DNA from: Diploscapter coronatus
Lineage: Eukaryota; Nematoda; Chromadorea; Rhabditida; Rhabditidae
Length of the DNA: 64,000 bases
Direction: 5' to 3'
Assembly: GCA_964036155.1 (NCBI GenBank)
Contig: OZ038422.1
Span: 37,347,201 to 37,411,200 of the forward strand
Shown here one piece after another: positions 1-64,000 of this stretch (the first letter of the stretch is position 1; each line of letters begins with the position of its first letter). The notes beneath the pieces are model-generated. The model was not told where the DNA came from and ran no database searches. It saw only the letters and a list, made by a program, of their open reading frames with translations. Both the position numbers and the translations under genes were made by a program.

Positions 1-2163
1 AGTCGAAAGAAATGAACGATGGAGGTGAAAAGCTGAGAATCGAGAATCTCGAAAACTATGAATAGCAGCTGGGTGACAGACATGAATTGAATTGATTGAA
101 TCGACAGAGACAGAGGGCAGTGCCGCAGGGTAGATCACATTGCAAACGGCAGAGGGTCGACTGTAAATGAGAAGGGAGGAGAAGGACAACAGAACTATAG
201 GGCATGAAGACAAAGTTACTGATGAATTGTGTTGATTGAGAATCGAGAATGGAAAGGGGATGGCAAGGCGATTGCACTTTGATTGAAGGAGAAAGAGAGC
301 AGAGAATGGTCGAATGGATGATAGAGTGACAATGTCACTGACAATGACAACGCAATCAGAAATCGTCGACAGAAAATATTTGCAGAGAGGAATGCAGCGA
401 TATGAAATGTAAAGATACGCACTTTTTCGACTGGCTACTTGGTCAACACAGGTTCAGAAAAACGAGATATAGAAATTCACAGGTTAGAAGCAGAAGAAAC
501 AATGAAAAGTTGAAACAAGGGGATTAGGCATTGACGATGGGGTCGATTGGCGATACGCGTGACTGAAGCATGATGAAAGGGGAGGTGAAGTAAAGGTAAT
601 GAAGATGGAAATGCAGAAACCAACACATTCAGGGTCACTTCTCACTGCTAATTCACTCTACACCATATAACTTTATTTCCATTTCGACTTGATCCAATTT
701 TCACTTCATTTCGATCGACGCACTGCGAACCTCGCGAAGATAAGGCATCTACAGGCAGAGGCAGAATGGAAACGCACAAAAACAGTAGCTGCGGATGGGA
801 AGGAGGTAGATGATCGGGAAGAAATGAAGGAAAGACAGGACAAAAACTCTGCCGATTTGTGCAAAAAAGCGGACAAGACAAGTGAAAGTCGCCAGGCAGA
901 AAATGCATAATCGAATGAGGAATTCGATCCTGAAAATGACCCAAATGGGCAGCTGCATGGTTGGGAATCGAGTCGAAGAGTGGAAGAATGTATACAACTC
1001 CGCATTCTTCCGGTCACTCGCAGCTCTCTCTCACTCTCTTTCTCTCTCTTCATCTCTTCACTCTTCCACATTTTTCTGTATTTTCAGTATTTTTCTTCGC
1101 ATTTTGAGTCCATTCATTGCTGTGGCTGTTTCTGCCTTAGGCTCAATGCAATACAATACTGCGCTGAATGTGAGAGAAAACGGGGAATGTGAATGTGCGA
1201 GGCGAGGCAACAAGACAGCAACCGGACGAGAAAGGAAAAAAGGACTGCAAGAAGGGAGAGGAGGGAGCTCTACAGACTCACAGCCTCACTGCTGGACTGG
1301 AGACACTGGTTTGTAGATGCAAAGAATATTCACAGACAAGGAGGGGAAACATCAAAACAGAAGCGGAAAAAATCAAGCAGAGAGGCAAATTGTTGTGTGT
1401 TCAAGTTGAGGGCCTAGCTGTGCAAATCTGACTGAGGCGGCGGGCAGAAAAGAGGAAAGTGCCTGGAGGCTCTTAGACTGAAGATGATGACGACGAAGGG
1501 ATGCAGAAAATGAAGATGAGTCAAGAGAGGATTGTCGAGAGAACAGAGAGGAGAGGAATGATTCAGAGGAATGGACTGTGTGAGCCTTCCCTCCCTTCTT
1601 ATGATATTCCAGTTACAAATTGCAGAACAAGTCCCTCATCTCGAAGATATTCATTCTTGATAAGCAAATAATCTTCTGATCAATAATGATTCAATGAAAA
1701 AGCGAAAGGGGATTACTAGCAAAGAGTCGAGGAATCCCGAGGGTAGATTTACTTGACACAATACATACAGCTGGATTAGATTGGATTACTTTTGCTCTTG
1801 ACAAGTCAATCTGGATATGCATTCTAGAATACAGAACATGTACAATGCAATGAATGAATGAAATAATTGATATCTAACAGGAAATGGGTTATTTTGACAA
1901 GTACAAATATGTTAGAGGTGCAGTTTCGGTTGAAATGAAATTTGAAAACTGCATAGTTGTCAACATCCGTAGCTGATATTTTTACGTAATGCGCATCAAC
2001 AAAATTGTTATAATTTGGCCCAAAATATTTTCTTATGAAAAAGTAAGTGAAATCAAATTAAAATTGCAGTGCGTTTTGACAAAAGTTATATGCGTGAAGA
2101 TCAACTTTGCTACTGATAAAATTGAAAAGTTTCTGTATAGAAAAAGCTAAACAGTTACAGTGG

Positions 2164-2374
2164 CGGCTGAAAGTTTCAAGCAGTTATGATTATGAACTCA
2201 ACTTGAGAGGATCAACTATCGTGAATCAATTTGAATAAAAGAATACATTGTGAGCAAGGAATTTTAAATTCAGTGAGAAGGCTATGCGTGCAAAATCTGA
2301 TTCAGATTGGTCCACTATAATTGGACTTTTCAGGCTGCGTTCATAATCATAACTGCTCCAAACTTTTGGCCGAC
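2164..2374. repeat. inverted-repeat element (MITE-like)
   Basis: The left arm at about 2,164-2,199 and the right arm at about 2,335-2,374 are near-perfect reverse complements, sharing the core AGCAGTTATGATTATGAAC. They enclose about 135 bases with no open frame. The form is that of a short non-autonomous element. No target-site duplication was confirmed. Confidence 0.6.
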
Positions 2375-4301
2375 AGTATATATTGTTGTGTAATGAAATG
2401 AAAGAAAACAAAATCAGATTTTTTTCAATAAAATTAATAAAGATCAATTTTTCTTGTATGAAAATCATCAAGTTTCAGTGATGAAAATGAAATATATAAT
2501 AGTGAAAACAAGAATAGCTGACTTCAAATTAATTCACTTTCCCTAATATTCTGTAGGCGAGGTTAAAAACTAATTAAGCATGAAGATCAACCAATTCGAT
2601 TAAAAATACGTTAAAAATTAGAAAAATGCCATGCAAAATATTATTGTCAGAAACCCATATGTATTTCAACAATGAGAAATGAGGAAATTAATAAAATACA
2701 ATATTTGAGATGCTTTGAAATGAAAAGGGGTGTGAAGGAATGGATGAAAGGTCGAAAGAGCATCCTCACAGTTAGATTGGTGACTGAAGCTGCTTAACGG
2801 TCAGAAAAAGAGGGAGTGGGAGGAAAGGAAGAGGGAAGGAAGGACAATCGGCAGAAGAAGCAGAAGCTGATGTGCAATACACACAAACACAAACAAGCCG
2901 CTAGAGAGAATTTGCAGGGAAGAGCTGCAGAGGAATGGACAGGGAGGAACAGAGGAGGACTGCATCAAGGAGTGAGGGAAGCTGGAACGAAGGAACGCAC
3001 AAATCAAGCGAAGAAGAAATAAAGAAATGAGGGAATTGGGTTTCCACAGACAAAAGAATTCTCGACGCTTGCTCAGTGAAAATGATGCACAATAGACTAA
3101 GGAAAACTGCATGACCTCATTAGTCTTCCAGCGATTGTAGAGGAAAACATACGGTATTCCATGAAACTATTGAATTTTTCCGTTGCTGCTTTCCAATTTT
3201 ATCTTTGTTTTCGTTCATTCAGTTCAATGAAAAGAGCGTTGAAGTTAGAGATTGTTAATTTTTTAAACTTTAAGAAACTAAATCTGCTCCAGTATCTTCA
3301 ATCATGATCAATATGTTGCAACTCCAAGAAACTGAAGAAGATCGACTAATTTAGAAGGTCCGCGCACTGGACAAGATTTCGAATGTTAAAGCTGCAAAAA
3401 GAGAAAGAAGAGAGGCGAATGACAAAAGGAACAGAAACGAAAGAAGCGAACCGTCACACTCAAAGGACTGAGAAACAAAGAAAAAGAGGGAAATCGAGAG
3501 AGAACGGAGGGACCCCTCTGACACATTCTTCCTCTTCTCAACACTATTTCTATTATCTCTGCATCTTTGACTCTCCATTCTCACTTATCTCCAAATACAG
3601 TCTCCTGTCCATTCGAAGAGACCGTACAAACACGTAGTAGAAGGAGTGGAGAGAGTCAGAGGGTTAGAGCAGTTCAGCAACAGAGCAATTCTGAGAGAAG
3701 TCGAAATGAAGTGAACGAAGAAAACGAAAGAAACACACAGCACTTCAGCCAAAACAGTCAAATAAGACATCCACGGAGTGAAAGCTGCTACAGGCAAAAT
3801 AGACAGGAGAAGATGGAAAAGTTTAGTCTGAGGAGAAGAAGAAAGTTACAAATGAGTCAAGTGGAGTGGGGAGTGGACGCGAAACGCATGTAACTGCTTG
3901 TGTCTTATGCGCCTGGATTCTTACGACACTCGATTTGAACTGCCAGATAATTATTATGAAAATTCGCTATTTCAATGACTTTTTACATATCTGAAATTTA
4001 GAAGAAACTGTAGGAGATGTAGAAGCATGGTAATCTTCCAAATTTCACCCTGATTCGCTCATCAAATGAATACTGCAAAAGCTAAAATCTAAGTCGCTCT
4101 AAATTAGAAGTCTCTTCGTAATAGAGTGAGCCTCTCAAAATTCTAGAGCTACCCATTACCCAACTAATGTCTTCTGGAAGGCGTTTTATAATGTTCTTCC
4201 TGAGAGTATAAAATGGATTTAGTCTTGACTTGAAGTGATTACGATACCTAGATGAGAAGTTATAGCGGTTTAAAAATTTGGAGACTGAAAAACAAATCCA
4301 C

Positions 4302-4380
4302 GGATAGGGTTCCTAAGTGGATATGCCAAATGTTATTTTTGGAAACATTTTTGCAAGGAGCAAGATTGGAAACCCTATCC
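4302..4380. repeat. short inverted repeat
   Basis: GGATAGGGTTCC near 4,302 pairs with GGAAACCCTATCC ending at 4,380, with a spacer of about 55 bases. It is either a small foldback element or a chance hairpin. Confidence 0.45.
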
Positions 4381-5007
4381 ATGAACTTCTATCTAGATTT
4401 TAGGGTAATAAATTTTTAAACATGATTTCTCGTTAATTTTGGTAAAAATGTAATCGGACTTAAAAATCAGCTAATTATGAAAAAATATCGATCCATTTTT
4501 TACATTTTCTGAAGGGAACGATTTTTTCGATGGATATAGAACTACTGAGAGACGATGAGAAAAAGACAAGAAAAAGGAAGGAGCTTCGTATCCAACTCTG
4601 TCTCAGTCTCTATTTCTGTTGATTCTTTGGAAAGCTCATTGTCACGTCGTTCTCCTTCTTTCACTCTCTTCAATCTTCTCCTTCCTAGTTGTCCCCTTCT
4701 TCAGTACTTTTTTGTTCTTAACTTCCGATTTCGATCGACCGAACCACGTCCGATGAAATCAAAATCTTGCGTGAAAAACCATCAGAAACAATAAAAATTC
4801 AAAATAAATAATTTATTATTTCCTAAAAACTCCGTACATTGGCAATAAATCCTCTGAGATTAAGAATGTAGGATATTGGCAAATAAAATAAAAATCTAGC
4901 AAACCAGAAGAATAATTTCACACAAAATGATACGAAATAACTTAAACGAAAGATTACGATCTATCTTCTCACTCACTTGACTAACTCAATAGATTATTTA
5001 TCATAAA

Positions 5008-6938
5008 TTATTGCGCATCTCGAGGTTGATCCCATTGATTTCTCAGCTGTTGAAAATATACGAGTCCTTCTTCATGCGCCTAAATAATTAATTGTTTAGG
5101 CCATAACAACAATAACTTACGCTGTATTTTAGTCGAATCTTCTTCCCTTCAACAGTCCGAATTTCATTCGAAGGTTCCCTATTGCTTTCAACATTTTCGA
5201 TTCTATTCTTTTTCGCGCAAACTGAACTCATTAATTATGCAGAGGATATACTTCGATGGTTACATACCGAAACGTTCCAGTAAACTTATGGCTCGTTTCC
5301 GCATCGCAGTGGGCTCAGAAAAGATAAGGTAAAGAGGAATCAATGCATCACAGAGGAATACCCAAGTATCCAATGCAATACTAAAATCATGAAACCGATA
5401 AATAAAAGCAGAAGTCAATGGTCAAGATTATCGATATTTAGATAATCTCAAATGGTTTACCGCAGTATCATGACATAACGACATGTATCTTGAATAACGT
5501 GGTAAATATGACTTGCGTATAAAGCGAATCTTACAGCATTAAATATGATGCCGATGGAATACACGCCGTTTATGAGCCTCTGCTCACGAAGATGCATTCT
5601 GGCCTAAACAGATATGGAAAATGGATTGTTTTTGTTATGATCTTACTTCTATAGAACATTGTTCTCCATGTCTTTCCCTGTATTTAGTATACTTTCGCCT
5701 ATTCGCGACATAAATAAACGGCATGGACTAAAGTAAATATTCTTGTTTATAATAATTTTTGAAAATAAACTTCATCACATACCACAATAGGAAGACTGAT
5801 AAGTATAATAAATAATCCTCCGGAAAGCTGATGATTGAAAATATTATATAAAAGAACTGCCACACATGATGCGTACTGTAATACAGTGAAATAACAATGA
5901 ATATGACAAGCCAAGCAGACATTAAAGATGACCCCATTTTGCGACACTAACACTGGCACTGCAGTGTCAGTGTCAAACAGTTTAATGTCTGAAACCAAAA
6001 ATAAATTGATTATTACCGGATAAGAGACTAGTATCATTATTGTAGAATGATTATGTTTGTTCGAATAAGTAGAGGAAATAACTACCAATAGGCGCTCTAG
6101 TGAAATGGTTGATATATGCATACCAGCTAAAATTTATCGTTTAGATTTTAATGATAGAGGTTGGACCATAATTTTAGTCCAATTTATCAATCACGTCGAA
6201 CAAAACCGCATCGAATAGTTAATGTTTTACATTTTATCTTGGCCAATTCATAAAAGGGTTTACGCTTATTTAATTTTTGATAAAATGCTGCATGATTTCA
6301 AACTATTTTATTGGTTAAATAGAGAAAAAGTTAATTTGTTAAATTGCACGGCGTTTACGCGAATGTGCAGACATTTGAGTAAATGCCGCACAATTTAACA
6401 ACCAAACTTTTCTGTTTTACCAAGGCAATATTGTTTATCATTGCATGCAGAACTTACCTATGACGGCGATCCACATATCGAAGGCGTACAATTTTGTGAG
6501 TACATTCTTCAAAAATGTGTTAAAGTTAAAAATATCGGACAGATAAAAGATTACATTGAATAACGCGCTGAAGGATGTAACGGTAATCAAGCTATAGAGT
6601 ATGATCTGAATGGCGAAGGTTAGAAATATAAATGAAATGAATAAACTCACTTTGATGCCGTACTCTAAAGTCTGTGTCTTGGTTGAACAAATGAAGAACA
6701 GACAGTTTGAAAATAAAGCAACGATGCAAAGAGAAAGACGAAATCCGAGTGAAATGTACCAAATCTCTTGATACGGACTTGAGTCATCGATTGTAAAATA
6801 CGTACCCATGACTACTAAAATATCAATCAATTGAGTTCGATTGTTATTATCCAACTTACATGTACACGAATTATTCTGCGTTTCATTATTGGCGGAGTAT
6901 TCAGACATTTGGTCAAATGATGCATTATTAGAAGTCAT
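5008..6938 (-). CDS. nematode serpentine chemoreceptor (Sra/Sre-like 7TM)
   Basis: This is a spliced minus-strand gene with its start at 6,938 and TAA at 5,008-5,010. The N-terminus is a short extracellular stretch with several Asn-x-Ser/Thr sites. It is followed by hydrophobic helices, including one starting LGFRLSLCIVALFSNCLFFI. After the third helix comes SLERLLVVI, matching the ER-containing motif of nematode Sra-superfamily receptors. A basic intracellular loop (VANRRKYTKYRERHG) leads into HLREQRLINGVY and later helices. The last exons encode MRKRAISLLERF and a tail with YFQQLRNQW, which resembles the end of class e receptors. The family senses chemicals at the membrane of sensory neurons, and the ligand is unknown. 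A 45-base intron near 6,810-6,860 is a multiple of three, so it could also be read through. The exact subfamily (sra, sre or sra-b) is inference. Confidence 0.72.
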
Positions 6939-7003
6939 CACACAAATACCCGCAACAGAATGTCGGAAATGATAGCAAATATCACATCTTAATGCTCATT
7001 CAG

Positions 7004-7287
7004 ACGTGCTGAACTGAAAGCAACATTTACTTCTGAGATTGTAGAAGGAGTGATAACGCAGGTGGAATTATTAGAAACGGATATCAGCTAATTTCACGAA
7101 GAAAATAATTGGGGAACAATCTATAGCACAAAACACAGCAGATGTTTCGAAAATCATTGTAGATACGAAAAAGTATCAAGATTTGGCTGAGCGTGCTAAT
7201 TACAAGGAATCATTCGAGTTAATGCAGAATTTCACGTCTAAATGTCAAAGATGGTTTGTTTCTTTCAACTTTTATTCTTCAAAGTAA
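7004..7287 (+). pseudogene. frameshifted coding relic, unrecognised
   Basis: A plus-strand stretch looks coding in two successive frames. Starting right after an ATTCAG acceptor, one frame reads through TSEIVEGVITQVELLETD. A stop then follows, but the next frame continues with ISANFTKKIIGEQSIAQN and runs about 60 codons more, through DLAERANYKESFELMQNF, to a stop. The charged, helix-like composition is continuous across the shift, which suggests one ancestral exon broken by an indel. No start codon or downstream exon was found. It could also be a real exon with a sequencing error. The family was not recognised. Confidence 0.35.
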
Positions 7288-7340
7288 CAATTTGTGAAGA
7301 TTCAGAGATATATGTTTCGAGTGCTTTCTGAAATTCATAG

Positions 7341-10300
7341 CTAGATTCTGACGAGGATGCCCTGTTTGGCAGGAAGCACGAGCTTGTTGGCGGTCAGATC
7401 GATCTTCTCTCGAGATTTGTATTTGTCGATTCCGATCGTCACTACTGCTATCTAAAATTTAAATATTTGAAAGACGAAAATTGTGAACTTTCAGAAATTT
7501 TTTGACAAAAAACTTAATTCATGAAACTTCAATTACAATTATGACTCAGCACGATAAGAGCACGCCTGTTTCAAACTATATCAACCTATTTTGAAAGAGA
7601 ATTCGGTCCGAAAATATTTGTTTCAGTCTGTTTATAATGATACAAGTTTGCTCTCCCCTTATGTTGTGAATGGATTCGTATTTTCTTCGATGTTTACGAC
7701 ATCTCCTAGGACAGATATTTACCTCAGCTTTGGCGAGATCTTTCGATTTCGGAACGACTTCGACTGCTTGATAGTCATAGTCGACGGTTTTCTCTTCGTT
7801 ACCGAAATTCAGTGCCACGAGATAGGCCTATAAATGGTTCATCGACTTGAGTAAATAACTCAATGGACCTACATTTCCGGTAACAGTGTTGTTGGCATCT
7901 CTGGCGTATCTGCCGTAGAGAATGACATCGTCCACGAGTTTGTCCCTGACAGTCGTTCCTACAACCAGAGCCTCGTCTCGCTGCCTCAATTTGGCTAGTT
8001 TCCTGTAGACTTTCAGAGGAGACAATTCTCTGAAGTATTGCGTCTAAAATTGACGATCAAATAGGATTAGTGTTGCATTCTCAAACATCGTAATTATCGT
8101 CTCCTTCTCCTTCCTCGTTTTCTCCGAAGAACAGCTGATCGATTCCAGATTCACTGAGGAAGCCGTGATGATCTTCACCTTTCGGCGACCATTGCATCAC
8201 TCCTCTTTGAGTTGGGTTGCCTAAATGTGTAAAATAAACGTTTAGTTGTAAAATAGTCACTACCATTGAATTTCGCGTCCTTCATGCCCAATTCCTGACC
8301 ATAGTAAAGGGAAATTGCACCGGGAAGAGTTAGCTAAAACTCAACAAAATGCATTTTATCAAAGATTGGTTCTGGCTTACCTGCATGAAATTGAGGAGGT
8401 GAGCTGTATCAGAATCGAATCTGGAAGCCAATCGACTAGATTCAGGGTTACTGAATTGCCAGTGAGGAGTATAGTTGTTGGCCTAGAATATTATAACTTT
8501 GCTAAAGGATTGATCGTCGTTTCCAACCGAATATCTCTGATAAGCCTTATCAAGTGCATCATGAACACAATTGGCCGTCGAATCTCCGCATTTTGCATTG
8601 CTAAATATTGCTTGCTTGAAATTCGTCGTAAATGTTTTGAAATTACTTCAAGGTGGTGAATGAATTGTCGATGACGTAATGAAGATCTCCAGTTTCTTGC
8701 GCTTGAGCGTGCAAATCTTCGATGTCGCGCAGAGAAGAGAATAGAGCACTGCAATTAAAGCTTATGAATACGAACTTCATAATTTTGATGTTTCATCACA
8801 AACTTTCGGTCAAAATTGTTTTTTTTGTTATTATTCGAACGCCTACATCTTCTTGTCCTGCAGCTCGGTATGATTCGCGAGGAAGTCTTTGATGGAAGCA
8901 GTCAGATTCTTGAGGGCGACAATAGCCTTGTCATGCTGAAAATATCAGATTGATCATCAGAAGAAATACGCTCGATTTTAAAACTTGACGATTTAAGGAT
9001 GAGAAATAAATAATTGCTTTTGATATTTCTCTTTCAAACTAAGTCTTCATTCTTATAAATGCTCGAGATGTTGGCAGTGCAAAAAATTCCGCACTGCACT
9101 GAAAGACCTTTCAAAAATTTCGCGTTGCACTGTATTGGAAGCTAGTTTTTTATCATGCACTGATTGCCAACATTCTTGCATAGTTCACTATTTTCATCGT
9201 CAATATTTGCAAGAAAACTGTTTTCTCGGCAATTTGAGATTTTCGCAATGCATACATTTTGCGATTCTTTCTTGGATTTTTCGCGATCCATTTTTTTTTT
9301 AGGAAATCTTGCATCTGCAATTTTCGTGACCACTATTTCTGAAGAAATTACCGAAAAGGATCGCGAAAACTATGAGTTGCGAAGAATCTATGTTGCCTTT
9401 TTCTCTTACATCAGGATTTCCGTTAGCATCAACAGCCATCATGCTGATGTGATCGATGTGGAATCCATCGACTCCCATTTCCAAGTATTTCTTCACGGCT
9501 TCGAATATCGACATCTTCACTTCGAAGTTGTTCCAGTTCAAGACAGGATTGTTCTTATTCGGATAGCCAAGGTATCTAGAAAAGGTCCATTTTAGCATAG
9601 ATTTTAGAAAATCTCCTACTTGGTGCCATTGCCGAAATCGTAGAATTTCTCGTTGTTATTGTATGCAGGCGATCTCTGATCGATGACGATGAAGCGGTGA
9701 GCCAATTTTGTCTTGAACCAAGGATGATTCAGAGAAACAGATGAAACGGGCAGATCCATCACTATCTTCATGTCTGGAATTAGCACATGATCATCTGATT
9801 TTCCTATGAAACATAAGTTTGTTCATGAAGGTAAGAAAGCTTAAACAGGACTGTAACTGAATAATTTCTATTATACTTGGAGCTCAGCAATTCTAAAGAA
9901 CATCACAATCAAAATGTCCTCATGAGCTTATTCTTTCGAATTAGGTACAGTCCTGCGTGAAATAAAGGCATTTTGACTACCTCTGGAATGTGTCTTGTCG
10001 ATGAGTTGCTGGAAGTCCTCCTCAGTTCCGAATCTCTCGTCCACAGTCAGATGATCAACCACATCGTACCAGTTGAAGTACTCGTCCTAATATTATTGTC
10101 TTTGGATAATTGTCCACCTCAACTCTCCACCTTGTGAATCGAGATGACTGGAGATGGATGAATAGTGGTCACTCCTATCTTCCGCAGCAGATCGATTTTG
10201 TCCGAGATTCCCTTGAAGTCGCCCACTCCGTCTTTATCAGTATCATAGAACGTCGCTGTCAAAATCTAAAGGAAGAACTTTTCTTATTTTTCCTGACAAA

Positions 10301-11523
10301 TTGCTATTAGGATATTTTGGCTGATCAGTTTTCCTCGCAAACACGTTCGATTTGAACGCTTTACACATAATAAAGCAGTGAGAGATAAGAGATGAATTGA
10401 GATGGATATCTGGCAGAAATGAAAAAGAGAAGAGAAGGAATGGGCATAAACAAGGCAAGAGGTCAGTCCGACTGGAGACACAGCGGATACAAGCAAATAC
10501 ACAACACCTTTGCAGGGAGATATCGAATGACAGCCGCTGTATGAAGACACAGGACGATGTAATACACCAATATTTGCCATGATCATCAGAAAGATATCAT
10601 GTTAATGACATGAGCATGAGTAATTACGCGATTATTTTAGCAAACTCTAAAGAGAAGAAACGAATTCGAAATGTTTTTTTTTTGCATTTCAAACTCATAT
10701 CTAAAGACAGACTACATATCAATATTTTTTTTAGAAAATGGATGATATGTTTATACAGATGTATATGCTATAAAAAGTTATTTCGTCAATGATTCCGGAT
10801 GTAAAATATTCGCTTTATGCTATTTTAAACTATTGCTTAGGGATTTTGAAATTGGTAAGACCATAAATTTAGCTTGTAAGCTATGAAGAACCAACCTGAT
10901 AAGAGACTTTAGTCTGCCACCATTCAGGCTTCGATCTAGCAGCACATTTGGGAGATAGCACGACGAGGACGATTGCAGCCACGAACATCGCGATCCATGA
11001 CAGCCAGAAAATCGCATAGAGGGCTAATCTGTAATCATAACAGAGGTACTGAATCGTCTAATATAGTGGAGAGAAAATATGAAACCAAGCGTATATAATG
11101 GCTGCATGGCCAGCCGCTTGAATGGAATCAACTAGCACAGAAGTCTATATACATTCTTTTCATATGTATGCTAATGTGCATGCAGAATTTCAGCTAAATG
11201 AGTTCATCTAGCTGAAGAGCAAAAAGACAATAATTTTATGGCTGATTTCATACTTTTGAAGATCACTGCAAACTTACCTGAGTGGCTTCCAGAATGGATG
11301 ATTCCTATACTTCTCGAGTTGCTCCTTCGTCAAACCAATCGTTTTCGGCTCCAACTCGAAATTCACCGTCTCTCCATTCTGACTCTAGAGTTACAGGTCG
11401 ATAAAATTAGAAAAAAATCGAATATGATGCAATTTGGTGCATACTCACCCGAGCAAATTCCGCCTTTTCAACGGGCTTGCCCTGACCTTCCTCGGCCATC
11501 AAGGCTTCCTTAGTTTCGGCCAT
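7341..11523 (-). CDS. atgp: SLC3-type heavy chain of heteromeric amino-acid transporter (ATGP-like)
   Basis: The gene has about 16 exons and encodes about 610-620 residues, with its start at 11,523 and TAG at 7,341-7,343. The order matches C. elegans ATGP and vertebrate 4F2hc/rBAT. A cytosolic N-terminus (MAETKEALMAEEG...) is followed by LEKYRNHPFWKPLR and then one transmembrane helix near residues 70-95 (LALYAIFWLSWIAMFVAAIV). Next is VLSPKC, whose Cys just outside the membrane is the usual disulphide partner of the light chain. The ectodomain is an alpha-amylase-type barrel with YDTDKDGVGDFKGI, VVDHLTVDERFGT, VDGFHIDHI and PGAISLYYGQE. The Asp in VDGFHID sits at the glycosidase nucleophile position, but heavy chains of this family act by trafficking a light-chain transporter, so enzymatic activity is not implied. 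The protein ends QGILVRI. Confidence 0.9.
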
Positions 11524-14117
11524 CTTTCGGCCTAAAGCGAAACGGATCAGACGGAAACCGGTTGATGATAGTCGGTGTGGGAATTCGACAAACGGGAGAG
11601 AAAAATGACGAAGAAAGGATTTAAAGAGCAGAGAGGCGAAGCAGAAAGCCGCTGCTTAATGCAGCTATTTGCAATGGACTGCACAACCAGAGAAGAAACT
11701 AAAAAAAATGAAAATCGATTGAAGAGACACGCGGCTGGCTATACGCTGAAATGAAAGAGAATAGAGGGGGAAGAGGAAGGAGGAAGGGAGTAAAAAGGAC
11801 GCAATGGCTGAAAGGAAGGAAGAGAAGAGGAACGAATGAGATAAGGCTGGCGTTAAACTGTCAGACATTGCATCAGAAATATTACAGAGAAAAAGGATAC
11901 AATCGTGGTCAGAGAGACAGATAGTTTTTCAGACGAACATAAACAAACCAGTCAGGACGAGAAAATCGATGAAAAAATTGTCGTTGAAATAGGAAATAAA
12001 GGTGGGAAGTTGAAATGAAACAGAGTAAAAGGGCAGTAAACCAAAAATGGCAATCAAATAAAATCGATCATCGAAAAGTTCAAATGGGGAAAATAGAAGT
12101 AGAAAAATTGAGGATTGTCGATAATGCAGACTTTGAGAAGAATCGCATTTCAGTTTGCAGTTCAATAACTGATTGCTTCCTCCGCAATCGAGTTTCTGTG
12201 TGTGTGTGCGAAGCCACGATTTCGGTTGCGCTTAACTCGCCTCTCACAATAAAGCGGGAATGCAGAGACAGAGATGGTAGAAATAGAAATGGTTAGCAGA
12301 ACTGTGCAAACACGGCACAAGTAAGCCGATAGGAGGACTTGCACATTTGTGAGGGAAGGGGAGATGGAGGAAATGCAAATCGGAGGGAAGATTGACTGAG
12401 TGAGGGGGTCAAGTGATTGGGGCAAGGGCAAGATAAGGAAACACTTGCAAGCTTAAATGTGACTGGAAAATAGTTTCACAAAGAAATGCACAAAAATCAG
12501 TTAATTCTATGGAATAGCTTTAAAGCTACAGGACGTTGAACAAATGAATATGACCATTGAATTATCAGCTACTAGAACCACTTGAGAGCGAAACGTTTTC
12601 CTTCAAACTTACTTCTCAAACCCCGATGAGTTTAGTCCCCACTTAAGCACTTTTGATGAGCATATCTAATCTCGATTAAAAACGCTCTTAAGACTAAAAT
12701 ATTGAAAAGTCCGGATAAGAAAGCGCATAAGATGAGTAGTAGAAAGTTTAGCAAAATTATAAAAAAGAGAAAAGAATTGGTCCTGAAAATGACTTGCTAT
12801 ACTCAAAAGTATGAGCCTCTGTATAATTCACCAGTACCACAATTTGTAAAATTCATTAGTTCCTTTTTCGCTTCCCTAACACTCCCTAGCTCTTAAGCCT
12901 AGGGAGTTTTACAGGGGACCAAAATTGTGATGAAGTGTTATGGTTGCCCTTTTATGCCAGTCAACACACTTGCAACTCAAGTAACAGATGAGTAGACTGA
13001 GTACTGGAAGAAGAATGACCAATCGATACTTAGTCAGTGGTCATAGAATCGAGATCAATACAAAAGATGAAGAAGAGCTATAGAAGGAATGAGCAGTGTC
13101 CGTTAGGCGGCACTAGCGGGAAAGGAAGAAAGGTGAGAGATTGGACAAGGAGAGTGAACTGAATAGAAGAAGAGAGTTAACCTCTAGCATGAAGGAAGAA
13201 GAATATAGAAAGATGGAAAAAATATTGGGTCTTCCATATTTCACCATCGATTTGAAGCCCAGCTCTTTGTAGCGATCAGATTCAGACGAAATTTGCAAAC
13301 GTATTCGCCGCTGTAAGACATAAATGCATATCAAAATGCAGCCCGATAAGATTTTTTTTTTTTATGATTTTCTGAATTTTTACATCTTATGAAATAGGAA
13401 TGGCTCAATTTTGTCCACCGCTGAGCTTTCTCCAACGAGCACTGCATGAACAACTCAATTGATTTCAAATGAGCAATTTGTTCGAAAATCGTCAACCGCA
13501 ACCACGGTTATTGGCTTATTTTTTTTGCAAATGATTGATTTGACATAAGAAAATCATGCCAATTCAATCGCAAGGAACGAAGATATTCGAAGGTGGAAAC
13601 GATTTCTTTTCAAAATACATGAAGTTCTTCAATAATTTATTCTTACCAAAAAAAGAAAATAATAGCGATAACAAAATCAAGAAGGACGATATGCATTTCG
13701 AGATCGAAGCCTCGAAAGCGAACTTTTAGTAAATAAAAAGAAAAAAGCTACTTTCAATAAATAAATAATAGTAAAAGAACAACAAATTTCTGTAGTCTCA
13801 GAGCAAATAAAAAAAGAACAGTAGTCCTAGCAACAATCAATCCCCCCACATTTGAGCACTGATCTCGAATAATGAATTCGAAAAAGTAATCGAGATCAAT
13901 GCTCAGGGGTTCTCAATCGGCATGGATAAGCACTCTAAAAGAATAACTAGACAGAAAACGGATTAGATATGAAATCAATAACAAAGAATTTATAACGAAA
14001 AACATTGGAGGAAAAGGGAAAGGGATAAAAGCTTGATTGAATAGGAAATGATCAGGTCAAGTTGCAGTAAATTGGTGAGGTGCGAGTGGTTGGCTGTGAA
14101 CTGTGGTGTCTTGCCGC
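11524..14117. other. spacer between glh and atgp genes
   Basis: No coding exon is supported. From 11,580 to 12,430 the plus strand is GA-rich like the 1-4 kb region. Part of this should be the atgp promoter and 5' UTR. The segment 13,600-14,117 lies downstream of the glh stop and should hold its 3' UTR; a minus-strand AATAAA lies near 13,635. A small hairpin with ACTCCCTAG / CTAGGGAGT arms lies at 12,881-12,909. Confidence 0.55.
13842..13909. repeat. hairpin downstream of glh
   Basis: TGAGCACTGATCTCGA (from about 13,852) pairs with TCGAGATCAATGCTCA (ending about 13,906), flanked by C and G runs that extend the stem. It lies about 210-280 bases past the glh stop. If the 3' UTR reaches this far the stem would be transcribed; otherwise it is a small foldback element. 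Confidence 0.5.
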
Positions 14118-18688
<4,571 letters not shown>

Positions 18689-19324
18689 TCTTAGTGGTCC
18701 TGTTGTTGCTGACTGTTCACGAGGATTGAAGAAATCTAGAAATTTCAACAAATTTCGCAACAATTCTGGGGAGAAAACGGGGAAACCGACCTCTCACTGC
18801 GCGAACACTTGCACAAATGAAATGGGAAATGGCGATTCTCCTTGGCCTAAAATTTTGCCCCAAGCGTCAATCGAGCACGATTTATTTTCGGCCAGTGGCA
18901 GTTTGCTTTGCTTCTCGTCGATTTTTCTCATCTCTGCGCTGTTTCCGTCGACGTTCTTCATGTTCTTCGTCAGAAATTGATGTAGGCGCACTGATTTCAG
19001 AGGTTTGAAGGAGTACTTCCTTCCAAAGTTTTCGCTTTCAAACTACCACATTTCTACCAAAGACATATTTTTGCAAAGGAGCAGAGCTTGGGAACTACTC
19101 GAATTAATCACTTTAATTTTCGTTCTCTTTATTTTTCAACTTTTTGTAGAAGGGCACCTTTTGATGGTTCTAGAATTCTGTACTCAAACTCCTTTCTCCT
19201 CGTCGACTCATCAGTCTTCATGCTTCAGCGTCTCATTTTCCGCGACTTTTTCCTCGTTGTTTTGTAGGTTTTGACAAAATCATTTTCCCAACAAAATTTC
19301 ATATTCAGGTTGCGCATCAACGAT
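18689..19324. promoter_or_regulatory. divergent intergenic region between glh and the 19.3 kb gene
   Basis: About 640 bases separate two genes facing away from each other. No open frame with coding character was seen. The region contains pyrimidine-rich tracts and several ATTCAG/TTTCAG acceptors, one directly before the first plausible plus-strand exon at about 19,309. It must hold the glh promoter and probably that of the rightward gene. No TATA-like or factor site is claimed. Confidence 0.5.
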
Positions 19325-22300
19325 ATGGGCCTCAACCTGGATTTCGATGAATTTCGTAAGTCACTTCGTTTCTTTTGTTAAAACATTTTATCAAGTCCAG
19401 GAAAACGGTCCCCTGTATTGGTGATCGACTTGATTCATCGCCGCGCATTTTCGCGTTTGAGACATGACGAAATTTATTTTTCTGATCATAATAGTATGGA
19501 GCTAGACAGTGGAGTACTGTAGATTGCATACTATTTTATCAGTTTTCTCGCTGTCTGCACAGAATTGGTCGTGTCCAGAACGCGACACTGTATCGTCGGC
19601 AATTGGAATGGGAAATATGGAATTAGGAAAGAAATAAAAACCGTCGACGAAACAAGCCGATACCTAATAAAGGCTCAAACCCAGTCAGATTTTAAGTATG
19701 AAAATGTTCCATCTGCTCTTTTTCAATATCAACAATCATCGTTCATTTCAGTCGAAGAAGATGAGGCAGAAGAAAAGCGCAGGCGTGAAGAACATCAGAG
19801 GCAAAAGGCGAAGGAAAGGGAAGAAAGGGAGCGCATCAAGAAGCAGAAGGCTAGGCAGGAACTGAAGAAGAGAAGTCAGTTTCCTAGAAAACATTCTTAT
19901 GCTTTTCTTTCTAAATATCCACGAAGGGAATCTGCAAACCATTGCTCATATCCATAACGCACTGTTAGGTTCTCAATCGCTTTTCGCGGCAAGCAATTAA
20001 GATTCTCATAGCGTGTTTATGGATACAGACACTGAGAAACTTTCTTTTTATAACCTTTTCCTTGTCGTTTGAATTGCGATTTCTTTCAAATCATCATTTT
20101 TCAGAGACTACGTTCACGGAAGCGCTGCAGGAAGAGGCCAAACGGCTGCTGACTGAAAATGTCACTGAGTGTGAGAAGTGGTGCAAGAGCGTGGACAACA
20201 TCCAGAAGTAGGATTCTGCTTTATGATTGTTTTATTCCTTCAGTTATCTGGAGAAGAAGGCCACTTTTCAATTTTGTGAGGAACTAATATTTGTTCTGTA
20301 AATTTTGACTAACAATTATGATCAGTTGAACTACCTGTGGCATGAGGTTGAGATTGTATTCCTTATCTTGAGATATCGCTCGATTATGCGAACAAGAATA
20401 GCTGTTTATCTTCTGGAAAAAGAATTGAGTTCATAATTGAGGCTCTTCAATGGCATCGAGAACGAGCTGGCCTATGCAGAGGACTTCTACCCAGTGACTG
20501 CTGCTCAGGAACAAGGCAAGTATTCTCAACGCGGTGACAAAAGTTCACGATATTGATACATGTGTTAACACTGACATTGATGAATTGCCACAAACATAAA
20601 GCCTCTTGGACTTTTACCCCTAAATTACCTCTTACCCTCACCCTCTTGTAGTTCTTATTCCCTTTTCAGGAAAATATCAAGAGAAAGAAAAAGAGGATGA
20701 AAACTACAAAAAGGCGAGGGTAAACAGTACAAGAGGCTAAACATAATTCACCAAAGTATCGCCTTACACATAATCTTTTTCTACTCATTCATTCATTCAT
20801 TCATTTACTGATACTCACCACTTTCAGAATGCTTGGATCGTCTCAAGAAGATCATTATCAATCGTTACAGGAAGGCATTCGTCAGGCAAAGGCAGGACTC
20901 TATTCAAGTAAGGACACCACGCAATTCGAGAGACAGCTCTTTCTAATTTCAGGTGAAGATGAGCAAAGTGGAGGAGAGGGAGGCGTGTCTGCGTCTCTGG
21001 CAGCCCCTCATGCGAGCTCTTCTCGCCACTGGTCGATTCCCGATGTCTGCCTTCTCTGATCCAACCAGTCAGTCCTTTCATGATTGTTGTTACCGAGAAG
21101 AGGGCATCAAATTGTATCGTGAAAATTGACAAGATACAATAAGACCATTTCTCCTTCTCTTTGAAATCTGCTAGAAAAGAAGTTCGTTCATTTTCTCCTA
21201 GTCACTTTGGGTAATTATTTCCTCGTAGGCGATGCATATCGATAGTTCATCAATTTTTTCTCAGAAATACCGAATCTGCTGGCCGAAGCAAGTCAGACCT
21301 GTCTGGATATGGAACTGGAGTTGCAGCGAGTCGACAATAAGACATTCAACATGTTCGACTTCATCAATCGGACCAGTCGGGTGGAGGGGTAGGTTTTGCA
21401 AAATTGTTGCGCGAAAGCGTTATTAAAATAATGTCTAAAACAATTGTGACTTTTCTAACATAAAATTCTAGTTATTCTCTAAGGACCTTTACGAATATAA
21501 AATTCTACCCGTTCATTTCTGCTTATGTAACATTAAACTGGACAAAAATAAAAATATGTTGCAGCAGGAATGATGACGCCCAGATAGTCGCATCTAGTGG
21601 ATCGACCAGTTCTGCGATGGGCATCGATGGAGTGCAGGAGGTGAGATTTCCTGTAAATGTTCGGTTTTTTAAACTATTTTAACCAAATGAATGAGTCGAG
21701 ATAAAGACTAGTTTTCTTATCTTTGTCGAAGAGAATTTCATGTCATATTGCTAGCCTTGGTTTGAACAATTCTAAGTCTGATTATGATGCGCAAATCTCA
21801 TGGATAGTTTTCAGCTGATGGCTCAGAAACTGGAAGGACTCGGGATAGACGAGGAAGAAGCGAGCAGAGGACGAATGAAGAAGACAGGCAGATGCAGTTC
21901 GGAGCTGGGCAGACAGACACAGACTGAACAGAAAGAAGTAGCTGGTGACGATGCAGGTTTGAATGACTTGAATTTTGTTTATGGAAAAGCTATGCAATAT
22001 TTTGTGTAACATGAAAGAATTTTATCCCAACTCTTTCGATTTTGATTCGCTCTTTGTATTCACAAAGGATTAACAGGAAGATATATGTATTTGCCAACGG
22101 ATAAGGAGTTTAGGAAAAAACGAAAAATAAGAAAATAGCTTTCGACAATACAGGAGACCATTTTGATTTTTTTGATCTTCTTGAATTTCATTTCGAATAA
22201 CTTTATTCGCATTGCAGACAGCACGTCAAGCATGCCTCCCAGCGTTCTGCTCAAGAAGCGGTACGTTCTTCTTCCTCTCAATATTCATACCTTCATTGTT

Positions 22301-25300
22301 AGTTTCAGAATTTCGTCAAAGAGAAGAAGTCCAAGTCCAATCGACCATACGGCTATCAGCGAGAAAATGGCCAAGAGCGCTGCTGTTGCTGCAGATGAAT
22401 GTGAGACATTATTCTAAACCTGTCATTTTGGGCAAATGAAGGCTTTCTTTCTCAGATTCAACTGTTTCAAGACGCGGCTGAAGTTTTGTTTCCTATTCAT
22501 TTCAATAATTTAACCAGCTCTTGCATAGGCATCTTCAATTTGTGTAGACGAACTTGTAGATATTTTTCTTTGGGTTTTAGTGGAGGAGATTGACTGGTGC
22601 GACCGCATTGTGAACGGCATCATGTACAACCAACCAATTCTGCCTGTCGAGGAGCAGAGGAGACAGTCGCCCGACATGCAGCCCTCCAGACTCGATCCGA
22701 ACCAGCTGCTCATGAGTCTCTTCCCTGGAAAGGACATCGACAGACTCAGGGGGAATGTGGAAGATATGGTCAGTTGACAGCGGACTTACGATCGGTTCTT
22801 AGAGCAAGGAATCTAGAGAAAGTAGTGTCTTTTTGAATAAAGAATATGCGCTAAATTTATTCTTTCCACTCAACGCTCTTCTATTGAACGCAGCGTTAAG
22901 AAACATGACAAATCAGGATAAGATGAATTGAAGAGTTTTTATCAGAAATCAGTAAAGCTTTTGATATGTTATACCACAAGAAATCGATTCTTGTATTTTT
23001 CTAAGATTTGTTAAAAATCCAAATATTTCTGTGCCGAGATCTACAAATCGCAGAGATAGCTCACAGTATCATTGTGAAACGTCTTACAATTCTTGGCAGG
23101 AAATGTCGCTATGAACGCTTATTGTAATTAGTGCATTTGATCCCTTTCCCGAGATTGTTCCAACCCATCTTTGAGTTGAACAGAAAATACGCGAATCATT
23201 CAGGATATCTATTCTGAAGCCAACAACTGCCCATCTGCCCCGAACAGTCTCAATCCGTCTCCATCGAAGGTCCCCTCCCTTCATCTGCCCTCTCAGCAAC
23301 GCTTCATCTCCACAATCAAATTCTCCTTCCGTCCTTCTGCTTCTTCCATCAACAGCAACGGAGACAGGGTACTTCCATTATTAATTGTTGAACTCAGCTT
23401 TCGCTTACCGATATTGTCAGCAATAGATGAGAGAGTATTTTCGCAAATATTCTTCTCTCTTGCGATCAATTGCGTATCCAATATATTTAATTATATTTTT
23501 CCAGGGAAAAAATAATATGATGCTAGAAATTCCTCATTTCCCCGTTAATCTAGAAAGCAGTACTTTCACGATTGGTTTTCAGGCTCAAGACGCAGAACAG
23601 CGAGTGGCAGAAGCTGAGAAGACTAGCAGTGGACAGTCAGAAGCAGTGCCTGAGAATGGAAACGTCGTGGAGAAGAAACCGAGTACTGCAGGGGCAGAGA
23701 TGAACAAGGAAAGACAAGCGGAATTGCAGCCGCAACCTCAGTCTCTCGATCCGACCCAGTTGCCTTCCTCCTCGCGAGTGTCCGAATTCTCTCCTCTGCT
23801 GCTTCCCCACTTCATCTATCAGCAGGTAAGTCAGGAGGAGGATATTCTTCTGCAGTATCGAATTTGTCGCCTCAAAATATGAACTCATTTTGGAAGATGA
23901 TTTTTTGAAGTCAACTAATGCATTCTATATTTATGATATAGTTTGAAAATATTCAAGGAAGAATTAATTATCAGTTATGAATTGCACATTTTCAGGCATC
24001 TCCTTCACCAACAGCAATGTACACTTCTCTCCCTTCTCCTGGACTCGTTGTCAATCCCACTCTCTCTCAACAGGTTAGACAACGGACTTATTGAATAGGC
24101 CGTAGGTATAATAGTACTGTAAAAAGCTATTGTTTTAGTACAACCATATGGGCTATTCAAATCTATGATCCTACGGTCTAGTCAACAAACCAGAAAAACG
24201 ATGTACTTGTCCTTATCAACTCTATGGTTTTTCGCAGTAAACTACTCCTGGAAGAGTTTCTTTAAAAGTCAGCTAAAGAACGGACTTGTTCATTTTTCCT
24301 AAAAAAATTTTTCGAAGTTATCGTTCATCTGAATCTTGCATTTTCAGCTACCTCCTTTCCCCTCAGCAAACTGCTTTCCTCCTCCTCCTTCTCCCTCTGC
24401 ACCAGAGCTTTGCGTCAATCCGGCTCTCTACCAACAAGTCAGGATATATAGTTTTCATATTCTTAGCCAATATTTTGATAGTCAAATTTGCTTAAAATTA
24501 ATTAACTAACTGAATAGTTTTGAGACAGCGAAAGAGATTAAACTTCTTTAATTCAAAACATCTCTTATAAAGCTTATCAGGTTAAATCTTCAGGCATTCC
24601 CATTCCCTCCTTCAATCTTCACTCCTCCTATTCTTCCTGGACTCGTTGTCAATCCGACCCTCTATCAGCAGGCAGGCAGTCTATATACCTTTTCAATTGA
24701 TAGATTTTCCGTCTTCTTCTTTAGCTTCAATTTTCATTAGTTCTACTAAGATGACATGTTTGTTGGAGAGTTTCGTGGGAAATTAGTCTTTGAAAAAATT
24801 GCGTCAGAACTTTAATTTCAAATTTTTCAATGACAGGATAATAAATTTGCAATTTTCAGCCTCCCAAATCCCTTGCAACAGTCAACAGTCCTCCCCCGGA
24901 CCCTGCTCCTACATCTGCGTCTGCACAGTCTCAGTCAGCAATCAGTAGCAGTGCCAGTCACAATCAGGAAGTGGATGTGGTTATTCTGAGCAGTGACGAG
25001 GAAGACGAGGAGCAGCCAAAACAGCACAAGGGGAACACTCCACCGGTAGAGACGATCAGGCACGAGGCTAAAGTCCAGCTGGAAATCATCAAGCCGGTAG
25101 GAGTTTTGACGACTTTTCAGAGTTTTTTTTTTTTTTAAATAAATTATAGGGCACGTCATAATTATTGTCTGATTTTCATTCGCATTGCAAGATCATTTAA
25201 TAAAAATTAAGAAATTTTGATCCCAATAACATCATCTAGATTTGATGTAGCCTTCAAGATCTGAGATATTGGCAATTTTATATCATGACTTTAATTTTAT

Positions 25301-28300
25301 CACAGGAACATCTTGTTTTGAGCACATGGCATATAGATGAGGTTTAGAAATCAGGCATTATTTATGTCGCACCATGTAAAAACAAGTTCAACAATACTTG
25401 ATTTATCGCAAATTTATTTTGGTCATTCAATTTTTATGCTAATTTTCAGGAAGAAGACATTTTCCTGCAACGCGCTCACCACTCCGACAGCAACAGACCA
25501 GCCACTACAGACTATCCTTTTAACAACGTTGCGGCTTTCTATGAGGGAGTCCATGTGCGGGAGTTGATGAGCGACATGAGTTATGACGTGGAGTTGGAGG
25601 GGGTCGAAGAAGAGAAAGAGGAGGGAGAATATTCCGACGAGGCAGACCAAGTGAAAACGAAGGTCCGAAACTTTGTATCAGAACATTCAAAAGATTGAAG
25701 TTCGGAAAATACTGAAAAAGTCGTAGGTCACAATTCAAAGAAAAAGAAGAAGAATATCAATTTTTTTTGTTTTTCATTAATTTTCAAGCTTCTTCTGTCA
25801 TGATATTCTTTACATTTGTTATTTTTCAAAATCTCGCTTCTAGTAATTTTTGAACAGAAATTCAGTAATCGAGGCTTGATTTTAGGAGGACGTGCTCAGT
25901 GATGCAATGTCTGTGGAAACGAAGGAGACGGACGCTGGCAGGGAGGAGAATGGAGAAACGACTACGAATGAAGAATATGAAACGCAGAATGGAAATGAAA
26001 ACGATGGAGATGCCGAGGCAGAAGGAAAGGAAGATCTGACAGAGGCGACTGCGAACATGGACATCGAGGTGGAGCAGACGGCCGAGGGATCTAAAAGTTC
26101 TGACGAGGTAAAAAGAAGAGGGCTTGTTGTAATTTCTACTGGTCCCATTTTCAAGCCGATAGCCGAATTTATTGATCTTTCATAGGAAATATAAATCCAA
26201 TGTTTTAGCTGTTTACACTTTGCAAATTACAGAGAGAAAAGAAAATTACGCATATGAATGACTGTAATGAGGATCGCGAGAGCTTTCACAGAATAGCCGG
26301 ATAATTCTATTCAACTCATTTTCGATTATTTTTCAAACTTTCTGCTTTATCGAATGAATGAATTTTATCGAGATCGAATTTCCACGGAAGTAAAATATTG
26401 TTGCAGGAAATGAAGCGCGTGACGGAGCAGCTGAGTGGGCTGCTGCCGCAGGCGATCGAAACTGGCCCCTTCGCTGATCCCCACTTCCGGCCGCTCATCC
26501 ACCCCACGGTTTGTCTCATCACGTCTTGTTTTGATTTTCGAAAAGAAGATGTTATCTTCAGAAGGAAATGCTGACTATGCACGGCTCTGGAGACCTGAAT
26601 TCGTCGAATTGGGAGTGGACGCCCGACTGCGAACACTTATACGAGGTTTGTTCTTCATCTCATAGGCAATCCTTCAATTTATAATTTTTCAGCTTGAAAA
26701 CGGCCTCAATTTGGAGGACCTACCAAATGAGGACTCATTCTGGAACTTGATGGCTCTGAAGGCTAATTCCAAGGGTAAAATGAGTGCTAAAATTAGATTA
26801 ATCAGTTATGGTTTTCTTCTAAATCTAATGGGAAAGACCGATTATATAACATCGGAAAGACAACCTGTTGAATCAGATTTGCGATTTATTGAAGCTTCTG
26901 GTTGAACTTTTACGGAATATTGAGCAGCCATTGATCAATTATTGCTATTTTCATTCGTGTTTCAAACAGGAATGATAGTGCTAATTCAGTTCAATTTCAG
27001 CTCCAATAAAGAGCCTCTTGAAGGAGCCTCGATCTGACACTGAAAAGGAGAAGGAGAAGAACGTCAAGACTGTCAGATTCCACGGTTTGTTGTAGAAAGA
27101 GTTTAGACGAAGTGACGCTTCACATTGTAGAATTCGAAAGCGAGGCCAACACGGTGCGCATCTACGCTTACAACAGGCCCATGATCAGGTTAGTAAATCT
27201 TCACTAACTCGGTAACTAAAGTCCGCAATCGTTCTATTTTCATGAGTGAGTTTCAATTCCTATTTAGCAGAGCGGTTGTACTTTCCGTTATAAAGGGAGC
27301 GGTGTTGCCAGAAAGAGATTCGTGGAAGAGAAGGGGTCTCTTACTCGTAACACCACTCTCCTTTATAAGAGGGTTCGGAAATTTTAGAAAAAAAAAAAAA
27401 AAACATATTGCGGATCTGATCTTCTCCAACGATGAGTTACCTTTGAATTGACTCGTAGCTTTCAGTCAATCGGAGCCGCGTGCTTTGTGCAAAGGCGATT
27501 TCCAGCCTCAGCCAGTGCTGTCGATGCACGACAATGGAGCCTACACTGCATTCGTTAGTCTTTCCATATCCTTTTCTTCCTATTAATTCATGCAAGCCAT
27601 TTCAGGACACGACTCTGTCAGAAGTCGGGGACTGGCTACATTCCGATGAAAACGGACTCTTCTCGCTCGGCCCTTACGTGAGTTTGTCAAAGCACTGGAA
27701 AATTAACTTTGCCTGATTAGTTTTTCAGACTTTTTAGCAAATTTTTCTTTTAATTTTACTTTTCGGAAAATAATTGATTTTACTTACACTTCCTATATAA
27801 TGCTATTTTGAAGCTCGAAATTTTTACGACTAGTCATTTCATTTTTCAGATTCGTCCCGCCCCAAGCGCCCACTGCATGGAGGAGAACGCTAAGCAGTAC
27901 TTGTGAGCTGCATGTTCCATTCTGCAGTCAATTGATTGCTGATTTGCAGGCTGGACAGGAACTACAACCAGACCAAGAGGGTCATCGATCTGGTCAAGTT
28001 GGAGAAGTATACCGTCCAGATGAGGGACATGCTCGCGGTAGGCGTAATTAGAAAACGAATTGCATAATCCCTAGCATCATTTCTTTTACTTGCCATTTTT
28101 CTTGACATTTAGAAAAGGCCGAATAGAAAATAGTCTCAGTCCTACAAAACTACGTTTCTCTCACTTCTAGGAAATTTTCATCGCTTTAAAAAAATTTCAC
28201 ATTTCAGCAAGCGAACGGGCGCGACATTCCCGAATCCCCCATTTCTCCGCTCATCCACGGCAAATTCTCTCCGCAGATCGAAAATGTGCGTCTTTATGAT

Positions 28301-30300
28301 TCGCGGGAATTTCACCAACAGTTGACTTTCTTTCAGGAAGCGAATCTGGAAGAAGGTGCATACGCCGTGGAAACGCTGGCAGAATTGGCCAAGACGCTGT
28401 GCTTCGAGGTGCCACACTGCATTCCGGGACTCGAGCCTACCGATCAGACCAACCCACAGCCACTCGCTAATGTCCCCGTCAAAGGTTATCTTCTCGAACA
28501 GACGAAAATTCGAGAAAATCAAGAATAAATTTTGAGCAGGACTGTGTGGAATGCTCTGGAGAAAGATTTTCTATTTCACATACACTCCTTTTCTTTCTTT
28601 GCATTCCGTTTTGAAAACTTCGAAACAATTCAGAGAAGGCAAAACGAAAGGAAAGATAGATAGAAAGGCAGGCACGAGTGGAATAGAGAAGGAGATTCTT
28701 TTTTCCGGAACGTTTCCACATAGCCGCCCTGATTTTGAACAAATTATCAAATCGTTTCTAATTTTCATTCAAATGGTTTAGGGATTCTGATTATCAGCGA
28801 TCAAGGGCTCTCCCTGCTAAACGCCATGAGCCTTAAGAACGCCGCCCTCTTCAGAATCAGGGATCCCCTCGAACCTGAGTGAGTGATGCAGATGGATCTC
28901 TGCCAGCTATTCATTCATTTCCTCTGTTGCAGTGACATAATCGATATGTTCAAGTCGGTGATGGTGGCCGAGCAGCTGGAACTGCGCTATGTGTATCTGT
29001 GTTGGGGACACGACGATCTGCTCGGACTGAGTGAGGAGGCACAGAAGGAGGAGGATTGGGACTGGGACAAGGCACAACACAAGGCGTTCAGGTTGGGAAA
29101 AGCTTGTATTTCCTTCTCGGAAAACGTACATCGTATACTTTCTTCTTTGTTCTTTATTTATCTTTTCCTAAAAATTTCAAATTTCGACTTTGGAATTGGT
29201 TTCAAGATTTTTCCCACAGAACTAGAATAATCGTTATTCTCTTCCCTCTAAACTTTCCTCTTAATTTCGCACATTTTCTAAACTATCCTTTATCCTTGCA
29301 GATTCTTCACAGCTCTCTGCCAGATCTTCGACATAAAGTCTCACCTGTTCGTGCAGAAAGGCAACGTGGACGTGCCCAAGAAGCGATGGATTCCCGAGAT
29401 GCGATTCCTCACTCTGCCTGAGGTGGGCTGAGCAGGCAAATAATGATGCAGAGACAAATTGCAGGGAGGCACGAAAAAGGAGGATATCGAGAAATTCAAT
29501 TCCAGAATGGAGAGATGCGTCGAAAAGCTCAAGAAGTTTTTGTGAGTTAATGATTAAAGTAGCATAGTCTTCTTCCTTCTCAGTCAGAACATGAAAAAGA
29601 TGAATTTATTTTAGGAGACTAATTCAATTTCAAGAAGGCCTATTTTTCAGCCCGAATTGTGGGATAACAGACTGGGCGAAGACGTGCGGAGAGTTGGACA
29701 TCCTGGGTCCTGACGATGCCGCGCCAAACATCATTGATAGGTTAATGGCAAAGTGATGTGGAGAAGCGATAAATGAGTGATGCAGTAGTGAAATCCATAT
29801 TTAAAGATAAAAAGTGATAAAGGACAAAAAGTTTTTGGAAAGATAAAGATCCACTTGTTAGTTACATGTTAGAGAAGCAAAAAAAAAGATCATATTGCAG
29901 ACTGAGGGCACTGATCAGAATTCTGGAGGACGAGGCAGATCTGGAGACATTCGAATTGCGCGCGACGCTCTTCAACGAGGGAGGCTCCTCCAGAGGTCTA
30001 GCAGATGATGCGCACTACGCGCAGATGGGAATCAACAATCTCTTCGGCAACTTCATCGAAACTCTCAAACAGGTAATTTTGTTGAACTGCAGCTTCAAGA
30101 ACTTTTCTATCCTAATAAAATAAAATTTCCAAGGAAAACTCGGAAATGATTCCCTATCCTAAAATTATCTATCTTTTTGAAACTTGATTTTCCTTACACA
30201 AGAATTCAAATTTTAGAAGGTCTATCCAAAACTTGCGATTAAAGTTTAAAAGAATGAATTGCAGAATCCTCGCCAGCACCCAGGCGATGTCGAATTCTGA
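19325..30300 (+). CDS. very long multi-exon protein, unrecognised; Pro-rich repeats, acidic centre
   Basis: A chain of more than 30 plus-strand exons can be joined in phase to a TGA at 30,298-30,300, giving over 1,200 residues. The early part has a charged coiled coil (EEKRRREEHQRQKAKEREER) and helical exons such as TECEKWCKSVDNIQ. Between 23.6 and 24.7 kb, consecutive phase-0 exons encode Pro-rich repeats ending in YQQ or SQQ. Then come VDVVILSSDEEDEE, which fits a SUMO-interaction motif, and a long acidic tract. KTVRFHEFE near 27.1 kb fits an RVxF-type PP1-docking motif. The C-terminal half is globular (VAEQLELRYVYLCWGHDD, KKRWIPEMRFLTLPEGG) and ends NPRQHPGDVEF. At least two donors look like GC rather than GT. 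AATAAA lies at 30,526-30,531. The composition suggests a nuclear regulator, but no family was recognised, and the model could be two genes split around 22.8-23.2 kb. Confidence 0.58.
20599..20739. repeat. intronic inverted-repeat element
   Basis: GCCTCTTGGACTTTTACCC at about 20,601 pairs with GGTAAACAGTACAAGAGGC ending near 20,737, and inner arms (ACCCTCACCCTCTTGTAGTT against AACTACAAAAAGGCGAGGGT) extend the stem. The element lies wholly inside an intron of the long plus-strand gene. Confidence 0.6.
24095..24180. repeat. short intronic inverted repeat
   Basis: ATAGGCCGTAGGTATA (about 24,095) is nearly complementary to TATGATCCTACGGTCTA, ending at 24,180. It is a compact foldback element in the intron right after the second Pro-rich exon. 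Confidence 0.5.
27284..27376. repeat. intronic hairpin element
   Basis: TTATAAAGGGAGCGGTGTT (about 27,288) pairs with AACACCACTCTCCTTTATAA (ending about 27,368) around a short loop. It is followed by a run of A. It is probably a MITE in a short intron of the surrounding gene. Confidence 0.55.
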
Positions 30301-30860
30301 GAGGATTTGTCGGAACTTTTTCCTTCACTTCCCTTTCCTCTCGCTGCTCAATCATGGTAATCAATTCATCATAGTATTGCTATCATCATCATATTTTTCT
30401 TAAAACATTAATTTATCAAGAAATCGATATCACAGGACTTCGTTATCTATTTTTTGTAATTCAATCGATTGATTTTTGTTCAAATTTAAAATGTAAAACA
30501 TGTCTGCAAGTACTTTTCACCTATAAATAAATACTTTCCTCCCTTATTTTGAGTAAAAATAGTCGCGTTTCAGTGAAAAATACTCGCAGTCGTTCAAGTT
30601 AATTATAATTCTTTTTCCCATCTTTATTTTTGTTGAATTTTTTTTTTCATTTTTGTTTCGCTAAAATTGTGTACATACATATCCTAATTTATTTATGGGT
30701 AAGTGCAAACTTGCGAAATTATTTTGGTCTTTTATTCTTGTTTTATTAAAATAAAGTATTCTCTTCGTATATACAAGTCACCGATTCTATCATCAAAATT
30801 TGAATGCATAAATCGCATGAATTATCGTAATCCTTAAATCATCATTACTGTGTAAAGAAC
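30301..30860. other. spacer between two plus-strand genes
   Basis: This AT-rich stretch has no coding exon. It contains the AATAAA at 30,526-30,531 that can end the upstream gene, followed by T-rich sequence up to the next start codon at 30,861. Confidence 0.55.
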
Positions 30861-32657
30861 ATGTTTGACAGGCAGTTGGCAGAGCACATGGACGTGGAAG
30901 ATGGACACTCTGACAGAAGCAGACGCCAGCACAAGGACAGGGATAGTGACAGTGACGGAGAAGGAGAGGGAGACGAGAGGAATGGCAGGAAAGATAAGAG
31001 CATGAAGGAATTGGTAGTCCTCGCAGATCGGAGACTCGTCGAAATCGCACGGATCTATGAAGTCGATGCTCAGGTTTGGTGCAGAGAAGGAAGGACTTGG
31101 CAGACACGTTCTCATGCGACAGTTGATCAGTTGATTCTACAAATGTCACTATCTTTTTCAAACTTCTTCCATCAAAATTAGTGACATTTACGAGATGAAT
31201 ATTGACTCTTCCTATTCATAAGCTTATGTGCTTCTATTATCTTCACTCCATTGATTCGCTTGCCAAAGATCAGAGTGAGAATAATCAGCTCTTGCTCAAT
31301 ATTTGTAGAAAGAAACGGCGACAAGACGATAACATCTCAGATATGCAGAGAAGAAACATAAGATGAAATGGTAGATTTTCTTGGTTTGCAGACCCTGCGC
31401 CACCAATACGTGCTCTCCTCACTGTACGTCTCTGCACCGAACAACAACTCTCGAAAAAATAATCTGCACAATGGGTCTACAACTGCCAAAGGACATAAAA
31501 ATGGGAATGAGCAGAACAGCAGCAATCCACACAAACACAAATCGGTAAGAGAAAAGGGTTGAGAGTGCTGTTCTCTGTATCTTATAGCCGAACTGAGTGA
31601 AACTTTCTCTCTATCCGCATTGAGTTCTCTGTTCGAGATCGGTTGATTCATCCTTTGATTGCAAAATTGAATTGCTATGAAATCAATAGAATCGATGAAG
31701 ATCAGTGTGTGATTTGCAGAAAAAGCAGTCGAAAGAAGCGAGAAAAATAGATGTGCCTGAGGGAGATTTGCTGGGGCTGAGACTGGAAGAAGAAGAAGAA
31801 GAAGAAGAAGTCGAAAGGGAGTTGGAGAAGTTGGAGATGGAAATGGGCAGGAATGCAGACAGTGCAGACAGAGACAAGCAAGTTGACGAACAGGGATGCA
31901 GAGCTGTTAGATCGTTCAGGTAAGGGGGTGCGCATTTAATGGGGCAAAATATCAGTAATTCGATGATTTCATAAGATTTGCAACAACTGCAGAATTTAAA
32001 GATACATAATCTGCAATATTTTCTCAAATCATATAATTGCTAAGATCGAGAATAGAAAAATCCTCTCAACTCTTCTTCTTTGTAAATAGAAATGAGATTA
32101 TTCGATCTGTATCTGAACGAGATGGAAGTATTATCAAATTTCATGAAACTGCAAGGAGTTTCTCACATTCTTCAAAGCTCTCCTGATAAGAATGGGATGA
32201 ATTTCAGCAGCGACTCGCTGATGCTGGAATCTGCATCGCAAGTGGGACTGCCTTGCAGAAAGAAGAAGAGAAATCACACAGGAAATGGATATTCCATGCA
32301 GGAAATCCAGTCTAACAAGTGGGTAAAAATCGGAACAATTGAAAAGAAAAATTACTCCTTGGAAGAATCGTCACTATGAATATCGGAACTTGCTGTTAGG
32401 GACGTGGTAAAGATTGGATAGGGCATGAATAGCATAAAATTATGTTCTAAATGGGATGGGATAATAATTTCAAGAACAAACCACTCTATCCTAGCACTAC
32501 CACCATTCATCCTTATGTCAGCAAAACACGAAACTCGAAGTGTGGGAAAGTGTTCGAGAAAGTTGGATCGATTAATTGCAGATGGCTGCGAGACGCGTAC
32601 AAAAGCAGCATCGAGATGAAACTGCTAATCGGGAAACAGATGGGCTGCGATAATTGA
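30861..32657 (+). CDS. small charged protein, unrecognised (probably nuclear)
   Basis: Five exons join in phase. The start at 30,861 reads MFDRQLAEHMDVEDGHSDRS, then an Asp/Ser/Arg-rich stretch and MKELVVLADRRLVEIARIYE. The second exon begins TLRHQYVLSSLYVSAPNN and is Asn-rich. The third carries a Glu run (LRLEEEEEEEEVERELEKLE, encoded by AGA repeats). The fourth joins as SFSSDSLMLESASQVGLPC followed by basic CRKKKRNHTGN, a possible nuclear localisation signal. The fifth (about 32,478-32,657) reads NKPLYPSTTTIHPY... and ends GKQMGCDN; its acceptor (TTTCAAG) and the donor after NKW are weaker guesses. If the last intron is not used, the frame stops at 32,379. A hairpin and an AATAAA follow within 75 bases, which supports a gene end here. 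No family was recognised. Confidence 0.5.
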
Positions 32658-32681
32658 AATAATGCAAAAATTAGGGTGTAT

Positions 32682-32732
32682 GTCATTGCGCACAAAAAAA
32701 ATTTGTGCGCAATGACCGTTCCCCATAATAAA
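32682..32732 (+). terminator. 3'-end hairpin plus AATAAA signal
   Basis: GTCATTGCGCACAAA and TTTGTGCGCAATGAC form a perfect 15-base stem closed by a few A residues (32,682-32,716), and AATAAA follows at 32,727-32,732. Together they lie 25-75 bases after the proposed stop at 32,657, consistent with the 3' UTR and cleavage signal of that gene. Confidence 0.5.
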
Positions 32733-34170
32733 TCATTTCATTTCTCAACCTGTTGTTGGTGTCGTTGATTCTGATCATGTCACAATTATAACATAAAGAT
32801 TATAAAAGAAAATGTTGACGATCAAAATTTTTATTTGAAGAATATTTGATTTTGAAATTAGTCTGATCTTTTAAAGCATGATTTGTGATACTACCTGATC
32901 CAACAATTAATAATGCATCGATTTTTAAAAAATTTTCCTTCAGAATATAAGTTGACGATTACTATAACCGATTTTCTATATCGAATATTTCAGCTACATA
33001 AATTTAATTTTAATCGAATAGGTTTCGCTGTGATTTTGATTTCTTTTTTATCGCTTGAAAATTGCATGGGTTTCACTTTCTAGCCAATCGATAGAAAACA
33101 TCCAAAAATTCCAGGAGAGAGAACTTGCGATCAAACCGTCGTTCGTGCGTCAATCACTGCATAATTTGCATAAACTCCTCTCCAATGCTAAAAGTTTCTC
33201 TCAAACTTTGCTCCTGGTACAGATCGATACCGACATCTGAGTTTGAGCAGGTGCAAATTTGAAATCGACTTCAGCATGTTCAAATGAAATCGTTACGCAG
33301 AAAACAGTAACTAAGAATTAACGGACATTCACAAATATAGACACATTCTCAAACACACTATGAAGTTACGATAATCATCAGTGTCGTTTATGCTTGAAAA
33401 CTTTCTAAACATCACTAGATTTCAAGGTTACAAATTTCATTATTGCTTTGAAAATTTTTTAAATTCTTGAGCTCTTTTATTAGTAGGATGGCAAATTCTA
33501 AAATAAAACAAGACATTAATTCATTTCAATTTCATTTCGAATTTTGAATTAGAATTGGTGAGCCAGAATAATCTATTTTTAATTTCAATTTGTCAAAAAC
33601 AAGCACCAGGATAGGTTGGACTTGTAGAAAATTCTGTAAGAAATTGGAGAGATTTTATCTGATTTACTAATCTCCAAGATAGTAGATATCATTAAAGTTC
33701 TAGTACGCATATATTTTCAAAGCTATAAGAGCAAAGTAAAAATTAATGAAATCACATATCTTTATTTCACATTCTTTTTTGTTGAGGTTTTAATTTTATT
33801 TAAATGCATTAATATCAGTTTAAATCTCTAGTGTTCAAATGAAATTGTAGCCTTTTTATCCCATAAAAATGTGGTTTCTCTACTTCATATTTATTACGAT
33901 AGTTTAATTTCATTATCAATAAATTTATTAATCGATTTCGTCTCTGTATCTAATGTTGTAGCTCATTAACATCTTGCAAGTTTAGAACCGTGTCATACGA
34001 GATGTTGTCAAGACAACCGTGCGACTAAATTATCTCACGTCTTCTTCACAAACACGAAATAACACCTGCGATTATCTGTAACTACTAAAGTGAAAGTCTA
34101 ATTGTAAGACATCAGAGATGTTTATTTCAGAATTCAAAGAGGTTTGCTTTGTTTTATCTTGAAATTTCAG
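32733..34170. other. AT-rich spacer upstream of the micro-exon gene
   Basis: No coding exon is supported. The main content is a diverged copy of an intron of the downstream gene (listed separately at 33,101-33,500). The remainder is AT-rich. The presumed promoter of the micro-exon gene must lie here; no specific site is claimed. Confidence 0.5.
33101..33500 (+). repeat. partial duplicate of micro-exon-gene intron 2 and exon 3 start
   Basis: This segment aligns with 34,985-35,380 over its whole length. Shared parts include CGTCGTTCGTGCGTCAATCA, AATGAAATCGTTAC and GGTTACAAATTTCATTATTG. Its end, TTATTAGTAGGATGGCAAAT, matches the acceptor and first bases of exon 3 (TTTTTTAGCAGGATGCCATA). After that the similarity ends. 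A shorter third copy of the GTCGTTCG core lies at about 35,717-35,770. It looks like the remains of a tandem duplication of the gene's 5' part. Confidence 0.7.
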
Positions 34171-34183
34171 TTGGTCTCATACG
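34161..34183 (+). promoter_or_regulatory. splice acceptor just before start codon (possible SL trans-splice site)
   Basis: GAAATTTCAG ends at 34,170, and the start codon follows 13 bases later at 34,184. In nematodes an acceptor this close to the ATG with no nearby upstream exon is typical of spliced-leader addition. A cis-spliced upstream exon is the alternative. Confidence 0.45.
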
Positions 34184-37100
34184 ATGCTGGACAGAGATAA
34201 AGAAACCGTGCCTCTGCTTGAAAGCGATGTGCTGGAAGATGAGAGGAAGGACGATACAATCATTGAAATGTAAATTTTATAGCTCTAAAATATTGAAATA
34301 GAAACAAGGAATATCGTTATACCAGAACTGTCTAATCTAACCTATTCTAACTACTAGTATGTATTTGAAGAGAAAGCGAAGATATTTTGTTATTGTCATT
34401 TTTTAAATATCGATTTGTAGAAAAGCAAATTTTAGGCCAGAAGTCGCGTTTTCTCATGGAAAATTTATGGAAAACCACAAGCTCCTCATGTTTGAATCGA
34501 CCAAAATCAGTCTGCTCAGACGATTGGAATGGAAGAGATTGTTAGTCAATTTTATTGATACATACATGGATTTAGGATTACAGTAGATCTAGAAAGAATC
34601 TGACTGGTTGAAAAATAAGGAAATATTTTGAGTGGTGTGACATACTGAATATAATTTAAATTTATGAGAAAATATCTACAAAATCAGTTGTGATTGGAAA
34701 AAAACATTGCAAAATAATCATTGTTGCAACCAGCAACTTGATAATTGCTTGTCACTTATAATTTTATATTCATCAATCGATAATCAACAACTTCAATTGC
34801 CATCTTTGGGATATTGTCGAACTTTCTATGATCCGATAGTGTCGCTGATGTTAGTTGATTTTGTGAAATGCTAATTTGCATTGACGTCCATAGATATTTT
34901 TACCTCTCTAGGATTCGTTTCATGAGCGATTATGTTTCTCTAGCTTATTCACTATTTCTCATAAACTTATAGTTTGTATCCCAATTTTTCCAGGAGGGAT
35001 ATTGCTAGAACCGTCGTTCGTGCGTCAATCACTGCATAATTTGCATAATCATCTCCTCTCCAACGCTAAAAATTCCCTTCAAACTTTGTCCCTGGTACAA
35101 ATCGATACCAACATTAGGTTTTGAGCATGTGCAAATTTGAAATCGCTTTCAGCATATTCAAATGAAATCGTTACTCAGGCAACAGTAACTAACAATAAGA
35201 ATTAGCAGATATTCACAAATATAGATACATTCTCAAACACCATGCAAATTACAATAATGATCAATGTCTTTTATGCTTGAAAACTAAAAAATCGCTAGAT
35301 TTTGAGGTTACAAATTTCATTATTGCTTTGAGTTTCAAATTTCGTTTTTATTTTTCAATCTTTTTTAGCAGGATGCCATATTTGGACACTCCATCTGTAG
35401 ATCCACTGGAAATATCTGAATGTGAAAGCGGATCATCAGGTCAAATTAGTGTCAGCGGGTGAGAAAAATAATGAAAAGAATACCTGAATACAAGAGTCTT
35501 TATGAAGATTAAATAAATTTTGAAATCTATTTCTCGATATTCATTCAGAATTAAATCGATTACAGAAATGATCATTCGTATGTGAGAAAGCAATGCGGAC
35601 AAAATCCTCGTCGGAAAATATTCATCTTGTAAGTATTGCATTTCTTTTTATCCATTCGATTAAAACTTAATGAATTTCCCCTTTCAATAAATCAATAGTT
35701 CTGATTTTTGTTACAAAAATCCCAGAAGAGAAAACGTTCGATCAAACAGTCGTTCGCGCGTCAGAAAACTAAAGACCAATTGAATTTGCATAAATGATGT
35801 TTCTCCCAAAGTTATTGTAATCACCGAAAGTTGAAGATAGCACAGGGTTCGACATAAAAATGCTGACAAACTTTATCAATGGAGGCGGAGTCTGCGCTCC
35901 TTTGATTCGATATAAAATGAGCCCAAATTTTAATTGGACAAGCGAGCCCTTTTCCCTGCGAAGATGGTCCATTTTATCTTTGAAATAATTTCGTGATTTA
36001 CCCATCGTGCTACTTGAATTATCCAATCAGCTAACGTTTCTTATCTCCAACCTACCAGCATCCAATCTCTTTGTTCTTGAATACTCTTTGGTGAATCGCC
36101 GAGGGCTAAAGACCTTGCTACCTCCAATTTGAGCTCGATCTTTTGATTCCCCATTCATCATCCTATCAGAGCTTTCCCCTCTTATCAAGGCACTCCGAAA
36201 TCCACATTCATTTGTTTTTGCTCCAGGTTTAGACAAATATTGTAATCAAAATCGTTTCCATGCAGATTCTGATTTTGACAACAGCCTATCAGTTAGTGAT
36301 AAGTCTTTTTAGTCTATCAATATATTTGCAGAACTAGCCCGTATTGTTTCAAAACAAAATTATTTCATAAAAAAATCTATCAGTCATAAATGAAACAATT
36401 TCAGAATGAAAATCATTCTCTTAATCGGTATTTTTGGAGTTCTGATGTCACTTGTGTTTGGTGGGCTCATTGAGAGATCTGGAAATCTCAAAAAGCGACA
36501 AGTTCCTTCCAAAACAGCTCCTATGCCTACCTCTCCTAATAAAGTTGATTTGCTGCTATCACAGGTTTTACACTCAAATTTTTAAAATCATTCTTTTAAT
36601 TAATCAAATTCTAGATCAATGAGGTCAAGGAAGCTATGGGAAAGGTTTTTACATTAAAATTTTTAAAATCATTCTTTTTAATTAATCAAATTCTAGATCA
36701 ATGAGGTCAAGGAAGCTATAGAAAAGGTTTTTACACTCAAATTTTAAAAATTATTCTTTTAATTAATCAAATTCTAGATCAATGGAAATATTATGCAACA
36801 GTTAAAATCAAATCCTATTCCTGCTCAAGTCCCTGGCATATCTAACCAGACGAAAGCACAGGTTTTTACACTAAACTTTTTTAAATCTTTCTTTTAATTA
36901 ATAAAATTTTAGGTCTTTATTTATCCAATAGGTAAAAATTATAATCATTATCATAAGACCCCACAAACTAATTGAATTCTAAAGCGCAGTGTACAACTTT
37001 GTGCCAGGAGAATTGCACAATATACGATTATTCGTTACTCCTTTCATTTCTTTATTTTTCCCAATTTTCGTTGAATTTTTGCAATTATTTTTTAATCAAT

Positions 37101-38826
37101 TTGGCCTACAGGTGGATACTCGATATATTTGAACAATCCATACCTCACAACGTTACATGGCTCCCCTTTTCACTTTTCCCCTTTTTCTCTGCGTCTCTCG
37201 GCGAGAGAGATAAAATTCGTCATAACAGTTCGTCTTGGCAGGCGCCCCTTTAGTCTCCATTTTTGACACCCCTCCATTTTCATGCAATATAAATTATACG
37301 CCTTTGCAGCTATGCCTCAATACAGGCGAGAGATTTTCTGTTTTCTTTTTCAGAGGTGAGGAAAAGGAAGGAGGAAAGCGAGAGGGATGCCACGCCGTCT
37401 AGGATATTTTCTTCACGATATGCGTATTTTGGAAGTAGAAAGCATAGTAATTGGCCTAAATTGACCTATAGCGAGGATTACGGTTGTTCCCTCGTCGGGA
37501 GAAAAGAAAAAAAGAAAAGTCTGCGTCTCTTCATTCTGCGCGCTATCTCCTTTCTTATTTCCTCTTCATCCCGCGCGCTATCTCCTTTCTTATTTCCTCC
37601 TCATTTCGCGCACTATTTTGTTTTCTTATTTTCTCTTCATTCCGCGCGCTATCTCCTTTCTTATTTTCTCCTCATTTTGCGCACTATTTTGTTTTCTTAT
37701 TTTCTCTTCATTTCGCGCGTTATCTCCTTTCTTATTTCCTCCCCACTTTGTGCGTTATTTTTTCGCTGCTCGCTCGTTGTTTATACCGTAAAAAGGGAGC
37801 CATATAACGATGTGTACCTGTTTTTTTTGCGAAAATATGCCCAGTAATGCTGAATTGTTCTAACCAAATAAAATTTCATGTTTCTTTCATTTCGTGATCC
37901 AAAGTGGCTGGATGATCTAAAGTTCTAGTTTTTACTTGAAATTACATCCAAAATGAAGTAAAAATATCAACAACATCAAGAGAACTTAAAAATAAGGAAA
38001 TGAATGGAATGACAACTAATTGTACATTGTGCAGTTCGCCTGACGAAAATTTTTGGAAATTCATTTCGATTTCGATTTTGAAAATTGTTAGCGGTCAATT
38101 TCTATTTCAATGTTGATTCCGAATTTTCAAAGCTTAATATTTTTATTCCAAAATAGAACTCATTCGATTCGAAATTTTACACTGCTCACAAATATGCTAC
38201 CGTTTTATCAATTAGAGTTACCTTATCACTGATAAAGAATGATAAAATCACTAAAATTGACCTGTAAGCAGATCTGATTGTCATTCGTTGTCAGAAATTT
38301 ACATTGATAACGAATGTTTTAATATTTTAGTTGATTTAATGGTCTTATCATTGATAGTCATAGAGAATAATTTCAAATTTAATTAAAAAATCATCAGTAC
38401 AAACGATAAACTGTCTTTGAATTCTAATTTTAATTTCAGCAACTGGAGCTGGATGGGGTAAGCAATTTCATTTGAAACTAAAATTTGCAAATTATGTTGA
38501 GAAATTTCTAAAAGAAGAAATTCGAATTCAATTTCAATTAGAATTTGAATTTGATTTACAACTTTTGAGAGCGATGAGCCAATTTATTCAGTCGATCGAC
38601 TTGAATCCGATTCAACCCGATCGGGTCGGGTCGATTAAAAGTAGTAGTCTGTTTCGGAAATTTCAAAACTTAAGCTTCATGCATCCTTGGTGCGTATAAT
38701 GTCAAAGGACGCACTGTACGCCAAGTGCTATCGTTCATGCTTAGGAAATGTGAGACTGATGAGAAGTGCGTTCCATTATCGAATTCATTCGTTTTTCCCT
38801 AAATTGCTGATAAAATGAAGCTGATA

Positions 38827-38857
<31 letters not shown>

Positions 38858-41800
38858 GACAGACATGTCGAAGAGAATGGATTAGATCTTTCCTAATGAT
38901 TACATTTACTACCTAACTATGTATAAGCTCACTTCATTTTATCACCAAATTGGGCAAGAATGAATTAGAAATGAAGCTCACTTCTCATCAGCCTCACATT
39001 TTTAAGCATGAACGATAATAGCCTTCTCAGACATTCACTCTTAATAGACAGACAAACTCAAGAAGAAAATCATGCTTTTAGATCCTATTTTTCATCTTAT
39101 ATAATTTATCAATTTCAGATATCTGGCATCGGGATAGTAAGTCTTTTACCTGATCAGAGATATTATTCGTTTCATACAAGTGGGCAGTTGAGTCTATCTC
39201 GCTGTGCAATGCACACCTCCCCTTCTGCCACTATCTTACGACTATTCCCTTTCTCCCCGCTGGAAAGATAATTGTCGTAAGGTAGAGTGCAAAGGGAAAA
39301 TGCCTGCAAACTGCCCATTCGTGTAAAACTAATATACAGGGTGTCCCGAATGAGAGCCGAATTTGCTGATAAAATGAAGCCGAGAACTTCGAAAACAAAA
39401 TTTGACAAACATGTCGAAGAGGATGAACCAGACCTTTCTAATGATTACATTTTCTACCTAACTGTGCATAAGCTCACTTCATTTTGTCACCAATTTGGGC
39501 AAGAATGAATTAGCAATGGAGAGCACTTCTCATCAGCCTCACATTTTCAAGCATGAACGATGATAGCCTTCTCAGACATTCACTCTTAATAAACAGACAA
39601 ACTCGAGAAGAAAATTATGCTTTTAGATCCTATTTTCATCTTATATAATTTATCAATTTCAGGTGTCGCAATAGCTGGTCCTAGTAAGTCTTTTTACCTT
39701 ATCAGAGATATTATTTGCTTCATACGAGTGGGCAGTTGAGTCTATCTTGCTGTGCAATGCACACCTCCCCTTCTGTCACTATCTTACGACTATTCCCTCT
39801 TTCTCCCCGCTGGAAAGAGAATTGTCGTAAGGTAGAGTGCAAAGGGGAAAATGCTTGCCAACTGCCTATTTGTATTAAACTAATATACAGGGTGTCCCGA
39901 GTGAGAGCCGAATTTGCTGATAAAATGAAGCCGAGAACTTCGAAAACAAAATTTGACAAACATGTCGAAGAGGATGAACCAGACCTTTCTAATGATTACA
40001 TTTTCTACCTAACTGTGCATAAGCTCACTTCATTTTGTCACCAATTTGGGCAAGAATGAATTAGCAATGGAGAGCACTTCTCATCAGCCTCACATTTTCA
40101 AGCATGAACGATGATAGCCTTCTCAGACATTCACTCTTAATAAACAGACAAACTCGAGAAGAAAATTATGCTTTTAGATCCTATTTTCATCTTATATAAT
40201 TTATCAATTTCAGGAGCCCTTGGCCTTGCTATACGTAAGTATTTTTGCCTGATCAGAGATATTATTCGTTTCATACAAGTGGGCAGTTGAGTCTATCTCG
40301 CTGTGCAATGCACACCTCCCCTTCTGTCACTATCTTACGACTATTCCCTCTTTCTCCCCGCTGGAAAGAGAATTGTCGTAAGGTAGAGTGCAAAGGGGAA
40401 AATGCTTGCCAACTGCCTATTCGTATTAAACTAATATACAGGGTGTCCCGAGTGAGAGCCGAATTTGCTGATAAAATGAAGCCGAGAACTTCGAAAACAA
40501 AATTTGACAAACATGTCGAAGAGGATGAACCAGACCTTTCTAATGATTACATTTTCTACCTAACTGTGCATAAGCTCACTTCATTTTGTCACCAATTTGG
40601 GCAAGAATGAATTAGCAATGGAGAGCACTTCTCATCAGCCTCACATTTTCAAGCATGAACGATGATAGCCTTCTCAGACATTCACTCTTAATAAACAGAC
40701 AAACTCAAGAAGAAATTATGCTTTTAGATCCTATTTTTGTTCTTATATAATTTATCAATTTCAGTTACCCCGAAGGGAGTTTTTGGTAAGTCTTTTTACC
40801 TGATCATAGATATTATTTGCTTCATACGAGTGGGCAGTTGAGTCTATTTCACTGTGCAATACACATCTTCCCTTCTGCCACTACCTTACGACTATTCCAT
40901 TTCTCTCCGCTGGAAAGAGAATTGTCGTAAGGTAGAGTGCAAAGGGAAAAATGCTAGCTTCATTTTATCACCAAATTGGGTAGGAATGAATCAATTAGCA
41001 ATGGAGCGCACTTCTCATCAGCCTCACATTTTTCAAGCATGAACGATAATAGCCTTCTCAGACATTCACTCTTAATAGACAGTCAAACTCAAGAAGAAAT
41101 TATGCTTTTAGATCCTATTTTTGTTCTTATATAATTTATCAATTTCAGGAGGCCTTAAAAAAGTTGCTGGTAAGTCTTTTTGCCTGATCAGAGATATTAT
41201 TTGTTTCAAACGGATGGGCAGTTGAGTCTATCTCGCTGTGCAATACACATCTTCCCTTCTGCCACTACCTTGCGACTATTTCCTCTTTCTCTTCACTGGA
41301 AAGAGAATTGTCGTAAGGTAGAGTGCAAAGGGAAAAATGCTAGCTTCATTTTATCACCAAATTAGGCAAGAATGAATTAGCAATGGAGCGCACTTCTCAT
41401 CAGCCTCATAGTTTTCAAGCATGAGCTATAATAGCCTTCTCAGACATTCACTCTTAAAACAAATATATAAATTTAAAAAATCATCGTGAATGCTAAATTT
41501 ATAATGACTAACGTTTCGTCCGAATATAGATGTAAATAAAAATTTCGGGAAGAAGATTTGAAAGAATTTTGCAAGACGTGCCCTACGGACAGTCCTACTT
41601 ATATTTATAGTAGATATCATTGCCAATTTTTCGGTGATTCTACAGCGAGAGACAAAAGAAGAGTAAAATTAACCTTAATATATATTTGTTTTCAAATATT
41701 CTGAAAAGTGAGGTGCCTTTCGGTCCTGCATTGGATCGAAGGTAAAGTTTGACGCGCAGTCAGACGAGGGTTCGCTTTCGAAATTCGAATGATGCATTTG

Positions 41801-44800
41801 TCAGCCTTTTCTGTGGGTTGTTTTTTTGGGTCTTCCCGATTTTTTCTTAACAGTACGTGGTCTACCTGATTTCACAATAGCAGTCCATCCACGAACCGTT
41901 GTGTACGGAAGTCCAAAATCTGCTGCAGCTTTGCGAATCGACTTACTTTTGGATACAGCAGCAATGCATTTTTCTTTCAGTTCCTGAGCGTGGTATTTTC
42001 GAGAGTTTATCTGAAAAAGCTTGCAAAAATGTAATAAAACATTTGTGGAATAAATTTAAAAATAGGGTCGAAAAATCATGTTTTAGTCTATCTACTGATA
42101 ATATCACAGAAAAAAATGTTTAAAATTTGTGGAACACTAAAATTCGGATAAAAGTTCATTAAAAATAGCCAAAAATTATCAATTTTTCTGAAAATTAGGG
42201 TTGAGAAATAGTAGCCCTCCCTCTATTTGAAGTCCCTCTAGAGGAGTATTGAAAATAGAAACCCCTGGGCTTCTATTAGAGACATTACGGTAAATCAAAT
42301 GCCAATAATTTCAGGTTGCCGAAGATGTCGTGCAACGGCGCTTACAATTTCATCTTCTGCACCGAATTATACACTCTATGCTGGAGGAACTGAGATCGAT
42401 GCTACAGGGTGCAACACAATCACACTCACTTGTACGGGACCAGGCGCAGGATTAATAGTAATACCTACAAAATTATTATATTATAAACAAGCTAGTGTTT
42501 TTCTAAGCCAAAATATTCTTCAGATCAGTAATTTCATACTGCCACTCGATTCCCTTCATTAACTAGCGCCTCCTTCGCGCGAGCAAATTGCAAAAATCAG
42601 TGGGCGGAGCAAAACGTCCATACCGTATGTGTTTTTAGGTCAGTCCCCTGTTCTTTTCCTCTGACTTCCTTTTTCCGGCTAAATATGCGCGATGGGTTAG
42701 TACGCCTATGTTAGAGCAAGAGAGGGGGATAAAAAGTAGCTGCAGAGAGATAAAAACGTCACATACTATTTCGCTTTCTCTAGAGCAAACCCGCCACGGA
42801 TAACTTTTTATTTTTCAGCAATTATAACGATAAAAGGAGCGTGTCTTTTCTTCGTTAAAGAAGGGAATCGTGTGACTGCATTGTATAAGAATAATTTTAA
42901 ATGTCCAATTATGGAGAACTATCATTTTTAACCTCACAAAGGCTATTTGGAAGTCAAAGGCGCTCAAGAGCAAGCTATGAGAAATAATACATAGTAAAGA
43001 GGATATTGGATGATAAGATTTCTTTCCTCATACTATTTCGCATTCCTTGAGAGCTTGAGGGCTCATGGTTTTCAAGTTGTTCCTCGAAAATACAGCTTTT
43101 CAGTTTTTATATTTACAAAACATGTGTTTGAATGATGTCGACAATTTAGTTCTTTGGTACCAACGGCGAATTTCTAGGAGGTATATTTGGTGGAGCTACA
43201 TATGTTGTACCTCTCAGATGCGATTCTTCGGGAAAGTGGGAAGTCACTGTTAGATACCCAACTTTAAAAGCTATCAACCCCACGAAGGCAGAGTGCACTG
43301 GCTCAATGGTAAAAATATTTGAAAATAATTGAACCTCCTCAGCGTTCAAGCAGCGTATCCATATGGATTCATGTGGACCCACAGTCGCGAATTGCGGATC
43401 CATATGGGAGTAATTTGCGGATTCGCAGTTTTTGTGGATGCAAGTGGACCAATATGGATCCATGTGGATTCACAATTTGCAAATTTGTGGACCCGTGTGG
43501 ATCCACATTCATTCATATCGACCCACAGCGCTGCGGATCCGCAAATTACCCCACATGGATACGCTGCTTGAACGCTGAGTCCAAACTTAAAACAGAGTTT
43601 CCGTAATTCTCGGCGATCTCAAAGAAGGGGTCGGACCAGAGACTTCAAATTCGTTTCTGAAAGTATATTTGAGCGTTTCCTACCTATATTCGACCTGGAG
43701 AACACGGTTTTGGGGCTTTTTCCTGAAGTTTTCAAGTCCAGGTGCGGATACCGGGGTCCGAGAGTCAAATTTTAAAAGTCATCCCGATACCCCCGAAACC
43801 TATATCAGATTGTTCAGTTCGATGAGCTGAGTCTAATGACGCGAACATTTTTCAGATCTGACCTTTCTATCGCAAGTTACGGCTAAAAACGGATCGAAGT
43901 TTTCCATGAAATCTTGTAGAGCTCTTCAAGTTGATCAACTTTTGTTCCAAAACTTATTCTAGAATGTGCATACACAAAGAGCTATGAATTTTTGAAATTT
44001 TCTTTCATGAAAATCACCCAATTTTATGCATTCGGCAGTTTATTTGACCCCAGGAATCATTTTTTCTTCGAAAAAGTGACATATTTTTATTCAGAATTAA
44101 ATTCTCTACAAAATAAGATCATTTCCGGCCGGTTCCCCAAGACATCGATGAGGTCAAAATCGCGAAAAACCGTCGCCGGTCAGGGTCGAATTTTCGGAAA
44201 TTAATTTTTTGGCGGGAAGTTGTTGATCACAGCAGGTGGTCGTAGTTACATTATTTGTAGAGTTTTTCATGGGTTATTTAATACTGAAAACCCCGTTCGA
44301 TTTAGTTCAAAAATAAGAAAGTTATGAATTTTTTCCTGAGGTCGGGTCTATCTAAACTTCAAGCTACCGTAATCCTGTATACGATCATTTTTTTTTTAAT
44401 GAAAAACGAATAGCACCACGAGACTCAGCGTGCAAAGCTGCATCTATGGTGTGACAATCAGCCAAATTGATGGACCCCTATTTATACCGACTTTGGTCTT
44501 TTACTCACGTTCACTCTTAAAAATGCAACCTGATCGAAGACTATCCGCTACTGTACACAAATCAAATTGTACCTTGATGCGCAAAATATTTCTAACAATA
44601 AAATAATTGTACATTTAGGGGAAGGACCCTGGTATTACGATTCCTACGACCACTACAGCCACTATGGCCACTACAACCGCTATGACCACTACGACCGCGC
44701 CATCATCTTGCACAGTACCAGACAAACAAATTATCTATTCTGACTATAGAAACGCATCGAATGTATCGTATGATTATTTGACACCGTGTAAAAATGGCTC

Positions 44801-45424
44801 GACAACATGGTAAGAGAAAAATCGGAAATTCATTTCTAATTAAAGAATTATTTCAGCATCGGTATGTTGCGCAAGCAGTGCTATCAGGAGACGAGTGATA
44901 GAGCCTGCCCTAATTCACTTCTATGCCTGAATAGCAGTAAGTAATATAACCAAGTTTATGCAGAAGTATCGAGTTTTCAATCGACTGGGCATTTGCATCA
45001 GGCAGAGAGTTCAACAGGCATTTTTGGTATTTCTTAGATATCATTCAAAAAACGTATTTATTTATAACTTACTCTAGGCGAAGCAAGTGCGACGTCAGTT
45101 GAAAATATGATATTTCAAAAAAATTAATGCACTAATATTTTAGCCATAAACGTGATAACGGTCTTCGATAGTCCTGCCGATAAGTGTCCGGGCGCTGGAG
45201 ATGAAACACTCCATGTGTATCCGTTGGGAGTAACATCGAAGGGCGACAACGCTGAAGCTATCAACTGCTCGTGCTACAGTGTCATTAATGCCGTGGCATT
45301 CAATTTCTATGTCAACAATGCCGCCACTCCACCTCAATATAAGATTGCCAAGAATACTGCAACTCCACAGCCCGCTGCTCCATTCGTTTTCACATTTGCT
45401 TTCTGTGCACAAGCGTTTGCTTGA
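34184..45424 (+). CDS. micro-exon gene: predicted type II membrane protein with C6 domain
   Basis: Twenty exons join in phase to exactly 546 codons: 34184-34269, 34436-34540, 35372-35458, 35566-35628, 36405-36564, 36615-36644, 36697-36726, 36778-36861, 36913-36931, 38440-38457, 39119-39136, 39663-39683, 40214-40234, 40765-40785, 41149-41169, 42315-42457, 43150-43308, 44619-44809, 44857-44936 and 45144-45424. Residues 1-108 are a cytosolic tail with an acidic dileucine signal (KETVPLLES). One helix spans about 109-133 (LMKIILLIGIFGVLMSLVFG), followed by LKKRQ. Two 10-residue exons are near-copies (INEVKEAMGK, INEVKEAIEK). Residues 222-262 come from 18- and 21-base phase-1 micro-exons. Residues 263-358 hold six cysteines in C6-domain spacing (CRRC, TLTC, LRCDSSGKW, AEC). 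A Thr-rich linker and a Cys-containing C-terminal domain end at TGA; AATAAA lies at 45,446. The 19-base exon and the 18-base exon at 39,119 are the least certain. The function is unknown. A shorter secreted form starting at 36,406 is possible. Confidence 0.75.
34985..35380 (+). repeat. intron segment duplicated at 33.1 kb
   Basis: This is the second copy of the repeat described at 33,101-33,500. Here it fills most of intron 2 and runs into exon 3. Its boundary with exon 3 carries a tandem acceptor (TAGCAG), so exon 3 could start three bases apart without changing frame. Confidence 0.65.
36565..36777 (+). repeat. tandemly duplicated 30-base exon with its intron
   Basis: Two units of about 82 bases each hold an intron of about 50 bases (starting GTTTTTACA and ending AATTCTAG) and the exon ATCAATGAGGTCAAGGAAGC plus ten more bases. 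The two exons differ at two positions. The next exon (36,778) begins ATCAATG and is preceded by the same intron, so it shares the ancestor and then diverges. Confidence 0.8.
37139..37820. repeat. terminal-inverted-repeat element in intron 9
   Basis: TACCTCACAACGTTACATGG followed by CTCCCCTTTT (37,141-37,170) is the inverse of AAAAGGGAGCCATATAACG and its continuation (37,790-37,820). The element is about 680 bases long, has no convincing transposase frame, and contains a short tandem array. It sits in the long intron between the 19-base exon and the first phase-1 micro-exon. Confidence 0.6.
37530..37765 (+). repeat. tandem repeat, about 35-base unit, about 7 copies
   Basis: Successive units begin with variants of CGCGCGCTATCTCC or CGCGCACTATTTTG and continue TTTCTTATTT(C/T)CTC(T/C)TCAT. 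Two unit types alternate in the second half. The open frames across it are by-products of the repeat, not a protein gene. Confidence 0.8.
38730..39017. repeat. foldback (MITE-like) element
   Basis: TATCGTTCATGCTTA at 38,729 is the exact inverse of TAAGCATGAACGATA at 39,003-39,017. The arms continue inwards (GATGAGAAGTGCG with CACTTCTCATC; TTGCTGATAAAATGAAG with CTTCATTTTATCA). An A run sits near the middle. Only the right half of this element appears in the later repeat units. Confidence 0.7.
38936..41457 (+). repeat. tandem array of intron plus micro-exon units
   Basis: About five units of about 360-550 bases, each running from the right arm of a foldback element through AATTTATCAATTTCAG, a micro-exon, GTAAGTCTTTTT, a hairpin region (CTTACGAC ... 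GTCGTAAG) and, in three units, CAGGGTGTCCC and a 52-codon open frame. By eye the introns at 39,684-40,213 and 40,235-40,764 differ at about a dozen positions. The last unit loses similarity at about 41,457. The exons between the introns do not share this identity. Confidence 0.85.
41740..42012 (-). pseudogene. broken Tc1-like transposase N-terminus
   Basis: Read on the minus strand, 42,012-41,801 encodes a helix-turn-helix region (HAQELKEKCIAAVSKSKSIR, then FGLPYTTVRGW) and a GRP-type linker (SGRPRTV, SGRPKKT) before a stop. In a shifted frame ISKANPRLTARQT continues, which is the usual next segment in Tc1/mariner-type transposases. No DDE catalytic domain remains. The relic lies antisense in the intron before the C6 exons. 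Confidence 0.7.
43338..43579. repeat. terminal-inverted-repeat element with GGATCCATATGG motifs
   Basis: CTCAGCGTTCAAGCAGCG at 43,338 is the exact inverse of CGCTGCTTGAACGCTGAG ending at 43,579. The interior carries repeated, mutually inverted GGATCCATATGG and TGTGGACCC motifs. It lies in the intron after the second C6 exon and has no coding content. Confidence 0.7.
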
Positions 45425-45752
45425 GTGTTTTTTGGTGTTTTGAGAAATAAATAATTCATTGTTGAATGTGAATGAACTTTCAAAAAGTTTAATTTTGAGA
45501 TATTCTTATCAATGAATCAAAAATGAAGATGGCTTTGTACTTTAAAACCATGTCTCAAGAAAAGTGCAGGCTTGAATTTCCCCAATAGAATTTGAAAACT
45601 CATGGCATGCATGTCACGAATGCTTTAATTTTCTTTATAGGATTAGTAGGCTTTCATATATGTAGTTCGGTGAATAACAACTGCTCTCTATTTTCAGAGA
45701 CTCTTTATTGACAGCTATGATGGAGATGTGTCCTGTTCGTCTGTCTGTTCAT
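45425..45752. other. convergent 3' spacer
   Basis: This stretch separates the stop codons of the micro-exon gene (+) and sds-22 (-). It has AATAAA at 45,446-45,451 for the plus gene. No further feature is seen. Confidence 0.6.
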
Positions 45753-48411
45753 CTACTGCTCATCCTGTTTGTCTGTCTTCCACGGTCTCACCCCCACACT
45801 CTCGTCTCTCACGAACTGCGCGTCCAGACGGCGCACTTGCGGCAGCAGGCGGATTGCCTTCGCTCTGTAACAATCATGCATCGTTGAATGAATGAATCGT
45901 CTGTTTTGAAAGTGACCGGGTCAATTTCATTCTTCTCATTGAATTGAGAAACGAATCATTGAACTTTCCTGTACTTTTTTAAAACCCCTTCTCACCCACC
46001 TGTAAGTCTCATTATTGGTGGAGAATGGATTTTCATCCAAGTAGACGAACGACAAACGAGGCAGATGCTCCAGCTCGTCGAACACAGACCAGTCGACCAG
46101 CTACAAACCATTCATTCACTTTCATTACTTGCAAGCATTAGCTAAGATTTTGTGGATAAAATGAAAACTAGTGTTGCATTTTCTAATCCTCAAATGTGCA
46201 TTTCGTCCTTTGCAAATTAATATTGTAGAGAACCGACTTGCCTTGTTGCTCTTCGCCCAGAAGTCCGTCAGATTCCGCAGATGGCGGATGTCTTTCACAG
46301 ACTCGACGCGGTTCTGATTCAGATCCAGGATCTGAATATGGATGCTAAATCTTATTTCTCATTTCTTATTTTTATCTTGAGAAAACATGGTAATTCGGAA
46401 ATCTCACAACTTGAAGAAATAGTATTATCAAAAGTTAGAGTTACCCCACCATCTCCTCACCTTATTTACTGTTTCGTCAGGTTGTGGATTGCGAGATTTC
46501 AGTATGTCCGAAAATATCGTTCCATTTCATTAAAAATAGAAATAGGATATATAGGAAGATAGAAAGGGTAGCGTGAAACGTCAAAATATGAAATGTGACG
46601 AAATAGTATGAGAATTTCTAAATCTTCTATTCAAATTTCCCCATTCTTGCTTTGATATCATGAAATTATTATGAAAGGAGAAATGATGAAAGACTAATTA
46701 TGGTTTAGTAGTGAAATTATTACAAACCTCGAGTTTCGGATTGTGCGGGAAGCCTTTGACGTGCTGGATGCCGTTCTGCGATAAGTAGATTTCCCTCAGA
46801 TTATGCAGTCTTTCAAGTCCCTGCAATTTATTTCTCGTTTTGTCTCCCTCAATTCCTCTATAACAGACCTGAATGTGGATGATGGCGTTGGCGGGCAGAC
46901 TGAGCACTTCCAGCCTGTGCAGATGCGAGACGTTCTCGATGTTGCGGATCTGGTTCGCGCCAAGGAACAGTCTGATTTGAGTTGTTTTCTTGGAATGGAA
47001 TATTTTCGTAAAGATCAACTTCTCGTAGTCTATTTTTGTGCATAGAAAATGTGGATGGTAAAATTATGTCAAAATATGAAGAAAGATTATACTATTTTTG
47101 TCGATCAAAAGTTCTGACCACTCTTAATTCAATCCTCACCTCTTCAAACTGACGTTGTTGTCCAGATTCTCAATCTTCTTGATTCTGTTGTCGCCCAGCT
47201 CCAAGTACTCCAAGTTGACGAGCTGAAAAATATATATGATCTTGATTGTAGTCACTTCTTCAATCAATAACATACCTTGTCGAGCCCTTCAATCCTGGTG
47301 ATTTTGTTGTGGACGAAGTAGAGCGTCTTCAGATTGACCAGCTGGTCGAGTCCCTCGATGACCGCAATTCGATTGTAGGACAGGTCCAGAGTGACCAGAT
47401 GCGTCAAGGCGCTCAGGTTTTCGATCTTCTCGATCTGAAAGGGAATTCGTCGTGAATTATTGAATTTTCTTCAATAGTCAGATCTCTTTCATGATTGACA
47501 TGAAACGTAATTCTCAAGATTGCACAAATCATATTTTTCAATAAAGTCTAGCTTTATATTCCTCCGTGAACTTTGTGCATCCATGCAAATAAAGTGATAA
47601 TAGAAATGTTGTGACTTGACTCGAACTCAACAGAAACGAACAGAGCAAAACAACACAAGTAATTTCAAATCTTAATTCTACTTTTTCTACACTTTCACAT
47701 TCCCATCCCATTTGTGTACAAATATATCATGCGCAAAGTAGGTGTATCGAAGTTGATCTTCACGTCCCCTCACCTGATTGTCATATAGATCGAGTTCAGT
47801 GAGCGTGTTGGCAGTGCAATCGAGACTCTCGATCTTCTTGAGCAGATTCCATCGGAGACAGAGCTTCTCGACCTGCGTGAACGTCTCCAGGCCGTGGATG
47901 GTCTTCATTCTGTGTCGAGTCAAGTCCACTTCCTTTGCATCCTCGGGGATCTGCAATTTATCGTTTTGTTGTTGTTCTTCTTCTATTCATCAATGAATAA
48001 ATGCAGTGAGTTATTTTATGTTTCAGTCATTAGTGAAATTTACAAATTCACTAAAAAAAAGATTGCCACTTCAAGCATTCGTCTACGTTGAACTCTGCTT
48101 ACATGCACGTAGACTATCTCAAATTCGACAGGCTTCTGTCCTGCAGTCTGCTCGATCGCCGTTGCACACGATGATGACACACTGTCCGTGTCGGAGTCCG
48201 AGCTCGTCTCCTAAAAGTCCATTTTTCAGGTAACTTTCATGAATGAAGATAGGAAGTAACAGTATTCTTCACTGCTTCTGTTTCTGCTTTCATACTGTGT
48301 ACCTTCTCCATCTTTCTCGCTTCTCACCTCATCAGCATTCTCCTCTTTCTGCCCATCTTCCTCCCTGTCTTCCAGCAATTCAGCAGCTGCCTCTTTCACT
48401 TCTGCCGACAT
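45753..48411 (-). CDS. sds-22: SDS-22, leucine-rich regulatory subunit of protein phosphatase 1
   Basis: Ten exons encode about 369 residues, close to the 360 of human PPP1R7; start at 48,411, TAG at 45,753-45,755. An acidic N-terminus (MSAEVKEAAAELLEDREEDG, then a Ser/Asp-rich exon) precedes tandem SDS22-type leucine-rich repeats of about 22 residues. Examples are LDLSYNRIAVIEGLDQLVNL, LYFVHNKITRIEGLDKLVNL, LELGDNRIKKIENLDN and LFLGANQIRNIENVSHLHRL. The LRR cap follows (LSFVYLDENPFSTN ... LLPQVRRLDAQFVRDES). The protein binds and matures PP1 catalytic subunits in nucleus and cytosol. The donor after FWAKSNK is GC (AAG|GCAAGT). It is the last of three same-strand genes. Identification is firm. 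Confidence 0.95.
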
Positions 48412-48959
48412 TTCAAGAGCATAAAACGGTAATGACAAGAAAATGCATTCTGATGCAGCAGCTCATCTCGAATGCCAATTTTTACATTCAAATTTCAATC
48501 GAGTTGTATGATTGCAGAAATGGAAATATACAGAAACTTGCTGTATAAGCTAGTGATGAGTTGAAAGAAAACCAGAAAGTTATCACCATTTTTGATTTAT
48601 AGCCAGCAAATGGTAATGGATTCATTATTTTTTTATAGAAAATTTTGAGAATCATACTCAACTGACTTCTATCTAAGATGGAAAAGTTAATGTTCCAACG
48701 TCGAATTTCATTTCTCAAACGTCGTCAGAATTTTAGAAAATGAAAGGCAGTATTGAGAAGGAGAAAATTTGAGATCATTGAGACTTTTCGACTTACTGTA
48801 CAAACTTTATTCTTACCGTAATTTTGATTACAAGAACAATAAACTATATAAAGATTTAACCTTTCGGTAGAACAAAAAAAACGAGAGATTTGTAACTTTG
48901 GATAATGGTACAAGAAAATGAAAAAGAAAAATAGCGATGATAAACTAATTACTTAATTG
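48412..48959. other. spacer between LRR-like gene and sds-22
   Basis: AT-rich, with no coding exon seen. It contains the 3' end of the upstream minus-strand gene and the sds-22 leader region. Confidence 0.5.
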
Positions 48960-51900
48960 CTAGTGGAACTGAGAGGAGGACGAGTTGACGTGGTTCTCGT
49001 AAGCTCTGAAGACAGTCAGAGTGAGGTGGCTCTTCGAGTGCTGCATTTCCACACTTATCGGCATCTCCTTCCTGCTGCGCACGTTGAACATCGCTTTCGT
49101 GTTCGTCACGAATCTCAAATTTAAAGGAGCTCATTCGTGATAAAATACAGATTGGCATTTCTATATAGAGGATAGGAAAATATTTGCATTCATTATGATC
49201 TTCCCCTCTGAAAATATGATATTCTCTGACACATGAATTTCTCAACCTTGACGCTTGAAAAACATAACGAGGAAAGTTAATATTGAGAAAGCTTCACCAA
49301 CTCACTTCTCCAAGTCATCGAAACTCTGATAAAGCGACAGCTTGTGCCTCTGCCCCATGTTCTGCTGATAGCGGTTGCAAAGTTCTCTGAAACAAAATTC
49401 ATCAACCCTTTCGATACGGATTGTTAAACCTACTTGAGCAGAGACATCATGACAGGCTCCCAGGAGACATCGAGGAAGGCCAGCACGCGGAGATTCGGAA
49501 ACATTGTCGCCACCTTCTAAATATTTCAAGGTCCGTACCAAACCCCCTCTCAGGTCAAGTTAACCTGAGGCCAAGTTAGGGGGTGGTTTAGTACGGACCC
49601 AGATCATTTTTGTAATTTTTTTCTTCTATTTGGAAAAGCGCACTAGTAGTGCAATTCACGATCCTATCCATTTCTAATCCTTCATGCTCATTCTTCTTTT
49701 CTTCGCCTACTATTTTCTCGGGTCGTATATTTTCAAATGAGTGTTAATCAAGAAAAAAGAATCCAAGTGAATAACCTTAGCCAGCTCGATGTCGACGTAG
49801 GTAAAGGCGAAATTGCAGCCGGCGAACTCGAATGTCTTGATCTCGTTGAAGATTGGTATCGGACGCAGTTCGGTCAACTGAAAAGAATGAAAGAAAGATG
49901 GAAACTAATCGATGTTCGTCTTTACATCAAAGTCTTAGAAAATCTGAAGGATAATTTTGCATAAAATTGAGTATTTTCATTTTCATGACTTTTAAAATTT
50001 CTATAAAAATTCTCAGCACAAATCTCAAAACGAAGTTATGCATTTGCTCATATTTTTTCCTTCAAATATGATCCTCAACCTTGGAGAGAGTGAGATGTTC
50101 GAGCAGAGGGCAGTTGTTGAGAAGCTTCTCCAAAACAGGACAGACTTTGATGAACGAGTAGATGCGGAGGCATCTGCGATTTTGTAATGAGCATCAAGCA
50201 ACAGACTCCAAAGATAGCAAACCTGAGACTTTTGGCGCAGGACCCGTTAACCCAGTCGCACAACAATTCCAGCACTGATTCCGCTTCACTCGCCGGAGAC
50301 TGAAAGAATTCTTTTGAACAGACTTCTCAAAACTCGACCCGCAAAACTGCAGATAAACCCACAGAAAAGTAGTGTATCTCTTCGAGAGATATAAAGAAGA
50401 CATGCTTTTTTCTCCCGATATGACGCACTCTTTTGTATGTGAGTCGATTTGAGGATTTTTGAAGATCGAGTTTTGAAAAGTCTGTTTTTAAATAAACTTC
50501 TCAGCAATAGATTTTCAAAAGAAAAGGTACTCCGTGTGTAAATGAAGACGAATTTTAAAATAGGTTCCTGATCATTTCCAAGCTTTACTTGAATATAAAT
50601 ATCTTGGAAAGATCGCATTTCCTTACATTTCTCTTGGTCTTAGCCAAAGGAGCGCCGATGTTGAGTTCGAGTAGTCTGCAAGTCCAGAAAAGATCAAATA
50701 AATCAGACTATTTGGAAAGATCACCATTGGCTAGCATGAACGATTGTGCTCTCTTCAAATCAATGGTTGGTGTTTTCCTAGAAAGTCATGAGTCTAACTT
50801 GTTGAATTTCTGATTGAGGATAGCAGAGAATTGCTGGCAGCCGACGAAGTCGCGCAGAATGAATTCACAACGCTCGACAGATTTGCCCAGAGGTAGGGCG
50901 AACGAGTTGCGGGTCAGCACGTTCTGCAGGGCCAACTGAAACAGCAAAACATATCTTGACTGACGAGAAATTGAGGGAAGCGGAAAATGATCTTCATTCA
51001 GGACACGCTATCTGAACTTTTCTCCAAAAGATTCATAAACAAACATGTTCAAAATTTGATTTTTCTGGGTCGAAGACGGGAACGAGTAGATCTTGGACAT
51101 GTCTGTTCTTCAGAATTGCCCTTTCTGACAAATTAGCAATTTTAGAGAAAATCTTGTCGAACCTTAGTCTGAAAAACGTGATGGGGCTTCTCGACGTCGA
51201 TATGGATCTTGACATTCAACGAGCCGAGCAGTTGTTTCTGCTCGTTCAGACAGCGCACAGCCTCATCTGGTCGAACATTCGCGTAGTCTCAAAGAGAAAT
51301 TTCCAATTTGACCAAAAATATCATTTGGGGCGTGTTCATACTAAGAAAAAAGTGCATGCAAATGGAGTGGATAAGAAAAGTGATCTCTCCATCTGCATAC
51401 CCTCTCCGTTTTCTTAGCATGAACGCGCCCTTGGAAATATCTTAGTTGTTTGTCATCAGTGCCATTGACGTATTTTCAGCAGTGCAAGTTCAAAGTCGAA
51501 TTCTCGAATTTTACTATCCAAATTCAAATTTTTAAATATGAAAAATAAATGAAGTTCTTCAAAATTCATACTTCCAATCTGTGCGAGCACATTTGGATCG
51601 TCTCCGTTGGCATAAAATCTGATAACAAGAGGCTGGCCGTAGTGCCGAGCGAGTGCAGCGAAGTCCTGTCTGCTTGGAATGGCATTCGATTCCACGAATT
51701 CCCAGCTGCAAGAAGGAGGTAATTCATTCTTCTTCTTCTGCATTCAAAGATTCACTCCTACCCATTCAAGTTCATCGTGGCATAATTGTTGGTGAGTGGC
51801 AAACCCCTCTTCAGGCTGAAATTTATGAATCGTTAGAATACTCGAAAAGTTATATTTTGCAAGTATTTGGGATACTGTAGTGTAATGTCATAAATTTATC

Positions 51901-52175
51901 CGAAAATGTCTTCCAAATAAACTGTTTTACGGAAAAAGATCTTCAAACCAGGTCTGCCCAAGTTTTTAAAGCATGACATCTATTCATCAATTTTCTCCCG
52001 ATGTAGAATCCTGAGAAACAATTAGATTGGCTCACAAATTCCCATCGATATGCATGTCCATTGTATCCCCGCTCTGCTCTGCCTCATTCCCAGCCCGATC
52101 GCTGTCCTCCAATTCGAACATTTGAATCGAGGCCTCTTCGCCAGACATTGTATCCGATCCAGAAAACGAGAGCAT
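48960..52175 (-). CDS. leucine-rich, FTH/F-box-associated-like protein, not firmly recognised
   Basis: About 12 short exons give roughly 410 residues; start at 52,175 (MLSFSGSDTMSGEEASIQMF), TAG at 48,960-48,962. A ...TTTGCAG acceptor lies only a few bases before the ATG. The acidic N-terminus is followed by a WEFVESNAIPSRQDFAALAR region, then Leu-rich segments resembling irregular leucine-rich repeats of nematode F-box-associated proteins (CLRIYSFIKVCPVLEKLLNN, LLEHLTLSK, IKTFEFAGCNFAFT, FPNLRVLAFLDV). The C-terminal exon reads KSHLTLTVFRAYENHV and ends SSSQFH. No F-box is evident, so the class is a guess. It lies between the acidic protein gene and sds-22 with spacers of 550-650 bases. Confidence 0.62.
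49529..49600. repeat. intronic hairpin element
   Basis: GGTCCGTACCAAACCCCCTC pairs with the inverse arm ending TTTAGTACGGACCC at 49,600; the inner arms (CAGGTCAAGTTAACCTGAGG) are also palindromic. It is a compact foldback element inside an intron. Confidence 0.65.
51328..51431. repeat. hairpin element with GGGCGTGTTCATACTAAG ends
   Basis: GGGCGTGTTCATACTAAG at about 51,328 is the near inverse of CTTAGCATGAACGCGCCC ending at 51,430. The ends resemble those of the element at 60,293-60,442, which suggests one MITE family. It lies in an intron. Confidence 0.65.
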
Positions 52176-52818
52176 TGTCGCTGCAAATGATAAGCTCCAC
52201 TGGTGGATAATTGAATTCTTGAAAATTCCGAAAATGTTCTTTATCAACTGCTTCTCAATTCCCAAAATAACTTCCAATTTGGTGAGCTTCAATCATTTTT
52301 CAGAATCCCTATTTCGAACTTGCCAAAGAATTGCAAAAGCCCATAAACAAAAACTGGATCTATTCGAATAATCAATTCTTACAGCCCAGTTTTCAGATAA
52401 TTTTTTCACAATTGGCTTTCAACCCGATTCTTCTTCACAAAAACTCGAGCTCTTCAGCGACATAGTTTATTCGTTCTAGTCAACGATAACAAAATAAACT
52501 TAAAACAGAGAAACGAAAAAATACGTCCAGAAGCAGGACAAAAATGAGGTTAATATAATAGAAAAATCGAGAACACTTGCACAGAAAATAGGTGATTTTT
52601 TTAAGAGAAAGAATTTCACTAATTTTAGAGGGGAGAAATAGTGCCGTCAAAACAATCGAGAAATGTCAAAATTGTGTAGAGATTTGACTGAGTTTATCAG
52701 TTTGATGATATGTGACGAGGTACATAAAGATGAGAAGTCGAGAATGGGGGATGATTAGTGATTTGAGTGGGGCAGGAAAAGTGGGAATGAAATGGAAAGT
52801 CACTGAGTATGGGAGTGC
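52176..52818. other. spacer between prothymosin-like and LRR-like genes
   Basis: No coding exon is seen. It holds the 3' end of the acidic protein gene and the leader region of the next minus-strand gene. Confidence 0.5.
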
Positions 52819-53715
52819 TCAGGGAGAGACGTTCTCGTTCTCCTTCTCGTTTTCCTCGTTTTCGTCCTGCATTTTCTGCCTCTTGGCCTCCGGCTTCTCG
52901 CTCGGATCCTCCGCAGCAGCACTCAGCTCGACAGACTTGCGCTTGTGCCCCTGGAATTGAAACGATTGTTCGATGAAGGAGAAGCATGTAAATTAGAGTT
53001 GCCATGAAACCTCGACTTCCAAAATTCTAACCTTCAAGTTTTTATTTCTCAAGTCAAAGTCTGGGGAGTCAACTTCGATATGAACAAAAAAAACAATGAA
53101 TTTTGACTTGGTGATTTTTCCATCTCAAAACCTCTCATATGAGACATTTTGAATACGAGTTATTTGAGGCTTTTCTGGATTTTTTTACTCTCCCACTCAC
53201 ATTGGCCTGTTCCTCCTCTTTCTGCTCCTGACCGGACTCGTCTTCGCCATCCTCGCCTTTGTCTCCTTCCTTCACTTCGGCCGACTTCTCCGCATCCGCC
53301 TCTTTCACTGCAGCAGCCAAGTCCGCAATTATTTCCACCGAATCACAGGAGCTGCAATTTATATTTTTAAAATAAATTTTTAGTCTCCCTGTTATGTTTT
53401 TAAAGAAAATTACGATTGTTCTGTGGTGAAAATCTTAAAGCGAAATAATTCAATTGGTTCAGATTCAAATCCAACTCACTTCTCCTCGTTAGCCTGAGCA
53501 TCTCCAGCAGCATTTTCGTTTTCGCCCTCCTTTCTACTTTTGGTCGAGTCCACCACTTTGTCGATCTTCGGCTGCTCGGGGGACGTCTTCTCCTCCACTC
53601 CTGGCTCTGCGTGTCCGCTCACTCCTGAAATTATCAGAATTATTCCAGATTTTCTGGTCTCTTTTCAATTACCCTTGCAAACCTCAGCGACGGCTTCCTG
53701 CACCTGCTCAGACAT
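52819..53715 (-). CDS. acidic prothymosin/parathymosin-like nuclear protein
   Basis: Four exons encode about 158 residues; start at 53,715 (MSEQVQEAVAEVCKG), TGA at 52,819-52,821. A TTTCAG acceptor lies about 30 bases upstream of the ATG. The protein is almost devoid of hydrophobic residues and very rich in Glu, Asp and Lys (EKSAEVKEGDKGEDGEDESG). The last exon carries HKRKSVEL and EAKRQKMQDENEEN, so a basic KRQK patch sits next to an acidic tail, as in prothymosin alpha, a histone-binding nuclear protein. The match is by composition and the basic patch, not by clear sequence identity. Its first residues resemble those of SDS-22 nearby (MSxxVxEAxAE). It may be a disordered chromatin or chaperone protein. 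Confidence 0.68.
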
Positions 53716-55188
53716 GGTTAGATGCTTGAGAACTGACAGCAAACTGAAACAGAAAGTCATTTTTCTCAAGCTGTGAGAAACGTTACGCATCGAATAATTG
53801 CGAAATCAGAAGGCAAGATTAAGAATTTTATATCGAGAAGTTCTCAAATAAATCTTAGAGGTTTGGAAAATTGAGACTCAGAGTTAACCTCGAAAATGAA
53901 TTAATGCAAACGTAAAATTAATTATCTAATTAGCGAGAAGTTAATTGGGGCAATTAGAGGAGAATTAAATTGTAATTAAAGAACGAAAGCTGGCCTAAAT
54001 TGCAGAACTTGAAAAATCGTCATTTCATTTCAAAGATCGAGAAAATTCGATGCCAATTATGAGCCGAGCTTCGAAGGATAGTTGGAAAGTTAATTGGAAG
54101 CAACTAGAGTAATTAGGGCCATTATCATCAACAAAATAGCGAAAATCGAGTCGAGACAAATCCGGAAAATTTTGGGATCGAAATGAATGAGCAAGTGGTT
54201 GTGAAGATCGTAAACGACTTTCTCGAAAATTAATTATTTTATTTTCGCTCGGTGATCGATTTTTCGCTGATTTTCAGCAGATTTTTGTCGAAATCCACTC
54301 CAGAAATTGATATTTTCGTTATCCCTAGATCTCCTAATCTTGTATGAAATTTTGCCCATGCTAAACCTAGTTTTCTACCCATCTTCTCTAATCAAGCGCG
54401 AAGCAAAATCGAAATAAAGATGACGATGATTTTATTTTTGAAATCTCTAGTCGATTTGTATAATTGGTATGAAATTTAAAAAAAAAAAAAAAAGACTACA
54501 TTCTTATATAGAAGTAATCAGGCAGATCACTTTGAATTTTACAAATTTTCAAATTACAGCGATTTTCTCCAATATGCATTTAGGCCTTTTTTTCTTAAAT
54601 ATATTCGAAACGTTCTTTGTGATGGCGTTTCCCCTCTGCAGGCATTGAATTGATGTGTATTGACAGAGCTTATCAGTCAAATTCATTGCCAGCTGTGAGT
54701 ATTCCCATTTCCACCTTTGCACTTTTGACTCTTTGAATTTCAATGAATGAATCAGTTAGGTGTAAAATTTTTATTCTGATAGTTTAGGTGACAATTTCTA
54801 GCCTGACAGAATTAGGTGACAAATATTCTGACTAATTGATAATCTTTTCCTGGTTACTCTCATTTGCAAAACAATACGAAAAGCATTAACTGCGTGCAGT
54901 CTGGCCCGTCCTCTTCTAAACTATTGGAGAAGAAAAGGGATTAGTCTCATTTTTCGTGCGGAAGAATTGATTATACTATCATTTCCATTTCCTTGGCACA
55001 GACCATTCAAAGTGCACTTCGAACTGATCTAAGCATTCTCTATGAATTCTACAATTTATCGAAATTGACGAACTTGTATTTTCTAGTCTAAGCATTACTT
55101 AGAATCTTAGAAGATGCTATACACTTTAAAATTTCTTATGTTGTGTAAGAAGTTTTCTAGCAGGTATAATTTTATTGAACAACTTTGC
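53716..55188. other. AT-rich spacer
   Basis: No firm exon is seen. AATTAATTAG-like sequence is frequent at 53,880-54,130. A possible signal-peptide frame (MHLGLFFLNIFETFFVMAF, ATG at about 54,575) follows a TACAG acceptor and could be the missing first exon of the EGF/VWA gene, but no convincing donor was found. The divergent promoter of the two neighbouring genes should lie here. Confidence 0.45.
54434..54466 (+). repeat. short dispersed repeat, second copy near 61,044
   Basis: GATTTTATTTTTGAAATCTC followed by TAGTCGATTTG recurs near 61,044-61,074 with two or three changes. The two copies flank the EGF/VWA gene. It is probably a fragment of an interspersed repeat. Confidence 0.5.
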
Positions 55189-58100
55189 AGATAGCGTTAT
55201 TTCTTCAATCCGATCTCAAACAAATACATGTCAAAATGATGGATTTCCATTGCCAAATAGCACTTGCTCGTGCCCCTCTTTCGTATCTGGGAAGACATGT
55301 GAAACTGTCAAGTAACTTTTTTCTGTAAAATATTGTTAACATTTCATTTAAATCTGGAAAAGTCTATGCATGCATTTGTGACAAAACTTTCATTGAAATT
55401 TCATTTTAGTTGTCAAAATATGGGTATTTTGGACGGTAGCCAATGCGCTTGTCCGCCAGGAGCTTATTCAATTGCTTGTGAAATGCGTTAGTTCGCTTTG
55501 AAGTGATGCTTGCCATATTCATTCGTTACAGGCGGTTTCCGCCCAGCTATCGACAATGTTCTCGACGCCTCAACTCGAACTCTCGTTATTGTGTTCAGTC
55601 AGAGATCCTCTATGAAGCAGTACTTCCCCATTTTTCTGGAGCAGCTCAACACAACTGTCAGCATTCTGACTGTAGTGTTCAATTTTTCTTTCCACTTTAA
55701 TTTTGATTTTTAGAAGGATGGTGGTCTATTTGATAGATTTATCTTCGTTGGCTTCATAAGACACTGTTAGATGAGTTGAATATTCGAGAAAATCAATCCC
55801 TATTTCAGACGACGGTACATCTTCATTTTCCATTATTTATATGTTAACCTATGCTAATTTCTATGGATTTTTGAAGAACATTGATTTTTTCGATGGAGAT
55901 ATCGTGCAGCCTGCCATGGCTGCTATTGAAAGAGCTCAACAACTGTAAGTTTTTCTATTGTTTTTTCCGAAAAAAATAGATCTAGAATTCAAAAATTCTG
56001 AATCTCAAACATACCCAACTTTTCAAATAAATTTGTTCGAACTTTACCTTTTCAATAAGCTTGAAAGATAGACAAATCTATTCTCTATTTTATCGATTTT
56101 TAGTTATTCAACGAATGACTTTAGATTTCCACTAGGGTTTTCACTAGTCTGGGTATTTACGGACACCCCCGATTCTGATGCAACTGCCGAATCATTGTCG
56201 TTTGTTGACAATAATCTCGAACAGAGAATAATCCAGATTGGATTAGCCTGGAGGAGCAAGGTAAGGATTTTTGAAAAAAAAAACCATTTGCATTGAATTT
56301 TAGCTCTCCCTAGTTGTTCTGCAAAATGACTCCTCCCCAATCAAATCAGACGGTGATAAATTCGATGTGTACCGCCGAATAACGAGGGCTACTCATGGCG
56401 ACTTGATCGTTTGCAACTCGACGGAACTGTCAAATGTAAGTATTTACATTGGATGACAAAGAATCGAGTGAATTGAAACAAAACTTATTCTACCCACATT
56501 TCCCCTTTGTTTCAAGCTGAATATATTTTTTAAAAATACAAAACTGTCGAGAACAATTCTTCTAGGTCATAGCCATTTTCGCTCTGCATGCAATGCCTGA
56601 AAATTTGGCTGTCTTTTATGGAATTACCAACAAGCGAAACATCACCTTCATTCCACAGCGAGATTTCGAAAATCAGCACGTCTGGGTTCTCGTAACTCTC
56701 GACATCAATTCAGGTTAGGCACATCATCGTCTTCCATTCAACTAATTTATTCCTTTTCAGGACCTAAGCTCCCGTACTATTTCAATGGGAAAGGCATCAT
56801 AGTAGCGCCAGCTGCATTCGGAAATTTCTTTGTGCTGTACCTTTCGTCAGAATCAGGTCCGAATCGGCTCGAATCCCTCGATGGAACGATCTTCAATGCT
56901 CGAGTCTTTGCGTCATCTCATCAGACTACTCTTTTCAGTTTTGTTCAGGATGAGTTGGCTGATTTCGGATATTTCTACATGCAATCAGGTTAGTTATTTT
57001 CTTGCAATTTTTCATTCTTTTTTACCATTCTTGTTTCGAAAGGTTAAATTCAAATATTAAGATATGCCTCAAACAGCAGTCGCCTCCCCTATTGGCTTCC
57101 CCTCCCTCCCAATCGGAATGTCCTACCGACTTCTGACTCAATCAGGCAACATTCTCAGCAACTATCTGCACGCCTCCAAACGGGATCCAGAAACGACCAC
57201 TTTCCCTTTCGTCTTCGAGCCCATTACCGATTGCCCACCCGGTCCACTATCGTAATAAGCACCAATAGTTCAAATAATTTTCAAGAGATATTTGCAGAAT
57301 CGATTTGACAATTATTCTATCTACTGGTCAAAATATTGGCAGAATATTGCCAGCTTTCTGCTCAAGATCAGGTTCAGCTTTGGCATCCCTATTCTTTGAT
57401 AAAACATTTTAGTAGCTCCGCCAAAATCAACTGAATTGATTGAGAGTTCAGTTCAAAATCATAACGAGCTTAAAAACAAAATAGGTATTTTAACGATCTT
57501 CAAAAGACTAATGAAATCCTTTAGATTTAGAGGCTGCGACAATTTCCTGTCCCAAGCAGAATTTAGCAGCCCTTGGTGACCCTCGTCTGCATTCCTTCAG
57601 GCAACTGATCTTCATCTTCGAACAGAGCAAGCAGATCGAGGAGTTTGCCTCAATCATGGGAGGTACCATGTATCAAATCGTACAATCTGTTAATTCCTCT
57701 ATTCAAAATGTGCAATATTCTCTATTGTCATTTGACAGTGACAGTAAGTTGGCAACCAAAACTTTTCGAGCGACAACGACATTTCGTTCAGATGTGCGAG
57801 TTCTGATGAGCACATACGATGGAGACTTTTTCCAAAGGACATTTTGCTCTGTCATCACAAACCTGACATTCTATCCCAACTCTTCTGGGAGACCCTTGCG
57901 AGTTCAAGATGCCGTTGATTCTGTAAGCCAATTTCAATGAAATTTATTTTGAATTAGAAAAATAAAGGATATAAATCTGAGTGGATTTACTTTTCAAAGC
58001 AAACACAGATCTTCTTTCATTTTAGGCAATCAAAATATCAATACTTTCTCCAGCAATAATTCACCTATTCTCTTACCGATCCAGTTACAATGCACTTCCT

Positions 58101-60147
58101 AAACGATTCTATGGCCTGATTCCTAAGGATGTCCAGGTTAATATTCAACTTGCTGCTAAAATAAAGCGATGAGTTTTAGTTGAATTTCTATTCTGCCTAT
58201 CCTACAACTGAACTAATTCGATCGATTTCTCAGGCAAATGAGGAATTGCTTTATTTGCAACGACAGTCTTCTGGGCGATACAGACCAATTCGGACTGAAG
58301 CTACTCCTACTGTCAGTTATCCTGACTTGTTTTATGAAAATCTTACATAAGTTTAGCTTTTCCGAGCTTCGGCCGATGATATGTTAGCTACACAGCTGAT
58401 TTATGATTATCGGGTTAAGGTATGAAATAATAAAGATCATCTTCACCATAAATTATGTTAGGGCTGCTCTGGAAGTGGATATTCTTTCAATTTCTATGTT
58501 GAAAATGAAGCTACCCAGCTTGTATTCGACATGTTCGGTTTCAATACCAGCAGAATATTCTTGGACGGAAACAGTTAATTTTTTGCATATTTGCACAAAA
58601 TGTACTAAGCATGCCTATTCCTTAGATGATCCTGTTAATTCGACATTCAGAGCCACCTATTTCTCATTAGAATCCACGCAATATGTTATTCGTAAGAAAG
58701 TTTTGATAAAAAATCAAAAAGAATAATTTAGCTACCGACGGCACAACTGCGGGAAAATGGACTGTGATTATAAAATCAGCATCTGATTATGAATGCGGCT
58801 TGCAGGTGGAAAATATTCTTATCGACTATATCAATATTTTGCGTTCAGGTTCGAGCAATAACACCTTATTCACTAATTAGTGGGTTTGTATCTGATCCTT
58901 CAAATGATTTTCCAGCTTCACAAGTTTTCAGTTCAAGAGGTAAAATTTGTATAAACCTTATCTTTTTCATTTTTACACCATAAAATTATAAAATACAGTG
59001 GTACCATAATTTTTGGAAAGAATGTATAATATGAGAAGTAGTGCTTTTGTAGGTACAAATTCGAGTACTCGAATGGTGTTTCGTCTGTCAGATTCTCGTC
59101 AGCCTGCGTCTTCCTCCTCATCAATGCAACTCAGTTCCATTTCTGTGTTGGGCACTTCAGTCGAGCAGCAATTCAATGAGAGCGAGAATCTGTCCACACA
59201 AGTTATTCTTTCTCAAAGGGATGGAGGATCGTGTACATATCAATATATCAGTGATGTCTTTCAGGTAATTTCTTTAAAGGAAAATCTTACTTTTCTGCGC
59301 CCAAAAGGCTGATCTTCATCTAAAATTCATTGAATAAAGATCGATCATTGAAGCGTGAATAGGTTTGAATAACTTCTAAAAATGACGAAGAGATAAACTA
59401 AATTTTAATGAGTGATTTAGCGTTATCATTTTAAGATGACATCGCAGCCATTGCTTAAAGTAATTCTTCGAGGAAGTGATCCGCTCAGCAACTCAATTTT
59501 GCAGCGAACATTCTATTACAGGATAACGGAGCGAAATAGTATTTTTTACCTCAAATCTCTGCTTTTCCCAATAAATCACTTCAGGCCCCCCATATTGCAA
59601 TGGAAATCAAGTGAATCCATTTGGAGAATGCCTTTGCCCGACGAATTATACAGGTTTGAGGAGATATTAAAGCTGACCCATTTTTGCGGCACTGGCACTG
59701 ACAATGTCTAAAATTTTGACACACACTGACATTACAGTATCAGTGTCAAACTCTTTAATTTCTTCAGGCGAATTGTGCGATCAGAAAGTTTGTCAAAATG
59801 GAGGCACACCCCCGAATGGAATTTGCATTTGCGATATAGGATATATTGGACCGTTTTGTGAAAATGGTAAGGATATTTTATCTTTCATAATTTCCTAAGC
59901 AATTTATTTAGTCGTTGTACCGAGCAATACGACATTTTCAACTTGGGTTCCCCCGAATTCATTCCCAACAGCACCTTCAGTCACCCCAGAACACACAACT
60001 CCCTCAGTCACCCCGGAACACACAACTCCCTCAGTCACCCCGGAACACACAACTTCTTCGGGTTCTCAAATGATCATACCATCAGTGACATTATTGTACG
60101 GTTGCATTATTCTTACCTCGATTCATAATTTCATAATGTTTTGGTGA
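55189..60147 (+). CDS. EGF/VWA-like cell-surface protein with mucin-like repeats (5' end not found)
   Basis: About 20 plus-strand exons are visible; the first coding exon with a signal peptide was not located. The order starts with two EGF-like modules (CQNDGFPLPNSTCSCPSF, CQNMGILDGSQCACPPG). A VWA-like segment follows (RTLVIVFSQRSSMKQYFPIF), then beta-rich globular exons, and near 57.6 kb a second VWA-like segment (QLIFIFEQSKQIEEFASIMG, then QNVQYSLLSFDSD). Two more EGF-like modules end the ectodomain (NGNQVNPFGECLCPTNYTG; CDQKVCQNGGTPPNGICICD). Three copies of the nine-residue PSVTPEHTT come next. The C-terminus is SSGSQ plus a hydrophobic tail (MIIPSVTLLYGCIILTS), typical of a GPI signal or a final helix. 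TGA is at 60,145-60,147. The metal site of VWA domains is not intact. It is probably a secreted or surface adhesion protein; the VWA call is tentative. Confidence 0.68.
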
Positions 60148-61763
60148 TGAAATTTTGTCAATATTCAGGAAAATGTCAACGTAAGAACAAAGTAATATGA
60201 AATTTTTCACGTTAAATAACGACTGACAACACTTACTACTAATCTATCTTAACGTTAGCATTTTCTCTGAATAATTTATTTATTATTTTGTAAGGGCCCG
60301 TTCATACTTAATTTCAATTTGCAACTCACTTGAAATAGCATGGAAAGTGAAGAGAGCGCAATTGCATCATTTTGTGCTTTCTTGATTTTCCATGCTATTT
60401 CGAGCGAGTTGCAAATTGCAACTAAGTATGAACGGGCCCTAAGATAAATGACATTTTTTATCGAATAATCGAGGTTTTCTTACTTGGATAACATATTTAG
60501 AAAGGCCAAGTCTCTCCCTTTCGAGGGAGAGAAAGAACGCATTAAATTTTCCGACGCTTCAATTATCGTTAATTAGTTGATAATTTCATGAAACCAAGAC
60601 GCCAATTGGGGTAATAAAATACACCCAAAGTGGTGGTGTCGTTGGTTTTTCGAAAAGCTTTCTGAAGGTATGAACGACGTTGAAACTCGAATGATCATAG
60701 TTTTCGATAGGATGGAATGTTTTTGAAAATTAACAAGTTTTGAGTTTGTACCGATCTCGGCCATCACACTGATATCAAATTTACTAAATCCAACGTATTT
60801 TGAAAAACCACTTGCCCTCCCTATATATAGCAGAAATAATTAACGATTTCTTGTGAACAGTTATTGTTGACACTCCGCACTCAGTTTGATTACACGCCCC
60901 ATGAGTGCATTTTTACCCGGCATGTTATATATCATTTTGAATTCCTTATATAGAGGCGCAATCGTATTGTTTTAGTTTTTTTTTATTCTCGAAATAAAAC
61001 TGAATTTTGGGTGAAAAATTGCAAAAATGATTTTAAAAATCGATTTTATTTTTGAAATCTCCAGTCGATTCGGGTAGATTAGTTTTTGGAAGTAGAAACG
61101 AAAATTGATCTTCCTTGAAAAATGCTTACTAAATTATATAGTAGAGGTAATTAAATTGCCAACTCACCGATAATAAGAATGGGGGCAATCATTCGACTGC
61201 ATTTAATTCGATACTTGAACACGAAATATTGATTGAGTAGTACTGGGAATGCTGAGTTATGTTATGGAAACAGCAAGCCACTTTTCGCTTTCGAAGCGCA
61301 CGTTTTATACCAATCAATAAATATTTACCAGTATTTGTAGTATCATTGTTAGAAGTTTCATAAACTTATTAACCTCTTATCAAATTTTATAAATTCACAT
61401 CTTTGTTTCGATTATGCCATTTCAGATAAAGTATGTTCTAAAACAGACTCCCTATAAGACTCAAACAAATGTCTGCATTAGGAAATAAGTCCTCCAACAC
61501 GAATATAACCCATAATATGGGTGGATAGATCCTTGAGTCCTGATTACAAAAATGGAGTCCGTTTGCGTTCCCTAATTTTATGATAGGTTTTTTTTCGAAA
61601 AATATTCGACATCACTATTCTCTTATTAATTCTCATTTGATGTCAAAGCTTGCTTTCTTGCTCCTAATGATTATTGATTTTTTATTTATTTATGCATGAG
61701 TGTACGATTTATTTCCTAAATTAGCAAAAATGTTTTATTTAATAAATTAATAAAGAATGAAAA
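60148..61763. other. AT-rich spacer before the Hsp70-like gene
   Basis: No coding exon is seen. It contains the long hairpin at 60,293-60,442, a copy of a short dispersed repeat near 61,044, and AT-rich sequence. The Hsp70-like promoter should lie in the last few hundred bases; no heat-shock element was identified with confidence. Confidence 0.5.
60293..60442. repeat. long near-perfect inverted repeat (MITE)
   Basis: GGGCCCGTTCATACTTA at 60,294 is the inverse of TAAGTATGAACGGGCCC ending at 60,439 (TTCATACTTAATTTCAATTT against the other arm has one extra base). The inner arms AAATAGCATGGAAA and TTTCCATGCTATTT also pair. The transcript would fold into one stem of about 60 pairs. The ends match the element at 51,328. 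Confidence 0.8.
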
Positions 61764-64000
61764 ATGGTCTATATCGGCATCGATTTGGGAACGACATATT
61801 CATGCGTATCAATAATTGAAAATGGAATATGTAAGACAATTTTTGACGATGAGGGTGAACTAATTTTGATATATGATTTTCAAAGTAATGAGCTTTTTAG
61901 GGAAACATTTTCTTCCATCGATAGTTTCTTTTGGTGACGAAGAGATTCTAGTAGGCAATCCAGCTCTGAATTATCATGACTTATCAAGCGTTTTCTACGG
62001 TTGGTTTAACACTTCCGCTGATCATTTATTGGGTAATCTTTTGAAGATTCAAAACGACTCCTTGGATGGAAATTTATGAATAATTTGCCAATTGCGGAGA
62101 ATCGTTTACTTTGGACATTCAAATTGGATACACAAAATGTAAGTGACGTATGTTTTTTCAATAGAGGCCCACCCGACCTGTCAACTTTGTCAAATCATAT
62201 CTCCTAAAAATCTATCCAAAATTATAAACTAGAGATTTTCTAAAGTATAACCATTGATCTAAATTATCCATCTCTTCATAGGATCAAATTCTGATAAAAA
62301 TGAATAGCTTTGAGAGTTCAAAGTCAAAAGTTAGGATAGATTTTATTATAGGTCTTACGGTATTTAATTTCGACTAATTTAGAATAAAGTGGGATATGTT
62401 TTGAATAAAGGAAAACCTAATGAAAGATTCGTGACGCCCGAAGAAGTTTCTGCTGAAATTTTGAAGAAAATAAAGGCGATTGCTGAAGTCCGATATTTTT
62501 GTTTTGAAAGTTATACTGATTTTAACATTTAGTCATATATTGCAAGTCAAGTGACTGGCGTAGTGATCACAATTCCAGCTAATTTTCAAGAAAGTCAAAT
62601 AACTGCAACAAAACGAGCTGTTGAAATGGCTGGACTTGAACTGAAGCTATTAATTGACGAGCCAATAGCGGCGGCAATTGCTTATAATGCTGAAAAGAAA
62701 TTGGATGATTCAATGATAATGATATTCGATTTTGGTGGAGGTAAATAATTATTTTATTATAATTTTCCGTACAATTCATTTATACGCAGCTTGATTAGCA
62801 GAACTTTTATGCATTCTATTCGGAAAAAAAATAATTTAAATATGATTTAGGAACTCTCGATATTAGCATATGTGAAATAAAGAATGGAAAAATCACGATT
62901 AAGGCTGTGAAAGGAGATAAACACTTGGGTATATTTTTCATATCATGCAAATAATGTTTGGTATCAGGCGGACAGGATTTTGACGGCATAATTATGAATT
63001 ATGCTTACACTGAATATATGCAATTATCGAATAATGATATTTTTGCGAATAATCGTTTAATACACCGACTAAGAGATAGATGCAGAAGTGCTAAAGAAGC
63101 ATTATCTTTTACTATTTCAACAGTCAATATTTATGTAAACGGTAAAAAATAAAGGAATTGTATAATTTTCCCAATTTAGTTGGATATCGATAAGGGACCA
63201 GAATTAAGCGTAAATTTATCACAAATAAAATTCAACGAACTGTGTGATGGTTTATTCACCAAAGCAAGAAATTTAATCGATCAGGCATTAAAGATGGCTC
63301 AACTTCATGAAAATGATATTAGTCACGTGGCATGTTTTAGAAATAAAATTTTCCATTTAATTTTTTTTAACTTAAATATTTGTATTTAGATTTTGGTGGG
63401 CGGATCTACAAGAATTCCTGCCGTTAAAGAGCTTCTCGAGAGAAAATTCGGAAGAGATAAATTGAAGCGCAACATAAATCCAGATGAAGCTGTTGTATTT
63501 GGAGCAGCTAACTTGGCTGATGCCATTGAAGTATGAATTATTATACTGTGAATACCTAAAGGAAATATTCTAGAAGAAAAAACAGATTCCATTGATTAAT
63601 AGTACAATGGTTGAATTTTCCTGGAATGTCAATGATTCGCAAATTGGTGGAGACAATTCACTCGATAATTCGCATAAAATTTTGTTTTACTGTAAGAAAT
63701 AATAAATTTAGCAGAGTAAAAGATTCAGGAATTTATTACAATTTAGATTACTATATAAATAATGATGATGATAAAGGACAAATATATTTGTTCAATTCTC
63801 ACAACTTTTCAGTCGAAGAGATTGCAGAATTCGATCATCCTTATCTGCCACATGAAGTAGCAACTACACAGGATAAAGTAAATTCTTATATTCGTTATTT
63901 TAAATAATTTCTTAAACTTCAGATTTTTGGAATTAGCAACGGTAACACCGTAAGTAAATTATTTGAAATATTTGACTTGAATGCTGGACAAATTTCAAGA
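61764..64000 (+). CDS. divergent Hsp70-family chaperone (3' end outside window)
   Basis: The start at 61,764 reads [20 protein letters not shown], the phosphate-1 motif of the Hsp70 ATPase. Further exons give [74 protein letters not shown] (phosphate-2), [26 protein letters not shown] and [15 protein letters not shown] (adenosine motif), so the order of a full ATPase domain is present. Substitutions at strongly conserved places (EPIAAAIAY for the usual EPTAAAIAY; ITIPANF for VPAYF) and the many short AT-rich introns mark it as a fast-evolving paralogue rather than the housekeeping gene. The region 61,820-62,140 is hard to splice cleanly, and an upstream ATG at 61,757 is out of frame. The substrate domain begins near 63.6 kb and is cut off. 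Confidence 0.82.

Follow-up and report, generated by a model that had tools for sequence, protein, structure and literature searches.

A Diploscapter gene family with arrays of frame-keeping micro-exons set in near-identical introns

The window, a 64,000-nucleotide stretch of the Diploscapter coronatus genome, carries a gene with a row of very small exons. This gene is probably one of a nematode family coding for secreted or membrane-anchored proteins, in which a fast-changing, frame-keeping micro-exon core lies between constant parts. The loci read have in common a signal-peptide-like exon that carries a dibasic site. The variable core follows it and consists of an adapter exon (phase 0 to 1) and then a row of micro-exons that are symmetric in phase 1, each contributing a short module and leaving the frame unchanged. 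The micro-exons are presumably included in the mRNA, and skipping of individual micro-exons may give isoforms. The exon sequences might turn over fast through in-frame change under diversifying selection; the introns might evolve like ordinary neutral DNA or become homogenised. The variable helix could act as a contact surface towards the worm's surroundings, for instance towards microbes or membranes, although this function is a guess.

The window gene and its family

The gene model (Table 1) contains 19 exons on the forward strand, with the ATG at 34184 and the end of the stop codon at 45424. It has 512 codons including the stop, and codes for 511 amino acids. A previous sequence-only reading of the window had proposed 20 exons and 546 codons. 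That exon count and codon count were not recovered, whereas its micro-exon set, phases, start and stop stand. One 19-base, two 18-base, four 21-base, and two 30-base exons are all present; the nine tiny exons have AG/GT borders, and the joined chain is stop-free. The six exons of 18 or 21 bases are symmetric, each beginning and finishing in phase 1. In-frame skipping of individual micro-exons is possible on the genomic sequence. For the proposed twentieth exon, five chance 102-base AG..GT candidates fit in frame, and there was support for none of them. The previous reading did not include the gene family, the contrast of near-identical introns with unrelated exons, or the adapter exon that keeps the frame. 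An Rfam scan of the window at the gathering threshold gave no match.

Table 1. Features of the window gene (positions in the window)
Feature	Position	Strand	Description
Exon 1	34184..34269	+	phase 0 to 2; begins MLDRDKETVPLL; copy at the 36.77 Mb paralogue (tblastn)
Exon 2	35369..35458	+	phase 2 to 2; four further copies, pooled pN/pS 0.43
Exon 3	35566..35628	+	phase 2 to 2; four further copies, pooled pN/pS 0.47
Exon 4	36405..36564	+	own ATG at 36406, hydrophobic signal/anchor stretch, then KKRQ; possible alternative start
Exon 5	36615..36644	+	30 bases, phase 0-0, INEVKEAMGK; exons 5 and 6 are tandem duplicates
Exon 6	36697..36726	+	30 bases, phase 0-0, INEVKEAIEK
Exon 7	36778..36861	+	84 bases, phase 0-0
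Exon 8 (adapter)	36913..36931	+	19 bases, phase 0 to 1
Exon 9	38440..38457	+	18-base micro-exon, phase 1-1; 18-base counterpart of other sequence in the 22.36 Mb locus
Exon 10	39119..39136	+	18-base micro-exon, phase 1-1; heads the homogeneous intron array
Exon 11	39663..39683	+	21-base micro-exon, phase 1-1
Exon 12	40214..40234	+	21-base micro-exon, phase 1-1
Exon 13	40765..40785	+	21-base micro-exon, phase 1-1
Exon 14	41149..41169	+	21-base micro-exon, phase 1-1
Tandem intron units of the array (span)	39137..41148	+	lengths 526, 530, 530, 363 bases
Exon 15	42315..42457	+	phase 1 to 0; C6-like domain, first half
Exon 16	43150..43308	+	phase 0-0; C6-like domain, second half
Exon 17	44619..44809	+	phase 0 to 2; Thr-rich linker and beginning of the C-terminal domain
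Exon 18	44857..44936	+	phase 2 to 1; pooled pN/pS 0.13
Exon 19	45144..45424	+	contains the stop; protein 97.8% identical to each of three other genomic copies

The same intron unit is repeated at many places in the genome, within a gene family. Among the loci with modelled downstream ends, four share a constant, Cys-containing C-terminal region. By similarity, exons 2-4 were seen together with exons 17-19 only in the window gene, which speaks against the favoured reading. The genome also contains SL1-like RNA genes, which support a nematode host. An allelic comparison of the loci at C2 34.50 Mb and 36.77 Mb gave an alignment of more than 100 bases only in the flank with an LRR gene; an adapter-type exon is also present at C2 34.50 Mb, which points to a related gene beginning there. 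The class B genes have one micro-exon of 24-34 bases each, most with two cysteines.

Protein start, C6-like exons and C-terminus

The ATG of exon 4 lies directly behind a TTTCAG acceptor, and is followed by a hydrophobic stretch and a dibasic KR. Exons of this type (CAG, one base, ATG, a hydrophobic stretch, then KR or KRE/KRQ) were read at 9 of 9 loci, the counterparts in the eight other loci having the same position. In the alignments, the loci at 36.77, 80.66, and 81.19 Mb leave out positions 35028-35750 of the window, where exons 2-3 lie, and keep the exon 4-like exon. Because exon 4 has its own ATG, hydrophobic stretch and KR, and is kept at loci without exons 2-3 in the alignment, the product may well start at exon 4 and be secreted. 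The membrane protein of the previous reading is therefore one of two readings, the other being a start at the exon 4 ATG and secretion. A moderately probable arrangement has two genes, or one gene with two starts. Exons 1-3 would then be part of another transcript, separate or alternative; translation of the micro-exon protein would begin at exon 4, possibly after trans-splicing, and the product would be purely secreted. The signal-like exon at all nine loci, its retention where exons 2-3 are skipped, and the SL1-like RNA genes all favour such an arrangement. However, exons 2 and 3 lie upstream with AG/GT borders at four other loci, and exon 1 is retained at 36.77 Mb. Moreover, both of these upstream exons (2 and 3) are symmetric, so that the frame is kept whether exon 4 follows exon 3 or follows exon 1.

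Exons 15-16 match the Pfam C6 profile (PF01681) over positions 1-78 of 89 with an E-value of 2.9e-4; the score of 21.7 bits lies below the curated gathering cut-off of 27.9 bits. Three paralogous arrays run to the C-terminal exons without exons 15-16 between the array and exon 17. The C6 match is weak, and with three arrays that lack these exons the domain is not the defining part of the gene. The acceptor of exon 17 is in phase 0 in the window gene, and in phase 1 in the three other copies. Phase 1 is what the array exit demands in these C6-less arrays, so the C6 part looks like an optional cassette. In the 80.66-80.68 Mb stretch, C6-like exons are found at 80.6626-80.6633 Mb, about 14 kb ahead of its second array.

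The C-terminus is conserved. Pooled pN/pS is 0.12 in exon 19 and 0.13 in exon 18; it is 0.38-0.47 in the exon 17 tail and exons 2, 3, and 4. One relative of the C-terminal domain was identified, a 90-residue product of a 521-base ENA contig with 92% identity, which spans exon 19 only and so proves no splicing. The search of the C-terminal domain against solved structures gave no match at E 1. The protein search with the 431-residue form gave no relative at E 1e-3 or better among the 7993 scored candidates sharing most words, a set that Thr-rich words may have filled disproportionately. The protein database contains NCBI nematode proteins, as the flanking LRR piece matched a Dirofilaria protein.

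Reading frame, introns and exons of the arrays

A genome pattern scan identified 29 intron-micro-exon-intron units, and the exon is a multiple of three in 28 of them (control 0); lengths were taken by coordinates with unadjusted borders, and letters were given for 25 of the 29 units, the other four being represented by coordinates only. The examined set consists of 44 units with both intron ends recognised; the set omits truncated ends, ends with only the donor side, and acceptor ends whose following exon is longer or unassigned. The length is a multiple of three in 43/44 units and exactly 21 bases in 21/44. These units are not independent (40 of the 44 are distinct), and in 12 of them, where the BLAST ends were ragged, the borders were set on the AG/GT consensus by a shift of 1-3 bases or by visual inspection. 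The odd unit has 34 bases and in-frame stops. With this unit omitted, 0 of 43 units have a stop in the phase of the gene (phase 1); in the other two frames, 16 and 21 units do. The micro-exons of the family range from 12 to 51 bases, corresponding to modules of 4-17 residues, most commonly 7. All 11 copies found of the adapter exon (exon 8 type) have a length of 1 mod 3, and their sequences are unalike. An extra unit at C1 18.84 Mb, which has 45 bases and is stop-free in phase 1 by reading, is part of no count. These frame statistics across the family (lengths, stops, and adapter) indicate that the array is coding, and they carry the symmetric phase-1 array of the previous reading beyond chance. 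Selection on the reading frame is required by the length and stop statistics, and also by the exit phase, which matches in three paralogues.

The introns are about 90% identical from unit to unit. The 21-base exons share 36% identity (25% when shuffled), and the 60-base flanks 91-93%. In two units, the flanks are 99% identical and 29% of the exon bases are shared. Exon and flank identity are uncoupled (r 0.09, 946 pairs). Exon identity at codon positions 1, 2, and 3 is 0.289, 0.358, and 0.430, respectively (site permutation p 0.007); removal of a single conserved base weakens the trend (0.289, 0.358, and 0.386). This codon-position pattern modestly suggests diversifying selection. The third codon positions of the micro-exons also diverge far beyond the introns, so selected point substitution alone is no explanation.

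The exons might instead be old and stable, and the introns only look young, if gene conversion or unequal exchange homogenised the introns while selection kept the exon copies; there would then be no fast exon turnover. Most exon pairs show either identity or no relation, with few in between, and identical exons come with 95% flanks, as would be expected from such a process. It would also suit the array introns of the window: pairs of the three long introns have just 11-14 differences in 525-529 aligned bases (about 527), and the short intron has 24 in 356-358. Flank identity is likewise slightly higher within a locus than between loci (0.933 vs 0.907, equal-length pairs, exon-identical pairs omitted). 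However, the adapter exon is single at its position, where intron conversion within an array is no explanation. The adapter exons are 47% identical (45% when shuffled) although their flanks are 87-88% identical and the pooled pS of the constant exons of the family is about 0.06-0.21 per synonymous site. Stable exons are therefore an unlikely account of the arrays.

Introner-type mobile introns insert in arbitrary phase and split a continuous exon. Repeated insertion of such an intron into one continuous coding stretch would leave small unrelated pieces between near-identical introns, and part of the unit does have inverted copies. Nevertheless, this origin is very improbable. The multiples of three in 28/29 pieces and the lack of phase-1 stops are unexpected from random insertion, and the unit lengths and phases do not show the arbitrary phase of introners. 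The recurrent length of exactly 21 bases also argues against it. Moreover, identical exons recur together with their introns, which indicates unit duplication, and an uninterrupted copy was not found within the fetched loci. That the array is a non-coding intronic repeat with micro-exons that are never used is hardly credible: the 34-base unit with stops speaks for it, and the family-wide length and stop statistics and the matching exit phase speak against it.

Known systems and helical modules

The micro-exon genes (MEGs) of schistosomes appear to be restricted to platyhelminths, and most of their coding region consists of very small symmetric exons (PMC4350168). SmVAL6 combines micro-exons with larger exons for conserved motifs (PMC4015677, PMC4350168). 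The MEGs, especially the composite SmVAL6, resemble the nematode gene in having short symmetric exons in a row that can be skipped in frame; MEGs mostly have a signal peptide, and the nematode loci have, by reading, a signal-peptide-like exon. The schistosome design named by the sequence-only reading thus holds for the row of very small symmetric exons; it does not extend to coding length, as micro-exons are a minority of the nematode gene (in its short form, 199 bases out of 1293 coding ones). The phylum is also different. The commonest micro-exon length is 21 bases in the nematode family and 15 in schistosome MEGs (PMC10526429), and near-identical intron units are not mentioned in the MEG excerpts (PMC4350168, PMC4015677, PMC10526429). 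A literature search over titles or the beginnings of abstracts found no such nematode gene, in agreement with the previous statement. Micro-exon families of such build have been tied to schistosome parasitism; a second origin in a probably free-living nematode would uncouple the design from host immune evasion.

Similar features are found in other systems. The bicycle genes of aphids are rapidly evolving putative effectors with CYC motifs and about 17 exons per gene on average (PMC9168663). Like the array exons of the nematode, their many small internal exons nearly all begin at codon position 2 (PMC9168663). In the window gene, 7 of 17 internal exons (exons 9-15) begin there, and the pattern holds within the array. 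The bicycle genes belong to insects, and the excerpt mentions no repeated intron unit (PMC9168663). C. elegans also has tiny exons, the PRP-40-controlled microexons of 27 nt or less; these are described for the nervous system, and tandem arrays or hypervariable sequence are not mentioned in the excerpt (PMC8378409). In the accelerated segment switch in exons (ASSET) of snake venom genes, short exon segments are swapped for unrelated ones and the introns are highly similar (PMC2711939). All of its switches but one lie inside exons, off the intron-exon borders (PMC2711939), whereas in the nematode the micro-exons differ over their whole length, right up to both splice sites. The mechanism of segment replacement in venom genes is not yet understood according to the authors (PMC2711939), and near-identical introns around unrelated exons provide a clean system for asking how short coding segments get replaced.

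A broader and quite speculative reading is an exon-confined protein-diversifying system in the probably parthenogenetic Diploscapter. Exchangeable helix modules would sit in a shared intron scaffold, and their content would be replaced splice site to splice site, above the neutral rate even at synonymous positions, by a process beyond point mutation; splicing may add variety per worm. If true, the family would parallel, in a nematode, the systems that diversify antigens or receptors.

The predicted peptides of the modules lean towards amphipathic helices, or else small Cys loops. Their periodicity is that of an amphipathic alpha helix: among 13 angles, the hydrophobic moment peaks at 100 degrees (p 0.001 for 7 arrays, 0.0035 for 6 arrays). 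A register-coherent helix test gave p 0.0004 for 18 peptides. The helix testing joins the listed units only, and unrecognised exons in between would break it. In schistosomes, MEG-24 and MEG-27 have been reported to bind liposomes, possibly via amphipathic helices (PMC10526429).

Gene model and candidate starts of the micro-exon gene

The 20 exons and 546 codons proposed by the sequence-only reading were not reproduced, and the chain gives 19 exons and 511 residues followed by a stop. The nine tiny exons named there are all present (30, 30, 19, 18, 18, 21, 21, 21, and 21 bases). For the C6 domain it proposed, exons 15-16 give only a weak match to the Pfam profile (21.7 bits; cut-off 27.9). Exon 4 has its own ATG behind TTTCAG, and a hydrophobic segment with a dibasic KR follows, so the product has two readings: membrane-anchored if exon 1 holds the start, secreted if exon 4 does. 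At the exon 4 position, each of the nine loci read shows CAG-N-ATG, then a hydrophobic stretch and KR; in four of them the hydrophobic stretch differs from that of the other five. A start at exon 4 instead of exon 1 is somewhat favored, its likelihood being raised by the four loci with the differing stretch.

Features of the window and related places on the two large contigs, C1 and C2 (four of the nine class B places by match or coordinates only)
Feature	Position	Strand	Remarks
Micro-exon gene	window 34184-45424	+	exon chain with AG/GT borders
Pfam matches: DEAD-box helicase fragment, zinc knuckles	window 15203-17027	-	FGG-rich ORF stretches; as in a GLH/Vasa-like germline gene
Tandem repeat	window 37526-37763		in intron 8; ~35 and ~71 bases
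Apparent decayed Tc1/mariner-type transposase stretch	window ~41700-42060	-	by eye
GGATCCACATGG-like word in imperfect repeats/palindromes	window ~43340-43580		intron 16; by eye
LRR gene	window ~45665-48000	-	best relative: Dirofilaria protein phosphatase 1 regulatory subunit
Class B places, C1	22.361, 22.713, 22.873, 23.145 Mb
Class B places, C2	21.075, 21.506, 21.937, 30.857, 35.070 Mb
C6-domain gene L039	C1 50.94 Mb		above Pfam cut-off; Thr-rich stretches
C6-domain gene L040	C2 47.71 Mb		above Pfam cut-off; Thr-rich stretches

Frame-keeping micro-exons in repeated intron units

A pattern defined by the intron ends only, permitting exons of 9-39 bases, was scanned over the 170 Mb genome (169.7 Mb in three contigs: 87.7 Mb, 82.0 Mb, and, by subtraction, 13 kb). 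By coordinates, the exon length is a multiple of three in 28 of the 29 units found; a control pattern in the same scan gave 0 units on both strands. Among the 44 fully read units (40 distinct), 43 exons are multiples of three (12, 15, 18, 21, 24, 27, 33, 36, 45, or 51 bases), and 21 are exactly 21 bases. None of these 43 contains a stop in phase 1, whereas 16 and 21 do so in the remaining frames; the exception has 34 bases and stops in phase 1. Exon 8, the adapter (phase 0 to 1) preceding the array, has a length of 1 mod 3 in all 11 copies from the DNA of the family loci (19, 22, 28, 28, 28, 34, 37, 40, 46, 52, and 52 bases), with no phase 0 stop. Judged by length and frame, the micro-exons are coding, and the sequence analysis shows frame-keeping arrays behind a signal-like exon at several loci. 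Titles and abstract openings, with subscription papers mostly outside this scope, gave no nematode micro-exon gene of such build; an earlier description is possible.

Exons 10-14 are placed in tandem repeat units. Any two of the long array introns (526, 530, and 530 bases) show 11 to 14 differences over 525-529 aligned bases, and comparing them with the short intron (363 bases) gives 24 over 356-358; the exons between these near-identical introns are unlike one another. The intron unit matched at least 128 pieces of its own assembly, on both large contigs. The strict unit pattern is unevenly spread over these two contigs: C1 carries 24 matches, including four of class B, and C2 carries 5, every one at a class B place. 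Units of the C2 loci of class A, the class of the window gene (22.52, 55.04, and 72.04 Mb), are looser.

The 21-base exons have a mean identity of 36% (shuffled 25%), versus 91-93% for the 60-base flanks. Exon identity does not follow flank identity (r 0.09 over 946 pairs; flank mean 0.90): in one unit pair the flanks agree at 99.3% and the exons at 29%, and identical exon pairs also occur with flanks at 95%. At the exon 8 position, exons are 47% identical in gapped alignment (shuffled 45%), and flanks 87-88%. Tandem duplication alone does not cause the divergence, since the two 30-base exons of the same gene are still nearly identical. Micro-exon identity is 0.289 at codon position 1, 0.358 at position 2, and 0.430 at position 3 (p 0.007 by site permutation), the last falling to 0.386 when one conserved base is removed, a modest signal that hints at diversifying selection.

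Constant exons, array exit, and the C6 piece

By tblastn over the family loci, exon 1 has one further copy (36.77 Mb), and exons 2-3 have four (22.36 and 22.87 Mb; C2 55.03 and 72.04 Mb). Whole-genome matches, including their own, number ten for exon 4 at E 0.001 (three partial, one of those with a stop) and four for exon 19, all on C1. By similarity, exons 2-4 and 17-19 occur together in the window gene only, the regions 3' of the arrays at 22.36, 22.87, 23.95, 55.04, and 72.04 Mb lying outside the models. On the whole, exons 2-4 and 17-19 are under purifying selection, with pooled pN/pS ratios of 0.12 (exon 19), 0.13 (exon 18), 0.38 (exon 17 tail), and 0.43-0.47 (exons 2-4); individual pairs for exons 2, 3, and 17 go above 1, on few changes. 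Non-coding stretches of the family loci match the window at about 70-95% identity.

At 36.77, 80.68, and 81.19 Mb, the alignment skips from window base 42078 to 44517; exons 15-16 are thus absent between the array and exon 17, which needs reading from phase 1. The exon 17 acceptors there are TTTAAG/GG, TTTAAG/GG, and TTTAG/CT (slash, border), at the phase-1 position in 3/3; the window acceptor, TTTAG/GGG, is in phase 0, after the 1-to-0 C6 exon. These exit phases support the gene model. Since these three loci lack exons 15-16 at that place and have matching phase-1 acceptors, the C6 piece appears to be an optional cassette. The stretch around 80.663 Mb does contain C6-like exons, about 14 kb ahead of its second array, and these may belong to one gene with that array or to a separate one. 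L039 and L040 are probably an allelic pair.

The second gene class, class B, carries a single 24-34-base micro-exon within the same intron unit, with two cysteines in most. The LRR gene region has four long genome copies, two per large contig, one on each strand. On C2, the 35.07 Mb class B gene is about 2 kb from an LRR gene copy; in the window, on C1, that place is taken by the class A gene.

Module properties and host

Peptides of the listed units were joined per array, and hydrophobic moments were compared at 13 angles. The moment peaks at 100 degrees (p 0.001, 7 arrays; p 0.0035, 6 arrays, with the array of three identical exons removed), and the helix signal is register-coherent (p 0.0004, 18 peptides). 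On average, positions 2, 3, 6, and 7 of the seven-residue modules are hydrophobic and 4 and 5 polar, which fits an amphipathic helix. A pair of cysteines separated by a few residues is encoded by several exons of 24 and 33 bases. In the proposed working, the micro-exons would enter the mRNA, might be skipped, and would turn over fast in sequence; the product would face outward, and the helix may contact membranes or partners outside the worm. If each of the nine symmetric exons (5, 6, 7, and 9-14) were skippable independently, up to 512 putative in-frame combinations would result.

Diploscapter coronatus is reported to have a 170 Mb diploid assembly and 2n = 2 (PMC5483258). Another report describes D. 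pachys and Diploscapter coronatus as parthenogenetic bacteriovores, and TTAGGC tracts as absent from D. pachys (PMC9071541); (TTAGGC)4 is absent from the present assembly. Together with the assembly size and the SL1 RNA genes, this makes Diploscapter the likely host. With 0 in 14 control genomes, SL1 RNA genes, which point to a nematode, were found at 21 places in the assembly, all under the curated score (best E 5.4e-7).
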